Assembly (NCBI GenBank): GCA_030549335.1 | Contig: CM060198.1 | Coordinates: 45,349,353-45,413,352, forward strand | Direction of reading: 5' to 3' | DNA length: 64,000 nucleotides | Source of the DNA: Pontederia crassipes | Lineage: Eukaryota; Streptophyta; Magnoliopsida; Commelinales; Pontederiaceae | Shown here: positions 1 through 64,000 of the stretch, piece by piece | How the letters are laid out: each line of letters begins with the position of its first letter | Numbering within the stretch: the stretch's first letter is position 1 | Position numbers and translations under genes: made by a program | Notes under the pieces: generated by a model | The model's input: the letters and a program-made list of their open reading frames with translations, nothing else | The model's database searches: none | What the model was told of the DNA's origin: nothing

Positions 1-7
1 TTCAAAT

Positions 8-683
8 ATATTATGAGTCAATTTAACCATCTAGAAAAGTCTACTCCTAATCAAATTAGATTTACCTTTACTACATATTTAAAGATTTGGACTTTCAGTT
101 GATTTTTTTAATTTTTTGGTTAATTTAATCATAACAAAAATTATCATGTAATCATAAAAAGAAAATAAAATGTCAAAAACTCACACTTCTACATAAATCA
201 AATTTGTTTCTTCTAAATTTAATCTAATTTTATTTTCAGTTATCTTAATTTTTTTCTTGATTTAATCATACTAAGAATCCTACTCCTACTCAAATTAAAT
301 GTAGTTTTTAATATATTTCATTGCATTGGTTTTCCGGTTCCACAAATATTATGAGTCAATTTAATCATCTAGAAAATTCTACTCCTAATCAAATTAGATT
401 TACCTTTAGTGTATATTTAAAGATTTGAATTTTCAGTTGATGCCTAGTTTCTTTTGTTAATTTAATCATATCAAAAGAAATTATAATTTTAATAATTATC
501 AAAATTCAAACTTTAGAATGAATTCTAATTAAACACAAATAAAACCATTAAGAATCCTAATTAATCTACGTTTATTTATATTAAAACATCGTTATATAAG
601 TAATAATAAATAATAAATATTAGGATTTGATATTTTGGGATACGACATGATACACAAAATTAATAATTATATATATATATATA
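8..683. repeat. Two tandem AT-rich units of about 338 bp
   Basis: The word ATATTATGAGTCAATTTAA starts at 8 and returns at 346, each time followed by the same CTAGAAAA..CTACTCCTAATC context, giving a period near 338 bp. The same units occur at 9173 and 9507 with a period of 334 bp. They form a small satellite-like array at the front of each duplicated block. A (TA)n run follows at about 667-685, with no coding potential. Confidence 0.8.
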
Positions 684-1288
684 TAGTCAGTTTTTATATT
701 AGTATATGCTTTAGGCTTAGTTTAAAACAATTGTATATATTTGATTTCTTTCATGAAACCAGTTATTAAATTTTATTACTTTTAAAATAGGATACTTTTT
801 TTTCTATGTAGTTAGAATCACATGTGATCTTTTTGGATTAAGATGACTATTTAAATTGGGAATAAATTAGGATTATTAATAATTTAAATATTAAAATATA
901 ACATAATTGTGAGTCTACTCCAATATTTTAATCAATCCATTGATGGCATTGGCGATGATGATAAATAACTAGTTAATCTTTTCATTATCTAATTAATTAG
1001 ATTAGATAATTATTTTTTCCATGCAATATGATATATTTTTTCCATGCAATAGATTAGATTAGATTAGATAATTAATTAATTAATTAGATTAAACTCTCTC
1101 TCTCTCTCTCTATATATACATATAAGGATTACTAAGAGTTGTATTTTCTCTAAATTAATTAAAATTCTACATTATAACAATACTCAAATAATAAAAAATC
1201 TTGTGAAATTAAGAAATAAGGATTTTAACGAACTGAAATAATTTAAAAAATATAATTAGGAAACTAACAAAATTTATAAGGAAATAAG
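684..1288. other. AT-rich intergenic DNA, nothing recognised
   Basis: This is low-complexity AT-rich sequence with a short (CT)n run near 1095-1111 and repeats of TTAGATTAGATAA near 1000-1080. Part of it (about 1130-1260) aligns with 9908-10060 of copy B. I see no gene. Confidence 0.6.
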
Positions 1289-1480
1289 GATTTTTATTTA
1301 GACAAGCCAAGATTTCTTTATACATGTTCTTAAGTTTTCGATCCTTAGTCCTTTACTTTAATATATAATTTTTTTAAAAAAACTTTAAAATTATTCAAAT
1401 TTATCCGAGTTTGATTAGGAATAAAAAAATATTGGGTCATCCCTAAAACGTGATGCTTTTTCAGGTATTATAAAAGCCCA
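1289..1480 (+). promoter_or_regulatory. Relic promoter region of RPB9-A
   Basis: The segment is homologous to the DNA just upstream of RPB9-B (12610-12849). It keeps TATAAAA at 1469-1475 and the following AAGCCCA. The G-box core seen in copy B (CACGTG at 12818) reads AACGTG here (1447-1452), so it is lost. Homology breaks at 1481 and resumes at 3849, so this promoter now lies about 2.5 kb from the RPB9-A start codon instead of about 100 bp. Confidence 0.6.
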
Positions 1481-3848
1481 CCTCAAACAAAAAATAACAA
1501 AGTTAAAAAAAAAAAAACAAAGACAGGACGGCTGGCAAATAGAAATAAAATTCTTGCTGAATCAGAGGACGATTCCTATTATAAGGGAGAATCCTATCAT
1601 TAATGCCATAAAGACTAATATTGTTATAAATAATAATTAATATTCGTTTCTTTATAACCCCACGAACTCCTCCTTTTCCCTTCTCACGTAACTCTTGCAC
1701 ACTGTTTCTGGTGTCCCTGCACGACTGCCCTGCCCTAGGAGAGAGAAAGAAGGTAGTAAGTACCAGCGGAGGAACGGGAAGGCAGATCTGAGATCAGGAC
1801 GTGAACTTTCGGCAAAAGGTGGGTAGATGGAATCACTAGGATGAAATAAGTCTCGTAAAAAACTCATTTTTCTTATTTGTTTTTCGCTGATCAATAATAT
1901 ATCAGGTTAATTTCTGAGGATGAACCAGTTGTTTGTCTTCTTAATTATGTTTGATCTGTTTGCCCCTTATTTATGAGTTAATTAGATTTATCCTTTTATG
2001 CGTAATTTGTGATTTGAAGTCTGGAAACTCGAAATCCTTGCATGCGAATAGATCGCAGGCGTAGAAAGAGCAATGAATTATTTATTTACTTGTTGCCACA
2101 GTCGATTATTGTCGACTTATATAATATATATGCATTCTGTAGTGCACAGAGAATTATTTATTTACTTGTTTGACTCGTTGGTCCCATGCACCATGAATGA
2201 TGCGAACCGATTGATTGGTTGGATTAGAATTAAACTAAAATGATTTCTGTGACATGTTTTTAGTGGTATCTTAATGCATGGACAGTCTCTCTGAATATAT
2301 CTTAATATTTTATTAAATGGTTGTGTAACAATATGGCTGATTTTTTTTTTATGAAAGTGATTGATCTTTGTTGTTGTGGTGCTTTACCTCTAAAATTAAT
2401 TGTGTAATTATTTATACCTTCTAACAACTTGAGATTTAAGTATTAAGATGATTTGAATAATTTCACGTGATCAAAATACGGAGATAATCTACGTATCCCT
2501 TCGTCTATTAAAATACGTTTTAAACTCGGAGGATGTTACGAGCCTCCTAATTGTTTTCTTTGTCCATCTCATAGTTTTAATGTCACATCATCACATCATT
2601 GTCAAGTTACAATTATGTACATCATCACATCATCTCATAGTTTTAATGTCACATCATCACATCATCACATCATCACATCATATCATCACATCTTTTATTG
2701 TGCCTAATACTTTCTTTTACTGTAATTTTCAGTACCCTATCGGATCACTGTGTTGCCATACTTATATGAGTAGAACAAAGCTATGAACATGCGTTATCAT
2801 AATCCTAGTTCTGCAAAATTATGTTGCAGCTATTATTAATGCGTTACGAATCATATCGATCCTGTTATTAATTTGGGGCACCCTATCCCCCTAATGTGAC
2901 ATCAATGATTTAGCACTTAACGTCAACTTCTAAGTTAAATAATAAAACGTAAAGATCAAGGGGCATTTTGTTAAGTCGAATGCATTACTGTTACTGTTTA
3001 TCGATAAGGGCCCCTCTGAAGAGAGTGATGTACCCTTCTCTCGAAAAGAGGGTCAGTGGCTTGATCCACCATCGACCATTGGCATGAATGAGGCATTGCA
3101 CTGTGTACCCTATAGTTAAATGGATATCTCTTCCAATAATTATAAAGTATAAGAAGTTGAAAATCAATTAAAATTGATCAAAGCAAAGTCATGGATTCAC
3201 CAAACATTGAATGTTTGTCTCGATTGTTATTATTCGCATAATAAAGCAAAGTCACTAATTTATCGATCATCAAATATCTATCTCCATCGACATGATGTCT
3301 ATCATGAGGTAAAATCATTAATTTATCAAACACCATATGTTTGTTCTCACTAATTTTGTGTTAATTAAACTCATGATAATCAGGGATGTATCTGACAAAA
3401 TATTCAATTGATATGGTTGTTTTTCTTATGATAAATAGGTGTATGATATTAGATTTTATGCGAAAGGATATTGAAAACTTAAGCGTTATACATGTTAATT
3501 CTAATATGAATTTATATTTCATTGTTATTGTTTACCCACAAGCTTTCCAAAAGCTTCAAGAGATGGGAAAACACATGAACTTAGGGACCTAGCTATCTTT
3601 TTATGTTATCTTAGAACGCTGATGTAATAATTATGGAACTATTTCTTTGATGCTTTGTAATAACCCTTCGACTTTTGCATTTTATGATTACCTATCATTT
3701 TATTATCCTTTTAACTTCATTTCTTTTATTTTGCTGAAGTGTCTTGTTTATTGATCGAGTTAATCAAATACTTATCAAAATCTTGGTTTTTCATAGTGTC
3801 TTTAATTCGGTATTTACCACGTGGCGAGGATCGATTTGGGAGTGTACG
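1481..3848. other. 2.37 kb insertion in the 5' region of RPB9-A
   Basis: Copy B reads straight from TATAAAAGCCCA into TAAGATAACAAAACTAGG. Copy A has 2,368 bp between these two pieces, with at most CA shared at the junction. I found no terminal repeats, transposase or long open frame. There is a (TCACATCA)n-like stretch at about 2580-2695 and a G-box palindrome CCACGTGG near 3818, not far upstream of the gene, which could act as a substitute promoter element. The reverse event, a deletion in copy B, cannot be excluded. Confidence 0.6.
2580..2695. repeat. TCACATCA short tandem repeat
   Basis: Repeats of the words CATCACATCAT and TCATAGTTTTAATGTCACATCA run through this stretch. Reading frames through it give His/Ser-rich peptides that are artefacts of the repeat. 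Confidence 0.75.
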
Positions 3849-3946
3849 CATAAGATAACAAAACTAGGAAGAGCCGATACCAAAAAAGGTTTAAGACGTG
3901 ACCAAGAAGAGAAAGACGCCACTGCACCAAATTTGCAATCCACACC

Positions 3947-6487
3947 ATGAAGTTTTGCCGCGAGTGGTATGCACATAGCCACTCTCTCTCCCTCTCCCTC
4001 CTCATGTCGTTGGCATCCTTCTTCTACTTCATACATTTTTCTCTATCTATTATTTCATCCTAATGAGCATTAATCTTTCCTTCATTGGTTCTTTGTCCTC
4101 TCTGCAGCAATAACATCTTATGTCCCAAAGAAGACAAGGATCGAAAAGTTCTTTTGTTCGCCTGCCGCAATTGTGATCATGAGGTCAGCGACTCTTCTTT
4201 AATGCTTGTAATTTTGTTCCTTTTCTGAATCCAACGACTTGTTGATTTTTCAGGCATTAATCTTTAAAAAAACCCATCTTTTTCACTCAGAGAGAGAGAG
4301 AGCATTGTCTTTGAGAACTTTAACTGGCGAATTAAATGTCGTATTATTGCTTAATCAAAAGTTTGAGTTCATAAATGGATTAAGGATTATCACAATCAAT
4401 GTACTAAAGGCAGTACGAAGAGGATGCATCATTAGGAATTAAAATATGATGTTCTTGATACAGTCATGGATGAGTCATGGAAGTATACCCAAGGATTGGA
4501 GTTAGTTCAAGTATAAAATAAAATTAGGCAAATAAAATGGATCATAATTTTCTTAGTAATAAAGAATTCATATTGAATAGTCACCAGAGACTAATTGAAC
4601 ATAGATATCTATAGCTGAATCTTTTTTGTCATGATTTTTTATAGTTATTATTTCAATTTGTGACATACATTATGAAAAGAATAAAAACAATTTAGAGTCT
4701 ACCTCTTTAACGTCCATGAGTAGATAGATGAGTCGATGTGAATGTATGGGTTATTGAAAACTGTTGTTTAGCAAATACTATTCATATATGTAGATTCAAT
4801 GATGCTCACTACGTATCCAATGCAGGAGGTATCTAGCAGTAACTGTGTCTATAGAAATGAGGTGCAACATAATGCTGGTGAACGTACTCAAATTTTACAA
4901 GATGTTGCAGCTGATCCGACTCTTCCTCGCACAAAGACAGTGTCATGCCCTATATGCAGTCATCCAGAAGCAGTCTTCTTCCAAGTTCAATTCTTTCTTT
5001 GCTTTTCTCGTTGGAGAAGGAAAAAATCTTTTCTTTTGTCTATATTTTGCTAAAGATTTATTTTTCTTCTCTTTGAAAGTACAATATATCAATATATAGA
5101 TCTTTCTCATTGTGCATTTTGGAATAAATTTTTTTGTTGCATATCTAATAGCAAATGTCTCATGATCACTCAACTTTTAGTGCTTTTTTGGAAAAAATAT
5201 GTAGTCTTGTTGAGAATATTCTTGTTGGTACTTAGATTTTGTGAAACTTTGTTTAGGAACATCTTTAACCATACGTGCATTAAGATTGATTTCCTTAGTG
5301 TATCTCCATACTAAAATTTGCAAACTTAGAGACCAAATGGCCATAGCTAAATGTGTCAAAGCTTCATAGCTCACAATTCTAAGCTTTCTTCACTTACTAC
5401 TTTTCAAATGCATTGTGGAGAATGATTGTTGGTCATTGGTGTCATGAATTTTACTTCAACAAAAGAAGTGCAGTTGTTAATAATGTTTCTAATCGTTGAC
5501 GTGTTACATGATAATTGCCTAAAAACTCTTGGAATTTCCAAGGAGTTGTGTCTTCCTTTTGATAGACGATAATGCATCTAGTGAATGTAAAGAGATGACT
5601 ATCTAGAACTTGTTGTATGAAATACTTTCATGGAATTTATGTATTAAAAAAGTTCAGACCTGGGGCAATTTCTTTTGGCCACATCTTACTTATTCTAGAC
5701 ATTAATGACACACAAAAATATTAAAGTTGCTAATTTTAAACAGATACTTTTATGCAATAAAAATTAGCTTCTATAAATAATCTTGTTTTACACCATCCAG
5801 AGGGATGTAATTCCAAATGAGTTTAGGACCTGTGTGATTTCAATATGCCAACAAAGTAAGTACTACAAAATGAATAGAAATATCTGCATTCAAGGATGGA
5901 GTAAATATTGACAAGATACATTTGGTCATTGTTCTTAGCTATACAGTCGTGACTAGAAACTCTTGCCGACTCAGATATTTGTGATCGTTGATGTTTACCA
6001 GGATGCATTGAAGGGCCTCGTTTGATATGAGACCAACAATAGGAATAAGTCCATGTTCTTACTTCAAAGACAAACAAAAATATTTTGTAGCTTGTGTGAC
6101 CCACATATTATGATTAGTGAGAGCAATATGTTCGTGCAATGGGTGGAACAAATTTGTTCCACGAGGTTATCTTGGGTTAGGAAAAATTATTCTAAAATAA
6201 AAAGAATGTATCCGAATGACCCCTTAGGCATAAGGGAGTAAATAATAGAACATGTTTATCCGAATTTATAGATAGAAAATATTCTTAACAAATAACTTTC
6301 TTGACACAATTTTTTGTAAAGTGTTTAAATTCCATCAAACACTTAGCTAAACAGTTGATTAGCTGGGGTACTAATTGTTGCTTGTATTCGGTGATGTTGA
6401 CAGGCTACTGCGAGGAGAGAGGAAGGTATGACCTTGTTCTTTGTCTATTGCAACACTAATTGCGGCCACAGATGGAGAGAGAACTAG
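3947..6487 (+). CDS. RPB9: DNA-directed RNA polymerase subunit RPB9-like, copy A (4 exons)
   Basis: RPB9 is the small two-zinc-ribbon subunit of RNA polymerase II (and of Pol IV/V in plants), involved in start-site choice, elongation and fidelity. Exons by eye are 3947-3966, 4108-4183, 4826-4984 and 6404-6487, all with GT-AG introns and in frame, giving 112 residues. Ribbon 1 is intact: C4-C7 (CREC) and C26-C29 (CRNC). The middle carries the family-typical ERTQIL and ADPTLPRTK. Ribbon 2 begins with CPIC, but the later pair reads VYCNTNC, so the first cysteine expected there is tyrosine. The protein ends GHRWREN. Compared with copy B, 9 bp are missing at the start, so it begins MKFC rather than MSTMKFC. 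Its ancestral promoter is displaced by an insertion. The frame is open throughout, so it may be expressed, but the ribbon-2 change makes function uncertain. Confidence 0.88.
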
Positions 6488-8954
6488 ATGAGCGCACATG
6501 ATGCATATCAAAACTTTACTGGATGACAACAAGACAGTCTTACTTTTAGCATTGCACAAAACATGACCTTATTACCGCAAACATTCTCTTGAGACGTGCT
6601 AATATTGAAACTGAGTGCAATCTAAATTGTACTTTATTACAAGCTTATTTATCAAATCAGTTCAATGTGTTCTTCATCCTGTGCTTCCATTTTGGATTCA
6701 CATGACTGCATAGTTGTCGGATCATGATTATTTTGTGTTAAATTGGCGTGGTCCTTAGAATCATGCCCTCTTCAAATTTTTAGAAAATTTTTCCACATGT
6801 TCATCTTTATTTCATCACCTCAGTTAAGCTTTCTTTTTTTTTTTTGCCTCTCTAGTTTTATTCATTCCAATGAATTTGATAAATATTTTAATTCCCAAAT
6901 AAGTAATCAAATAATAAAGGAATCAATTAAAAGATAATTACTACTTTCATAATACATCATACTCTTATTAAAAAAAGTTGTCCTCCAATTTGAATAGAGC
7001 GAGGAGGCACAATTAGAGTAAATGTGGTGGAATTGAATGACTTTAATTTTCACAAGTATAAATTATATCATATATTTGATCCTTTTTTATTTTTTTTTTA
7101 ATTTATCTACTAATTGTCTGTTGTCAAATTAAAGCGGATAGTACGATTATGGGTGGATTTCAAAGTCAAACTTTGACTACTTATATATTTCTTTGATTTG
7201 ATAATCAAAATAAAGGAAAAAATAATATGTTAAACCTTCGTCGCATCCTTATTATCAAATATTTCGGAAGTCACATAACATGAGCGTAAAGAAAATAAAA
7301 ATTTCTAATTTTATTGATAGTTTTACAATGGAAGTTTGAAACTTAGATAACAAATAAATCAACTCGAGATTAAAAAAAACACCACGAGTCCTAACAACTT
7401 GCTCCTAAATTATCAAGGTTACGTGATGCCTCATATGTGCAATCATTTCTTCATGAGAGTTCATGACAAAGATTAAGGATGACATAAATAATCATTAACC
7501 AATTGGACTATAACGATTTAATTTAAAGAATATAATTTAGATAACAATTAATTAGCCAAGTTATGACGGTGGCTTGTACATTTCCATTAGCCACGTGCAA
7601 CATGCGATATTTCGGTGTAAGGTACATCTAATTAACACATTCAACTACTTAGATAAAATACATTGTTTTTTTAATTTCTCAAGAATAGCTATTTAAACTT
7701 TTCAAAATAGAAAACCACCCCACTTTGTCTTAAGAGCAATGCTATATCCTTCCAAATTAAAAAGATTAACCTACACACCAAAGTTCATGATAATAATTAT
7801 CAAATATATTTATAATTAATAGTTTTTCTCTTTTTTTTATCTCGTGAGTAAATCACATCTTCCATTATAATATTTTTTTATGAGTGGAATATCATGTGGA
7901 AAATTTTGGAATAGCACGATTGAACTTTTTATTTATTAGTTGACTTAAAAAAATATTTATTTCGTTGATGATATTACGAGGACCGGTGTATACATAAAAT
8001 GTGGTAATTTACCTTTGTTCAATGCTAACTTTTAACAACAATTAATTTTCTTCGTATTAGTTTATATATTTTATTTTTTGACATATTTTCGTTATTATAT
8101 TACATACTTAAATGTTGAAATCATAATTACTACAACAATATTATAACTATGAAATAAAAGATCACTTTGAGACTAAGTGAAAGAGAGCATGGTATATACT
8201 TTTGTTGATAAAGTATATTAAAAACTATATATAGTCACACGTATTATAAAAAATATTACAATGAAAGATGTAGTTTAGTAATGAGATAAAAGAAAGAGAG
8301 AAAAATTGTTAATTATTAATATATTCCATGGATGAAGCTCAAAATAAAATGTAAATAAAAATACAAAGATAAGAATTTTCTTAAATTATTATAAGTTTAG
8401 CATACACTTTAACAAATTATATGTTATGAAAATGATGCGACATTAAACATCTCTAATTTTTATCCCAAAGGAAAAAATATTATTTTGAAGTGAAATAACA
8501 GTAATACGAGTGGATTGATATTAATCGCGACATTTAATTTGCATGTCACAATATGGAAAGGGCAAAATGTCCAAATAAATTTTTTGAGAGTCGTATTATA
8601 GGGAGCTAAATTAAACTGGTCTAATCTTTTTTAGTTTTATACTCATAAATGTTATAGTCGAACAAATAATACTACTAATTATATTAGATTTATCTTTGAA
8701 TTTAACCATTTATTTTTATTAACTAGTAATATATTATATGTAGAAAAAAATAATATATATAATTTTTTTCAAAGATCCCAAAAAACTTATAGTAACAATT
8801 TTTATACAATTTCATTTATTTTTTATAGCAAAACATTTAACTTATTTTTTTCGAATTTAAACTTACCAAGATTCCTACCTCTTCTTAATTATTTATTTTT
8901 AAATTGAATCCCATTTAATTTGAACATATGTCATTGGGTTATCTTTTAGATTTA
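6488..8954. other. 3' flank of RPB9-A and AT-rich spacer
   Basis: Bases 6488-7160 align with the 3' flank of copy B and should include the transcript end. Bases 7160-8954 are AT-rich spacer between the duplicated blocks. I see no gene, RNA or transposon end there. Confidence 0.6.
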
Positions 8955-9830
8955 AATACATCAGAAAATGAAGAAATAAAAAAAAGACAATGTCACAACT
9001 CACACTTTCGTCTACTTAAATAAAAATTGTTTCTTCTAAATTTAATCTAATTATATTTTTAGTTATGTCTTAATTTATTTTCTTGATTTAATCATACTAA
9101 AAATCCTACTCCTACTTAACTTAACTTTACTTTTTTTTTGTATTTCATTTCATTTATTTTCCAGTTTCACATATATTATGAGTAAATTTAATCATCTAGA
9201 AAATTCTACTCCTAATCAAATTAGAATTACCTTTATACATATTTAAAGATTTGGACTTTCAGTTGATGTTCTAATTTATTGGTTAATTTAATCATACCGA
9301 AACTTATCATATAATCATAAAATAAAAGAAAATGTCAAAACTCACACTTCTACATAAATCAGAATTGTTTCTTTTAAATTTAATCTAATTTGACTTTCAG
9401 CTATCTTATTTTTTTTCTTGATTTAATCATACTAAGAATCCTACTCGTACTCAAATTAAATGTAGTTTTTAGTATATTTCATTTCATTTATTTTCCAGTT
9501 CCACATATATTATGAGTCAATTTAATCATCTAGAAAATTCTACTCCTAATAAAATCAGATTTATCTTTAGTGCATATCTTAAAGATTTGAATGTTCAGTT
9601 GATGCCTAATTTCTTTTGTTAATTTAATCATACCAAAAATTATTATATGACATTATAATTTTAAGAATTATCAAAATTCAAACTTAAAATGTCTAATCAA
9701 ACTCAAATAAAACCATTAAGAATCCCAATTAATCTACGTTTATTTATTATAAAACATTATTATATAAGTAATAATAAATATTAAATATTAGGATTTGGTT
9801 GTTTGGGATACGAGATGATCATAGTCAGTT
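8955..9830. repeat. Tandem AT-rich units of about 334 bp in copy B
   Basis: ATATTATGAG plus its CTAGAAAATTCTACTCCTAAT context occurs at 9173 and 9507. A partial unit precedes them, starting near the TGTCACAACTCACACTT word at about 8988. These are the counterparts of the units at 8-683. Confidence 0.75.
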
Positions 9831-12609
9831 TTTTATATTAGGATATGCTTTAGGATTAGTTTAAGACAATTTATATATTTAATTTCTTTCATGAAACCAG
9901 TTATTAAATATTATTACTGAGAGTTGGATTTTCTCTAAATTTTACTCAAAGTTCTAAATTATAAAAATACTCAAATAATAAAAAATATTGTTTTTAAAAA
10001 TCTTGTTAAATTAAGAAATAAGGATTTTAAAAATCTCAAATAATAAAAAAATAAGGTAACTAACAAAATTAATAAGAAAATAAGGAAACATTACATAAAT
10101 TAATTAATAAAAAATTTATCGTTTGAGGTTATAATAAAAGTTAAAGATTGTAAGCGTGGTTAAAAATGTTTTTTTAGAAAATCTTGATAAGTTAATATTA
10201 ACAAACTCAAATAAGACAAAAATTACAATGAGGAAACTAATAAAACTAATGAGGAAATAACGAAACGTTAGATAAATTAACTAATAAAGGCTAATTTATC
10301 GTTTGAGATTATAATAAAAGATTAAGAATTCTAATCAAACTCAAATAACAAAAAAACAATTAATTACAGAATTTATTGATAAGTTAGAAAATAAGTCTTA
10401 ATCTAACTAAATTACAATAATATTTATCATAATTTCGAAAATTAATAAATTAAAATTACTTAATTATAAACAATATGTCATTGACTTAAATATCTTAACC
10501 GTAATCAAACTCATATAGATTAAGATACGAAATTTGGTTTTATACTAATATTAAATATTAGGTTACAAATCGTTATATTATATATTTATATTTTGGATGC
10601 ATATTGGTTGTACAGCTTTTTTTTTGTTGTATATTACTTAAACTCTTTATATATACACTAGTTAGCTATATTATTTATATTATGACATGGTTAGTTATTA
10701 ATAGTTTGTTTAACTTTTACTTTTAATTAGTTTTAGGATATTAAATTTTTTAATTGATGATACATGTCGATGCCACTTGTCATCACCTCATGCATTTACC
10801 TCTCAATTGTCATCACCATAATAGATTTTAACGTTCTCCTTAGTTATATAATACTTTACATCAAATTTCAAAGTTAAGAAAATGGATGTAAGAATAAATA
10901 AATATTTTCTATACTTTGAACGTTTTTAATATGCATAATAGTTCTGAATTAACAAAATTTATGCAAATACACATTAACATAAGTTCTAGAAAGCTATAAA
11001 TAGTGATCTTGAAGTATACAACATGTTATCCGCATGGATTTATATAATAAAATGGTTGTTTAATCTTTATTTTCTTTTCATTTCTATCATTTCCAATCTC
11101 AGATAAATAAAAAATAATATAATATAAAAAATTATGAAAAGACAAAAATAACAAAAAATATTATTACCATTATTACTATCATAATTAATAATATTAATTT
11201 CATTATTATTCACATGAATATAATATTATTAGTTGTTATTTAAAATATGGCACATATATTTATTACCATATGTCTATGATCAAAATATCTAAAATATTTA
11301 TAACTAGATTTATTTAATTTATGATTTTTATGAATTTTTATTCAAGATTTTAGTCGAATTATATAAACTTTAACTTGACATTAGTCATAAATGATATTTT
11401 AGTAAAAATTATACATTATCTAATAATATTTTCTTATAAGTAAGCAATGTTATTCGAATTGTTTGAGACATTATTGTAAATAAAAAATAAGGTAATGCAC
11501 ATTGATGATAATTTAATAAGAAACAATTTTTAGGTTAAGTTGTAGATTGCTAGATAATCTCCTAAAATTTTTCAACCTTTCAAATTTTTGGATAACTTTT
11601 TTCATTTTTTATCTGATTATAATTGTACCATGAATAAAAGATATAAAATATACAAAAAATGTAGTTTGATATGAAGAATGTAAAAGGAAAAGAGGTAAAT
11701 TTTTTTATTTGAAGTATATTTCAATTTAATGTTTATTAGATAGCTAAAAGAAAATAAAAGTTAGCACAATATTATTATGGAAATTTTTCATAAATTTGGT
11801 AAAACAATATAACTGAAGAGAGTTAGAGAGTAAAACAATATAACCCTTTTATCTATCATGGAAACTTTATTTTTCAGTTACGAAAGTTTTAGTAACATAA
11901 TTTATGGTAGGGGCTAAGGCTCAATAAGGTAATCCAAAGCTTTCCAAATCACAGTTTTTTTAGATAAAAATATGACCTTTGGGAATTCTTTTATCCTTTA
12001 TTGGGTTATGTATTATGGAATGATCTCAATAATGATATTTAATGATCCATCACATAGACGGAGGTACAACGGGTATAGGATATGTGTTTTACATTGAATA
12101 TAAGATATTTTAATGGCATTTAACCATTCTTTAATTATTATAATGAAATAAAAGGATTATATTGATTAAGAAATTTGAAAAAGAAAGGAAAAGAGAATGG
12201 GCTATAAGTGACTTATTATTGCTAAAAGTTAGGATGAAAGGGATGTCAGTCAATGGATTTTGAATTAAAAAGATCACCTTATATTTTTCGAACAAATTTT
12301 TAATATTTCTTTCAGATGATTTTTTAGGGTCTTATTTGTATGTATATTTTATACCTATGATAAATGATTGATAATAATAATACATTGTTTATTTTATAAA
12401 TTGAAATCAACAACATATTATATATTTTAACAATAATATTTATGTTTCATATAAATTGTGTACATTTATATCACAAAACATTATTTCATTGAAAATTTTA
12501 TATATTCTGAACTATTCAAAATGTACTAATAATACATTATATATAATTTTCTTAGATGTAGGTTTCCATCATACTCCTTAGATGTTTATTTTATAAAAAA
12601 TTTAAAAAG
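9831..12609. other. AT-rich DNA, mostly specific to copy B
   Basis: After a short stretch shared with copy A (about 9908-10060), this is AT-rich sequence with no match in copy A. I see no open frame, terminal repeat or RNA gene. Confidence 0.55.
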
Positions 12610-12949
12610 CATCTATTTTTTTATTTAGGCAAGCCAAGATTTCTTTATATATGTTGGATCTGATGGATTCTTAAGTTTTCGATCTTTAGTCCTTTATTTA
12701 TGCACGTTTCTTCATAATGTTATTTTAATATACAAAATTTTTTTTTACGAAACTTTAAAATACTTCAAACTTATCCGAGTTTGATTAGGAATAAAAAATG
12801 TATTGGATCATGGCTAACACGTGATGCTTTTTCGATTGTTATAAAAGCCCATAAGATAACAAAACTAGGTAGGGATGATACCAAAAAAAGCTTTAAGACG
12901 CGACCAAGGAAGAGGAACTCGCCACCGTTCCAAATTTGCAATCCACACC
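12610..12949 (+). promoter_or_regulatory. Putative promoter and 5' UTR of RPB9-B
   Basis: A G-box core CACGTG lies at 12818-12823 and a TATA box (TATAAAA) at 12840-12846, about 105 bp before the first ATG at 12950. The same layout, with the G-box lost and an insertion after the TATA box, is seen upstream of copy A. Transcription start not determined. Confidence 0.55.
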
Positions 12950-13324
12950 ATGAGCACCATGAAGTTTTGCCGCAAATGGTATGCAAGCAGTCACTCACTC
13001 TCTCTCTCCCTCCCTCCCTCCCTCCTCATGTGCATCCTTTCTTCTACTTCAAGATTTTTCTTTATCTATTATTTCATCCTAATCACATTAATCTTTCCTT
13101 CCTTGGTTCTTTGTTCTCCGTGTAGCAATAACATCTTATATCCCAAAGAAGACAAGGATTGGAAAGTTCTTTTGTTCGGCTGCCGCAACCGTGATTATGA
13201 GGTCCGTGACTCTTCTCTATTGCTCGTAATTGTGTTCGTTTTCTAAATCCAACAACTTGTTGATTTTTCAAGAATTAATCTTTAAAGAAAAGCCCTTTTT
13301 TTCACCCACACAAACGTAGAGAGG

Positions 13325-13368
<44 letters not shown>

Positions 13369-15567
13369 TTTAATGAATTTGGTGAATTAAATGTTGTATT
13401 ATTTCTTAATCAAAAGTTTGAGTGCATAAATGGATTAAGGATTATTGCAATTAATGTACTGAAGAAGAGGATGCATCACTAGGAATTAAAATATGATGAT
13501 TTTGATGCAGTCGTGGATGAGTCACGGAAGTATATCCAAAGATTGGGGTTAGTTAAAGTATAAAATTAACTTAGGATACTATAATGGATCGAAATTTTCT
13601 TAGTAATAAAGAAATCTGACTGAACAGTCAGTAGGGACTAATTAAACATAAATATCTATAGCTGAATTTTTTTTGCCATGAATTTTGAAAGTTATTTCTT
13701 CAATTTGTGACATACATCACAACAAAATAAAAAATGATTTAGAGTCTACCTCTTTAACGTCCATGATTAGATAGATGAGTGGATGACAATGCATGAATTA
13801 TTGGAAACTGTTGTTTAGCAAATACTATTCATATATGTAGATTCAATAACGCATACTACATATCTAATGCAGGAGTTATCTGACAACAACTGTGTCTATA
13901 GAAATGAGGTGCAACATAATGCTGGTGAATGTACTCAAATTTTACAAGATATTGCAACTGATCCGACTCTTCCTCGCACAAAGACGGTGTCATGCCCTAT
14001 ATGCAATCATCCAGAAGTCGTCTTCTTTCAGGTTCAATTCTTTCTTTGCTTTCCTCGTTGAAGAACGAAAAAAATCTTTTCTTTTACATTTGAAAAAGTA
14101 TCGAGCATGCTTTTTTGTCTATATTTTGCTAAAGTTTTATTTTTCTTCTTTTTGAAAGTACAATATCTCAATATATAGATATTTCTCGTTGTGCATTTTG
14201 GAATACTTTTTTTTGTTGCATATCTAACGCCAAATGTCTCATGATCACTCAACTTTTAGTGCTTTTTTGGAGAAAATATGTAGTCTTGCTTAGAATATTC
14301 TTGTTGGTACTCAAATTTTGTGCAACTTTGTTTAGGAACATCTTTAACCATACATGCATTAAGATTGATTTCCTTAGTGTATATCGGTACCAAAATTTAC
14401 AAACCTAGAGACCAAATGGCCATTGCTAAATGTGCTGAAGCGTCATATATAGCTTATAATTTTAAATTTTGTATACTAACTATTTTTCAAATGCATTGTT
14501 GAGAAGGATTGTTGGTGATTGGTGTCATGAATTTTACTTCAACAAAAGAAGTGCAGTTTTTAATAATGTTGCTAATCGTTGACGTGTTACATGATATTGC
14601 CTAAAAACTCTTGGAATTTCCAACGTATTGTATCTTCCTTTTGATAGAGGATAATGCATCTAATGAATGTAGAGAGATGACTATCTTGAACATGTTGTAT
14701 GAAATACTTTTAAGGAATTCATGTATTAAAAAAGGTTTAGACATGGATAAGTGTTTTGGCCACATCTTACTTATTTTAGACATTAATGACACACAAAATA
14801 TTAAAAATTCTAATTTTAAACAAATACTTTTATGAACTAAAATTCAGCTTCTAGAAATAATCTTATTTTATACTATCCAAAGGGATGTAATCCCGAATGA
14901 GTTTAGGACTTGTGTGACTTTGATATGCCAACAAATTAGGTACTACAAAATGAGTAGAAATATCTCCATTCAAGGGTGGAGTAAATACTTACCAGATACA
15001 TCTGGTCATTATTCTTAGCTTTATAGTCATGATTAGAAACTTTTGGCGATTCATATATTTGTGATCGTTAATGTTTACTAAGATCCATTTAAAGGTCTCG
15101 TTTGGAACAAAACCAACAATAGGAATAAGCCTTTGTTCTTACTTCTGAAGCCAAACAATAATTTTTTGTAGCTTGTGTGACCCACATATTATGATTAGTG
15201 AGAGCAATATGTTCGTGCAATGGGTGGAACAAAGGTGTTCCGTGAGGTTATATTGGGTCAGGAAAAAACTATTCTAAAATAAAAAATGTATCCAAATAAT
15301 CCCATAGGATAAGAGAGTAAATAATGGAACATGTTTATCCGAATTTATAAATAAAAAATATTTTTAACAAATAACTTTCTTGACACAATCACCTGTAAAA
15401 GTGTTGAAATTCCATCAAATACTTAGCTAAACATTTGATTATCTATGATACTAATTGTTGCTTGTATTTGGTGATGTTGATAGGCTACTCCGAGGGGAGA
15501 TGAAGGTATAACCTTGTTCTTTGTCTGTTGCAACACTAATTGCGGCCACAAATGGAGAGAGAACTAG
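12950..15567 (+). CDS. RPB9: DNA-directed RNA polymerase subunit RPB9-like, copy B (4 exons)
   Basis: Exons by eye are 12950-12978, 13126-13201, 13873-14031 and 15484-15567. All introns are GT-AG, in the same positions and phases as in copy A, and the product is 115 residues. The start MSTMKFC matches what I recall of plant RPB9, and the length fits the family. Ribbon 1 keeps the first pair (CRKC) and the third cysteine, but the fourth ligand is arginine: CRNR at residues 29-32, where copy A has CRNC. Ribbon 2 is complete (CPIC and VCCNTNC). Other unusual residues are ECTQIL for the usual ERTQ and GHKW for GHRW. The promoter region looks more intact than that of copy A. The damage is the mirror image of copy A's, so neither gene encodes an unaltered two-ribbon protein. 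It could be expressed or an early-stage pseudogene. Confidence 0.85.
13321..13366. repeat. (GA)n microsatellite in intron 2 of RPB9-B
   Basis: About 20 GA units lie in the intron after exon 2. The matching place in copy A (about 4290-4302) has only about six, so the array expanded or contracted after the duplication. Confidence 0.9.
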
Positions 15568-16253
15568 ATAAACATACATGATGCATATCAAAAGTTTACT
15601 GGATGACACAAGTTAGTCTTACTTTTAACAATGAACAAAACATGACCTTATTATCGCAAACACTCTCTCGAGACGTGCTAACATTGAAACTGAATGCAAT
15701 CTAACTTGTACTTTATTGCAAGCTTATTTATCATATCAGTTCAATGTGTTCTTCATTCTATGCATCGATTTTGGATTCACACCACTGCAAATATGACGGG
15801 TCATGACTATTTTTTGCATTAAATTGGCGTCATCCTTAGAATCATGCCCTCTTCAAATTTTTAAGAAAAATTTCCACATGTTCATCTTTATTTCATCCCC
15901 TCGGCTAAGCTTTCTTTTTTTTTTTGTGCCTCTCTAGTTTTATTCATTCCAATGAATTTGATAAATATTTTAGTTCCCAAATAAGTAATAAAATAATAAT
16001 GGAATCAATAAAAAAATAATTACTACTTTCATAATACATCATACTCTTCTTAAAAAAAGTTGTCCTCCAATTTGAATAGAGTGAGGTGGCACAATTGGAG
16101 TAAATGTGGTGGTATTGAAGGACTTTAATTTTCACAAGTATAAATTATATCATACAATTGCTCTTTTTTTTAGTTCATCTACTAATTGTCTATTGCCAAA
16201 TTAAAGCGGATAGTACGATTATGGGTGGATTTCAAAGTTGGTGAACCATATGA

Positions 16254-16478
16254 TTAAGAAGTTAAGAGAGGATTAAGAAGTGGGAAACCAGAACCTCCCA
16301 AGTTGCTCTTGACGCACAAGGGGCCTATGAAGGCACACTTATTGAACCCAGACATTAGTCCAGTAGGGTCGTGGACATGGTTGAGGTCGAGGGCATGACC
16401 TAGACCATGGACGATGAGGCCAGGGTATGAGGACCCGACCTCAAAAAGAAGCCGACATTGATTGTTCATTTTGATCAT
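16254..16478 (-). pseudogene. Decayed metzincin-like metallopeptidase fragment
   Basis: An open stretch of 74 codons contains HGLGHALDLNH, which has the spacing of the metzincin zinc site HExxHxxGxxH, followed by GLMSG at the place of a Met-turn. The catalytic glutamate is glycine and the conserved glycine is aspartate, so it would be inactive. Only this fragment is visible and the frame has no clear gene start. It begins directly beyond the end of the duplicated block. The spacing could be chance, and I have not matched it to a named family. Confidence 0.3.
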
Positions 16479-18897
16479 TTAAGAAATGCAGAACAAATGT
16501 GGATGATGATTATCCACATGGCCTTAGAGACACTTCCATATAGTTCATGTCTCATAACTCATATTTTTCATTTTTTTCACAATCATTCTACTCATGGACT
16601 TCTTCCACTGATTGTAGCAGTATGACGAGAAAAATTAGTAGACATATTGATTGCAAAGAGATGCACATTGAAGAAGGAAGGGAGGGAAACATAAAAATGA
16701 TTAAAGATGTAAAGATATGACTCACACCACAATTGGGTCTGAGATGGATTTAAATAGTATACGTGAATTTACATTATATCAATGTATGTTTATCGCTGTT
16801 ACAAGCAAGATAATGTGATTTCATTGATTCAACGAGTTAATGTCTAATGGATTATTGTATATGTTTATATTAATTAGTCTCGTTATGCCTTAGACTTCAT
16901 ATGGCCCCTACATTATGATGATAAAAGACCTAAGTAAATCCAAAACAAGTTATATGAATCCTTAGTTGGATTATTTTATGTCGAAACTAAGAATTTGAAT
17001 TTTAATTATGTAACATTAGTTTGACAAGAGTTAAGTATTATCCAGCTTATAAAGAATCAAGTATAATATAGGGATGGCCAAATAAAAAAAAAAGAATGGA
17101 GAAGTCATATTAAACCAAACAATCTTAAATAAATTATGATCCAATAAAAATATATAATAATAAAGGGTTTTTTTTTAAATCTAACATGGCAGATTTTATT
17201 GATAGATATAACATATTTTAATTTTAAAAATAAAAAATATTATAATGTATAATATGTTTGAAATTACTCTTAGTATTAAGTGTTCATAGATGGCTATGAT
17301 CAGAATAATGAATTTATCTATCAGTTATTATAGATATTTCTAAGATGAATTAGTATTGTCAGTAAGAAAAAGAACAAATTAAATAAGACTATGAAATGCA
17401 TGTGAGGGTTGAAAACGGATGGTTTTTGGAGTGAACTTAAAGTCGCTTAAAAAATGTATATATGACTGAGGAATATATGATCCCTCCTCTAATTGGTTGT
17501 TAAACGACCAAAGTATCATGTAAGCAAATTTTTGAAATTCTAAGATTCAAGATAAAATGCGAAGATTTTATAAGTCCCCTACAAGGTTACTTGAGAAGCA
17601 AGTTAATCACTTAAGATGAATGATTAGGAAGTACACTATAAATTTTGAATTGATTTATATTAGCTATCACTATATTTATAATTTTCATAATAACTTCTAA
17701 GTGTATATGGTAATTAAGGACCACAACTCAGATGAAAAAGAAAATGCATGTAATGTTCAACTAACGGATTATGTAAGTCATTAGAGGTTCATACATTGAT
17801 AGGTTAAATAAAAGTAAAATGAAATCCAATTGTGTTTTAGTTGCTCTCCAAGATGCCTCCAAGTCTATATGATGAATAATTTTCCCAGCACTGCCTCGAT
17901 CAAGTGGATCAATTATGATCCTAATCATATTCTTTTATATGGATGAATTTTTCCTATGAACTTCAGGGACATTTTTCAATCGCTCTTCCAATGTGATAAA
18001 GGACATTGTTAATGCAAATGGTAATGAGAGGATATGAGAAGAATAGAGATGATTGCTTGTCTTGTGTGTTGTTGATTGCTTTGTTTTTACCTTGTTGTTT
18101 GAATTTATTTCATGCATTCGTGATGTTTTTACTAAGGACTTCTGTTATGTAGTGTGCATAAATTGTTGTTCATTATGTATTGGTAATACCATGTGTTTCA
18201 TTAACCAATCAATCCCTTATCGTAGTTACCGTTCGATCTCAACATCAATTCATAGTGCTTTTCACTCCTTTGTGACTATTATACCTATTCATTCCCCCAT
18301 ACATGAAGTTGAAAGTTACTCCGCTCCAAAAGGAAAAGAACATTCCATGGTAATATACAACTATTTGTCTTCTATGAAATTATATGATATGACATTGTAA
18401 GAAAAAGATCAATCAAAGGTAATGGAATGTAAAACCAAGTGGTTAAAGCTCAAGGCAACTTCCATGATCAGAATATCAAACAAAGTATTGATACAAGCTA
18501 TCGAGGCATAGAAAATATATTGAATGACATTGATTAATAAACCTCCTCATTCAAATGTCATGAATGGTCGAGAATGATCCACCCCGAATGATTTATAACA
18601 ATATTGATTGATTCCAATTGTCTTATCGGACAATTAACTAGTTCTATGCTTTGAACAATCTCTCAAAACATTTGATCTAAGATGAAGGTCAAGAATCCAT
18701 GAACTACTACCAACATACTATATCACCATAACATCAACATTGGACGATGTTAAACGGTGAATTCCATGGTGTTCGAACGATTGACTGACATAGGGATCCT
18801 AAACTCCCAAGAAGATCATAGGTATATTATTGGATCAATAGCTATCCTAAAATTCAATCGATAGATGCAATGATTCATAGGGCGTATATGTCACGAC
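16479..18897. other. AT-rich DNA, nothing recognised
   Basis: No transposon ends, conserved protein motifs or RNA genes were seen. A 115-codon open frame at 18053-18400 has no recognisable domain. Confidence 0.5.
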
Positions 18898-18900
18898 ACG

Positions 18901-19640
18901 AAAATGCATTATTAGAGAAGAAAAATCCGCAAGCTGTGACATAATACGATCGATCAAATTATTATAACGGAAGCATCATATTATCATGTAGAAATATGTG
19001 AAATAAGGTTATCACACTATTGTTCACATGACACTACCAAAAAATGCATTATTAGAGAAGGGAAATCCGGTCGCTATTATTAAAATTCTAGTCGTTATTG
19101 ATCATTAATGATCAGCATTTTCGGTCGTCACCGGTCGTTGTAGATGCCGCCATTAAAAGTCAATAACGATAGATTAAAAGTGTCGGCCGTTAAAAGTCTT
19201 TAACGACCATCAATAATCCGATCGTTAAAACCATTTAAGGACCATTTAGTTGGCCGTTAAATACATTAATGACCAGCACAAACCTTCGTCGTGAATACTC
19301 TTTAGCGGCTAGTAATCCGATCGTTAAATGTCATCAATGACCATAAATAGTCTGGTCGTTAAATTTATATAATGACCATTTAGTTGGTTGTTAAACACAT
19401 TAATGGCCATCAACATCTTTGTCGTTGATAATCTTCAACGACTAGTAATCAGGTAGTTAAAAGTCATCAACGATCATAAATAATCCGATCATTAATTATA
19501 TATAATGAACATCAATAGTTGGTCATTAAACACATTAGTGACCATCAATATTTTTGTCATTAATAATTTTCAACAACATACTATTCGATCGTTGTCACTA
19601 CCATCAACCAAGTGGTCATTAAAAATCTTCAATGATTGTT
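18901..19640 (+). mobile_element. CACTA-like transposon terminus with subterminal repeats
   Basis: CACTACCAAAAAA begins at 19032. It is followed by many diverged copies of a word like AATAATCCGATCGTTAAA, for example near 19211, 19312, 19342, 19480 and 19510, and of its partial complement TTTAACGACCAT. Dense short subterminal repeats beside a CACTA end are typical of En/Spm elements. The 20-bp word AAAATGCATTATTAGAGAAG at the terminus also occurs at 18901, suggesting a second broken terminus. I could not find the opposite end. Confidence 0.5.
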
Positions 19641-22019
19641 ATGTTGATCATTAAAACTCTTCTCCGATTAAAAAAATGGCCAATAAATATAATTTAATGA
19701 CAATTTATATGATAGTTAAGAGCATTAACTATTATTATAATTGCTATCATTAATATCTTCCTAGAAATTAGTCAATCAACATAATATACTGAACATACTT
19801 GTAGTACATTTTAACATGGTCTTTATCACACATTGATTTAAATGACACATAATCCACAATGCATTTTCTCGGCAATCGTTCAACTAAAATAAACTCAAAA
19901 ACTATAACACAAAAGTTAAATTAACTTGCCAGGAGTGTTCATATAACAATCCAATAAAGAACAATTATCCAAGCAAACAAATATTCATAGCAGTGAAGAT
20001 CGATATCATTTAGCATCCAAATTTTCTAAGCCATTCATTCCCTCCAAAGAAATGTTGACATTGTTCTAAAAACAAAGTAGCTAGTTTGAGCTTTGCATTG
20101 TGTTTCCACATCTTCAAAATCTTTAAAGTTGACAAAATACATAAGATTTTTTTAATAAATGTGCAGTGATTGTTGAATTAACAACAAACTGAAAAGCAAG
20201 AAATGATTCTATATTATTCTCAAAGAAAAAATGAGAGAAGCAAGAAGCATGATTCTATATGAAAGGTGAAGAATTATATAGAAGAGACCCCTTATACAAC
20301 TACAAGTAAATAGAGAAACTGCAAAAAGTTGTTACAATGACTGGATAATAATGAAATGCCAAAGACCTGCATGCATATATATAATGCAGACATGCATGCA
20401 CAAAATAATATTTGATGAATGGACATAGTATATATCTGAAAAATGAGGCAACTAGCTGCAGGAATAGATTTTTGTACTTCACATGTTTATCAATTTATTG
20501 AATAATGTATGACATGAAGGTGTTGATAAGGCTGAGACCAACACATAAAGGGTTGCAGAAAGATTTAAAAAGGTGCCAATCATCAAGCTAACTTGATGGT
20601 TACTAGCAAGTAGAACCATGTTGCATCTCCACACCATACATAAAGACAAGAGGCATTGACATTTAGAGTTTCCTTTATAATATAAAATTTTTAATTTGGG
20701 GCAACTCAATCAAGGAAATACAAGGACCTGGATTTCAGTACATGGAGAATAACTGGAATGCACCATATTTGTGAATAAAATTGAAGAGATTACATGTTCT
20801 CGTTGTGAATAGGTTACATGTTCTCATTGTCAAGAAAAAGGGCATGTGAAAATTAACCATGAGAAATGATGCTTTGCATGCAATGGATCAAAGCACCAGA
20901 GCCTCATGTCATAAACTTCAAAAGGCCAGCCATGGCCCTAATGCCACTAGTGCTATATATACCACCAGTAATCACCATTTTGTCAAAAGAAAAAAAAATG
21001 ATAAAACTACAAAAAATACATCCTAATTTTTCTCGTACTGATGCCAACTATAAGACTAAATAATCAAAATTCTTTTATGGAAACTCACAATATTGACCAA
21101 TAGTTTATTAAGATTCTTTTATATAATCATTCATTGCATTATATGAACTGAAACTTTGACATGACAAGATTGAAACTTTTGGCATGGCAAGACTAATTAA
21201 AAAAGAAGACTCGTCATCGTGTCTATTAGTTAATGTGGCATTGACCTCAACATGTAGCAAAGATATGACTTATGTTTTGTTTAGAATGTTGAAGAAATAT
21301 GCAAATGGTCCAGTAAAAATGCATTCAACATAGTAATTAATCGAATTCAATAGCTGTCTTACTTTAGTTTGTTAACTTACTGGCGGTATTTTTACTTGTA
21401 AAAGGGGAAAGATGATTGACCAAGGTGTTAAGAAAACATGCACTAATAGTATAAGAAAATAGAAAACAAGATCAATCCCCCAAAAAATAGATAAAACATC
21501 ATCTCACAACCTGTCAATGTAGAGAATCATATAAAAAGATCATGTAGAGAATCATATGTTGGCATTGGACCTTATGTTGCAAAATCATATCAAAATTTTA
21601 AACATCTAAAAGTTAGCCCAAAAATATCTTAACTAATCTTATTCATAACCATATAATGATTTTTTTTTAAAAAATGCCTTAACCTTGAAAATCTTTACAA
21701 TATTACAATAATTTCAATGTTGATTTCTTATATTTTTTTATAATCATGAGATAAATCACAAAAAATAAAATATGCCCTTATGAAAATGAATTGTAAAATG
21801 TATTTGATATTTGTCCAAATGTATATATTACCTATAGGATAATGTTGAAAGTCTCAAAATTGTTCTTTAAACTAATAAAATTTTACCTAAGAATGGTGAT
21901 TCAATAAATAACTAATTTTATTTTATCAATTAAAATTAGGAAACATTAGACAATTGTCTATACTGAAAAGTTAAGAAATAAATTTAAAATATAAAATATA
22001 ATTTTTATATAATACTTCT
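19641..22019. other. AT-rich DNA, nothing recognised
   Basis: It is possibly the interior of the CACTA-like element that starts at 19032, but no transposase motif or second end was seen. Short open frames at 20300-20709 and 20866-21063 have no recognisable features. Confidence 0.45.
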
Positions 22020-22370
22020 TTTGCTTTAAGCCTTTGAGCTAGCCTTTGGCGTTGGCGAGCACCTCCCCTCCTCTGACGTCGTCATTACAACCCAACTAAC
22101 CTTGTCGCCGATCCTGGGTAACACCATGCTCTACGAGATATCCGCCATCACCTAGGATTACGCACCTTCTGATCTGGAGCATTACAGTTCCTCTGTGCTA
22201 GCATTCTCGCAGGAAGCTTGGTGCATGCGCATTTCCAGTACCAGAGCGGACGCCATCGAAAATTTCCCATCAGCTCCTTTGGGAAAGCAGCGGCGACGGG
22301 GGTGACATCGGCAGCTCAAGAGGACTCCGCCATTCAACTCATCCACCTCCTCATCAACTGTGGATTATAT
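22020..22370 (+). pseudogene. GC-rich coding relic, possibly GRAS family
   Basis: This is a short GC-rich island in AT-rich DNA with coding-like composition. One frame is open apart from two stops. The 3' end (22301-22362) reads EDSAIQLIHLLINC after a frame change, resembling the start of a GRAS domain (xRLVHLLMxCAEA). The match is short, and the rest does not clearly fit GRAS. It is interrupted at 22370 by CATATC-rich repeat. Confidence 0.25.
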
Positions 22371-23974
22371 ATCATGTAACATATCATATCATGTAACATG
22401 GCATGTCATGTATCATATCATATAATGTATGCATGTATGCACATGTCATATTACCAACTAGTCAGAGGAACATATTACCCCGTAGGGTTTCATATCATCC
22501 CAAATCATAAGGTACATTTCCTGCAAAAGATATATCATCCCTTATCAAAGGCCTCATATCGTCCTATAGGACATCGTATCATCCTTTCCGGGGAACATAT
22601 ATTATCCCGTAGGATATCATATCATCCCATGAAAATGAGGTACCTTCATTGCATAAGACATCATCCCCACAGAGGAAATGCAATGCATGACAGATAAGAT
22701 GCATAATGCATGCATTAACCATATCATATCACTTAGAACACATATCATATAATTGCATTAAAAGTAATCCACTCAATTTTCGATCATATAGAACATATAG
22801 TCATATCAAATGACATTCCAAAGAATAACATGAGCTATAACAATGATGGGTTACTTCTAGTGCATCTTAGTACATTAGGAATTCGTGTGGTACTAGAAAC
22901 ATCATGAATAATAATTAGTAAACATGTGATATTAATATAATTATAATTTCGCATCATAACAGTCTTTATGAAGCCTAATCCTATAAAAATTTCCCATTTA
23001 GGTATATTGTATAAAGACTCTACAATTTCATCAAGGCAACTATATTCTTCACCTACCCAGTTTGCTAACAGATTGAGTGGTGTCGGGTGTAAAAGTCATA
23101 ACTTCTAGGATACTTATGATAATTAAGTAATTATAATTTTTCATGAAACTAGACTCCCCTTGGTTTAAAGCATATAAATCTCATAATTTATTTGCTCATA
23201 TATGGTTCTAAAAAAATCCAGAGATTTTCCTCTGTTCTCTTCTACTTCTCTATTCTGAGTGATGTTTACTTTAAAACTCATAACTTTCGTTGTACATGGT
23301 CTATGAAAGTGATTCCACTTGGATTAAAAATAGGACTTTAACATATTTAAGACATATAAATTTCATATATTAAGAATAAGCATTTAAATTACCATAGTAT
23401 TTACAATTTGGACTATGCATCATAGGAAACAGAGAGGGCGACTCGAAATAATCGATTCATAACTTTTTGTATGCAAATTCAATTAACCTGATTCTAGAGC
23501 CCATGGAAAGTAGACTCAATTAGGGTTCATCCTATGAAATTTCATAATTTTTGAAGAACTCTAAAGCATCTCGAGTTTGCATTCCTCTTCATAGCATGAG
23601 TCATACGGGTCATGCTCTCGATCATTTCCCTTTGGTCCGCTAAAGTGTTCGAAGGACCTCCTGGCTCCATCCTTGATAAACATTAACCAACCAACATTAG
23701 ATGGTTAATTTTAAACGGTTAATCATATAGCACAAAACATACATACTATTTATTTTGGATGGCTCCTCATGACGATTGCACATGGATTTAGACACTTGAT
23801 AGTTCTATGACATACTTAACATAGGCCCTGACTACGTTCTCATACCAACTTCAACGACCTGGAAATCCACCCTAAAAATTTTGGACATTTAGGGTAATTT
23901 CACGCCATTAGCCCGTTCGTCATAACATCATCATAATAAAATGATAAAAATACTATTACGAAAAATCATTAAAC
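22371..23974. repeat. CATATC-rich repeat and LTR-like non-coding DNA
   Basis: Bases 22371-22740 are rich in CATATCAT and in repeats of CCCGTAGG..CATATCATCCC (22477 and 22610). The rest, to about 23970, is non-coding, with phrases of the kind common in plant gypsy LTRs, such as AATTTCATA and CATAACTTTTTGTATG. No terminal TG..CA pair, primer site or coding region could be tied to it. Confidence 0.3.
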
Positions 23975-24175
23975 CAACAACAATAACAAGAACAAAGCCT
24001 TATCCCACTAGGTGGGGTCGGCTACATGGATCATACGACATAATTTCGCTCTATTAGTAACTATATTCGTTGATCCATGTTCATAAGATTCGACAGGGTT
24101 TTACGCTGGCTGTCGGGGCCTAACACAACCCTCCTCCTTTATCCGGGCTTGGGACCGGCTATAAAGCATAGGCAG
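23975..24175 (-). mobile_element. SINE (Au-like) with 10-bp target-site duplication
   Basis: The flanks ATCATTAAAC at 23965-23974 and 24176-24185 are a perfect 10-bp duplication. Read on the minus strand, the element runs from a head with CCCGGATAAAGGAGGAGGGT, recalled from the plant Au SINE family, to a 3' tail CCACCTAGTGGGATAAGGCT followed by a TTG/TTA-rich end. The tail matches the 3' end of the LINE at 31618-32466. The family name is from memory, and Pol III box motifs are not clear. Confidence 0.75.
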
Positions 24176-24185
24176 ATCATTAAAC

Positions 24186-25150
24186 ATGAGAATAAAATAA
24201 AATCATCTATAATTCAGTGGAAGACTTAAATAAAATAGTTTCACCATCATGCCATAGAACTAGGAAGAATTCATTATTTCATAAGACTCCTCTAAACAGA
24301 AATTCTAGAGACTCATGACTCTTTATTTCCTATGCCATATGTAACTTAGCCATCATGAGTTGATAAGCCATCCATCAAAGCTTGTCAGTTACCTGCACAG
24401 ATCCAGGATGTAGGTTCCCCAATTAGAGTATGTAAAGACCATGCAGTGTATGTGATGCATCCTATGCAGGATACTATATGACATATGTATATGACAATTT
24501 CATAATAACAATGAACATATATGCATGTCATAGAATATACACGTTGTTGGTTCACATCATAAGGACATCAATGAAATATTTGATATGTAAACATCATTAT
24601 CAGTTCATACGTCAGTCAGTACAATAGGCATACCAAGTGACTAGCACTTATCCTTATCTTGCCTCAGTAATATCCTCGGCGTTATCTCATAATCCTTTGG
24701 ATCATACTTTCATAGTCATTAGTCTTTTAGTTAGTCAATTCAATAATCTTTGATCTTATCAGTAATTGAAGAATCGAGTCGTTGCCCTCTAGTAGGCTAA
24801 CTAGGCCTTGAAGCCGAGGCTCCGTCACCCGAGGGTGAGTGGGAATATATATACCGATGCCGGTAAGATACAGTTATTCCACCAGAAAATGCTAACTCCA
24901 AAGTGCAGGGCACAATAATTTTCCAAGAAAAATTCTAACATATTTCCTGTCGTCAGTTTGAGGCCGACAAGTAACAATATTCTTTAATTGGGTTCATTAT
25001 TAATTCAAAATCAATAAAATAGTTTACGTCGCCCAGTCTTTAGATTTTTAACCTAGTTGCAGCTGTCCTTGCATTTCATGTATTAGGTTCATATACAATC
25101 ATCAATCAGTAATATATAATAATAAATACCTTAAAAATAACTTAAATATA
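24186..25150. other. Non-coding DNA, nothing recognised
   Basis: I see no open frame or terminal repeats. Some GC-richer phrases at 24780-24880 look repeat-derived, but I cannot name them. Confidence 0.4.
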
Positions 25151-25420
25151 ACATATATCAATTTTTCAGTTTATCACATCTGTGATAGGGTAGTCACAGC
25201 CGTGACAGAAACCCAGTCCTTACGTCCCTCTGTTACAATCGTGACCGACAGCGTCACGGTCGTGCTAGACTATCATGGCCGTAATAGATATGGTCATGGC
25301 CATGATAACTTCTCATGACCGTGATAGTAGTTGTCACGGGCATGACAACGTCAGTTTTCGCCAAACGCCAATTTTTGCCCCATCCTTCTATCACGGGCGT
25401 GACGTGGAGCATCACGGCCG
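25151..25420. repeat. Cluster of TCACGGCCGTGA-type palindromes
   Basis: Around ten variants of TCACGGCCGTGA occur in 270 bp, including a perfect one near 25411. Similar clusters lie inside both LTRs of the neighbouring element, so this is probably a fragment of another LTR copy of the same family. Confidence 0.6.
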
Positions 25421-26767
25421 TGATAGAAGCAAGTGCACTACTACTCAAGTAATAAAGTGAATGAGTAGAGTTATCGTTTCCATAATAATGGTTAATAACT
25501 TAAATTTTAGTTTTACTTTGTTAATTGAGAAATTAAGAAAATATATGATTTCAGATGTGAATAAAATGAAAATATAAAAATAAAGGAAATGATCACTTGG
25601 AGAAATAATGATTTGATGATTAAGGAATCTAATTATCACCACTAAAATGTAATGAATTTTCTCAACTTAGAATTAGTTGAATCAATAACAAAGTGAATTC
25701 CCAAATTTAGTTAACCAGTTTCAGGCTTTAACTACTATCTTATGAATAATTAGAATAAATCAATCCTTTCAATTTATAATTTACTTAATTAATCATAAGA
25801 TGCATTAAAATAGAATTAATATTAAGGGCTTTCTCAAGTCACCTTAATAACTACACAAATTAGGTCTCTTTCGATTTTCCTAATTGTGGCATTCAATAAT
25901 TAAGATCAATCCTATAAACTATTATGAAAATAATTACTTCTTCTCAAATAGCAATCAAATCATAAATCATGGAATGAAAGGAAAGTATTAAACATGAAAT
26001 TGCAATGCTATTAAAGATTCAAATTAACTAACAAAGACTTCAAAACATAAATAGGGTTAATGACCCTAATAAAGGAATAAATTTGAGAATAACAACATCA
26101 AATCTAATGAAAAAGATTAGGAAAAGAAAACAAATAACTCTGGCAGCCATTGTGCACGTGCTCTCACGAGTTTCCGGCAGAGCTTAGCTATTGTTCTTGC
26201 TCTTCTCCTCTTTGTATGCTTAAAATTTATGCTCCAGGGATGCTTTTCCATGTCCTCCTCTGCCTTCTTTTATAGGTTTTTCCATCCTCGAAAGGAAGAA
26301 ACCAAAATTTTATCCAAAAAGTGGATAAAATTTGCCTTCAAAATGCCCAACCATCCATTATCATGCCCGTGACCAAGTGTGGCAGGGCCATGACAGAGTG
26401 ATCGTCTTCTGGCAATGTGCTCACGGTAGTTAAGCATTTTAGCACGGCCATGACAAAATAATTTTTCACAGCATATTACGGCACTACCGTGACACTATGG
26501 GGAACGGTCATGAAAGTGGCAATTTTCCTTGAAAGCAACATAAACGGCCATGACCGAAGTGACCAAAGTTTTTGCTGTTGCACTGGCTGTTTTCGGTCAT
26601 TTTTCATAATTTTGATTTCCTACATCAAGTTTATCCAAACTTTAGGTAGAAATCAAATCTTAAAGAAATTATCTGAAATAAATCAGTCTTTCTCTTTTTT
26701 GCGCACAAAAGACTCCAAAAAATATAAATTAAATGACCTAAATTAATGCATGATTTTTCATGCATCA
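25421..26767 (-). repeat. Left LTR (3' LTR) of the Athila-like element
   Basis: It aligns along its length with 32607-33942: the AGCAAGTGCAC start context, GTAATAAAGTGAATGA, the Lys/Asn-poor AT-rich centre, the palindrome cluster (26340-26560) and the ATGCATGATTTTT..GCATCA end. Many single-base differences exist, so the insertion is not recent. Confidence 0.75.
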
Positions 26768-27777
26768 AATATCCTCAAGCTTATTATTTTGCTTGTCCTC
26801 AAGCAAATTTCAGATAAGGCACAAGGTTCCTTCATAAAACTAATATTTTTCTCTCACTATTCTTTTACCCAACTATCACTAAAGTATCTATTCTCAACCA
26901 ATATCTAATCTTGCAGAATTCTTAACCTTTAAACATGTCTTTTCCGCATATCTACAAATAATATTAGGCCATCTCATAAGAGTATCAATATTGAATCACA
27001 AGTCTTTAAGGAGCTTATTTTCATACTATTATCATTTCACATTTCATCATTAAGAATTTCTTTTTTTATATATACTTAAGAATTTAGTAATCCTCCGTAT
27101 TGCTCAAAGTGGTCCATATAAAGGGTTTTCGATTGACGGATCCCAGAGCAGATGTCCTTAGGTCGTCAGACAAAAATGCCCTACGGGACTAATTATACGG
27201 ACACATTAAAGTTCCAAAGGGTACTTTATACTTTTCACTTAACTGTTGGAGCTCAACTAGCCCTCTTTCCACTTTCACTTTAACATTAAAATTAAGTAGC
27301 ATAATTATAAGCTCCAAAGAGACTTAATATTTTTAATAAAGATGCAATTATAATCAAGACTAACATCATAGTAAATATGAGAGAAATTCAACCTTTAAAA
27401 GCTAGTCCTTCTGCTTAGCAATAAACTCAATCCAAATCCCAATACTCTGGTGATTCGATAAAAAGAAATTGTGATTGAATTTCATAAATTAAGCGATGTT
27501 TTAAAAATAAACTTAAAGACAATAAAATAATAAACAAGGAGAAATGAGATGACACATTTTATTTTATTTTATTTTTTGAAATTTTCATAATTACATGTAT
27601 GCCAAACAAAATAAGATGATCAACTCAAAATACTGAAATAAGACATGCCATGCAAATGCAAAACAGACTAAGACCCTCCCCCAAGCTCGAACCTAACACT
27701 ATCCCAGTGTTAGGCCCGTACATAGATAGAAGAAATAGAAAATACAAAAGTAGTAAAGTGCAAAAGAGAGGAGGAGA

Positions 27778-29068
27778 AACAACCCAAGTGTAGTGCTCTC
27801 GTGGAGGCGATGGCAGGTCTGGAACGAAGTGTCCCTGCCTCACATGATAGTCGTACATCCGCTCTATCCGACTCTGGCGCCCTGCTAAGTCAGTGAGGCT
27901 CTGTTGCTGCTCTTGGAAGAACTCCTGCTGCTGGACCTACATAGTCGTAAGAATGTCATGAAGGATAGTGAAATCATAAGTCGAAGGTGGCTGAGGTGAT
28001 TCTATGTCCATCTGAACTGGTGTAGAATATGAAGGGCCCGCCTCTGCACCATAATCCTCTGGAATAATGGGAGGTGCCTCCTGTCCTGCTCCCAGTGTCG
28101 AGAAGAATAGCCAGTTATCACGGTTGAACACCGTGATTCTATCAATGTCCACTGAAAAAATAGGGATAGAAGGGTCTTTGAACTTGAATACATATTCCTT
28201 TCCAGATTCTTGAACTACCATCTTCATACCTTTCCAGATTCTTGAACTACCATCTTCATAGAGTTGACAACTATTCTGTCCAAGAACATAGAACTTGGTA
28301 CTCATGTGGCATGCTCCAAATCAATCTCCAATCGACGTGCAATCGGGTAATTAAGCCATCAACAGTGCTTTTGCCTTTGTCTCGTGTGGCATTCTTTTGA
28401 AAATATTGAATCATGTAATACCCCATACCCATAATAACATTATGCAACATGGCCCACATAACAAATAACTGAAATAAAGTAACAGACCCCTCACTATCTC
28501 CTCTCGAAAACAAGCCACATGATAAAAATCTATGCACATATATCAAAATAGGGTTCTAAATATTCGTACTCTTTGCTGTTTTGAGGTGTAGCCAACTCTC
28601 CCCAGTTATCTCTCTCCAGAATGATGACCTATCAAACTCTCTATCATAATCCTGCAAGCCTTCACTGGGGAAGTTATAAATATCACTAAGCTACTCACGT
28701 TTAAGCTGAAACTTCCTGTTATGCATCCTGAAACTAAGAACTAAAAACTTGTCATCAGTAGCAAAGGAAGATAAGAATTCAATTGTGAACCTCTCATAGC
28801 TATTCCATGAGCTTGTGGCAAATGAATACAGTCCAATGTTCTCATGCATAAGGACATCGTCCTTCATATGGAACTCTGTCATAGTCGCATCATGCAGAAA
28901 TCGAGTGGGAGCAAGTGACAATTGTTCAAGTTTTCGTGCATGAACATTTTGCTCCCTATCTCGATACTCAATCTGATCTGGCTGAGCAATCAAAGCATAT
29001 GAAGGCTCTCCAAGCCTTGGTTGCTTTGGAGGATGACTCACGGGCTTCTTTCGGCGAGGTTCGGACAT
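27778..29068 (-). pseudogene. Athila-type gag-like ORF, broken
   Basis: The start MSEPRRKKP at 29068 leads into a run with RFTIEFLSSF and FRMHNRKFQL. After a TAG near 28690 and another near 28555 in the same frame, it continues with YVHRFLSCGLFSRGDSEG, LFQLFVMWAM and KSTVDGLIT. That order resembles the N-terminal ORF of Athila-group elements. The frame then changes near 28305, and the tail (28305-27937 and on) ends with a Gln-rich stretch and YHVRQGHFVPDLP. A perfect 32-bp tandem duplication at 28197-28260 adds a further shift. No zinc knuckle was seen. It cannot make a full protein. Confidence 0.65.
28197..28260. repeat. Perfect 32-bp tandem duplication in the gag relic
   Basis: The unit 28197-28228 (starting CCTTTCCAGATTC) is repeated exactly at 28229-28260. 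Because 32 is not a multiple of three, it changes the reading frame of the gag relic. Confidence 0.95.
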
Positions 29069-29089
29069 CGTTCAACAATTTCAAGTCAC

Positions 29090-30400
29090 TGTGACGGCCG
29101 TTCCGGGTTGTTTCACGGTTATGCTGGAGGGCGGAGGTGATCCCCGCCCTCACCCTTCACGGTCGTGCTTGTAAAAGAGGTTGCAAAAAGGGCATTGTAG
29201 GGCTGCCGAACGCTTGTTGAGAGGTACCAGCAATGATGATCGAGATGACGCCGACGACTTGATACTCACCGTTGTCAATGGAGATCGAAGCCGGATAGTC
29301 GATGGTGGATTCAGAGGCCGCAACTGACGGCGATGGATTGAGATGCGCCTGGCAGGTGGCACGATGGCTGATATTAGCGTGGCGATGGTCGAGAGGAGGC
29401 GCAGCGCAGGCTCGACAGTAGCGATCACAGTTGGCGGTGAAGTCGGCGTGAAGTGCTGAGGTTGCTGGCAATTTGTGGAACAGAGCAGATGGCCGATGAT
29501 AATGGAGGGCGACCGACGAAGAAGAGCTGATGTCGGCGTCGAGATCGGAAGGTTGCAAGGTGAGGCTCTAGAGTCGCTGGGTGCTGAGGAAAAAGGCCGG
29601 TCGAAGTGGTGTCGTGACCGGCAAGCAAGATGAAAGTGAGATCGAAGATGCTGGCTTCCTCAGGGTCCAACGGCCGACGCCTTGGACTCGACGACTGCAA
29701 CGGTGGTGCACGATCTGAGCAAGAGGCAATGCAAGGCAATGCCGTGTGTGATGCGAATTACTCGGGTTGCCGGCAGCTTGTCGAGCGAGGGCGCCGACGG
29801 ATTAGATGAAGAGAAGATGGCCGACGTAGAAGAAGATGATATGCCGACAGCAAAATCGACTATTTTCTTGGCAGCAGATCAGGATTGGGATGGGTCCTCA
29901 CGCAGGATCACAGCGGCTTGATCAAGACTACGATGTCAGCGACGGAGCAGTCGCAGCCGGCGATATCTTGAGCAACCGGTGATTTTCACATGGCGGCGGT
30001 CTGAGGCGGCGCAGTGCGGGCTAGGGCTCGACGATGGCAATGGGGATGGTCGGTGGTATGCAGGTAGCACGGGTTGAGGCTAGCGGTCACGCCCGTGTCC
30101 CTCTTGAGAGGAGTTGAATGGTCCGATTTGCGCCTTAGTATTTTGGATTCATGCCACCTGTCCTGAAAGGAAGAACAGTTGTGATATAACATGTAACGGG
30201 CGTGCCCGATATATCGATTTCATAACGGCCATGCGCAGTGAGAATGGTCGTGCTCATGGGCATATGCGCGTCTGGAACGGCCGTTCCGGACAGTGGCACG
30301 GCCATTACTGAGGCGTTGAGGCTTCGAATAACTTGCACGGCCGTGCCATGCTAGAGGAACGGCCATGACCGTATCCTTTTGGAAGCAATATGAGAATCCC
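29090..30400. other. GC-rich interior block of the Athila-like element
   Basis: This CG-dinucleotide-rich block contrasts with the AT-rich element around it. The flanks (29090-29165 and 30060-30370) carry more CACGGCCGTG-type palindromes. The centre has open frames on both strands, as expected from GC content, with no convincing domain. It may be captured host DNA, but the source is not recognisable. Confidence 0.4.
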
Positions 30401-30599
30401 AACTAATCTAAACTAAACTTTCAATGTGAACTAATCTAAATTAAAGAATCTAATACTAATGCTTATTAATGAAAACTAAGGAGAAGGTCTAACCAAAATT
30501 CAAAGGAAATTTATAATTCTAAAGAAAATACTAAACTAATCTAATACTAATGCTAAAAACTAAGGGGACAGGTTGAATAGTTCTAAGTTATAGTCATTA

Positions 30600-31570
30600 G
30601 CTTGACTTTTACCCTTCCGTTACCTCAAGTATCTGGAAAGGATTTAAAGTGATCTTTTTCCATCTTACCTCTAATGTAATTCTTGAGGCATTGTCCCTCA
30701 ACTTTGAAAGAATTATCTGGATCTTCTTGTGGAGCTTGATTCTTGGGCTTCCAATGCATCGAATTTTGTGATGTTTGAGGTGATGACGTGTGTTCCCTTC
30801 TATCGATGAATGATTTGGAGGTAATGATGGTATGGTTGTTGGACTTTTTGGAGGCAGATTTCTTCTACGCACTTGTCCATCTTCCATAATATATTCACTT
30901 GTTTCCTTGACACTCCACTGAGTAGTCCATGACTTTTGATAATAATTTTTACTTGGTCTCCGTTTTCCTGGATTAAAATATTACAAGTGACATGGACATA
31001 TAATGGGTGTAGAGTTATCCCCAATATTGTTCCTCATGGTATAAGATGTTTCAGAAGCCAAGTCTTCAACTTTCTTTTCCAATGCTTAAAACTTTCCTAC
31101 AGAATATCAAACTTGACATTAAAATTTGGGGATTGAGGAGGAGAAGAAATCATAACTGGTTGTTGATCCTTCAATTGTGCCAATTGTGATTGTAGATTGC
31201 TGATAATTTGATTTTGTAATGTAAATATTTTCTCTATAACTACAATCACATGTCACAACTTTTCTTCGATGTTGGAATTTGACTCTGAGTGAGTAGGTGG
31301 AGGAAAATCATTTTTCATTTGGATCTTAGCCTCCAATTTCTCTACTTGTCCCAGCAACTTCATAAAGATTTTTTCTTGAAGTTAAAATTTTTCCTCAGTC
31401 GTTGTCATAAACTTTAACATCATGTCTTCAATTGTAGACTTTCTTTGTACTATGGGAATGAGTGGAATACTGTTATTTGCAATTTGTGATATTTGTGCTT
31501 CATGATCCTCAAGCACCTGTCTTTGTTCTTGCAGATAATAATCTCCCATAGTCTTTGGTTTTGTTATCAT
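30600..31570 (-). pseudogene. Degenerate retroelement ORF upstream of the gag relic
   Basis: On the minus strand from 31570 a frame starts MITKPKTMGDYY and continues past a stop near 31380 with QEKIFMKLLGQVEKLEAKIQ-like coiled-coil text, then Gln/Ser/Pro-rich sequence, then disrupted frames down to about 30609. The phrase TMGDYY recalls the beginnings of gypsy gag proteins. It probably represents the original gag start of the element. Confidence 0.35.
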
Positions 31571-31617
31571 TCTAATTGCCTCTTAAAGATATCTCCCGAT
31601 CACAAATAAATAAATAA

Positions 31618-32466
31618 CAACAACAACAACAACAAAGCCTTATTCCACTAGGTGGGGTCGGCTACATGAATCATACGACGTCATTCCGCTCTATTAGTAA
31701 CCAAAACTTTCGGTATATTATTCACCAATAGATCTTGCTCTATTAGTTCGCCAAGTGTCCGCCTTGGCCTCCCTCTCCCTCTTTTAATCGGACTCCAGAT
31801 TATTTGATCTACTCTTCTTACTGGCGCATCTAATGGTCTTCTTTGAACATGACCAAACCATCTCAAACGATTCTCTACCATTTTCTCACTAATAGGAGCC
31901 ACTCCGACTCGTTCACGTATATGGTCATTCCTAATCTTATCTAATCTTGTATGACCACACATCCATCTCAACATCCTCATTTCGGCTACCCCCACTTTAC
32001 GTTCATGTTGTCCCTTCATAGCCCAGCATTCACTACCATATAACACTGCTGGCCTTATAGCAGTACGATAGAATTTTCCTTTAATTTTATTGGGTACTTT
32101 TCTATCACAAAGAACTCTAGTGGCTTTCCTCCACTTACACCAACCAGCTTGAATTCTATGATTAACATCGTCATCAATCTCACCATCTTGTCTTACAATT
32201 GATCCTAAATATTTAAACTTTGTCACTTGAGAAATTATATCCTCCCCTAGCCTAACTTTCAAATCATCTCTAAGTTGTTTATTTATGAAATTGCTATGCA
32301 TATATTCTGTTTTATTCCTACTTAAATGAAAACCCTTTGACTCCAACGTATTTCTCCATATTTCTAATTTTGTATTAATCTCTTCTCTTGAATCCGCTAA
32401 AAGTACTATATCATCCGCAAATAGCATGCACTTAGGTACCTCCTCTGTGATACTCTCGGTGGATTT
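31618..32466 (-). mobile_element. 5'-truncated LINE (RTE-like)
   Basis: The 3' end, at the left, has a (TTG)n tail and the word CCACCTAGTGGAATAAGGCT. The likely target-site duplication is the 14-bp AAATAAATAAATAA at 31604-31617 and 32467-32480, though low complexity weakens this. It interrupts the Athila-like element close to its right LTR. The SINE at 23975 shares the tail. Confidence 0.75.
31681..32463 (-). pseudogene. LINE reverse transcriptase, C-terminal half
   Basis: The frame enters the LINE at about residue 62 of an open stretch that starts in unrelated LTR DNA, so its first Met is not a real start. The LINE part contains FADDIVLLA, the catalytic box of non-LTR reverse transcriptases, then GFHLSRNKTEYM, KYLGSIVRQDG and YGSECW. 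It ends with LRWFGHVQRRP and RGRGRPRRT before the stop at 31681. That C-terminal signature fits RTE-clade LINEs. The endonuclease and N-terminal RT are missing, so it is inactive although the remaining frame is open. Confidence 0.8.
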
Positions 32467-32582
32467 AAATAAATAAATAAATGTGAAAGTATGTGAATTA
32501 ATAAGAATTCGCGTGGAATTTAATAGAAAAATAAAAGCACTCAAATAACAAGTAAAATAAAAATAAAAGTTATTAAACACTG

Positions 32583-32602
32583 TCCCCAACAATGGCGTAA
32601 AA
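32583..32602 (-). other. Candidate primer-binding site of the Athila-like element
   Basis: Read on the minus strand it gives a diverged form of TGGCGCCGTTGCCGGGGA, complementary to the 3' end of tRNA-Asp as used by Athila elements. It lies next to the LTR edge at 32607. Confidence 0.5.
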
Positions 32603-32606
32603 AACT

Positions 32607-33942
32607 TGATGCATTTAAAATTGATAGCAAACGCTAGCAAGTGCACTAGTTGCTTAAGTAATAAAGTGAATGAATAGAGTTATCGTTCCCACGAGGATGG
32701 TTAATAACTTAAATTATATTTTTACATGTTAATTGAGAAATTAAGAAAATATATGATTTCAGATGTGAATAAAAAGAAAATAATAAAAATAAAGGAAATG
32801 ATCACCTAAAGAAATAATGATTCGACGATTGAGGCACCTAATTATCACCACTAAAATGTAATGAATTTTCTTAACTTAGAATTAGTTGAATAAAAAACAA
32901 AGTGAATTCCCAAATTTAGTTAACCAAATTTTCTTAACTTAGGCTTTAACTACTATCTTATGAAAAATTAGAATAAATTAATCCTTTTGGTTTTTAATTT
33001 ACTTAATTAATCATAAGATGCATTAAAACGGAATTAATATTAAGGGCTTTCTAAAGTCACCATAACAATTACACAAATTAGATCACTTTTGATTTCCCTA
33101 ATTGTGACATGCAATAATTAAGATCAATCTTATAAACTATTATGAAAATAATTACTTCTTCTCAGATAGCAATCAAATCATAAATCATGGAATGAAAGGA
33201 AAGTATTAAACATGAAATTGCAATGCTATTAAGGGTTCAAATTAAACTAATATTAACAAAGACTTCAAAACATAATAGGGTTCAACTAGAATGGCCCTAA
33301 TAAAGGAATAAATTTGAGAATAACAACATCAAATCTAATGAAAAATATTGGAAAAAGAAAACAAAGAACTCTGGCAGCCGCTGTGCACGTGCTCTCGCGA
33401 GTTTCTGGCAGAGCTTCGCTATTGGTCCTCCTCTGCCTCCTTTTATAGGTTTTTCCATCCCCAAAGGAAGAAACTAAAAATTTATTCGAAAAGTGGATAA
33501 AATTTGCCTTCAAAACTCAACCGTCTGCCATCACGATCGTGACCAAGTGTGGCACGACCGTGACAGAGCGATCATCTTCTGGCAACTCGCTCGCCATCGT
33601 TAAGCATTCTAGCATGGCCGTGACAAAATGATTTTTCACACCATATTACAGCACGGCCGTGACACCATGAGGAACGGCCGTGAAAGTGGCAATTTTCCTT
33701 GAAAGCAACAGAAATGACCATGACAATAATGAGCACGACCGTGACCGAAGCTTCTGCTAGGTTGTTTTCGGTCATTTTTCGTAATTTTACTTTCCTACAA
33801 CAAGATTATCGGAACTTTAGGTTGAAATCAAATCTTAAAGAAATTATCTAAAAATAAATCAATTATCTCTTCTTTGCACATAGAAGACTTAAAAAAATAT
33901 AAATTAAATGACCTAAATTAATGCATGATTTTTTGCGCATCA
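32607..33942 (-). repeat. Right LTR (5' LTR) of the Athila-like element
   Basis: It begins TGATGC and ends GCATCA, short inverted ends typical of LTRs. It contains a palindrome cluster at 33520-33750 with the CACGGCCGTGA theme. Confidence 0.75.
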
Positions 33943-34223
33943 TATTTTGTAGTCCAAAAATATTATGTAATATTTATTTTAAAGTGAAAAAATGAGTTTT
34001 TTTATTTAAATATTATTTTTATATGCACTAAATTAAATAAAAAATAAAACATTAAAATAAATAAATAAATAGTTGTGTCTTGAACTAGGTTTGAGACTTT
34101 CTAATGTGTATCCAACTAGATCATGCTTTGGGTTGTGGTCGGGTCTAATCGGGTCGTCAGGACCCAGTGAAGACCGTCGGTCTAGACGTCTCAAAAGCTA
34201 AATTTTGTTGTCTCTTCTATAGG
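33943..34223. other. Flank between LTR and hAT-like element
   Basis: AT-rich DNA followed by a GC-richer stretch from about 34090. Nothing recognised. Confidence 0.4.
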
Positions 34224-34658
34224 CAGTGTTGTAAGACTCGACCCAGCCTGGCCGGTCGGACTAGTGTCCGAGCACTAAAATGGACTACGGGTCGTCCAAA
34301 ACCCGGCCATGGAGTTGACCCACTTTGACCCGGTCAAAATCTGAGTTCAACCGGCCACTCGACGGATTTGATTGACCGAGCAGGTCAAGTTATAAAATGC
34401 AAAAAAAATAAAATGTACAAAAATTATTAAATATTTTATAATATTATATATATATTTGAAATTTATGTTTCAAGATTCTTCTTTATCACATATATATAAT
34501 TTCATTGATATCTTTACTTTTTGTAATTACTCACAAGATTTTTTATTTAGAAAATATTCATTTGATTATTTACTTTATTGTATTATTTGATCTGAATTAT
34601 TTTATATATTACATTATATTTTTCCTAAATAATATATTACATATTAATAATATTACAA

Positions 34659-34806
34659 GAGTAATATTAGGGTGCTACCACATTGTGTGGTAGCATCCTA
34701 CGCCCACTAAAATCCTACCGTACATTCGATGTATGCACGCACGGACGGTGATGAAAGCATTCACACGGTTCATCGTCGTCTGGTTCGCGCGATTCGACTT
34801 CTCCCC
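34659..34806 (+). repeat. MULE left terminal inverted repeat
   Basis: It matches the complement of 40646-40782 through CGCCCACTAAAATCCTACCG, GACGGTGATGAAAGCATTCA and GATTCGACTTCTCCCC. A near-terminal hairpin, TGCTACCACA-TTG-TGTGGTAGCA (34674-34696), is longer than its counterpart at the right end. Confidence 0.9.
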
Positions 34807-34859
34807 TGGCGTTAGGTTTTCCTCTCCGCGCGTGACGACGGCTTGCATTTATCCCCTGG

Positions 34860-35560
34860 CGAGGGACTAGGGCACTGACGACGAGTCTCTCCTCCTCTTC
34901 GCCTTCTCCGTGCACGATCGAGTCTCCACCTCCTCACCACGAGACGCTAGGGGCACAGACAGTGGCCGACATCCTCCTCCTCCTCCTCCTCGCGAGCGAC
35001 TAGGGCACAGACGCAATGATCGAGTCTCCGTGACTTCTCCCCTCGCGATCGAGTCTCCTCCTCCTCTTCGGCTTCACTGCATGTGTCTTCGCTCACCCCG
35101 AGACGCTAGGGCACAGACGGCGGCCAGCATCATCCTCCTCTTCGCGAGACGCTAGGGCACAGACATCGGCCGACAGCCTCCTCCTCCTCCTCTTCGCAAG
35201 TGTCTAGGGCAGAGACGGTGGCCGGCATACTTCCCCTCTCCGCGAGACGCTAGGGCACAGATGGCGGCCGACATCGTCCTCCTCTCCGCGAGACTCTAGG
35301 GCACAGACGTCGATCGACAGCCTCCTCCTCCTCCTCTCCACGATTGTCTAGGGCAGAGACGCAAGCGTTTCTCTTCCTCCGCCTACTCATGAGCGGCTAG
35401 GTCACAGCGGCCGCCCATCTTTCTCACGGTTGTCCAAAATGCCTTCCTATATTGTTTATGTGCATCGTTGTTTATTTTGTTTATATGTTCTCTTGTTCTC
35501 ATGGCTAGGGCACAGATGCTGGGTGACAAAGGCCTGTCAATGACACCGGGCTAGAGCTGA
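34860..35560 (+). repeat. MULE left subterminal GC-rich tandem array
   Basis: About eleven imperfect units of roughly 45-60 bp carry CGAGACGCTAGGGCACAGAC followed by CGGCCGACA and CTCCTCCTC. Positions of CTAGGG include 34998, 35104, 35150, 35205, 35247, 35294, 35347 and 35504. Open frames through it are repeat artefacts. Confidence 0.8.
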
Positions 35561-35959
35561 AGGACACAAACGTTGGGCAACAGAGGGATACTCGATGACG
35601 AAGGGCACGCGCACGGTTACTTACACAGCAGTGACTTAGGGCAAAAAAGGTTTTGATCTCCTTCATGCTTGTACAACAATTTGTTTAAGCATTATTGTGG
35701 TAAATGGCAATTGAACTATAATGTTTCCTATGTTCTACTTTCTTAATTTTGTAATTGAACTTCCTTAATTCATTTCTAGGCAGGATTTCTCATTCATATC
35801 ATATTAATGAACATTTCTAACATGCCTTTCTACTATAATGTTTACAACCAAATAATGTTTACATATTGGTTTGAATCATAGTGTTTACGGATTGGTGAAA
35901 TATTTTGATTTTTTCTTCATTCTTCTGTGCACTTATATTGCTTCTACAATTTAGTTATA

Positions 35960-36409
35960 ATGTCGAGAGTGAAACCATCAATTACACCACTATGTCATTG
36001 TCATGAAGTTGCTGCTATTAAAACCTCATGGGCAGAAGCAAATCCTTTATGGGTGCATCAATTATGACGTAAGATTTTAAATTTAATTGTGCCATTTCCG
36101 ACTTGCTTATAATGAAGTTTACTTTGACTTTGATTCATATTTTATTCGCAGGAAAATGGGGGTTGTCAATATTTTCAATGGCTTGATCCTGAAGTTGATT
36201 CTTGATATCAAAGCCTTCTTAATGGTTTATTAAGGAGGATCAAGCAAATAGACTCTGATGGCAAAGATGAAAAGAAAATGTTACAATATATTATCGAAGA
36301 TGAAAGGAGAATATTTCAAGTTGTCATTGACGTTGAAAGGAGAAAATGTAAATCTTATAAAAATTTGACGATATGCTTGATACTGATAATGATATATATC
36401 TTGAAATAA
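35960..36409 (+). pseudogene. GRF-type zinc-finger gene carried by the MULE (2 exons)
   Basis: Exon 1 (35960-36068) starts MSRVKPSITPLCHCHEVAAI..SWAEANP and, after a small frame-changing deletion near 36050, YGCINYD. The intron 36069-36151 has GT-AG ends. Exon 2 begins GGCQYFQWLDPEVDS. Together these give the CxC..C..C pattern and the aromatic GGCxYFxW box of the zf-GRF domain, a nucleic-acid-binding zinc finger. A TGA at 36203 is in frame. Past it the frame stays open through a Lys/Glu-rich helix to a hydrophobic C-terminal segment (CLILIMIYIL) ending at 36409. That layout, GRF finger, helix and C-terminal membrane anchor, is common in small plant GRF proteins. The retained intron suggests DNA-level capture or a native MULE gene. 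It is broken as it stands. Confidence 0.65.
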
Positions 36410-36611
36410 AATGTGTAATGTCATTTGTGTTGTAATGTTATTGAAACTAGAAAGAAAGTATTATGTAGTTGTGTAAGCATTATGTAGTTGTCGAATTGTA
36501 ATGTTACCTTGATATGTAGTATTATGTAGTTTATATTTGCCTGATACGTTTAAGTCAAATTGTCGAATTGTAATATTATCGAATTGTCGAATTGTAATGT
36601 TATCGTGGGGA

Positions 36612-36822
36612 GAACCTCTGATATGCCACCAGACATATCACTTCCAAAGGCAATGCCTGCTCCTGCTTTTGTTTCTCCAGTGATTCGGTGAATGCTAATA
36701 TTGGTACTTGGGTGAGTGAACGAAATGCCATATTCATCACATCCACTTTTAATGGCAATGAGATCATCGCCAGTCCTGACATACCAATCTTCTATGCACA
36801 CATTGCTTGAGGAATTTGGATA
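36612..36822 (-). pseudogene. Captured GH28 (polygalacturonase-like) exon fragment
   Basis: About 70 codons on the minus strand read NSSSNVCIEDWYVRTGDDL, then IAIKSGCDEYGISF, PSTNISIHRITG, and AGAGIAFGSDMSGGISEV. This follows the core of plant family-28 glycosyl hydrolases (pectin-degrading, cell wall), including the GDD acid pair. Only a middle piece is present, ending abruptly at about 36612 in repetitive AATTCGACAATT text. The rest of the gene is absent, so there is no enzyme. Such a piece inside a MULE is the Pack-MULE type of gene capture. Confidence 0.75.
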
Positions 36823-37566
36823 TATTCAGAAAAAAGCTGAAACACTTATCACAGCACACCAGTAGAGAAAGCACTAAAAGAGATAACATAGTTAACAATG
36901 TAAAGATAAAGATAACATAATCTGTTTGCCAACAGTATTCCAGTGTGAAACATAAAGATAACATTGTCGGTTTATATGCACTAAGCTGTTTGCCAACAGT
37001 ATTCCAGTGTGAAACATAAAGATAACATAAAAGACAACAACTAGGTAGACAACATGTTTGATTCTGCAGTGACAACATAAAGCTCCAGTGATTTGTAATA
37101 TCTCTTCAGCATGTTTGATTCTACAACTCCAATGTTCTCATTGGACACCACCAATTGCAGCCAACACGCCCCTGAAAAGAGATAACATAGTTAACAATGT
37201 AAAACACAACATGAGAAGAAAACAAATAACAAAGGATAATCTGAATATGAACTTTATAAAGATCAAGATAGTTCATTTATGTATAGTAATCAATGTTTAG
37301 TGTGTTAACAAATAAAACATAAAGCATGTTCTTTAATTATAAACATCAATAACTATAACATAACATAGGTGACATGTCTACAAAAGAGATTATATAAACA
37401 ATAACAAAGGAGAATTTGAGTATGAACTTTATAAAGATCAAGATAGTTCATTTATGTATAGTAATATAGACATGACAATCATGCTAATTAGGAAACTTAG
37501 TAGAAGAAAAAAAAGGAGAAAATAATGAACAATGTAAAACACAATATAATTAATGTCAATGCTTGA
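36823..37566. other. MULE interior without recognised gene
   Basis: It contains a duplicated segment of about 65 bp (ACAGTATTCCAGTGTGAAAC at about 36930 and 36995) and duplicated phrases such as AACTTTATAAAGATCAAGAT (about 37250 and 37425). A piece at 37095-37180 could be a second captured fragment, but I cannot identify it. Confidence 0.4.
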
Positions 37567-40073
37567 TTATTCATCATCTTCAGATGACATGACTTCATCT
37601 AATTCATCATCACCATCATCCTCCATCATTTTGCCTTTTCCTTTCCTTTTCTTTTCTTCTTTTGCCTAGTAACACAACCAGCATGTTTTAATAAACTGTT
37701 AAAAAATAACACGACCAAACACATAAAGTGTAAATGACATATAAAATTACCTTAGCTACCGGACACGTACTCCTATAATGACCACGATTGCCGCACTCTC
37801 CACATATCCTCCTCTTAATCTCAAGTTGTGACATGGAAATTTCGATACCCGATTTTATTCTTGTGTCATTAATCATAACTTGTATTTCATAAGTAGGGTC
37901 ATTAATCATAACTTGTATTTCAGTGGGCCTTTTTGTCAAAGTTGCATATGGCAACATATTCTGATCTTAATCACCACTTTTGAAATCTTCAAACTTTTGA
38001 AGAACTTTATTGACAACTTTCAAACCGAAGTCAAGATGATCATCCGAGCGCAAACCAAAATTATTAACCTTCCAAATATTTCTTCTCTAAGTCCATCTCT
38101 TTAGAGTACTAATAGACTGTTCACCACATGTGTGCTCCTGAACTAAGCGTGCTTTTAAGTATCGAGCATCAATGGTCCAACGATGATGAATATATTTTTT
38201 TTGAAAGAGTTGTTATACCTTTCTTATTGAGGATATTTAACGCATGGGTGCAAAGTATTCCCTCTTGTTCAAATTTCTTACAAGAACATTTTACAAAAAT
38301 TTCCTCGTGTGTACTATATTCAGCAATGTAGCTTTGCTCGTCATTCCCCATCACCACAGAGTAGAGTACTTGATTAGCATCTTTTGATATTCTTTGAGCT
38401 CGATAATCATTGATAGCCTTGAACTCCTTCTGGAATGAAGAAAAAATCTTTTGAGTATACACCTTTATTGCATGTGCTTCCAGTGAATTTTTAGAACTTA
38501 AAGAAGGTGTAGAATGTAGGTTTTTAAAATCCTCTCGTTCTTCTGCTTTCGACGACACTGAATGGCTCTATCATATTGCACGACAAACTCGGTTAAAGAT
38601 GTTTGAGAGTTAACAAAGCAATCAAAAAAGAAATTAATAGTCTCATATCTTTGTGATGATGACATTCTAACACAAAATACATCACTAAAATAAATCGGCA
38701 CCCAAAAATGATGTTTACAAAACATAGTTTCTGTCCAATGTCCATCTGGAATGTCATATGTTTCCTTCAAAGAAAGCCATTTTTCCTCACAATCTATAAT
38801 GCTCTTTGACTCATATATCCACTTCTTAAAATCCTTCATAAAGTTGCCTTTCATATTGTCCAATTTACGAGTATTAATGACTGCATTCTTCAAAATATGC
38901 CAAATGCAAAAGCGGTGTCTTGTGTTACAAAAGACTTTACTTATAGCATTTCCCATAGCGATATCTTGATCAGTGATAATGCATACATGTTCTTTTCCTC
39001 TCATGCAATCTAACCAAGTTTGGAACAACCAAATAAATGTTTCTTCTATTTCATACGCAAGAAAGGCACATCCAAATAGGATAGACTGCATATGATGATT
39101 CACCCTTGTGAAGAGTGCAAATGGCGTGCAAAATTTGTTAGTTCTATAAGTTGTGTAAAAAATAACAATGTCTCCAAAGGTTGCATAATTATCTCTTGAC
39201 CTATTATTTGCCCAAAATACATTTCTTGTAGTGTTATTTTCATCCACAACCATTTCGAAACAAAAACCAACATCTTCGTATTTTTTTTGCTTGAAATAAG
39301 AAATAACTCTCATGCATTCTTTGCCAACATTGTTTTGTCTACTTGCAATCAAATGATTTATGCAATTCTGTGTAGTAATTGATGGAACGCCCGAGAAATT
39401 AAGAACTTTTGCAATATGAAAAGGGTCCATTCCAGCACCACGAAATTGTGTAATGAGATCTTTAGAAGTATCACATAAGTTGCTATGTGATCTCAATCTT
39501 ACAACCTTCGTGGGGGTGTCTAATAAATGATTATGCTCTTCTCGAAACCTTTTTACAATCCACCTATTGTCCATCATTTCACCGATAAAAATATGAGCTT
39601 CACAACCAGTCCTTTGTTCCTTCCTTCGTTTCACGTCATCTCCATCATTTCGTTTGAGGTCTTTATGACCTTCTTTAGAGCATACAAATACCCCGCTTGC
39701 ATATTTTCTCCTTTGACCATCGGGCTTATGGTAAGCATGCTTTCTAATAGAAAAACCAATTGTTCTTGCATATAAGTTGTAATATCCATAGGCTTGGTCA
39801 TCGGAATCGAAAATCATCCCAACAGAAGGCTTACCATCACTAGCTTGACTTATGTTTTCTATGTTTTCACAATCATTATCACTGTACACACATCAAAACA
39901 AAATCTATTTTAAGAATGCTAAGCAAAGAATAAGCATCACATGTGACGAAAAATCACCTTGTTAGTCGAGGACTACTTAGGTTGGATACAAAAAATGAAT
40001 GTTCAGAAATCGCCATAGATGTGAACATGTCGTCATGGTTCTCGGCAACAAGCGGTTCATCCTCACTCATCAT
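37567..40073 (-). pseudogene. FAR1-type MULE transposase, decayed
   Basis: The likely start is 40073 (MMSEDEPLV). Exon 1 is 40073-39958. Exon 2 starts at 39881 with the frame kept across a GT-AG intron. A last intron at 37750-37666 leads to exon 3 (37665-37567) with a basic then acidic tail. Domains: FAR1 DNA-binding region about residues 62-158 (CEAHI, EEHNH), then the MULE transposase domain with VFWANNRSR, FGDIVIF, VNHHMQSILFGCAFL, ITDQD, RHRFCIWH and RYETINFFFDCFV. After it come a SWIM finger (CSC..CTHAL, about 38270) and a CCHC knuckle (CGECGNRGHYRSTC, about 37790). Lesions: the first catalytic Asp is Tyr (FYTTY, codon 39157-39155), a one-base loss near 38547, a shift at a T8 run near 38195, and stops near 38100 and 37965. 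It would have cut and pasted its own element, and is now dead. Confidence 0.88.
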
Positions 40074-40189
40074 TTTCCACGATAACCTATGACCAATGCA
40101 GTGATTTATAAGGCCTACATCATTCAATTTGAACCGAAAAATGTAACTATGTAAGGTAAAAAAAATGTCGGCAATTGAAGAATTACTTC

Positions 40190-40500
40190 AAGAGGAGGAC
40201 TACAGTCGCCGTATGAGCCCTAGCGGCCCGCGGTGAGGAGGAGGAAGCTGACTGATGTATGTGCCCTAGCGGCCGACGAAGACGAGGAGGAAGTCGGCCG
40301 TCGTATGTGCCCTAGCGGTTCGCGGAGAGGAGGAGGAGGAGGGCAGCCGCCGTATGTGCCCTAGCAGTTCGCGGAGAGGAGGAGGAGGAGGGCAGCTGCC
40401 GAGGAGCGGAGAAGAGGAGAGCAGCCGCCGTAGGTGCCCTAGCGGCTCGTGGAGAAGAGGGGAGCAGCCACCGTACGTGCCCTAGTGACTCGCGGAGAGG
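40190..40500 (-). repeat. MULE right subterminal GC-rich tandem array
   Basis: Six imperfect units carry GTGCCCTAGCGG followed by CGCGGAGAGGAGGAGGAGG, at about 40218, 40261, 40309, 40357, 40433 and 40479. This is the reverse complement of the left array theme, so the arrays extend the inverted symmetry of the element. Confidence 0.8.
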
Positions 40501-40645
40501 ATGAGAAGGCCATCATTTGTCCTACCGATGAGGATCTTGATGCCCCAATGGAGAAGTCGCGTGGAGAGGGGATCTCGAACGCAAGCCAGGGGAGAAGTCA
40601 CGTGGAGAGGGGAGCCAGGGGAGAAGTCGAATCGTGCGAACCGGT

Positions 40646-40782
40646 GGGGAGAAGTCGAATCGCGCGAACCGGACGACGACGAATCGTGTGAATGCTTTCA
40701 TCACCGTCCGTGCGCGCATACATGGAACCTACGGTAGGATTTTAGTGGGCGTAGGGTGCTTGGTAGCACCCTAATATTACTC
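40646..40782 (-). repeat. MULE right terminal inverted repeat
   Basis: Inverted partner of 34659-34806. It carries a shorter terminal hairpin, GGGTGCT-TGGT-AGCACCC (about 40754-40771). Confidence 0.9.
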
Positions 40783-40926
40783 ATATTACAATAGTCATTT
40801 TAACTTATTTTATTTTTTATTAATTTATATTATTCATTTTGACCATTTGATTAGACCCGATCCAATCGATCTGACCTAATCCGTTAGACAATCTGGGTCG
40901 ATGGTCGGGTGAGTCTTACAACATTG

Positions 40927-41982
40927 TCTACGGAGGTTAATCCGCAATATTAAATGATTATCAAACTATCAATTTATTTTTCCTAAAATAGAATACATCT
41001 TAATCTTATACGGATGCAATGTATTCTTCATCTTAATGCACCAATCAATCACTTAATTCTCGACATCACCTTAAAATGGAAACAAATATCTTGACATGGA
41101 ATCATACGAACAACTACAAATAGAGCCCCCTCCCGCAAGCACAAGGCTTTTCTGCCTGACGATCTCCGAACGAACGAAGGCGAGGGATCAAGAGGTGAAC
41201 ATGTTGACGGAGAACTTTTTGTAATTGCCGCGAGTTGCTTGGAGTCGAGGTAACTTTTCATTTATTTTGATTTCCCTTTTTATGTTTTTATATATTTTTT
41301 CTTTGGTTGAAGGAGAAGTGTTCAATCTTTTTTCTTTGGTTCCTCGTTTCATACTATTTCTCGCCTAATTTTTGGACCGGATTGCTAGTAGCTTTTGTAT
41401 ATGGTTAATTATTTTCTTTAAAGAATGCAAATTTGAGATCAGATTGTACTTCCGCCACATAGTATGAATGAGTCTAGTTAATCAAATTCAAGAGCAATTT
41501 GTTTGATCTCTAAATAAAAAAATAGATTTAATCCTCTTGTATATATCTGTACATACACAATGCGATTTTCTTTTTTATATCCGATTATCTTTTTTCATAT
41601 TATAACATTCAATTGAACTGATTTTAGTAATGGATAGTTGCAAATTAAGCCGTTTTCAAGGGGAAAACTACCGTAACAAATTTAACATTAGGTACAAAAA
41701 TAATTCAAGAACTTTTTTTTTGAAATTGCAGCATAAATAATACAAATCTACTTCAACTCCTTATTAGAAATATATTTAAAGACGATGGTTTATTTCCTTT
41801 CATCTCAGAAAATATTAAATATAATATCTACTTAATTATTACCAACAAGAAAGATCTATTGCTTACATAATTTCTATTTCATATTTTCCTTACTCATGAA
41901 TCAGTTATAAAAATGAATGAATCCCTATATTTTCTTCTTTTTGCAAAAAGTTTCCAAATTGCGGAATGATGGACCCATGCAG
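40927..41982 (+). other. AT-rich DNA, possible 5' part of the MYB pseudogene
   Basis: Bases 41100-41260 are GC-richer. They include a possible TATA-like ACAAATAGA at about 41115 and a candidate splice donor GAG|GTAACTTTT near 41250. This could be an old first exon of the MYB copy that starts at 41983, but no protein motif supports it. Confidence 0.25.
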
Positions 41983-42401
41983 GAAAATCATGGACAAAAG
42001 AACACGCGAGGTTTCTGGAGGGTCTCAGGCAGTTAGGTAAAGGGGGACTGGAAGGGCATATCAGTCAGGTTTGTAAAGTCCAAAAGTGCAACGCAAGTCG
42101 CAAGCCACGCTCAAAAGTATCTTATCAGACAGAATAACCAGAGCAACTGGAAGAAAAGGTCTAGGTACGATGCAATGCCCAGTAATGAGACACAGCCGCT
42201 TCGATCGCTCAAAGTACTGGAAAACAAGTTCAAGAAAATCAGAATGCCAATCCTACAAATTCAACTAGTCAACTGGTTCTTGAAAAGAGCAGTTCAAACC
42301 CTTCGCAGGATGTTGCTTCAACAAGTAACCAGTCCAGCTCACCTCCAGAGGAACAATGTGATGGAGAGCTCAAACTTGGACCAAGTAGGCAGAAATGCTA
42401 G
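41983..42401 (+). pseudogene. SHAQKYF-class MYB-related transcription factor, frameshifted
   Basis: After a likely splice acceptor (CATGCAG, ending 41982) the DNA reads SWTKEHARFLEGLRQLGKG. One extra G in the run at 42042-42046 breaks the frame, which continues as DWKGISVRFVKSKSATQVASHAQKYL. This is one MYB repeat ending in the SHAQKY box (42103-42120) of the plant 1R-MYB/CCA1-like class, which binds promoters in the nucleus. A second shift lies near 42190. The tail then reads on to the stop at 42399, rich in Ser/Asn/Gln, with GELKLGPSRQKC at the end. A related copy at 63839 has LELRLG there, an EAR-type repressor motif. Only this exon is visible, and with two frameshifts it is a pseudogene. 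Confidence 0.8.
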
Positions 42402-44145
42402 AGAAAATAATCTTCAACAATTTCAGATTATCTCATTATCATGATCTTGTAGTAGCTAATATATGCATTAATAACACTTATTTTGCGTTAATTTCAGAAA
42501 ATAATCTTCAACAATTAATGGCGCAGGTCCTTCTTTGTCCTCCTTTTCTTTTACTAACATTTCGCTCAACATGTATGAAAATTTTATTTTAAAACAATTA
42601 GAATTTAATTCGATTTATGAAATCTATGCCTTCAAATAACGGTATAATGATAAAAGAATATTGCCTTATCTATTTATACATATCAATCTATGACATATAG
42701 TAAAAAATAAGATGTAGTTTAATATAATTTTTAAAATTTGTCTTTTGATTTAAGAACTATTTATACATATCAATTTATAAATTTATACATATCATATTAT
42801 TATATACTAGTCCTAAATCCTGTGCGATGCACGGATGGTGAATATTATAAAAATATCATAAAATTAAGATTAGTGTTTAAATGTGATAAATAAGTTAGTC
42901 TATTATGAAAATTTTAAAATTCAATTTAAATCTATCAAGACCCCCACTTCTTAAATTATTTTTTCTTAAATAATTAACTATTTTCCAAAAATATAATTAT
43001 AATTATCTTATGATTTGTAAATTTGTATTTCCTTTATAAGGAAATTGTAATTTTATTGGACTCAAATGGAATTCTTTGTTTTAAATTATTTTTAAATTTT
43101 GGAAATAAGGAATATCATCTAAAAATGAAATAGTTGTACATTAACTTTTAGAAAGAAAAGATTATATAATTAATCATACTCAAATTGATAAAAAAAGGAA
43201 AAACTAATCTTAATTTGACTTAGTTTGAATTATTTATTTTAAACTATTTTTAGATTTTGAAAATAACATGTTCTCTTTTAAAACAATATTTTTTTATCTG
43301 TACATTATTCTTAGAAAGGAAATATTATTTATTTCAATTATAACTAAAGAATCTGCTTATAATAAAAATATACTCATAATTTAATCTTCTTTTATTTTTG
43401 TTACCTTATATAACAAACTAATATAAGATAATTCTTATTTTATTTTAACATACTCAATTTGATAAAAAAAGAATGATTAATCTTAATTTGACTCTAATTG
43501 AATTATTATTTTGTATTATGTTTTAATTCCTAAAGTAACAAATTATTTTTAAAGTTGAAATTATTATTTACTTAGTTATTGTCTTTTAAAAATAAAATAT
43601 TATTTATTTTAAACATATTTGAATTGATAAAGAATTATTAATTTTACTTCCAAAAATAGCCAATTATCTTTTAAAAAGAAATTAGGATATATTATTTATT
43701 TAATCATGAAAATAATATGTTATTTTTCAGAATGGACACATTATTTATTTTATTATAGTTTGTGCATAATTTTTTTATAAAGAAAAGATTATTTGTTTTA
43801 ATAATACTCCAATTGATAATCAAATTAGATTTACCTAACATTATTATAGGATATTTTTATTTTTTGTAAATAAATCTGAAAATAATAATAAATTATATTA
43901 GTAATTTAGACTGATATTTATAGGATATTTTTATTTTTTGTAAATAAATCTGAAAATAATAATAAATTATATTAGTAGTTTAGTCTGATAGAGAGAGATT
44001 ATGACTGGGTTTGTTATGAGAAAAAGAGATTATGATAGGGTTTGTTACCAACTTAGGAGAAGATTTTGTATTAATTTAATCATTGACGCGTGCCGCAGGG
44101 CATCATCCATGTAGAGTCCCTCCAGGCGGTGACAGAAGCAAAAAC

Positions 44146-44179
<34 letters not shown>

Positions 44180-44187
44180 GGGAGCGT
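42402..44187. other. AT-rich DNA, nothing recognised
   Basis: Strongly AT-rich. It includes a 74-bp tandem duplication (43845-43992) and an A/AAAAG run at 44137-44182 just before the CACTA element. Confidence 0.55.
43845..43992. repeat. Two tandem copies of a 74-bp unit
   Basis: The unit starting TATAGGATATTTTTATTTT at 43845 returns at 43919 with nearly identical sequence. Confidence 0.9.
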
Positions 44188-46536
44188 CACTACAAGAAAA
44201 TAGTTCATTTGCGGCGAATATTTTTCAAAGGATATGAATCCTTCGCAATTTTTGACGGCCGTTGCGACGGATAAGAAAATTCTTTCGAATTATCGACGGC
44301 CAAAATGTACTTCATTACTACGGATGGAAAAACTCCGTCGATAAATTACTGACGGGTATAGCCTTCGGAATTACCGATGGATCTGTATCGTTCAGTAATT
44401 CCGAAGGCTAGACCCTTCGGTAAGTATATTTATAACAATATATATGTAATATAATATAAGTATATATTCAATATTTTATTATTAAATTATTATTTTATTT
44501 ACTGAAGGATAGTGCATTCGAAATTACTGAAGGTTTTAGTATCCGTCAATAATTGCGAAGGACATATCTGCCGGTAATTAAAATAGTATAATTTATTATC
44601 AATATTTATATATATAATATTGTTATTATACATTATTTATAGTATATGTATTGATATTAATCATATGTATTCATTTATATGATTATAAACTTTAGTAATA
44701 TAATATTATATTAGAAATAGTATCATTAAAAATGAAAGAGAGATATATATTACATTATAGACATTAATCATATATTATTATTTTATTTACTGAAGGATAA
44801 TGCCTTCGAAATTACTCAAGGATGTTACGCATTGGTAATTACCAAAGGATAATCCCATCAAATTTACTGAAGGATTTAACATCCGTCAGTAATTTCGAAG
44901 GACGTTACCTGTCGGTAACATTGTTATTAAACATTAATAATAGTATACTACATACATTAATATATATTTATAACATACTATAATACATATTTCTCTTTTT
45001 ACATTTACTTAAGTATTTTCTTGATGCATTAATAAAATAACATATGAAATAAGTTATCATTATTTTTCATTTTTCTCATAATTATTTTTAATATTTTATC
45101 TTTTTACTTATTTTCCTTTTAATTTATTTTTGATTTAAAATAGATAAGATTTAATAAAATTAAAATAGTTAACTTCCTATTCAAGATATAACTAATTTTA
45201 ACCGTTAATAATAATATTATATATATAAATGTATAATAAATTATTATGTTAATTATCGACCATTTTCCCTTCGCAATTAGCGAGGGATATGTTTCCGTCA
45301 GTAATTTTGAAGGAATTATCCGTCAATAATTAAAATAATAATTTATAATTAATTATTATTATATATAAACTATAATAATAAAGTATTACTTTAATTACTG
45401 AGGGATGTTTCTTTCGAAATTATTGATGGAAATAATATCCGTCGGTATTATCGAAGGATGAATCCGTCGCTAACTTCAATTTATTCCCGCCCAACTTTCC
45501 CTCCTTCCCGCTTGTTTCCCACTCCCCTTCCTCCCTATATATTTCTCTCATTCTCCATCTCTCACCTGCTATCTCTCTCTCCTCCTCTCCTTCTCCCCTT
45601 GCCCATGGCTCCGGCGATGGCGATCTCCCATAGGCGGCTGGATCCGGCCGATTCGGCGCGTAGGTGGCCGATCCAGCGTATCCGGCCGCAAGCGTGTCCG
45701 ATCGGTCGCCAGCGGCCAGATCCGGCTGCCTGCGTGCCCGATCCGCCGCCAGCGTACCTGATCCGGCCGCCAGCACGTCGGATCGTCCGCCAGCGACCAG
45801 ACCCGACCGCCAATGGTCAGATCTGGCCGCCTACGCGTCCGATTGGGGCGCTCGACGTCGTTCACGGCCATGGCCGCCATCCTGGGTCGGACGGACGCTT
45901 CCCCATCCCCCCCTCCCTCTCCCTCTCTCTATCTCGATTCCGGCCGCTGTTGCGGTCGGCGCTGGCCACCGATCCGGCAGCAAGCGGTCTACTTTTTAGT
46001 ATTTTTAAAGTCATTCTGACGGATGTATCCATCTCAACTCTGCCGGTAGCTGCGACAGGTGTCCCCCGTCGTAGGCTTTGGCGAATCGCACCCGCCGATG
46101 CCTTCGATGGGTTTGCACCCGTCAAAGGCTTCGACGGGCGATGCCCGTCGAAAGTTTCGACGGTAGAACACCCGTCGGAACTATCGACGGGTGCTCCCAT
46201 CCAAATCCGTCGAAACCTGTGAAGGATCGTCCGCCGTGGGCAGTCCGGTTGGGAGCTTCCGACGGTCAAATTCGTCGGAATTTGAGAAGGAGGACCTTCC
46301 CTTCCATATGTTATACAGATTACAACCTTCGAAATTTTTTACGGCAAAACATCAGTCGTAATCATCCTTCGAAACATGCGAAGGGATAGTTGAGGACCGT
46401 CGATTATTTTTTCCAACTTAAAAATTTCTAACAATCTATTATCTGTCGGAAAATCCATCGCAAAGGTATATTTTCGACAGATTTCGAAAATTTGCGACGG
46501 AAATATCCATCGCAAAATCGTTAAATTCTTGTAGTG
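44188..46536. mobile_element. Non-autonomous CACTA (En/Spm) element, 2,349 bp
   Basis: The left end is CACTACAAGAAAATAG at 44188. The complement of the right end (46536) is CACTACAAGAATTTAACG, so the inverted repeat is 11 bp. The flanking triplets are CGT and TGT, a 3-bp duplication with one difference. Both sides carry many subterminal words such as TGCGACGGA and TTCCGAAGG. The interior at 45480-46290 is GC-rich with repeats of GATCCGGCCGCC. The long open frames there, on both strands, lack domains and look like products of composition. No transposase is present. Confidence 0.85.
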
Positions 46537-47253
46537 TGTGCTCTCAACCGCCTACAATTAGAGACGATAGGCACTGAGGCGTATCATGGTCATTAAATCT
46601 TTAACGAAATAATAAGTAATATTATATTAATCCTTTAGTAAAATTATTTTATATTTACTAAATAATTTATTTTATAAGAGAAATGTGTGAGATAAAAGAA
46701 AAAGAAAAAAGTTAAACCAAAAACAAAAAATGTCACATTGACAAAAGATGTTGGTTCCAACGCCCCGGTTCCTGGTGGAATCGTAACCAAATCATGTCCA
46801 GTCCGCGGTTCCACTAGAACTGTGATTTCTCTAACTGCATTTGGGGACCAAATTGGAACCAGACTGTAATTCCAACTTGGTTCTCTTTCTAAACGCGACC
46901 AATATGCACTAATACAACTCCTAGTTAAGCATACTAATCAAGTAATCAAGGACTTCAAGATTAATGAACTTTTGGTGTTTCCTATATGAGTGAGTCTAAT
47001 TAGGAGGTCTTTATATTTGTTCATCTCAATCACTCTTTCCTTAAGTGTTGTTGTACTATTTATCATCTCATAAATTATTGGAACCATCCTTTTTCATTCA
47101 CAGTATATATTTATGTCAACTAATTGAGTTATAAGCACAAGGTCAATACAATCCTTAATCATCCGTTACTATAAATGCCATGATCAGTGTTGATTTTTGT
47201 TAAGAAGAGCAGCAAACCAAGGGTCCACAGAACATTTTCACTGTAGATCTATC
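46537..47253. other. Non-coding DNA between transposons
   Basis: Nothing recognised. Confidence 0.5.
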
Positions 47254-47369
47254 GGATAAATTACACGGATCGTCCTCTAACTTTGGGTGCGGTAACAACT
47301 CGGTACCCTAGCACCAATTTGTAACAAGAATATCCTCAACCTTTAATTTTTTTACACGCTTGGTCCTAC

Positions 47370-48166
47370 ATTTTCCGCCACATTTTTCTCTCACTCCCTA
47401 TGTATCTCTCTCTCCCCTCTCTCTTTCCATCTCACGTCTCTCTTTTCTTCCTAGTTCCTCCTCTTTTTCTCACCCTCTCCCCTCTCTCTCTTTCCATCTC
47501 ACATTTCTCTCCTCTCTCTCCCTCCTCCTCTCTCTTCCTAGACTCCGGCGACCACCTTTGATGGCTCCGACGACCATCTCCAGCGGCCTCTCCCTTTGTC
47601 GACTCCGGTCGCCCGCAGCTGCATCATGGCGGGATCCTTCCGCGGCCGGCCGATCTGGCCGCCTGCAGCGGATCCTGCCTCTGCGCGGCAAGTCTGGCAG
47701 CCCACAGCCGGATCCCGCCTGCAGGTCTGGCAGCGGATCCTGCCTCTGCGCGGGTGGGAGATCTGGCTGCCCGCGGCCTGGTTTCGCCTGCGCGCCCCAC
47801 CCACGGCCAGATCCTGCCTGCAGGCGGCCCGATCAGGTTGCGACCAGGCGGGCCGATGGATTGGTGCGTGCGGCCGGTCTGGCTACGGGAGAGGTTTTTT
47901 TTAATGTTTGAAATAAAGTTTTCGATGGTCACAACCATTGGAAAATCATGTATTCATAGGAACTTTCCACGGTTTTGTCCATGGGAAAAATTTTTCTCAT
48001 AACTTGGGCCGTGGTAACTTCCGATGGCTGTGATGAAACCGTCGACAAATGTTTCCGATGTGTAATTTTTCGACGGTTCTCTTTCGTCGGAAAATCCATC
48101 GCAAATTGAACTTTATGATGGATTTTTAACAATTTCCGACGGAACTTTGCAATTTTTCTTGTAGTG
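47370..48166 (+). mobile_element. CACTA element 3' fragment
   Basis: TTCTTGTAGTG ends at 48166. Before it lie subterminal words like those of the element at 44188 (GACGG, CCGTCGG, CATCGCAAA) and a CT-rich then GC-rich block with repeats of GGATCCTGCC. No left end was seen, so the fragment is truncated or captured inside the surrounding TIR element. Confidence 0.6.
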
Positions 48167-48239
48167 TGATTATATTGCTAATGTGGGACAATAAAAAATA
48201 ATAAAAAATATTTAAAAATTAATAAAAATAAATAAATGT

Positions 48240-48590
48240 CGGAGCATTGGCGCCTCGTGTGCGAGCTCATTGGGCGCCGAGCCCCTTTTTCTCCCTTGTC
48301 GCATCCTAGGAAGAAAGAGGGGTCACGCCCCCCGTGCGAGCTCGCGTGCCGACGAGTTTGCACAGGCGCCGGCCCCCCTTTTTCTCCCTCACTGCATGCG
48401 AGGAAAAAAGGGAGGCCAGCATCCCCTTGTGTGAGCTCACGTGCCGTTGAGTTTGCACAAGGGGGTGTCGGCCCCTTTTTTCTCCCTCGCAGTGCATGAG
48501 GAAGAAAGGGGGTTGGCGCCACCCGGCGAGCTTGCACAAAGTGGTCGGAATGCGAGCTCACAAGTTGGCGAGCTCGCACGGGATGTCGAC
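48240..48590. repeat. Minisatellite of about 93-bp units
   Basis: About 3.5 units carry GCGAGCTC, GAGTTTGCACA, and CCCCTTTTTCTCCCTC followed by GCATG.GAGGAAGAAAG. CTTTTTCTCCC recurs at about 48290, 48380 and 48477. It is GC-rich within AT-rich surroundings. Confidence 0.75.
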
Positions 48591-48823
48591 GGCCGTTGTA
48601 TTTAATTTTTCTATTATTTTTTAGTGTAGTTTTTATTAATTTTGTGATATTATTATTTTATGTTATGCCATGTCAATAATATAACGAGAAACTGATTATC
48701 ACCGATCAGGAGGACGATGCGTGCAAGAAAAATAAAATTTGGGGACAATCTAGTTACGAATTAATGTTGGTGGACCGTTGAGATATTGACTTAAAGTTGG
48801 GAGGTGATCCATATAATTTATCC

Positions 48824-49974
48824 TAGATCTATCCTAGAGTACTTATATTGCGGTAGCACATTCCGTTCCTTCGAGGATCGGTCATGATAGTGAGAATAAG
48901 CCAAGTGTTACTAATGCGTGCAAATTAAATATAAATATACTAACAAGTATATTAGAGCGTACGAGAGTGAATAAAGTGTTGAACCCATGATCGGACTAAT
49001 CTAAATTTTTATTTTTCAACCAAGTTTATTAATTGAAAAAATAAAAATATTTGAACTCAAATATAAGAATCCAAATTCATGACAATAAGAAAGAATGATG
49101 CCTATAAGAGAAAGTTACAATTTATCTCCACGGTTTTCTCTTAATTGTCAATGGACTAAATTTAGAGTTTGTTTTTAAAAGAAATAGATAAAAGATATGG
49201 GACTAAAAATCTTGAGAACTTAACTATCCAGATTGAGAATTAGATCAATGCACATTCAAAATTCAATCTATTTCAATTAATTCTCAATTATGATGCATTA
49301 ATGTTCAAAGGTTGCTTAAAATAAATGACTAAAAAACCTTAGAACCTAACTATCTTAAATAGAAATAAAATTCAATACGTCGAAAACTTGATCAACTCGA
49401 ACTTACTTTACCTAATATGCTTTAAGTTGCAAACCTTTGTTTAATAGCCCAAAAACTGATTTACTTACAATAATATCACAAAGACAAAACTCGACCTGGG
49501 TAAACTCGGACTGGGCTAACACTATGATTTCAAGAGCAACGACTAACGAAGGAACCTGGCAAGTAGGGAAAAAAAATCTTAATCACTTCAAAAAATATTT
49601 GTGAAAACTTTAAACTTATATGTGCTGAAATGAACACCTCTCCGCCAAGGCATGCCCATTAGGTGTAAGAAATAATTTCCCTTTGGATACCAAGATTCAA
49701 TAACCCAGATCCAATGTCTAATCTCAATGTCTCAGTGATCAAATTCCAAGTTGCAAAATTTAGGTCATTACATTATATATACATGGCCAGAGACGGATAT
49801 ATCATACCCAAAAAGGGGAAGTACTTATTTTTCTCAACAAGGTACGATTGAAAAAACATCAATATACATTTTGTTTCATCGATTACACTGTTTTGTGTTA
49901 ATTGTTTGGTAAAATTAATTTACTTCTGAAGAAAACTTAAAAGGAAGTAACCAAGTAGTGTGGTGGCATGGCAC
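48824..49974. other. Non-coding DNA, weakly LTR-like in part
   Basis: Bases 48900-49060 (TAACAAGTATATTAGAGCG..GAGTGAATAAAGTG) follow the same layout as the start of the Athila-like LTR (GCAAGTGCAC..GTAATAAAGTGAATGA), so an old LTR piece is likely. The rest is unrecognised. Confidence 0.35.
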
Positions 49975-51013
49975 GGCAGTGTGGCACCAGGCCGCCTAGT
50001 GATACTATGATAGAAGGTAGACGCCAATGCAAGGCAAGTGCTTCCACGCCTCGGAGTGCAACTTAAGAAGTCCCTTCGCCATCTCCTTTATCGGGCTGGA
50101 ACAGTTCGCCTGCAGCACGAGGCAAAGCTTGGACTCTGCCCCAACCCTCAACATCTCTTGCAGCACCGTCTTGTCCAAGATAGTCCTCGATGTCTCGAGG
50201 TTGTCTTGCCATCCTCGTGCCACATGGTACGCCGCCGGCACTTCCCTGCGTACCTGGCCGCAAGTCCAACGGGAGTCACAGGTGTTGCCTCCCTATGATG
50301 ATCTCGAATGCACTTTGTTGTATCGTCTCACTCTTCTACATGTTGTACGAGAACTGTGCAATGTCCAAGAGGTTGGCCCAATCCTCCTGATTGGCCGCGA
50401 CAAAGTGACTCAGGTAAATCTCTAGAAGATGGTTGGCCCTCTCCATTTGGCCATTCATCTGGGGATGGAAAGCTATCAAGAAACATGGCTCCATCCCTAT
50501 TAGCCCGAAGAGCTTGCTCCCGAAGTGTCTCGTGAACCTCGGATCATGGTCACCGACGATAATCTCAAGTATGCCTAGTACTTCACTACATGCTAGACAA
50601 ATGAGCTACCTCTTCGCCGAGCAATATTTTGGAGCTGGGATGAAGGTTCCATAATTGGAAAACTTATCAATCACCACCATGATCGATCCCGCTCTCTCAG
50701 ATTTTGGCAAGGCTAATATGAAATCCATGTTCACCATATGCCATGGATGCTTCGGTACAGGCAAGGGTTCCAGCAACCCTATTGGCTTCTTCTACTTAAG
50801 TTTGTCCTGCTAACACTTAAGACGTGTGCGCACATATGCCTTGACATCCTCTGCCATCTGAGGCCAGAAGTAGGAGTCTTCAACCAATGCCATGGTATGA
50901 GCCGCTCTCAGATGGCCCGCCCACTTCGGGTCATGACGGTCGTCAAGATTGACCGTCGTAGACCCTCCCATGGTGGAACAATAGCCGAAGTCCCACGGTG
51001 AACAATAGTCCAT
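49975..51013 (-). pseudogene. Gypsy integrase remains, copy 1
   Basis: Near 50950 a zinc-site region reads RHDPKWAGHLRAAH..YFWPQMAEDVKAYVRTRLKC, the HHCC-type N-terminus. Near 50460 comes FHPQMNGQMERANHLLE, then NQEDWANLLDIAQFSYN, the end of the catalytic core. PAAYHVARGWQDNLE near 50230 is the C-terminal side. Several stops and shifts are present, and the copy ends about 49975. Confidence 0.7.
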
Positions 51014-51049
51014 CTTTTGTCCAGAATCTTCGTGACCTATCCTCCTCGA

Positions 51050-52325
51050 TTAGTTAAAGGAACTCCACAGCCTTAGGATCCTACTTCCGATTCTCGAAGG
51101 CCACTGGATATCCCTCTTGCATGAGGATGCCACCCAATGCGAAGTTAGACGCGTCCATTTGCACTCAAACGGTTGTCCGTAGTCAGGTAGATGCAAGCAC
51201 GACTCCTCCGCAACTACATTTTTCAGGTCTTCAAATGCCTTCCCGTACTTCTCTGACCATACCCACTTCATGTTTTTCTTCAGAAGGTCGGTGAGTAGCA
51301 TGGCCCGTCACGAGTATCCTTCGATGAACCTTAGTAGTTGACAAGCCTCATAAATGACCGCATCTCTGAAATGCTTGTTGACAGCTCCCACAGTCAAAAA
51401 TAGCTTAAACCTTCGCCTTGTCCATGCTAATCTTCCTAGCTTTGATGTGGTGCCCAAGGAACATCACTTCCGATTGGGCAAACGAGCATTTCTCTAGCCT
51501 GACAAATTGCTCATTCGCTCGTAGCAACCTGAATGCCTCCTCGAGATGCTTCACATGTTCTGCGAGTGTCAACAAGTATACCACGAAGTCGTCCAAGTAG
51601 ACCACCATGCATTTGTCTAACAATGGGTGAAAGATCTTGTTCATCATCGTACAAAAGATTGCATGTGCATTTGTGAGGCCGAAGGGCATCGCCAAGAACT
51701 CGTATGATCCATACCTCCTCACACACGTAGTCTTGGCCTCATCGCCTTCCGCAATCCTCACCTACCAGTAGTCGGACCTCAAGTCCAACTTTGAGAAGAA
51801 CCTTACCTTTCCGAGTCGATCGAAGAGGTCTCTGACCAGTAAGATCTGGTACTTATTCTGCACGGTAATCTTGTTGAGAGCTCGATAGTTGATGCACATC
51901 TGCAATGACCCGTCTTGCTTCCTCTAAAACAAGACTAATACCCCATAAGGTGCCTTCGAGGGCCTGATGAATCCAGCTTTTAGCAACTCACTCAGTTGTT
52001 TTCGAAGCTCCTCTGGCTTCAGAGGTGCCATGCGATATGGCCCCATAGCCGGAGGCTAAGCACCTGGTACCAGTTCGATGAAGTGATCGATATCTCGACG
52101 AGGAGAAAGTTTGCTCAGAAGCTCTAGTTGCATTGCATCCTCATATTGCTCCAAAAGCGCTTTCACTTCATTTGGGACGCCGTGGACTTCAATGCCGACC
52201 TCGTTCATCTTAAAGGCCACCAAATAGGTGACTTCATTTTGAGGCATGCCCTTGTTAACTTGCATCACCGAAAGCATCTTGGACTTCACGCTCTCATCAC
52301 AGTCACTTCATGCGATGCCTCCTGA
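51050..52325 (-). pseudogene. Gypsy reverse transcriptase/RNase H remains, copy 1
   Basis: From 52325 the frame reads through PRRDIDHFIELVPGA, PYRMAP, a QDGSL..INYRALNK box, and SKLDL near 51790. It then reaches KTTCVRRYGSYEFLAMPFGL and the catalytic YLDD box (VVYLDDFVVY, about 51590). Downstream are FLGHHIKARKISMD and a connection/RNase H start near 51290. Internal stops (for example near 52058, 51927 and 51765) break it, although YLDD itself is kept. Confidence 0.75.
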
Positions 52326-52425
52326 GATACAAAACCTAACCCCTCCTGGGAAAGTCTTGCCTTGTGGAACACATCCAAGAACTCCAGGCCGATGATGAAT
52401 ATATGGTCATCCATGTTGACGATTG

Positions 52426-52850
52426 TCATGGTGTTCGCTCCTTCCCAATCTCCCACTTTACGTGGACGTCCTTAGTCGTACCAAGGATCGGTTGAGAGGT
52501 AGCGTTCACGATCTTAATCAAGCTTGGCTCCTTGACATTCGCTATGCCAAGTCGCGTCGCTTCCCCAGAGTCCATGAAGTTGTGTGTGGCTATAGTATCT
52601 ACTAGAGCGGTCGAAGTGTGGCCATTCACCGTGACCTCCACGAAAATCAGGCCCTTCGTGGCATTCTTCACGTCTTTCGTCGGAAGTGTTGCGACAATAA
52701 TCGTTAAGGACATTATAGACTCAATGTGTGCAGCACCCTGCTCAGTGTCTTGAATAGACACCATGGTCGAGAGACCTATCTTCTTGTTGCACTCCCTCGC
52801 CTAGTGCGGCTCTCCACAGACAAAGCATCTGACCGTATTTTTTGCATCAC
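52426..52850 (-). pseudogene. Gypsy gag zinc knuckle and protease, copy 1
   Basis: CFVCGEPH.ARECNKK (about 52830-52790) is a CCHC knuckle interrupted by one stop. It is followed by the protease with TALVDTIATHNFMDSGEATRLGI, the retropepsin box, where DTG has become DTI. It is probably inactive. Confidence 0.65.
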
Positions 52851-52949
52851 CCTTCGATGTTGTCGCCTTCTTGTCCCACTTATCATTCTTCTTGCCACCT
52901 GGTCGGGCTTCATCCTTGCTCGACTTGCCCTTATCCTTAGATTACATGC

Positions 52950-53835
52950 TAGGATATCGGTTTGTTGAGAACTTCACCAAAGCCTCAGCTGCGACCAATG
53001 CTTCCTTGATGGTCAATATCTTCTGACATCTCAGCTCTTGTGCAGCCCATGGTTTCAATCCCCAAAGGTAAAGGACAACCACGTTGACTCCTCTATGATC
53101 CCGGCCATCTCTAGCATAAGCGGCTGGAACTTTTTGATATATTCCTTGACAGAACCCATTTGCTTGAGTGAGGTTAGCTTGTTCATAGCCACCTCTTGTG
53201 CGTTGCTGGGTAGAATTACTTCTTCAACTCTACCTTGAAGTCAGCCCAGAACTCTACCGCAGCCCCACCGTCTTCCTCCATCCGATGCCACTACAAGAGT
53301 GCACCATCCGCCAGATAGTGGATGGCCAAGTCTATTTTGTCACGCGTGAACACAATTTTGTTCATCTTGAATCCCTTTTCAAGACACCAAAGAAAATCAT
53401 CGATGTCCGTCTCCTCTTGCACGCAATCACATTTCTTTGATTCTCGCACAAGAACTTGGGAATCGAGGTCCTCGAACGTGTCCCTCCTGCACCGAAGAGT
53501 AGGCCTTTGAGCAACAGTAGATCTATCTCGAAAGCCTTTTGTTGTGCCTTCATAGCTTCTCCTTTGGCTGCAACGCGGTCGGTACGCTACCGCGCCTTGA
53601 TCCAGGGCCAAGTTGTGTTCACCTGCCACCGCTTCTAGGCTACGGACTGCCTCGTCCGTCTCCTTAAGACTTTGGTCCAACGTCTCCACATTCTTCTTAA
53701 TGTGGCCGTCAGGGTCTCTAGACTTTGCTCGAGTAATATTCTTCTTTTCCCCACCATCCGCACGTTGGACTCGACCTCACGCCGTGTCTTCAGAGATGAA
53801 CGGCTCTTACTCGATGCGCCTTCTTCTCTTGACAT
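52950..53835 (-). pseudogene. Gypsy gag N-terminal remains, copy 1
   Basis: The frame starts MSREEGASSKSRSS at 53835, just left of the primer site, and moves between frames through METLDQSLKETDEAVRSLEA, RPTLRCRRDTFEDLD and DKIDLAIHYLADGALL down to about 52950. It is frameshifted, and matches 61100-62150 of copy 2. Confidence 0.5.
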
Positions 53836-53848
53836 AGTCGAAATTCAA

Positions 53849-53860
53849 GCTCTGATACCA
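53849..53860 (-). other. Primer-binding site, gypsy copy 1
   Basis: TGGTATCAGAGC on the minus strand, complementary to initiator tRNA-Met, directly abutting the LTR edge at 53861. Confidence 0.85.
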
Positions 53861-54352
53861 TGTTGTCAGGCCCTTACGATTCTGTCTTGAAATTTTAGAC
53901 ATGCGGCTCGGCCAAACCTTGCACGGTCAGCCCTCCTTTGGACGTGCCCTGGACATGGCCGACCACGCCCTGGATGCATAACGAAACACCCATGCAGAGA
54001 GAAGAGAGAGAGGCTCTGAGTTTAGACGAAAATTAGAAAATATTAATGAGCAAATCTCAGATGTGTTTGCAAGCCTGGATTACATGTCCTTTTATAGGGT
54101 CAATGAACGACAACTCCTACTCTAACTATGGACCTAGTCTTGCTAGGCGTGTAGGCCTTTCTCTAGAAAAACCTCCTGAAAATAGGAATAGAAGTTTGAA
54201 CCCTTGAAGTTCTGAAGTCAGACCATGCACCTAGTCGGCCTAGGAATGGCCGTGCCCTGCCTGCGCCTACCGTGCACCCGCGCCGTGCTCTGGTGGAGCC
54301 AATCCATGTGCCTAGGTCATCTCCAGACTCCCACTTGAACTAGATCTTCACC

Positions 54353-55471
54353 TGTTGGGTCAAAGTTTTAATGACATATAAAATTATATTTTGATGAAAC
54401 AAACCTCGAAAGATTAAAGTTGAAATGCTAAAAAAAGTTTAAAGAAAAATGGATAACTTTATGCACTACGCTTTGATTAAATAATTATCAATCATCTCAT
54501 GTGGAACACCAAATTGTAGAGAATTATGTTAGCTTTCTATAGACTTCAAGATCATCTAATTTGGATAACTGTGCAGAAAGTTATGATCAAAATAGTGCAG
54601 ATCGGTCAACCTGTCGGTCGACGCAAAGAAGGCCGGTCGACCAAATGAATACGCTGGTCAACCGATCTAGAATTGATTGACGTCGAGATAATATCGGTCG
54701 ACCGACCAAGCGCAGAAGTTGGAAAAATGGCACAATGGTCATATAGACTGGTTGACCGGTCCAAAAATGTAGTCGACCGGCCTCCGAGTCAAATGAACAG
54801 TAACGGTCAAATTTGAAGGAGGAATTTGTGGAATAATTTCTGAACGAATTTTCCACGCAGTGAAGGCTATAAAAGGAGTGTCAAAGCCAGAGGCAAAAAG
54901 CACTCATTCACTCATTGAAGAAAAACTTCAAGTTATCCAAGAGAGATTATTTCTTGAGGTTTTCATTTTGTAACTTTCTCTTCTTTCTCTCTTTTCTTCT
55001 TGTGAGCATAGAATTGTAAAAGAGAGAAACACTTTTGTTCAAAAAAACTGAGAGAGCTCCTGTGTAAAAGAGGTTCGAATCTTACCTCTTGAGCAAGAAA
55101 AATATATTAGCTTCCTAGGAAGGGAAGTTGCCTTACCTCTCGAAGCGGAGAAAAGGCGATGGTGTAAAGGGCTTTCTTCCTTGCCCCATTTGAAACAAAG
55201 AAAGGGATTAGTGGAATCTCCGACGGTCTCGAAGTCGAGAAGTCGGAGCGGGGACGTAGGTCAAGGTGTAGCCGAACCTTGTCAACAACCACCACGTCTA
55301 TTTGTATTTGATTTCTCTCACTCTCTCTCCCTCTAATATTGTGTTTCTAATCTGAATTGAAAAGGTTTTAAGAATCGGTTTTAAGCTTCCGCGATGGTTT
55401 TCGTAAAATCGATATTTTCGATTAAACACCAATTCTGCCCTCTCCCTCTTGGTGCCCTTTGGGATCCTACA
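54353..55471 (+). repeat. Left LTR of the Copia-like element
   Basis: It contains several GGTCGACCG-like palindromes (54595-54790), a TATA-like TATAAAAGG at about 54870, and the same order of words as the right LTR. It is about 40 bp shorter than the right LTR, mainly in the palindrome region. Confidence 0.9.
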
Positions 55472-55490
55472 ATTGGTATCAGAGCGGGTT
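55472..55490 (+). other. Primer-binding site, Copia-like element
   Basis: ATTGGTATCAGAGCGGGTT directly after the LTR, complementary to initiator tRNA-Met. Confidence 0.85.
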
Positions 55491-55587
55491 GCTCTTGTTT
55501 TGATTTCCTTTAAATCATCTTGTTTTTAGATCTAATCATTTTTAAGATTCAATCATTTTTTTTAAGATTTAACAATCATTAAGAGCT

Positions 55588-57052
55588 ATGGCATCAAGTG
55601 GTTTTAATTTTGTAGAAGGACAATCAATTAGTCATCCTCCCCTTTTAAATGCGTCAAATTTTGCATATTAGAAAATTAGAATCCAAGCATATATTTGTTC
55701 TATTGATATCGACATGTGTGACATAGTTGAAAAATGTTATTATCTTCATGAAAAGTTACCTACGGATCCTAAAGAAAGAGAAAAGATTTTTTCAAAACTT
55801 GATTGGAAAGCCAAAAATATTTTTTATTGTGCTTTGAATTCAACGGAGTTAATCGGATTTCAAGCTATGAAACTGCAACCGAGATTTGGGAAAACTCATC
55901 ACTACTTATGAAGGAACCGACAAAATTAAAGAATCTAAATTGAATATTTTAAACCATCAATACGATTCTTTAAAAATGCATAATAATGAATCTATAAATG
56001 ATATGGTTGCTTGGTTTAATAATATTTTGAATGGTTTAGCCTCCTTGGACGAGCTAAGATCTAACCCCCAAAAAATGAAAAATAATTCTCAATTTTCTCT
56101 TCTCCGAATGGCATACGAAGAAGACCATGATCGAAGAAAAAGATTTGAACAATTAGATTTTGATGATCTTATTGGCTCACTTTTAACCTATGAGATCTCA
56201 ATCCAAGAAGATCAAGAAGAAAAAGCCCTCAAGAAGAAAACATTGGCATTTAAGGCAAACACAATAGAAAAAGATTCAAGTGAAGAGGAAGTGGATGAAA
56301 AGAAACTCGCACTCTACATAAGAAAATTAGATAAGTATCTCAAGTTAGTTAAAAAGAAAGACAAGAATGAGAAGCCAACAAAAAAATCATACAAACATAA
56401 CAAAGAAGAAAAATCACGGAAAGGTAAAAAGAAAAAATATGAAGAGTCTAGTGAAACAAGTAGTTCATCAAGCTCTTCAAATGATGAAGCATACATATGC
56501 TTGATGGCACACGACGATGAGGTAATATCTAACCCTTCAAACTCAAATTATGACTCATCAAATTCTTCCAAAGAAATTCTTTATTTAGATATGAATAAAG
56601 AACTATCATCTCTTATAAAAAGATATTTTTCAATTAAAGAGGAAAATGACACATTAATACATGAAATTGAAAAATTAAAAGAGGGAAATAATGCATATTT
56701 TTTGGAAAATGAAAAACTAAAAAATAAAATTGATACTTTGGAAATCACGCATACATGTGAAGTTGTAAAATTAGCATGTTCTTTGGAAAAAAGTAAAGAA
56801 AGAAAATGTTTCTTTGAAAGATATACAAAATAAAATTATTTCTTATGCAAAGAAAAATAATCTTAGGAATCATCCCTATGATAGAAAATCACATTTTAAA
56901 TGCTTTACACGTGAATTTTATGAACATTATGCATATTAATGCAAAATGAGAAAATCAACACAACATGGCATGATTTGAGTTCCGAAAGGAACATTCTCTA
57001 ACAAATTAGGACCCAAAGAGATTTGGGTACCAAATATTACATAATTACTTTT
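55588..57052 (+). pseudogene. Copia-type gag, broken
   Basis: The start MASSGFNFVEGQ at 55588 is followed by a TAG at codon 28, where the family has the Trp of a YWK box. The frame continues with KIRIQAYICSIDIDMCDIVE, shifts near 55880, and continues with a 300-codon stretch (DKIKESKLNILNHQYDSL, NESINDMVAWFNNIL). That leads into Lys/Glu-rich and Ser-rich low complexity and a coiled coil ending at 56833. Beyond, about 56880-57050, disrupted remains of the C-terminal part read KCFTREFYEHYAY..CKMRKS, a damaged zinc knuckle, and GPKEIWVPNIT, a SIRE-like gag ending. Gag would form the virus-like particle. No pol follows it. Confidence 0.75.
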
Positions 57053-57665
57053 CAGGTGTGCCACATATGTAAAGCAAAGGACAAGTGATGAAGGCACAAA
57101 AGTTATGGTACAAGTATCACTTACTTTTTTATTTCACTCAAAAATTTCAAAACTACTATTTATTTAATAGAAAAGAGGAATATATCAAAGATTGGTCACA
57201 GTGATAGGGGGAGCATGATTAAACATTAGTTTCATATATCATAGATATCACATTATTTTATCAAAGTTTTTATGTCATATTTTTAATATATTTTTGTTTT
57301 GGCTTTCATAAATTTGGTTTTCATTATAAAATAGCAAAAAATTTAGGGGGAGTTATCTTTCAAAACTTGCAATACTTTACATATCTATTATATGACAAAA
57401 GGAGGAAGAATAATTTTTATTAAAATTTTTTTATTAAGGGGGAGTTATATATGGTTTCTTATATACTCCAATTACAAACGACTTTTTGATGAAACAAAAG
57501 GGGGAGAAATATAGGAGAAATATGATATGAATATACTTTATATGAATATCTCCCATTGTAAGAAAAGTTAAGTGTTAGTGGGAGTAAAATTAGGATTTTA
57601 TAACTTTTTCGCCAACTTATATCTTTTTCATATTTCTCGGTTTGTCTTCATAAAAAATGGGAGAT
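57053..57665 (+). other. Non-coding 3' interior of the Copia-like element
   Basis: It has several GGGGGAG-type purine stretches (57205, 57343, 57437 and 57500), typical of the region before a 3' LTR, and no pol remains. Confidence 0.6.
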
Positions 57666-58823
57666 TGCTGGGTCAAAGTTTTAATGACATATAAAATTAT
57701 ATTTTGATGAAACAAACCTCGAAAGATTAAAGTTGAAATGCTAAAAAAAGTTTAAAGAAAAATGGATAACTTTATGCACTACGCTTTGATTAAATAATTA
57801 TCAATGATCTCATGTGGAAATCAAATTGTAGAGAATTATGTTAGCTTTCTATAGACTTCAAGATCATCTAATTTGGATAATTGTACAGAAAGTTATGATC
57901 AAAACAGTGCAGGTCGGTCAACCCGTCGATTGACGCAAAGAAGGTCGGTCGACAATACCGGTCGACCAAATGAATACGGCGGTCGACCGATCCAGAACCT
58001 ATTGACGCTGAGACAATACTGGTCGACATACCGATCGACAGTTCGGTCGACTGACCAAGCGCAAAAGCTGGAAAAATGGCGCAATGGTCATATAGACCGG
58101 TCGGCCAGTCCAGAAGTGCGGTCGACCGGCCTCCGAGTCAAATGAACAGTAACGATCAAATTTGAAGGAGAAATTTATGGAATAATTTCTGGACGAATTT
58201 TCTACACAATGAAGGCTATAAAAGGAGTGCCAAATGCAGAGACAAAGGCACTCATTCACTCATTGAAGAAAAACTTCAAGTTATCAAAGATAGATCATTT
58301 CTTGAAGTTTTCATTTTGTAGCTTTCTCTTCTTTCTCTCTTCTCTTCTTGTGAGCATAGAATTGTAAAAGAGAGAAACACTTTTTTTCAAAAGACTGGGA
58401 GAGCTCCTGTGTAAAAGAGGTTCAAAATCTTACATCTTGAGCAAGAGAAATAGATTAACTTCCTAGGAGGAGAGGTTGCCTTGCCTCTCGAAGCGGAGAA
58501 AAGGCGGTGGTGTAAAGGACTTTCTTCCTTGCCACATTTGGAACAAATGAAGGGAATAGTGGAATCTTTGACGGTCTCGAGGTTGAGAAGTCAGAGCGGG
58601 GACGTAGGTCAAGGTGTGGCTGAACCACGTCAACAATCACCGCATTTATTTGTATTTGATTTCTCTCACTCTCTCTCCCTCTAATATTTTTGTTTCTAAT
58701 TTGAATTGTAAAGGTTTTAAGAATCGGTTTTAAGCTTCCGCGATAGTTTTCGTGAAATCGATATTTTCGATTAAACACCAATTCATCCCCCCCCCCCCTC
58801 TTGGTGCCCTTTGGGATCCTACA
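57666..58823 (+). repeat. Right LTR of the Copia-like element
   Basis: Same order as the left LTR, with an expanded set of GGTCGAC palindromes (57910-58135) and a C10 run near 58790. Confidence 0.9.
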
Positions 58824-59395
58824 TCACCCCCTAGTGCTCCTAGGTCCAGAAGGAAATCTCGGCCATAAGGAAATCTGCCCATGTCCTTCTACCCATAGGA
58901 AGACGTCCGGACCTATTCCTACTAGGAGTAAGAACCTCTTGACCCTGCACTTCTCCATGCACTCGTCCTCCTACTCATGATAGGGGTCCAAGCCTTCAAC
59001 CTTTTGGAATCCTCCCTCCTCGTCGGATGATAGAAGCTCCTTTGGCCAAGTCCTATTCCTACTAGGAATAGGACTTGCACCGACCGCGCCCTTCTGCTCA
59101 GGGCATGTCCCCTTCGGTCATGGGTGACACGTGGGATGTTTTGACGGCGAATAGGAGTAGGACTTACACCGATCGTGCCCTTCTGCTCGCACACATGGCC
59201 ATGCCTGCTCGGGGCACGTCCCCTTCGGTCATGGGTGACACATGGGATGTTCCGATGACAAATAGGAGTAGAAAATTTGAACCCTTGAAGTCCTAAAGAA
59301 TCTCGGTCAGGCCATGCTCCTAGTCGGCCTAGGAGTGGTTGTGCCCTGCTTGCGCCCGCCATGCGCCCTCGTCATGCCCGAGTGGAGCTAGTCCG

Positions 59396-60634
59396 AGTCC
59401 CTCCTACATGAGGATGCCACCCAATGTGAAGTTAGACGCGCCCGTTTGCACCTTAAACGATTGTCCGTAGTTAGGTAGATGCAAGAACGACCCCTTCGCA
59501 ACCACATTTTACAGGTCTTTAGATGCCTTCACATACTTCTCTGATCATACCCACTTCGTATTTTTCTTCAGAAGGTCGGTGAGGGGTGCAGCCCATCATG
59601 AGTATCCTTCGATGAACCTCCTGTAGTAGCCGGTGAGCCTCATAAATGACCGCATCTCTAAAATGCTTGTTGGCGGCTCCCACAATCAAGAATAGCTTGA
59701 ACCGCCTTGTCCATGCTAATCTTCCTAGCTTTGATGTGGTGCCCAAGGAATATCACTTCCGATTGGGCGAACGTAAAATATTTCACCAGCTTGACAAATA
59801 GCTCGTTCGCTCGTAGCAACCCGAATGCCTCCTCGAGATGATGCACATGTTTTGCGAGTGTCTCCAAGTATACCACGGAGTCTTCCAAGTAGACCACCAC
59901 GCACTTGTTTAACAATGGGTGAAAGATCTTGTTCATCATCGTACAAAAGGTTTCCTGTGTGTTTGTGAGGCCGAAGGGCATCACCAAGAATTCGTATGAT
60001 CCATACCTCGTCACACACATAGTCTTGGCCTCATCGCCTTCCGCAATCCTCACCTGCAAGTAGCCGGACCACAAGTCCAACTTGGAGAAGAACCTTACCT
60101 TTCTGAGTTGACCGAAGAGGTCTCCGATCAGTAGGTTCTGGTACTTATTCCGCACAGTCATCTTGTTGAGAGCCCGATAGTTGATGTACATCCGCAACGA
60201 CCCATCTTGCTTCCTCTGAAACAAGACCAGCGCCCCATAGGGTACCTTTGAGGGCCTGATAAACCCAGCTTCAGCAACTCGCTCAGTTGTTTCCGAAGCT
60301 CCTCTAGCTCCGAAGGTGCCATGCGATATGGCCGCATAGCCGGAGGCTGAGCACCTGGTACCAGTTCGATGAAGTGATCGATATCTCGACGAGGAGAAAG
60401 TTTGCTCAGCAGCTCTAGAGGAATTACATCATTGTATTGCTCCAGAAGCGCATTCACTTCATCTGGGACGCCATGGACTTCAATGCCGACATCGTTCATC
60501 TTAAAGGCCACCAAATAGGTGACTTCATTTTGATGCATGCCCTTGTTAACTTGCATCGCCGAAAGCATCTTGGACTTCACGGTGGCTCTCATCACGGTCA
60601 CTTCATGCGATGCCTCCTGAGATACAAAACCTAA
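59396..60634 (-). pseudogene. Gypsy reverse transcriptase remains, copy 2
   Basis: The frame reads PRRDIDHFIELVPGAQPPAM, PYRMAPSELEELRKQL, then after a shift RKQDGSLRMYINYRALNKM, SKLDLWSGYLQVRI, and RYGSYEFLVMPFGL. The catalytic box reads VVYLEDSVVY near 59890, so YLDD has become YLED and polymerase activity is lost even where the frame is open (about 60224-59658). Confidence 0.8.
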
Positions 60635-60735
60635 CCCCTCCTAGGAAAGTCTTGCCTCGTGGAACGCATCCAAGAACTCTATACCGATGATGAATTTATG
60701 GTCATCCATGTTGACGATTGTCATGGTGATCGCTC

Positions 60736-61160
60736 CTACCCAATCTCCCAATCTCCCACCTTTACGTGGACATCCTTGGTTATACCAAGGATCGGTTGAG
60801 AGGTAGCATTCACGATCTTAATCAAGCTTGGCTCCTTGACATATGCTATTCCAAGTTGCGTCGCTTCCCCAGAGTCCATGAAGTTGTGTGTGGCTGTAGT
60901 ATCTACTAGAGCGGTCGAAGTGTGGCCATTCACCGTGACCTCCACGAACATCAGGCCCTTCATGGCATTCTTCACGTCCTTCGTCGGAAGTGTTGCGACA
61001 ACAATCGTTAAGGACATTATAGACTCAATGTGTGCAGCACCCTGCTCAGTGTCTTGAATAGACACCATGGTCGAGAGACCTATCTTCTTGTCGCACTCCC
61101 TCGCGTAGTGCGGCTATCCGCAGACAAAGCATCTGACCGTATTTTTGGCATCACCCTTTG
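60736..61160 (-). pseudogene. Gypsy gag zinc knuckle and protease, copy 2
   Basis: The knuckle reads CFVCG.PHYARECDKK with a stop at a different codon from copy 1. The protease box is TALVDTTATHNFMDSGEATQLGI (DTT instead of DTG). Confidence 0.65.
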
Positions 61161-62155
61161 ATGTCGTCGTCTTCTTGTCTGCTTATCATTCTTCATGCCA
61201 CCTGGTCGGGCTTCATCCTTGCTCGACTTGCCCTTATCCTTAGCCTGTACACTAGGATATCGATTTTTTTAGAACTCCACCAAAGCCTCAGCAGTGACCA
61301 ATGCTTCCTTCATGGTCGATATCTTCTGACGTCTCAGCTCTTTAGCATCCCATTGTTTCAATCCCCGAAGGAAAAAGAACAACCACATTGACTCCTCTAT
61401 GATCCCAAGCATCTCTAGCTAGCATAAGCGGCTGCAACTTTTTGATATATTCCTTGACGAAACCCATTTGCTTGAGAGCGGCCAACTTGTTCATAGCCAC
61501 CTCTTATGCGTTGCTGGGGTAGAATTGCTTCTTCAACTATGCCTTGAAGTCGGCCCAGGATTCTACCGTAGCCCCACCGTCTTCCTCCATCTGACGCAAC
61601 CACAAGAGTGCACCATCCACCATATAGCCGACGGCCATGTCCATTTTGTCGCGCTTGACCACAATTTGGTCGTCTTGAATCCCTTTTCAAGACACCAAAG
61701 AAAATTGTCGATGACCGTTGCTTCTCACACGCAATCATATTTCTTCAGTTCCGTCACAAGAACTTGGGAATTGAGGTCCTCGACTGCATCTCTCCTGCAT
61801 CGAAGAGTAGGCTTTTGAGCAGCAGTAGATCTGTCACGAGAGCCTTTAGTCTTGCCTTCATAGATTCTCCTATGGTTGTAACATGGTCGGTGCACGGCCG
61901 CACCTTGCTCCAGGGCCAAGCTATGTTCGCTCGCCTCTGCTTCTAGGCTACGGACTACCTCGTCCGTCTCCTGAAGACTTTTGCTCAATGTCTCCACGTT
62001 CTTCTTAATGTGGCCCCGGGGTCTCTAGACTTTGCTCGAGTAATCTTCTTCTTTTTCCCACCATCCGCATCTTGGACTCGACCTCGTGCCGTGTCTTCGA
62101 CTTCGATGAATGGCTCTTACGTGACGTGCCTTCTCCTTCTCCTGACATAGTCAAA
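61161..62155 (-). pseudogene. Gypsy gag N-terminal remains, copy 2
   Basis: It matches 52950-53835. METLSKSLQETDEVVRSLEA starts at 61997, and the upstream Met near the primer site is in a shifted frame. Several indels. Confidence 0.5.
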
Positions 62156-62161
62156 ACTCAA

Positions 62162-62173
62162 GCTCTGATACCA
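62162..62173 (-). other. Primer-binding site, gypsy copy 2
   Basis: TGGTATCAGAGC on the minus strand, identical to copy 1, next to the LTR edge at 62174 (CG instead of TG). Confidence 0.85.
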
Positions 62174-63385
62174 CGTTGTCATGTCCTTACGCTTTTATCC
62201 TAAAATTTCAGACATACGGCACGGCCAAACCGTGCATGGTCAGCCCTCCTTTGGACGCGCCCTAGACACGGCCGGCCACGCCCCGGATGCACAATGAATC
62301 ACCCACGCAGAGAGAGGAGAGAGAGGCTCTGAGTTAAGAGAAAAACTAGAGAATATTATTGATCAAATCTCAGATGTGTTTACAAGCCTGAATTACATGT
62401 CCTTTTATAAGGTCAATGAGCAACAACTCCTACTCTAACTATGGACCTAGTCCTACGAGGCATGTAAGCCTATCTCTAGAAAAACCTCCTGAGAATAGTG
62501 ATATAAATCTGAACCTTGAAGTCCTGAAGTTAGGCCATGCACCTAGTCGGCCTAGGAGTGGCCGTGCCCTGCCTGCGCCCAGCGTGAACCCGCATCGTGC
62601 TCTGGTGGAGCCAGTCCGAGTCCTACTCGGACTTTCAAGGTTCCATGTGCCTAGGTCATCTCCAGTCTCCCACTTGAACTAGATCTTCACCCACTAGTGC
62701 TCCTCGGTCTAGAAGGAAAGCTCGGCCATAAGGATATTTGCCCATGTCCTTCTCGCCATAGGATGACGTCCGGCCCTATAGGGGTCCAAGCATTCAACCT
62801 CCTAGAATCCTCTCCTTTGGCCAAGTCCTATTCCTACTAGGAGTAGGACTTGCACCGATCGTGCCTTCCTGTTCGCGTGCGTGGCCATGCCTGCTTGGAG
62901 CGCATCCCCTTCGGTCATGGGTCACACGTGGGATGTTCCGATGGCGTATAGAAGTAGAAATTTGAACCCTTGAAGTTCTCAAAAATCTCGGCCAGGCCAT
63001 GCTCCTAGTCGGCCTAGGAGTGGCCGTGCCCTGCCTGCGCCCTCCATGCGCCCGCGCCATGCTCGAGTGGAGCCAGTCTATGTCCCACTCGGACTTTGAA
63101 GGTTCCATGTGCCTAGGTCATCTCCAGAATCCCACTTGGACTAAATCTTCACCCCCTAGTGCTCCTCGGTCTAGAAGGAAAGCTCGGCCATAAGGAAATC
63201 TGCACATGTCCTCGCCATTGGAAGACGTCCGGCCCTATTCCTCTTACGAGTAGGAATCCTCTTGATCCTACACTTCTCTACGCACTCATCGTCCTACTCA
63301 CGATAGGAGTCCAAGACTTCAACCTCCTGAAATACTCCCTCCTCGTCGGATCACAAAAGTTCCTTTGGCCAAGTCCTATTCCTAT

Positions 63386-63835
63386 AATATAAAATGGATG
63401 TAAAATAATATTTTAAATTTCCCAAGGCTGCAGTCGTGGGAAGTTTCAACGGCTGCAGTCATGCGAATGCCTTCTCGTATAACATAAAAAAATATTTTAG
63501 TTTTCCCACAGCCATAGGAACTTCTGACGGCTGTGGCCATGGGAAATCCATCTTCTTAATATGACCGGGACATTATCATAAAAAATATTATTTTAGCTTT
63601 CCTACGGTTGTAGTCGTGAGAAGTTTCATCAGTTGTATTTTTTCGACGATCGTAGCCGCCGAAACTTGTGATGGTTAATGAGCTGTCGGAAGTTGTGACG
63701 GCTTAGGCCATGAGAAATATTTCCATCGCTATTTTTTGGAAGGATATCGTTAGCAGTCACAAAATTTGTCAGAAATTGTGACGGATATTCGACCATCAGT
63801 AATTTCCATCAGAAATAATGATTCCTCTTGTAGTG
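63386..63835 (+). mobile_element. CACTA element right-end fragment
   Basis: It ends CTCTTGTAGTG at 63835. Subterminal words such as GGCTGCAGTCGTGGGAAG, in both orientations, and TTGTGACGG are dense. The left part of the element is replaced by gypsy copy 2. The right end sits directly against MYB-like coding sequence. Confidence 0.65.
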
Positions 63836-63838
63836 CAA

Positions 63839-64000
63839 GCAAATATTGCTGCTGCATCTCGTCATCATGCTGGATTTAGCAACCTGACAAATCGGCTTCA
63901 TGACGTTCAGCCACAACCTCATTGCACCAGTCCAGCTCATCTCTCCAAGGAATAATGTGATCTAGAGCTCAGACTAGGACCACGTAGGCAGAAAATGCCA
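63839..64000 (+). pseudogene. Second SHAQKYF-MYB copy, 3' part (runs off the window)
   Basis: The frame reads ANIAAASRHHAGFSNLTNRL to CTSPAHLSKE, a TAA, then CDLELRLGPRRQKMP. The last 75 bp align with the end of the MYB pseudogene at 42330-42401. There the codon matching the TAA is CAA. LELRLG fits the EAR repressor motif LxLxL. The CACTA end at 63835 cuts its 5' side. The stop and the cut make it a pseudogene, unless the CACTA copy is intronic. Confidence 0.6.

Follow-up and report, generated by a model that had tools for sequence, protein, structure and literature searches.

A GRF zinc-finger gene as the probable second gene of a FAR1-type MULE lineage in Pontederia crassipes

In Pontederia crassipes, a small GRF zinc-finger gene very probably (about 0.93) belongs to a lineage of FAR1-type MULEs as its standing second gene, maintained by selection. 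This reading rests on comparison of sequences: the gene recurs among copies, keeps a fixed antisense place on the 3′ side of the transposase, has a low dN/dS, and has a dS that in most pairs matches that of the transposase. The window, the 64,000-nucleotide stretch analysed here, contains an element at 34659-40782 that is a real MULE with a FAR1-type transposase, a two-exon GRF gene and a GH28 fragment. This copy is decayed, as its GRF gene carries an 11-nt deletion and a stop, and it probably belongs to a lineage of MULEs with two genes. In such a lineage the first gene would be a FAR1-MULE-SWIM transposase and the second the GRF gene, on the opposite strand and converging with it 3′-to-3′. 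The GRF gene has been carried along with the transposase across families under purifying selection.

The element and its contents

The first-pass annotation of this DNA held that a perfect 9-bp duplication and inverted ends delimit the element, and this proved correct (Table 1). The two terminal inverted repeats (TIRs), aligned in inverted orientation, are identical in 129 of 148 columns. Long TIRs, a target-site duplication of 8-11 bp and a MULE DDE domain in the transposase are the marks of the MULE superfamily, and all were found. Loci L043 and L044 also have exact 9-bp duplications. The FHY3/FAR1 binding motif CACGCGC was considered as a site that the transposase might recognize at the termini. 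It was rejected, with occurrences in 2 of 35 ends against 2.17 expected from shuffles.

Table 1. Features of the element and its target-site duplications (window positions)
Feature	Position	Strand	Remarks
Left target-site duplication, 9 bp, ATATTACAA	34650..34658		abuts element end 34659
Left TIR, 148 nt	34659..34806	+	87% to right TIR, E 1e-51
Left subterminal GC-rich array	34855..35404		units of ~46-52 nt with CTAGGGCACAGACG-like cores
GRF gene exon 1, degraded	35960..36068	+	11-nt deletion
GRF gene intron, 83 nt, GT..AG	36069..36151	+	position same in related families
GRF gene exon 2	36152..36409	+	contains in-frame TGA; codes for second half of zinc finger plus charged helical stretch and hydrophobic C-terminal tail
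GH28 (polygalacturonase-like) fragment, captured	36610..36801	-	
Transposase C-terminal piece, CCHC-like knuckle, weak	37688..37957	-	Pfam, below cut-off
Transposase SWIM zinc-finger segment	38169..38558	-	Pfam; other frame than main ORF
Transposase main ORF, 463 aa, FAR1 and MULE (DDE) domains	38498..39889	-	Pfam
Right subterminal GC-rich array	40192..40509		orientation inverted relative to left array
Right TIR, 137 nt	40646..40782	-	alignment to left TIR
Right target-site duplication, 9 bp, ATATTACAA	40783..40791		perfect copy; abuts element end 40782

The element has its own FAR1-type transposase, as had been claimed. The main frame matches the Pfam domains FAR1 (PF03101, 8e-20) and MULE (PF10551, 2.4e-26), and the frame after it matches SWIM (PF04434, 1.2e-5). 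The reading frame shifts near 38500-38560, which may be due to decay or an intron. An N-terminal FAR1 domain, a C-terminal SWIM or CCHC and plant hosts characterize the Jittery group (group 36, as far as the available parts of PMC6446971 describe it), and the same is seen here, the knuckle being below cut-off.

Two unrelated coding pieces had been reported inside the element, one with an intron, and both are there. The GH28 piece matches its Pfam family weakly (E 0.01, below cut-off) and an exo-polygalacturonase in the PDB set at 8.6e-4. It occurs in two of the 18 TIR loci examined, the window copy and one sister copy, which rules it out as a standing component of the element, and two further genomic loci match it at 93-94%. 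Judged by these matches, the piece is captured DNA, picked up in a later event of its own and common to the window copy and one sister. As in a Pack-MULE, a captured host fragment thus lies between TIRs; the element differs from a Pack-MULE in having its own transposase, with the FAR1-MULE ORF inside it. The annotation had placed the element, with captured cargo, between ordinary MULEs and Pack-MULEs. This stands for the GH28 piece, which is passing cargo, but not for the GRF gene, which has been passed down together with the transposase across families and is subject to purifying selection.

Recurrence and co-divergence of the GRF gene

It had been proposed that the GRF gene, if it recurred in other copies, would be a standing component of the element, and it does recur. 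The genome has at least 47 matches to the TIR, and the contents of 18 TIR loci from this one genome were listed. GRF sequence, some of it partial, is present in 14 of the 18, with identities of 86-93%. GRF and transposase sequence occur together in 12, transposase without GRF in three (L042, L053, L058), GRF without transposase in two (L056, L057), and neither in one (L039). The outcome named in advance as contradictory, GRF or GH28 sequence only outside TIR-bounded elements, did not occur, as both lie inside TIR-bounded copies. Outside the 18 are C14:3551832, C7:6966793, C11:33896828, C30:1229332, C16:58110509, C12:83149438 and C19:12207264; at the TIR locus C7:6966793 a GRF match lies 1.1 kb off by coordinates. 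For one close GRF match, C2:25754429, the TIR matches listed include none.

The pairing extends beyond this family. When the 3′ side of four more distant transposases (64-76% amino acid identity) was probed blind, an antisense GRF was found in all four. Among the matches listed, at least 15 GRF-transposase pairs lie within 8 kb, plus at least 6 from a second comparison, and in 21/21 of these listed pairs the GRF is antisense and on the transposase 3′ side. Related families have the GRF intron at the same place, after about codon 40, and a fixed orientation. Among the matches listed (the best 149 of 1180 GRF candidates were scored), a FAR1 or transposase entry lies next to 14 of the 95 GRF matches that end at the intron position and next to 1 of the 54 that run through it. 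No GRF was demonstrated for 73 of the 92 transposases among the matches listed, and their flanks are short.

In most pairs compared, the two genes have also diverged together. Across nine between-family pairs, dN/dS is 0.11-0.38 for GRF and 0.10-0.20 for the transposase, and bootstrap 95% intervals of GRF dN/dS lie below 1 in 8/8 pairs. The dS values of the two genes fall within 20% of each other in six of the nine pairs and disagree in three, the worst being L044/J16 (3.24 vs 1.34, saturated). Pairwise distances of GRF and transposase among 10 elements are correlated (r 0.97, p 0.0003), and remain so without the outgroup (r 0.81, p 0.0008). GRF copies of the young subfamily, compared with one another, give dN/dS values of ~0.5-1.9 and show no sign of selection, as expected for dead copies.

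Possible roles of the GRF protein and rival explanations

The 11-nt deletion of the window copy falls inside the zinc finger and is absent from 12/12 aligned relatives, the in-frame TGA is shared with L046, and Pfam gives no GRF match for this broken copy. In the relatives L044 (2.5e-10), L050, L062, L056, J10 and J13, PF06839 scores above the Pfam curated cut-off. Open GRF frames are found in L043 and L044 (125 aa) and in J10, the copy at C10:52 Mb (136 aa). The protein has a GRF zinc finger at its N-terminus, followed by a helical stretch rich in charge, and ends in a hydrophobic tail that is conserved (KLAICLILIMIYILK in L044, KIIIFLVLILIYVLK in J10). The nearest solved chains are those of NEIL3 (4.6e-5). 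APE2, NEIL3 and ZCCHC4 have the same PF06839 finger, whereas the protein here is 125-136 aa long with the helical stretch and tail, and Pfam found no enzyme domain in the relatives' GRF proteins.

By analogy, we infer that the GRF protein is an accessory transposition protein, likened to mudrB by role rather than by demonstrated homology. In the likeliest case its finger would bind ssDNA exposed on excision or at the insertion site, aiding integration, while the helical and hydrophobic parts could serve oligomer formation or membrane anchoring. The finger of APE2 is reported to bind ssDNA (PMC6122073, in the part available). A role in ssDNA binding and integration is a tentative assignment, at somewhat less than even odds. 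The gene could instead be a selected transposon gene for anti-silencing, in the manner of VANC, or for membrane movement or anchoring of the protein, which we judge rather unlikely. Second MULE genes with anti-silencing function do exist (vanC of Hiun, in the sections of PMC6446971 at hand), and the hydrophobic C-terminal tail is conserved. Against this reading, GRF fingers of known function, including that of NEIL3, act on DNA ends or ssDNA.

A more specific version of the integration role bears on where these elements insert. At least one flank is a dinucleotide repeat at 14 of 19 loci, and 19 of 35 flanks score at least 0.75, as do 0.05% of 9139 window 30-mers taken as background. The repeats are of two kinds, (AT)n and (TC)n/(GA)n, a difference from MuTAnT and the other microsatellite-targeting MULEs discussed below. 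Insertion in dinucleotide repeats is seen at the family level and not in the window copy, whose flanks are AT-rich, not a repeat, and score 0.43 and 0.18. It is conceivable, if doubtful, that GRF supplies the integration or targeting factor that the Jittery/FAR1 branch seems to be missing, in parallel to mudrB and independently of it. By binding ssDNA, the protein would enable the transposase to reinsert, and it might also guide reinsertion to dinucleotide repeats, which melt easily.

MULEs pick up host sequence, the same element holds a GH28 piece, and there are many other GRF matches in the genome. The GRF gene might then be captured host-gene cargo, as in Pack-MULEs, amplified by chance with one successful copy. 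This is very improbable, and we rejected it on the co-divergence with the transposase and the dN/dS: across families whose transposases are separated by a dS of ~0.5-1.6, this gene recurs with its intron in one position and its orientation unchanged, and a neutral passenger would by then have lost its frame and splice sites. A chance meeting of two abundant families (2178 FAR1 and 1180 GRF candidates in the genome) has a negligible probability and is refuted at the level of association, because the PF06839 list gives 9 pairs against 0.19 expected under random placement and 21/21 pairs have one of four possible arrangements, both among the matches listed.

Related systems and significance

MuDR, like the lineage described here, has a transposase and a second gene, and mudrA and mudrB are arranged convergently. 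We know of no evidence that mudrB is a GRF protein. Jittery reportedly excises without reinserting. According to the portions of PMC6446971 available, integration apparently requires mudrB, and the dicot and monocot sub-group of the Jittery group, to which we liken the element by domains and description, is tabulated with a single ORF; here, an antisense GRF gene recurs as a second gene. MuTAnT, TAFT, Micron and SaTar/AgS-MULE are alike in having long TIRs, 9-bp duplications outside repeats and insertion in dinucleotide repeats (PMC4486113 and PMC5907723, in part). From the same excerpts, the AutoMuTAnT transposase is Jittery-like and is described with a single ORF, in contrast to the two genes here, and an unnamed 'ancillary system' is proposed for targeting (PMC5907723). 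The pairing of GRF with a MULE was not found in the literature searched.

FAR1-type MULEs are the source of plant FHY3/FAR1 transcription factors (PMC6000157, among others, in the text available). A conserved second gene would alter how autonomous FAR1-MULE copies are recognized. It also makes the GRF gene a candidate for two questions: the excision of Jittery without reinsertion, and the direction of some MULEs to microsatellites. If GRF is an integration factor, Jittery would be a copy that lost its GRF partner, and the 'ancillary system' of microsatellite-targeted MULEs would gain a candidate gene. Finally, at least 21 GRF sites in this genome adjoin a FAR1 transposase. Among the GRF zinc-finger genes annotated in plants, some may belong to transposons and not to the host.

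The window element and its copies

Features of the window and of related genomic places (contig named where outside the window)
Feature	Position	Strand	Description
MULE	34659-40782		perfect 9-bp duplication; ends inverted, 148 nt and 137 nt long, with 87% identity
Possible short first coding exon of transposase	40073-39959	-	read from the frame; upstream of the 463-aa frame
Open frame outside MULE	31681-32646	-	by eye, like a non-LTR reverse transcriptase end
Open frame outside MULE	55886-56833	+	by eye, like a copia-type gag
L040, TIR-bearing copy	C4:45876254-45885737		left TIR doubled in tandem, ~160 nt apart; insertion within transposase gene
Related element	C8:9344542-9350587		own TIRs; layout as in window MULE
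L069	C3:27740200-27741000		RNase H-like frame, then GRF-like zinc finger
Array containing L069	C3:27734273-27757075		spacing 4713 nt

The window MULE encodes its transposase on the minus strand (FAR1 and MULE domains, with SWIM in the next frame) and the GRF gene on the plus strand, in two exons parted by an 83-nt intron; a minus-strand GH28 piece lies between them, and GC-rich subterminal arrays, mutually inverted, occur on both sides. This GRF copy is damaged by an 11-nt deletion, absent in all 12 aligned relatives, and by a stop in exon 2.

A search of the 1.13-Gb genome (43 contigs) with the left TIR gave at least 47 matches at 25 or more loci (best 40 of 73 candidates scored). Contents were checked at 18 of 25 loci, the window and 17 others, with TIRs at both ends in 15 and at one end in three. 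The first-pass annotation had raised the recurrence of the GRF gene in other TIR-bearing copies, and this held: GRF sequence was present at 14 loci, transposase sequence at 15, and both together at 12. Among the 14, L045 retains 80 nt only, and L041, L047 and L057 are partial. Fourteen of 15 GRF DNA matches (at least 86% identity over at least 355 nt; best 40 of 149 candidates scored) sit at listed TIR loci; the exception, C2:25754429, has no TIR locus among the TIR matches listed.

GH28 sequence occurred at two of the 18 loci. The L040 spacer, GH28 included, matches the window element throughout at 89%, so a single capture accounts for both copies. Two further genomic matches, C12:19134887 and C11:53099503 (93-94% over 222 nt), each hold about 50 nt missing from the element and are likely host polygalacturonase loci.

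Dinucleotide repeats flanked 19 of 35 ends by our score, versus 0.05% of 30-mers from the window, the sole background used; at 14 of 19 loci, one flank or both were of this kind. Loci L043 and L044 and the window copy have AT-rich surroundings and clean 9-bp duplications, matching the MuTAnT copies outside perfect (TA)n (14 of 218, with 9-nt duplications; PMC4486113). An asymmetry, (AT)n on one side and (TC)n then (TA)n on the other, recurs at L039, L042, L046 and the C8:9344542 element.

GRF-transposase pairing beyond the family

Four remoter transposases (76, 70, 68 and 64% amino acid identity) were picked blind to GRF and probed on their 3′ side; all four had both GRF exons there, antisense. 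At locus L019, GRF was present within the flank retrieved. By coordinates, a listed GRF lies no more than 8 kb from at least 15 of the 92 transposases scored, and the same holds for at least six additional FAR1 matches. GRF was 3′ and antisense in 21 of 21 listed pairs, at transposase identities down to 53%, leaving out two pairs 12-13 kb apart (one same-strand 5′, one antisense). GRF status thus covers 15 listed and four probed transposases of the 92; the other 73 decide neither way, because only the best candidates were scored (92 of 4535 for transposase, 150 of 1180 for GRF, 150 of 2178 for FAR1). As an internal control, GRF matches stopping at the intron position had a listed neighbour in 14 of 95 cases, versus 1 of 54 for matches crossing it.

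Open frames of 829-855 aa with two tandem FAR1 domains (C13:34964226, C14:20469135, C5:53179647 and others) have no GRF within 15 kb among the matches listed, and are probably domesticated FAR1-type genes. At least 10 other genomic places share the GRF score of L069, whose array resembles the pol end of a pararetrovirus or LTR element.

Selection and co-inheritance

GRF dN/dS is about 0.5-1.9 among young copies, as dead copies should be, 0.21-0.61 between subfamilies, where dS is mostly close to intron distance, and 0.11-0.38 across families (nine pairs), where dS is close to that of the transposase in six. Bootstrap intervals lie under 1 in all eight pairs, and GRF and transposase distances are correlated (10 elements). 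Splice-site positions are kept and intron sequence is not; donor or acceptor is gone in the single copies L047, L049, L050 and J16, the last from a related family.

The GRF protein and its novelty

Open GRF copies encode 125 aa (L043, L044) or 136 aa (J10, from a related family), with the finger at 10-52, a charged, probably helical stretch and a hydrophobic tail. The closest solved chains are NEIL3 GRF fingers; J10 matches a SNARE domain weakly, below cut-off. How the protein may act is something we infer, and is the weakest part of our case.

PMC6446971 gives the Jittery dicot/monocot sub-group one ORF with an N-terminal FAR1, has Jittery excising without reinsertion, and describes mudrB as apparently needed for integration. 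AutoMuTAnT has one ORF in its published description. The open-access papers searched yielded no report of GRF paired with a MULE or transposon. Given this and the single ORFs described, we count the antisense GRF second gene of this FAR1-MULE lineage as new, the MULE type itself being known.
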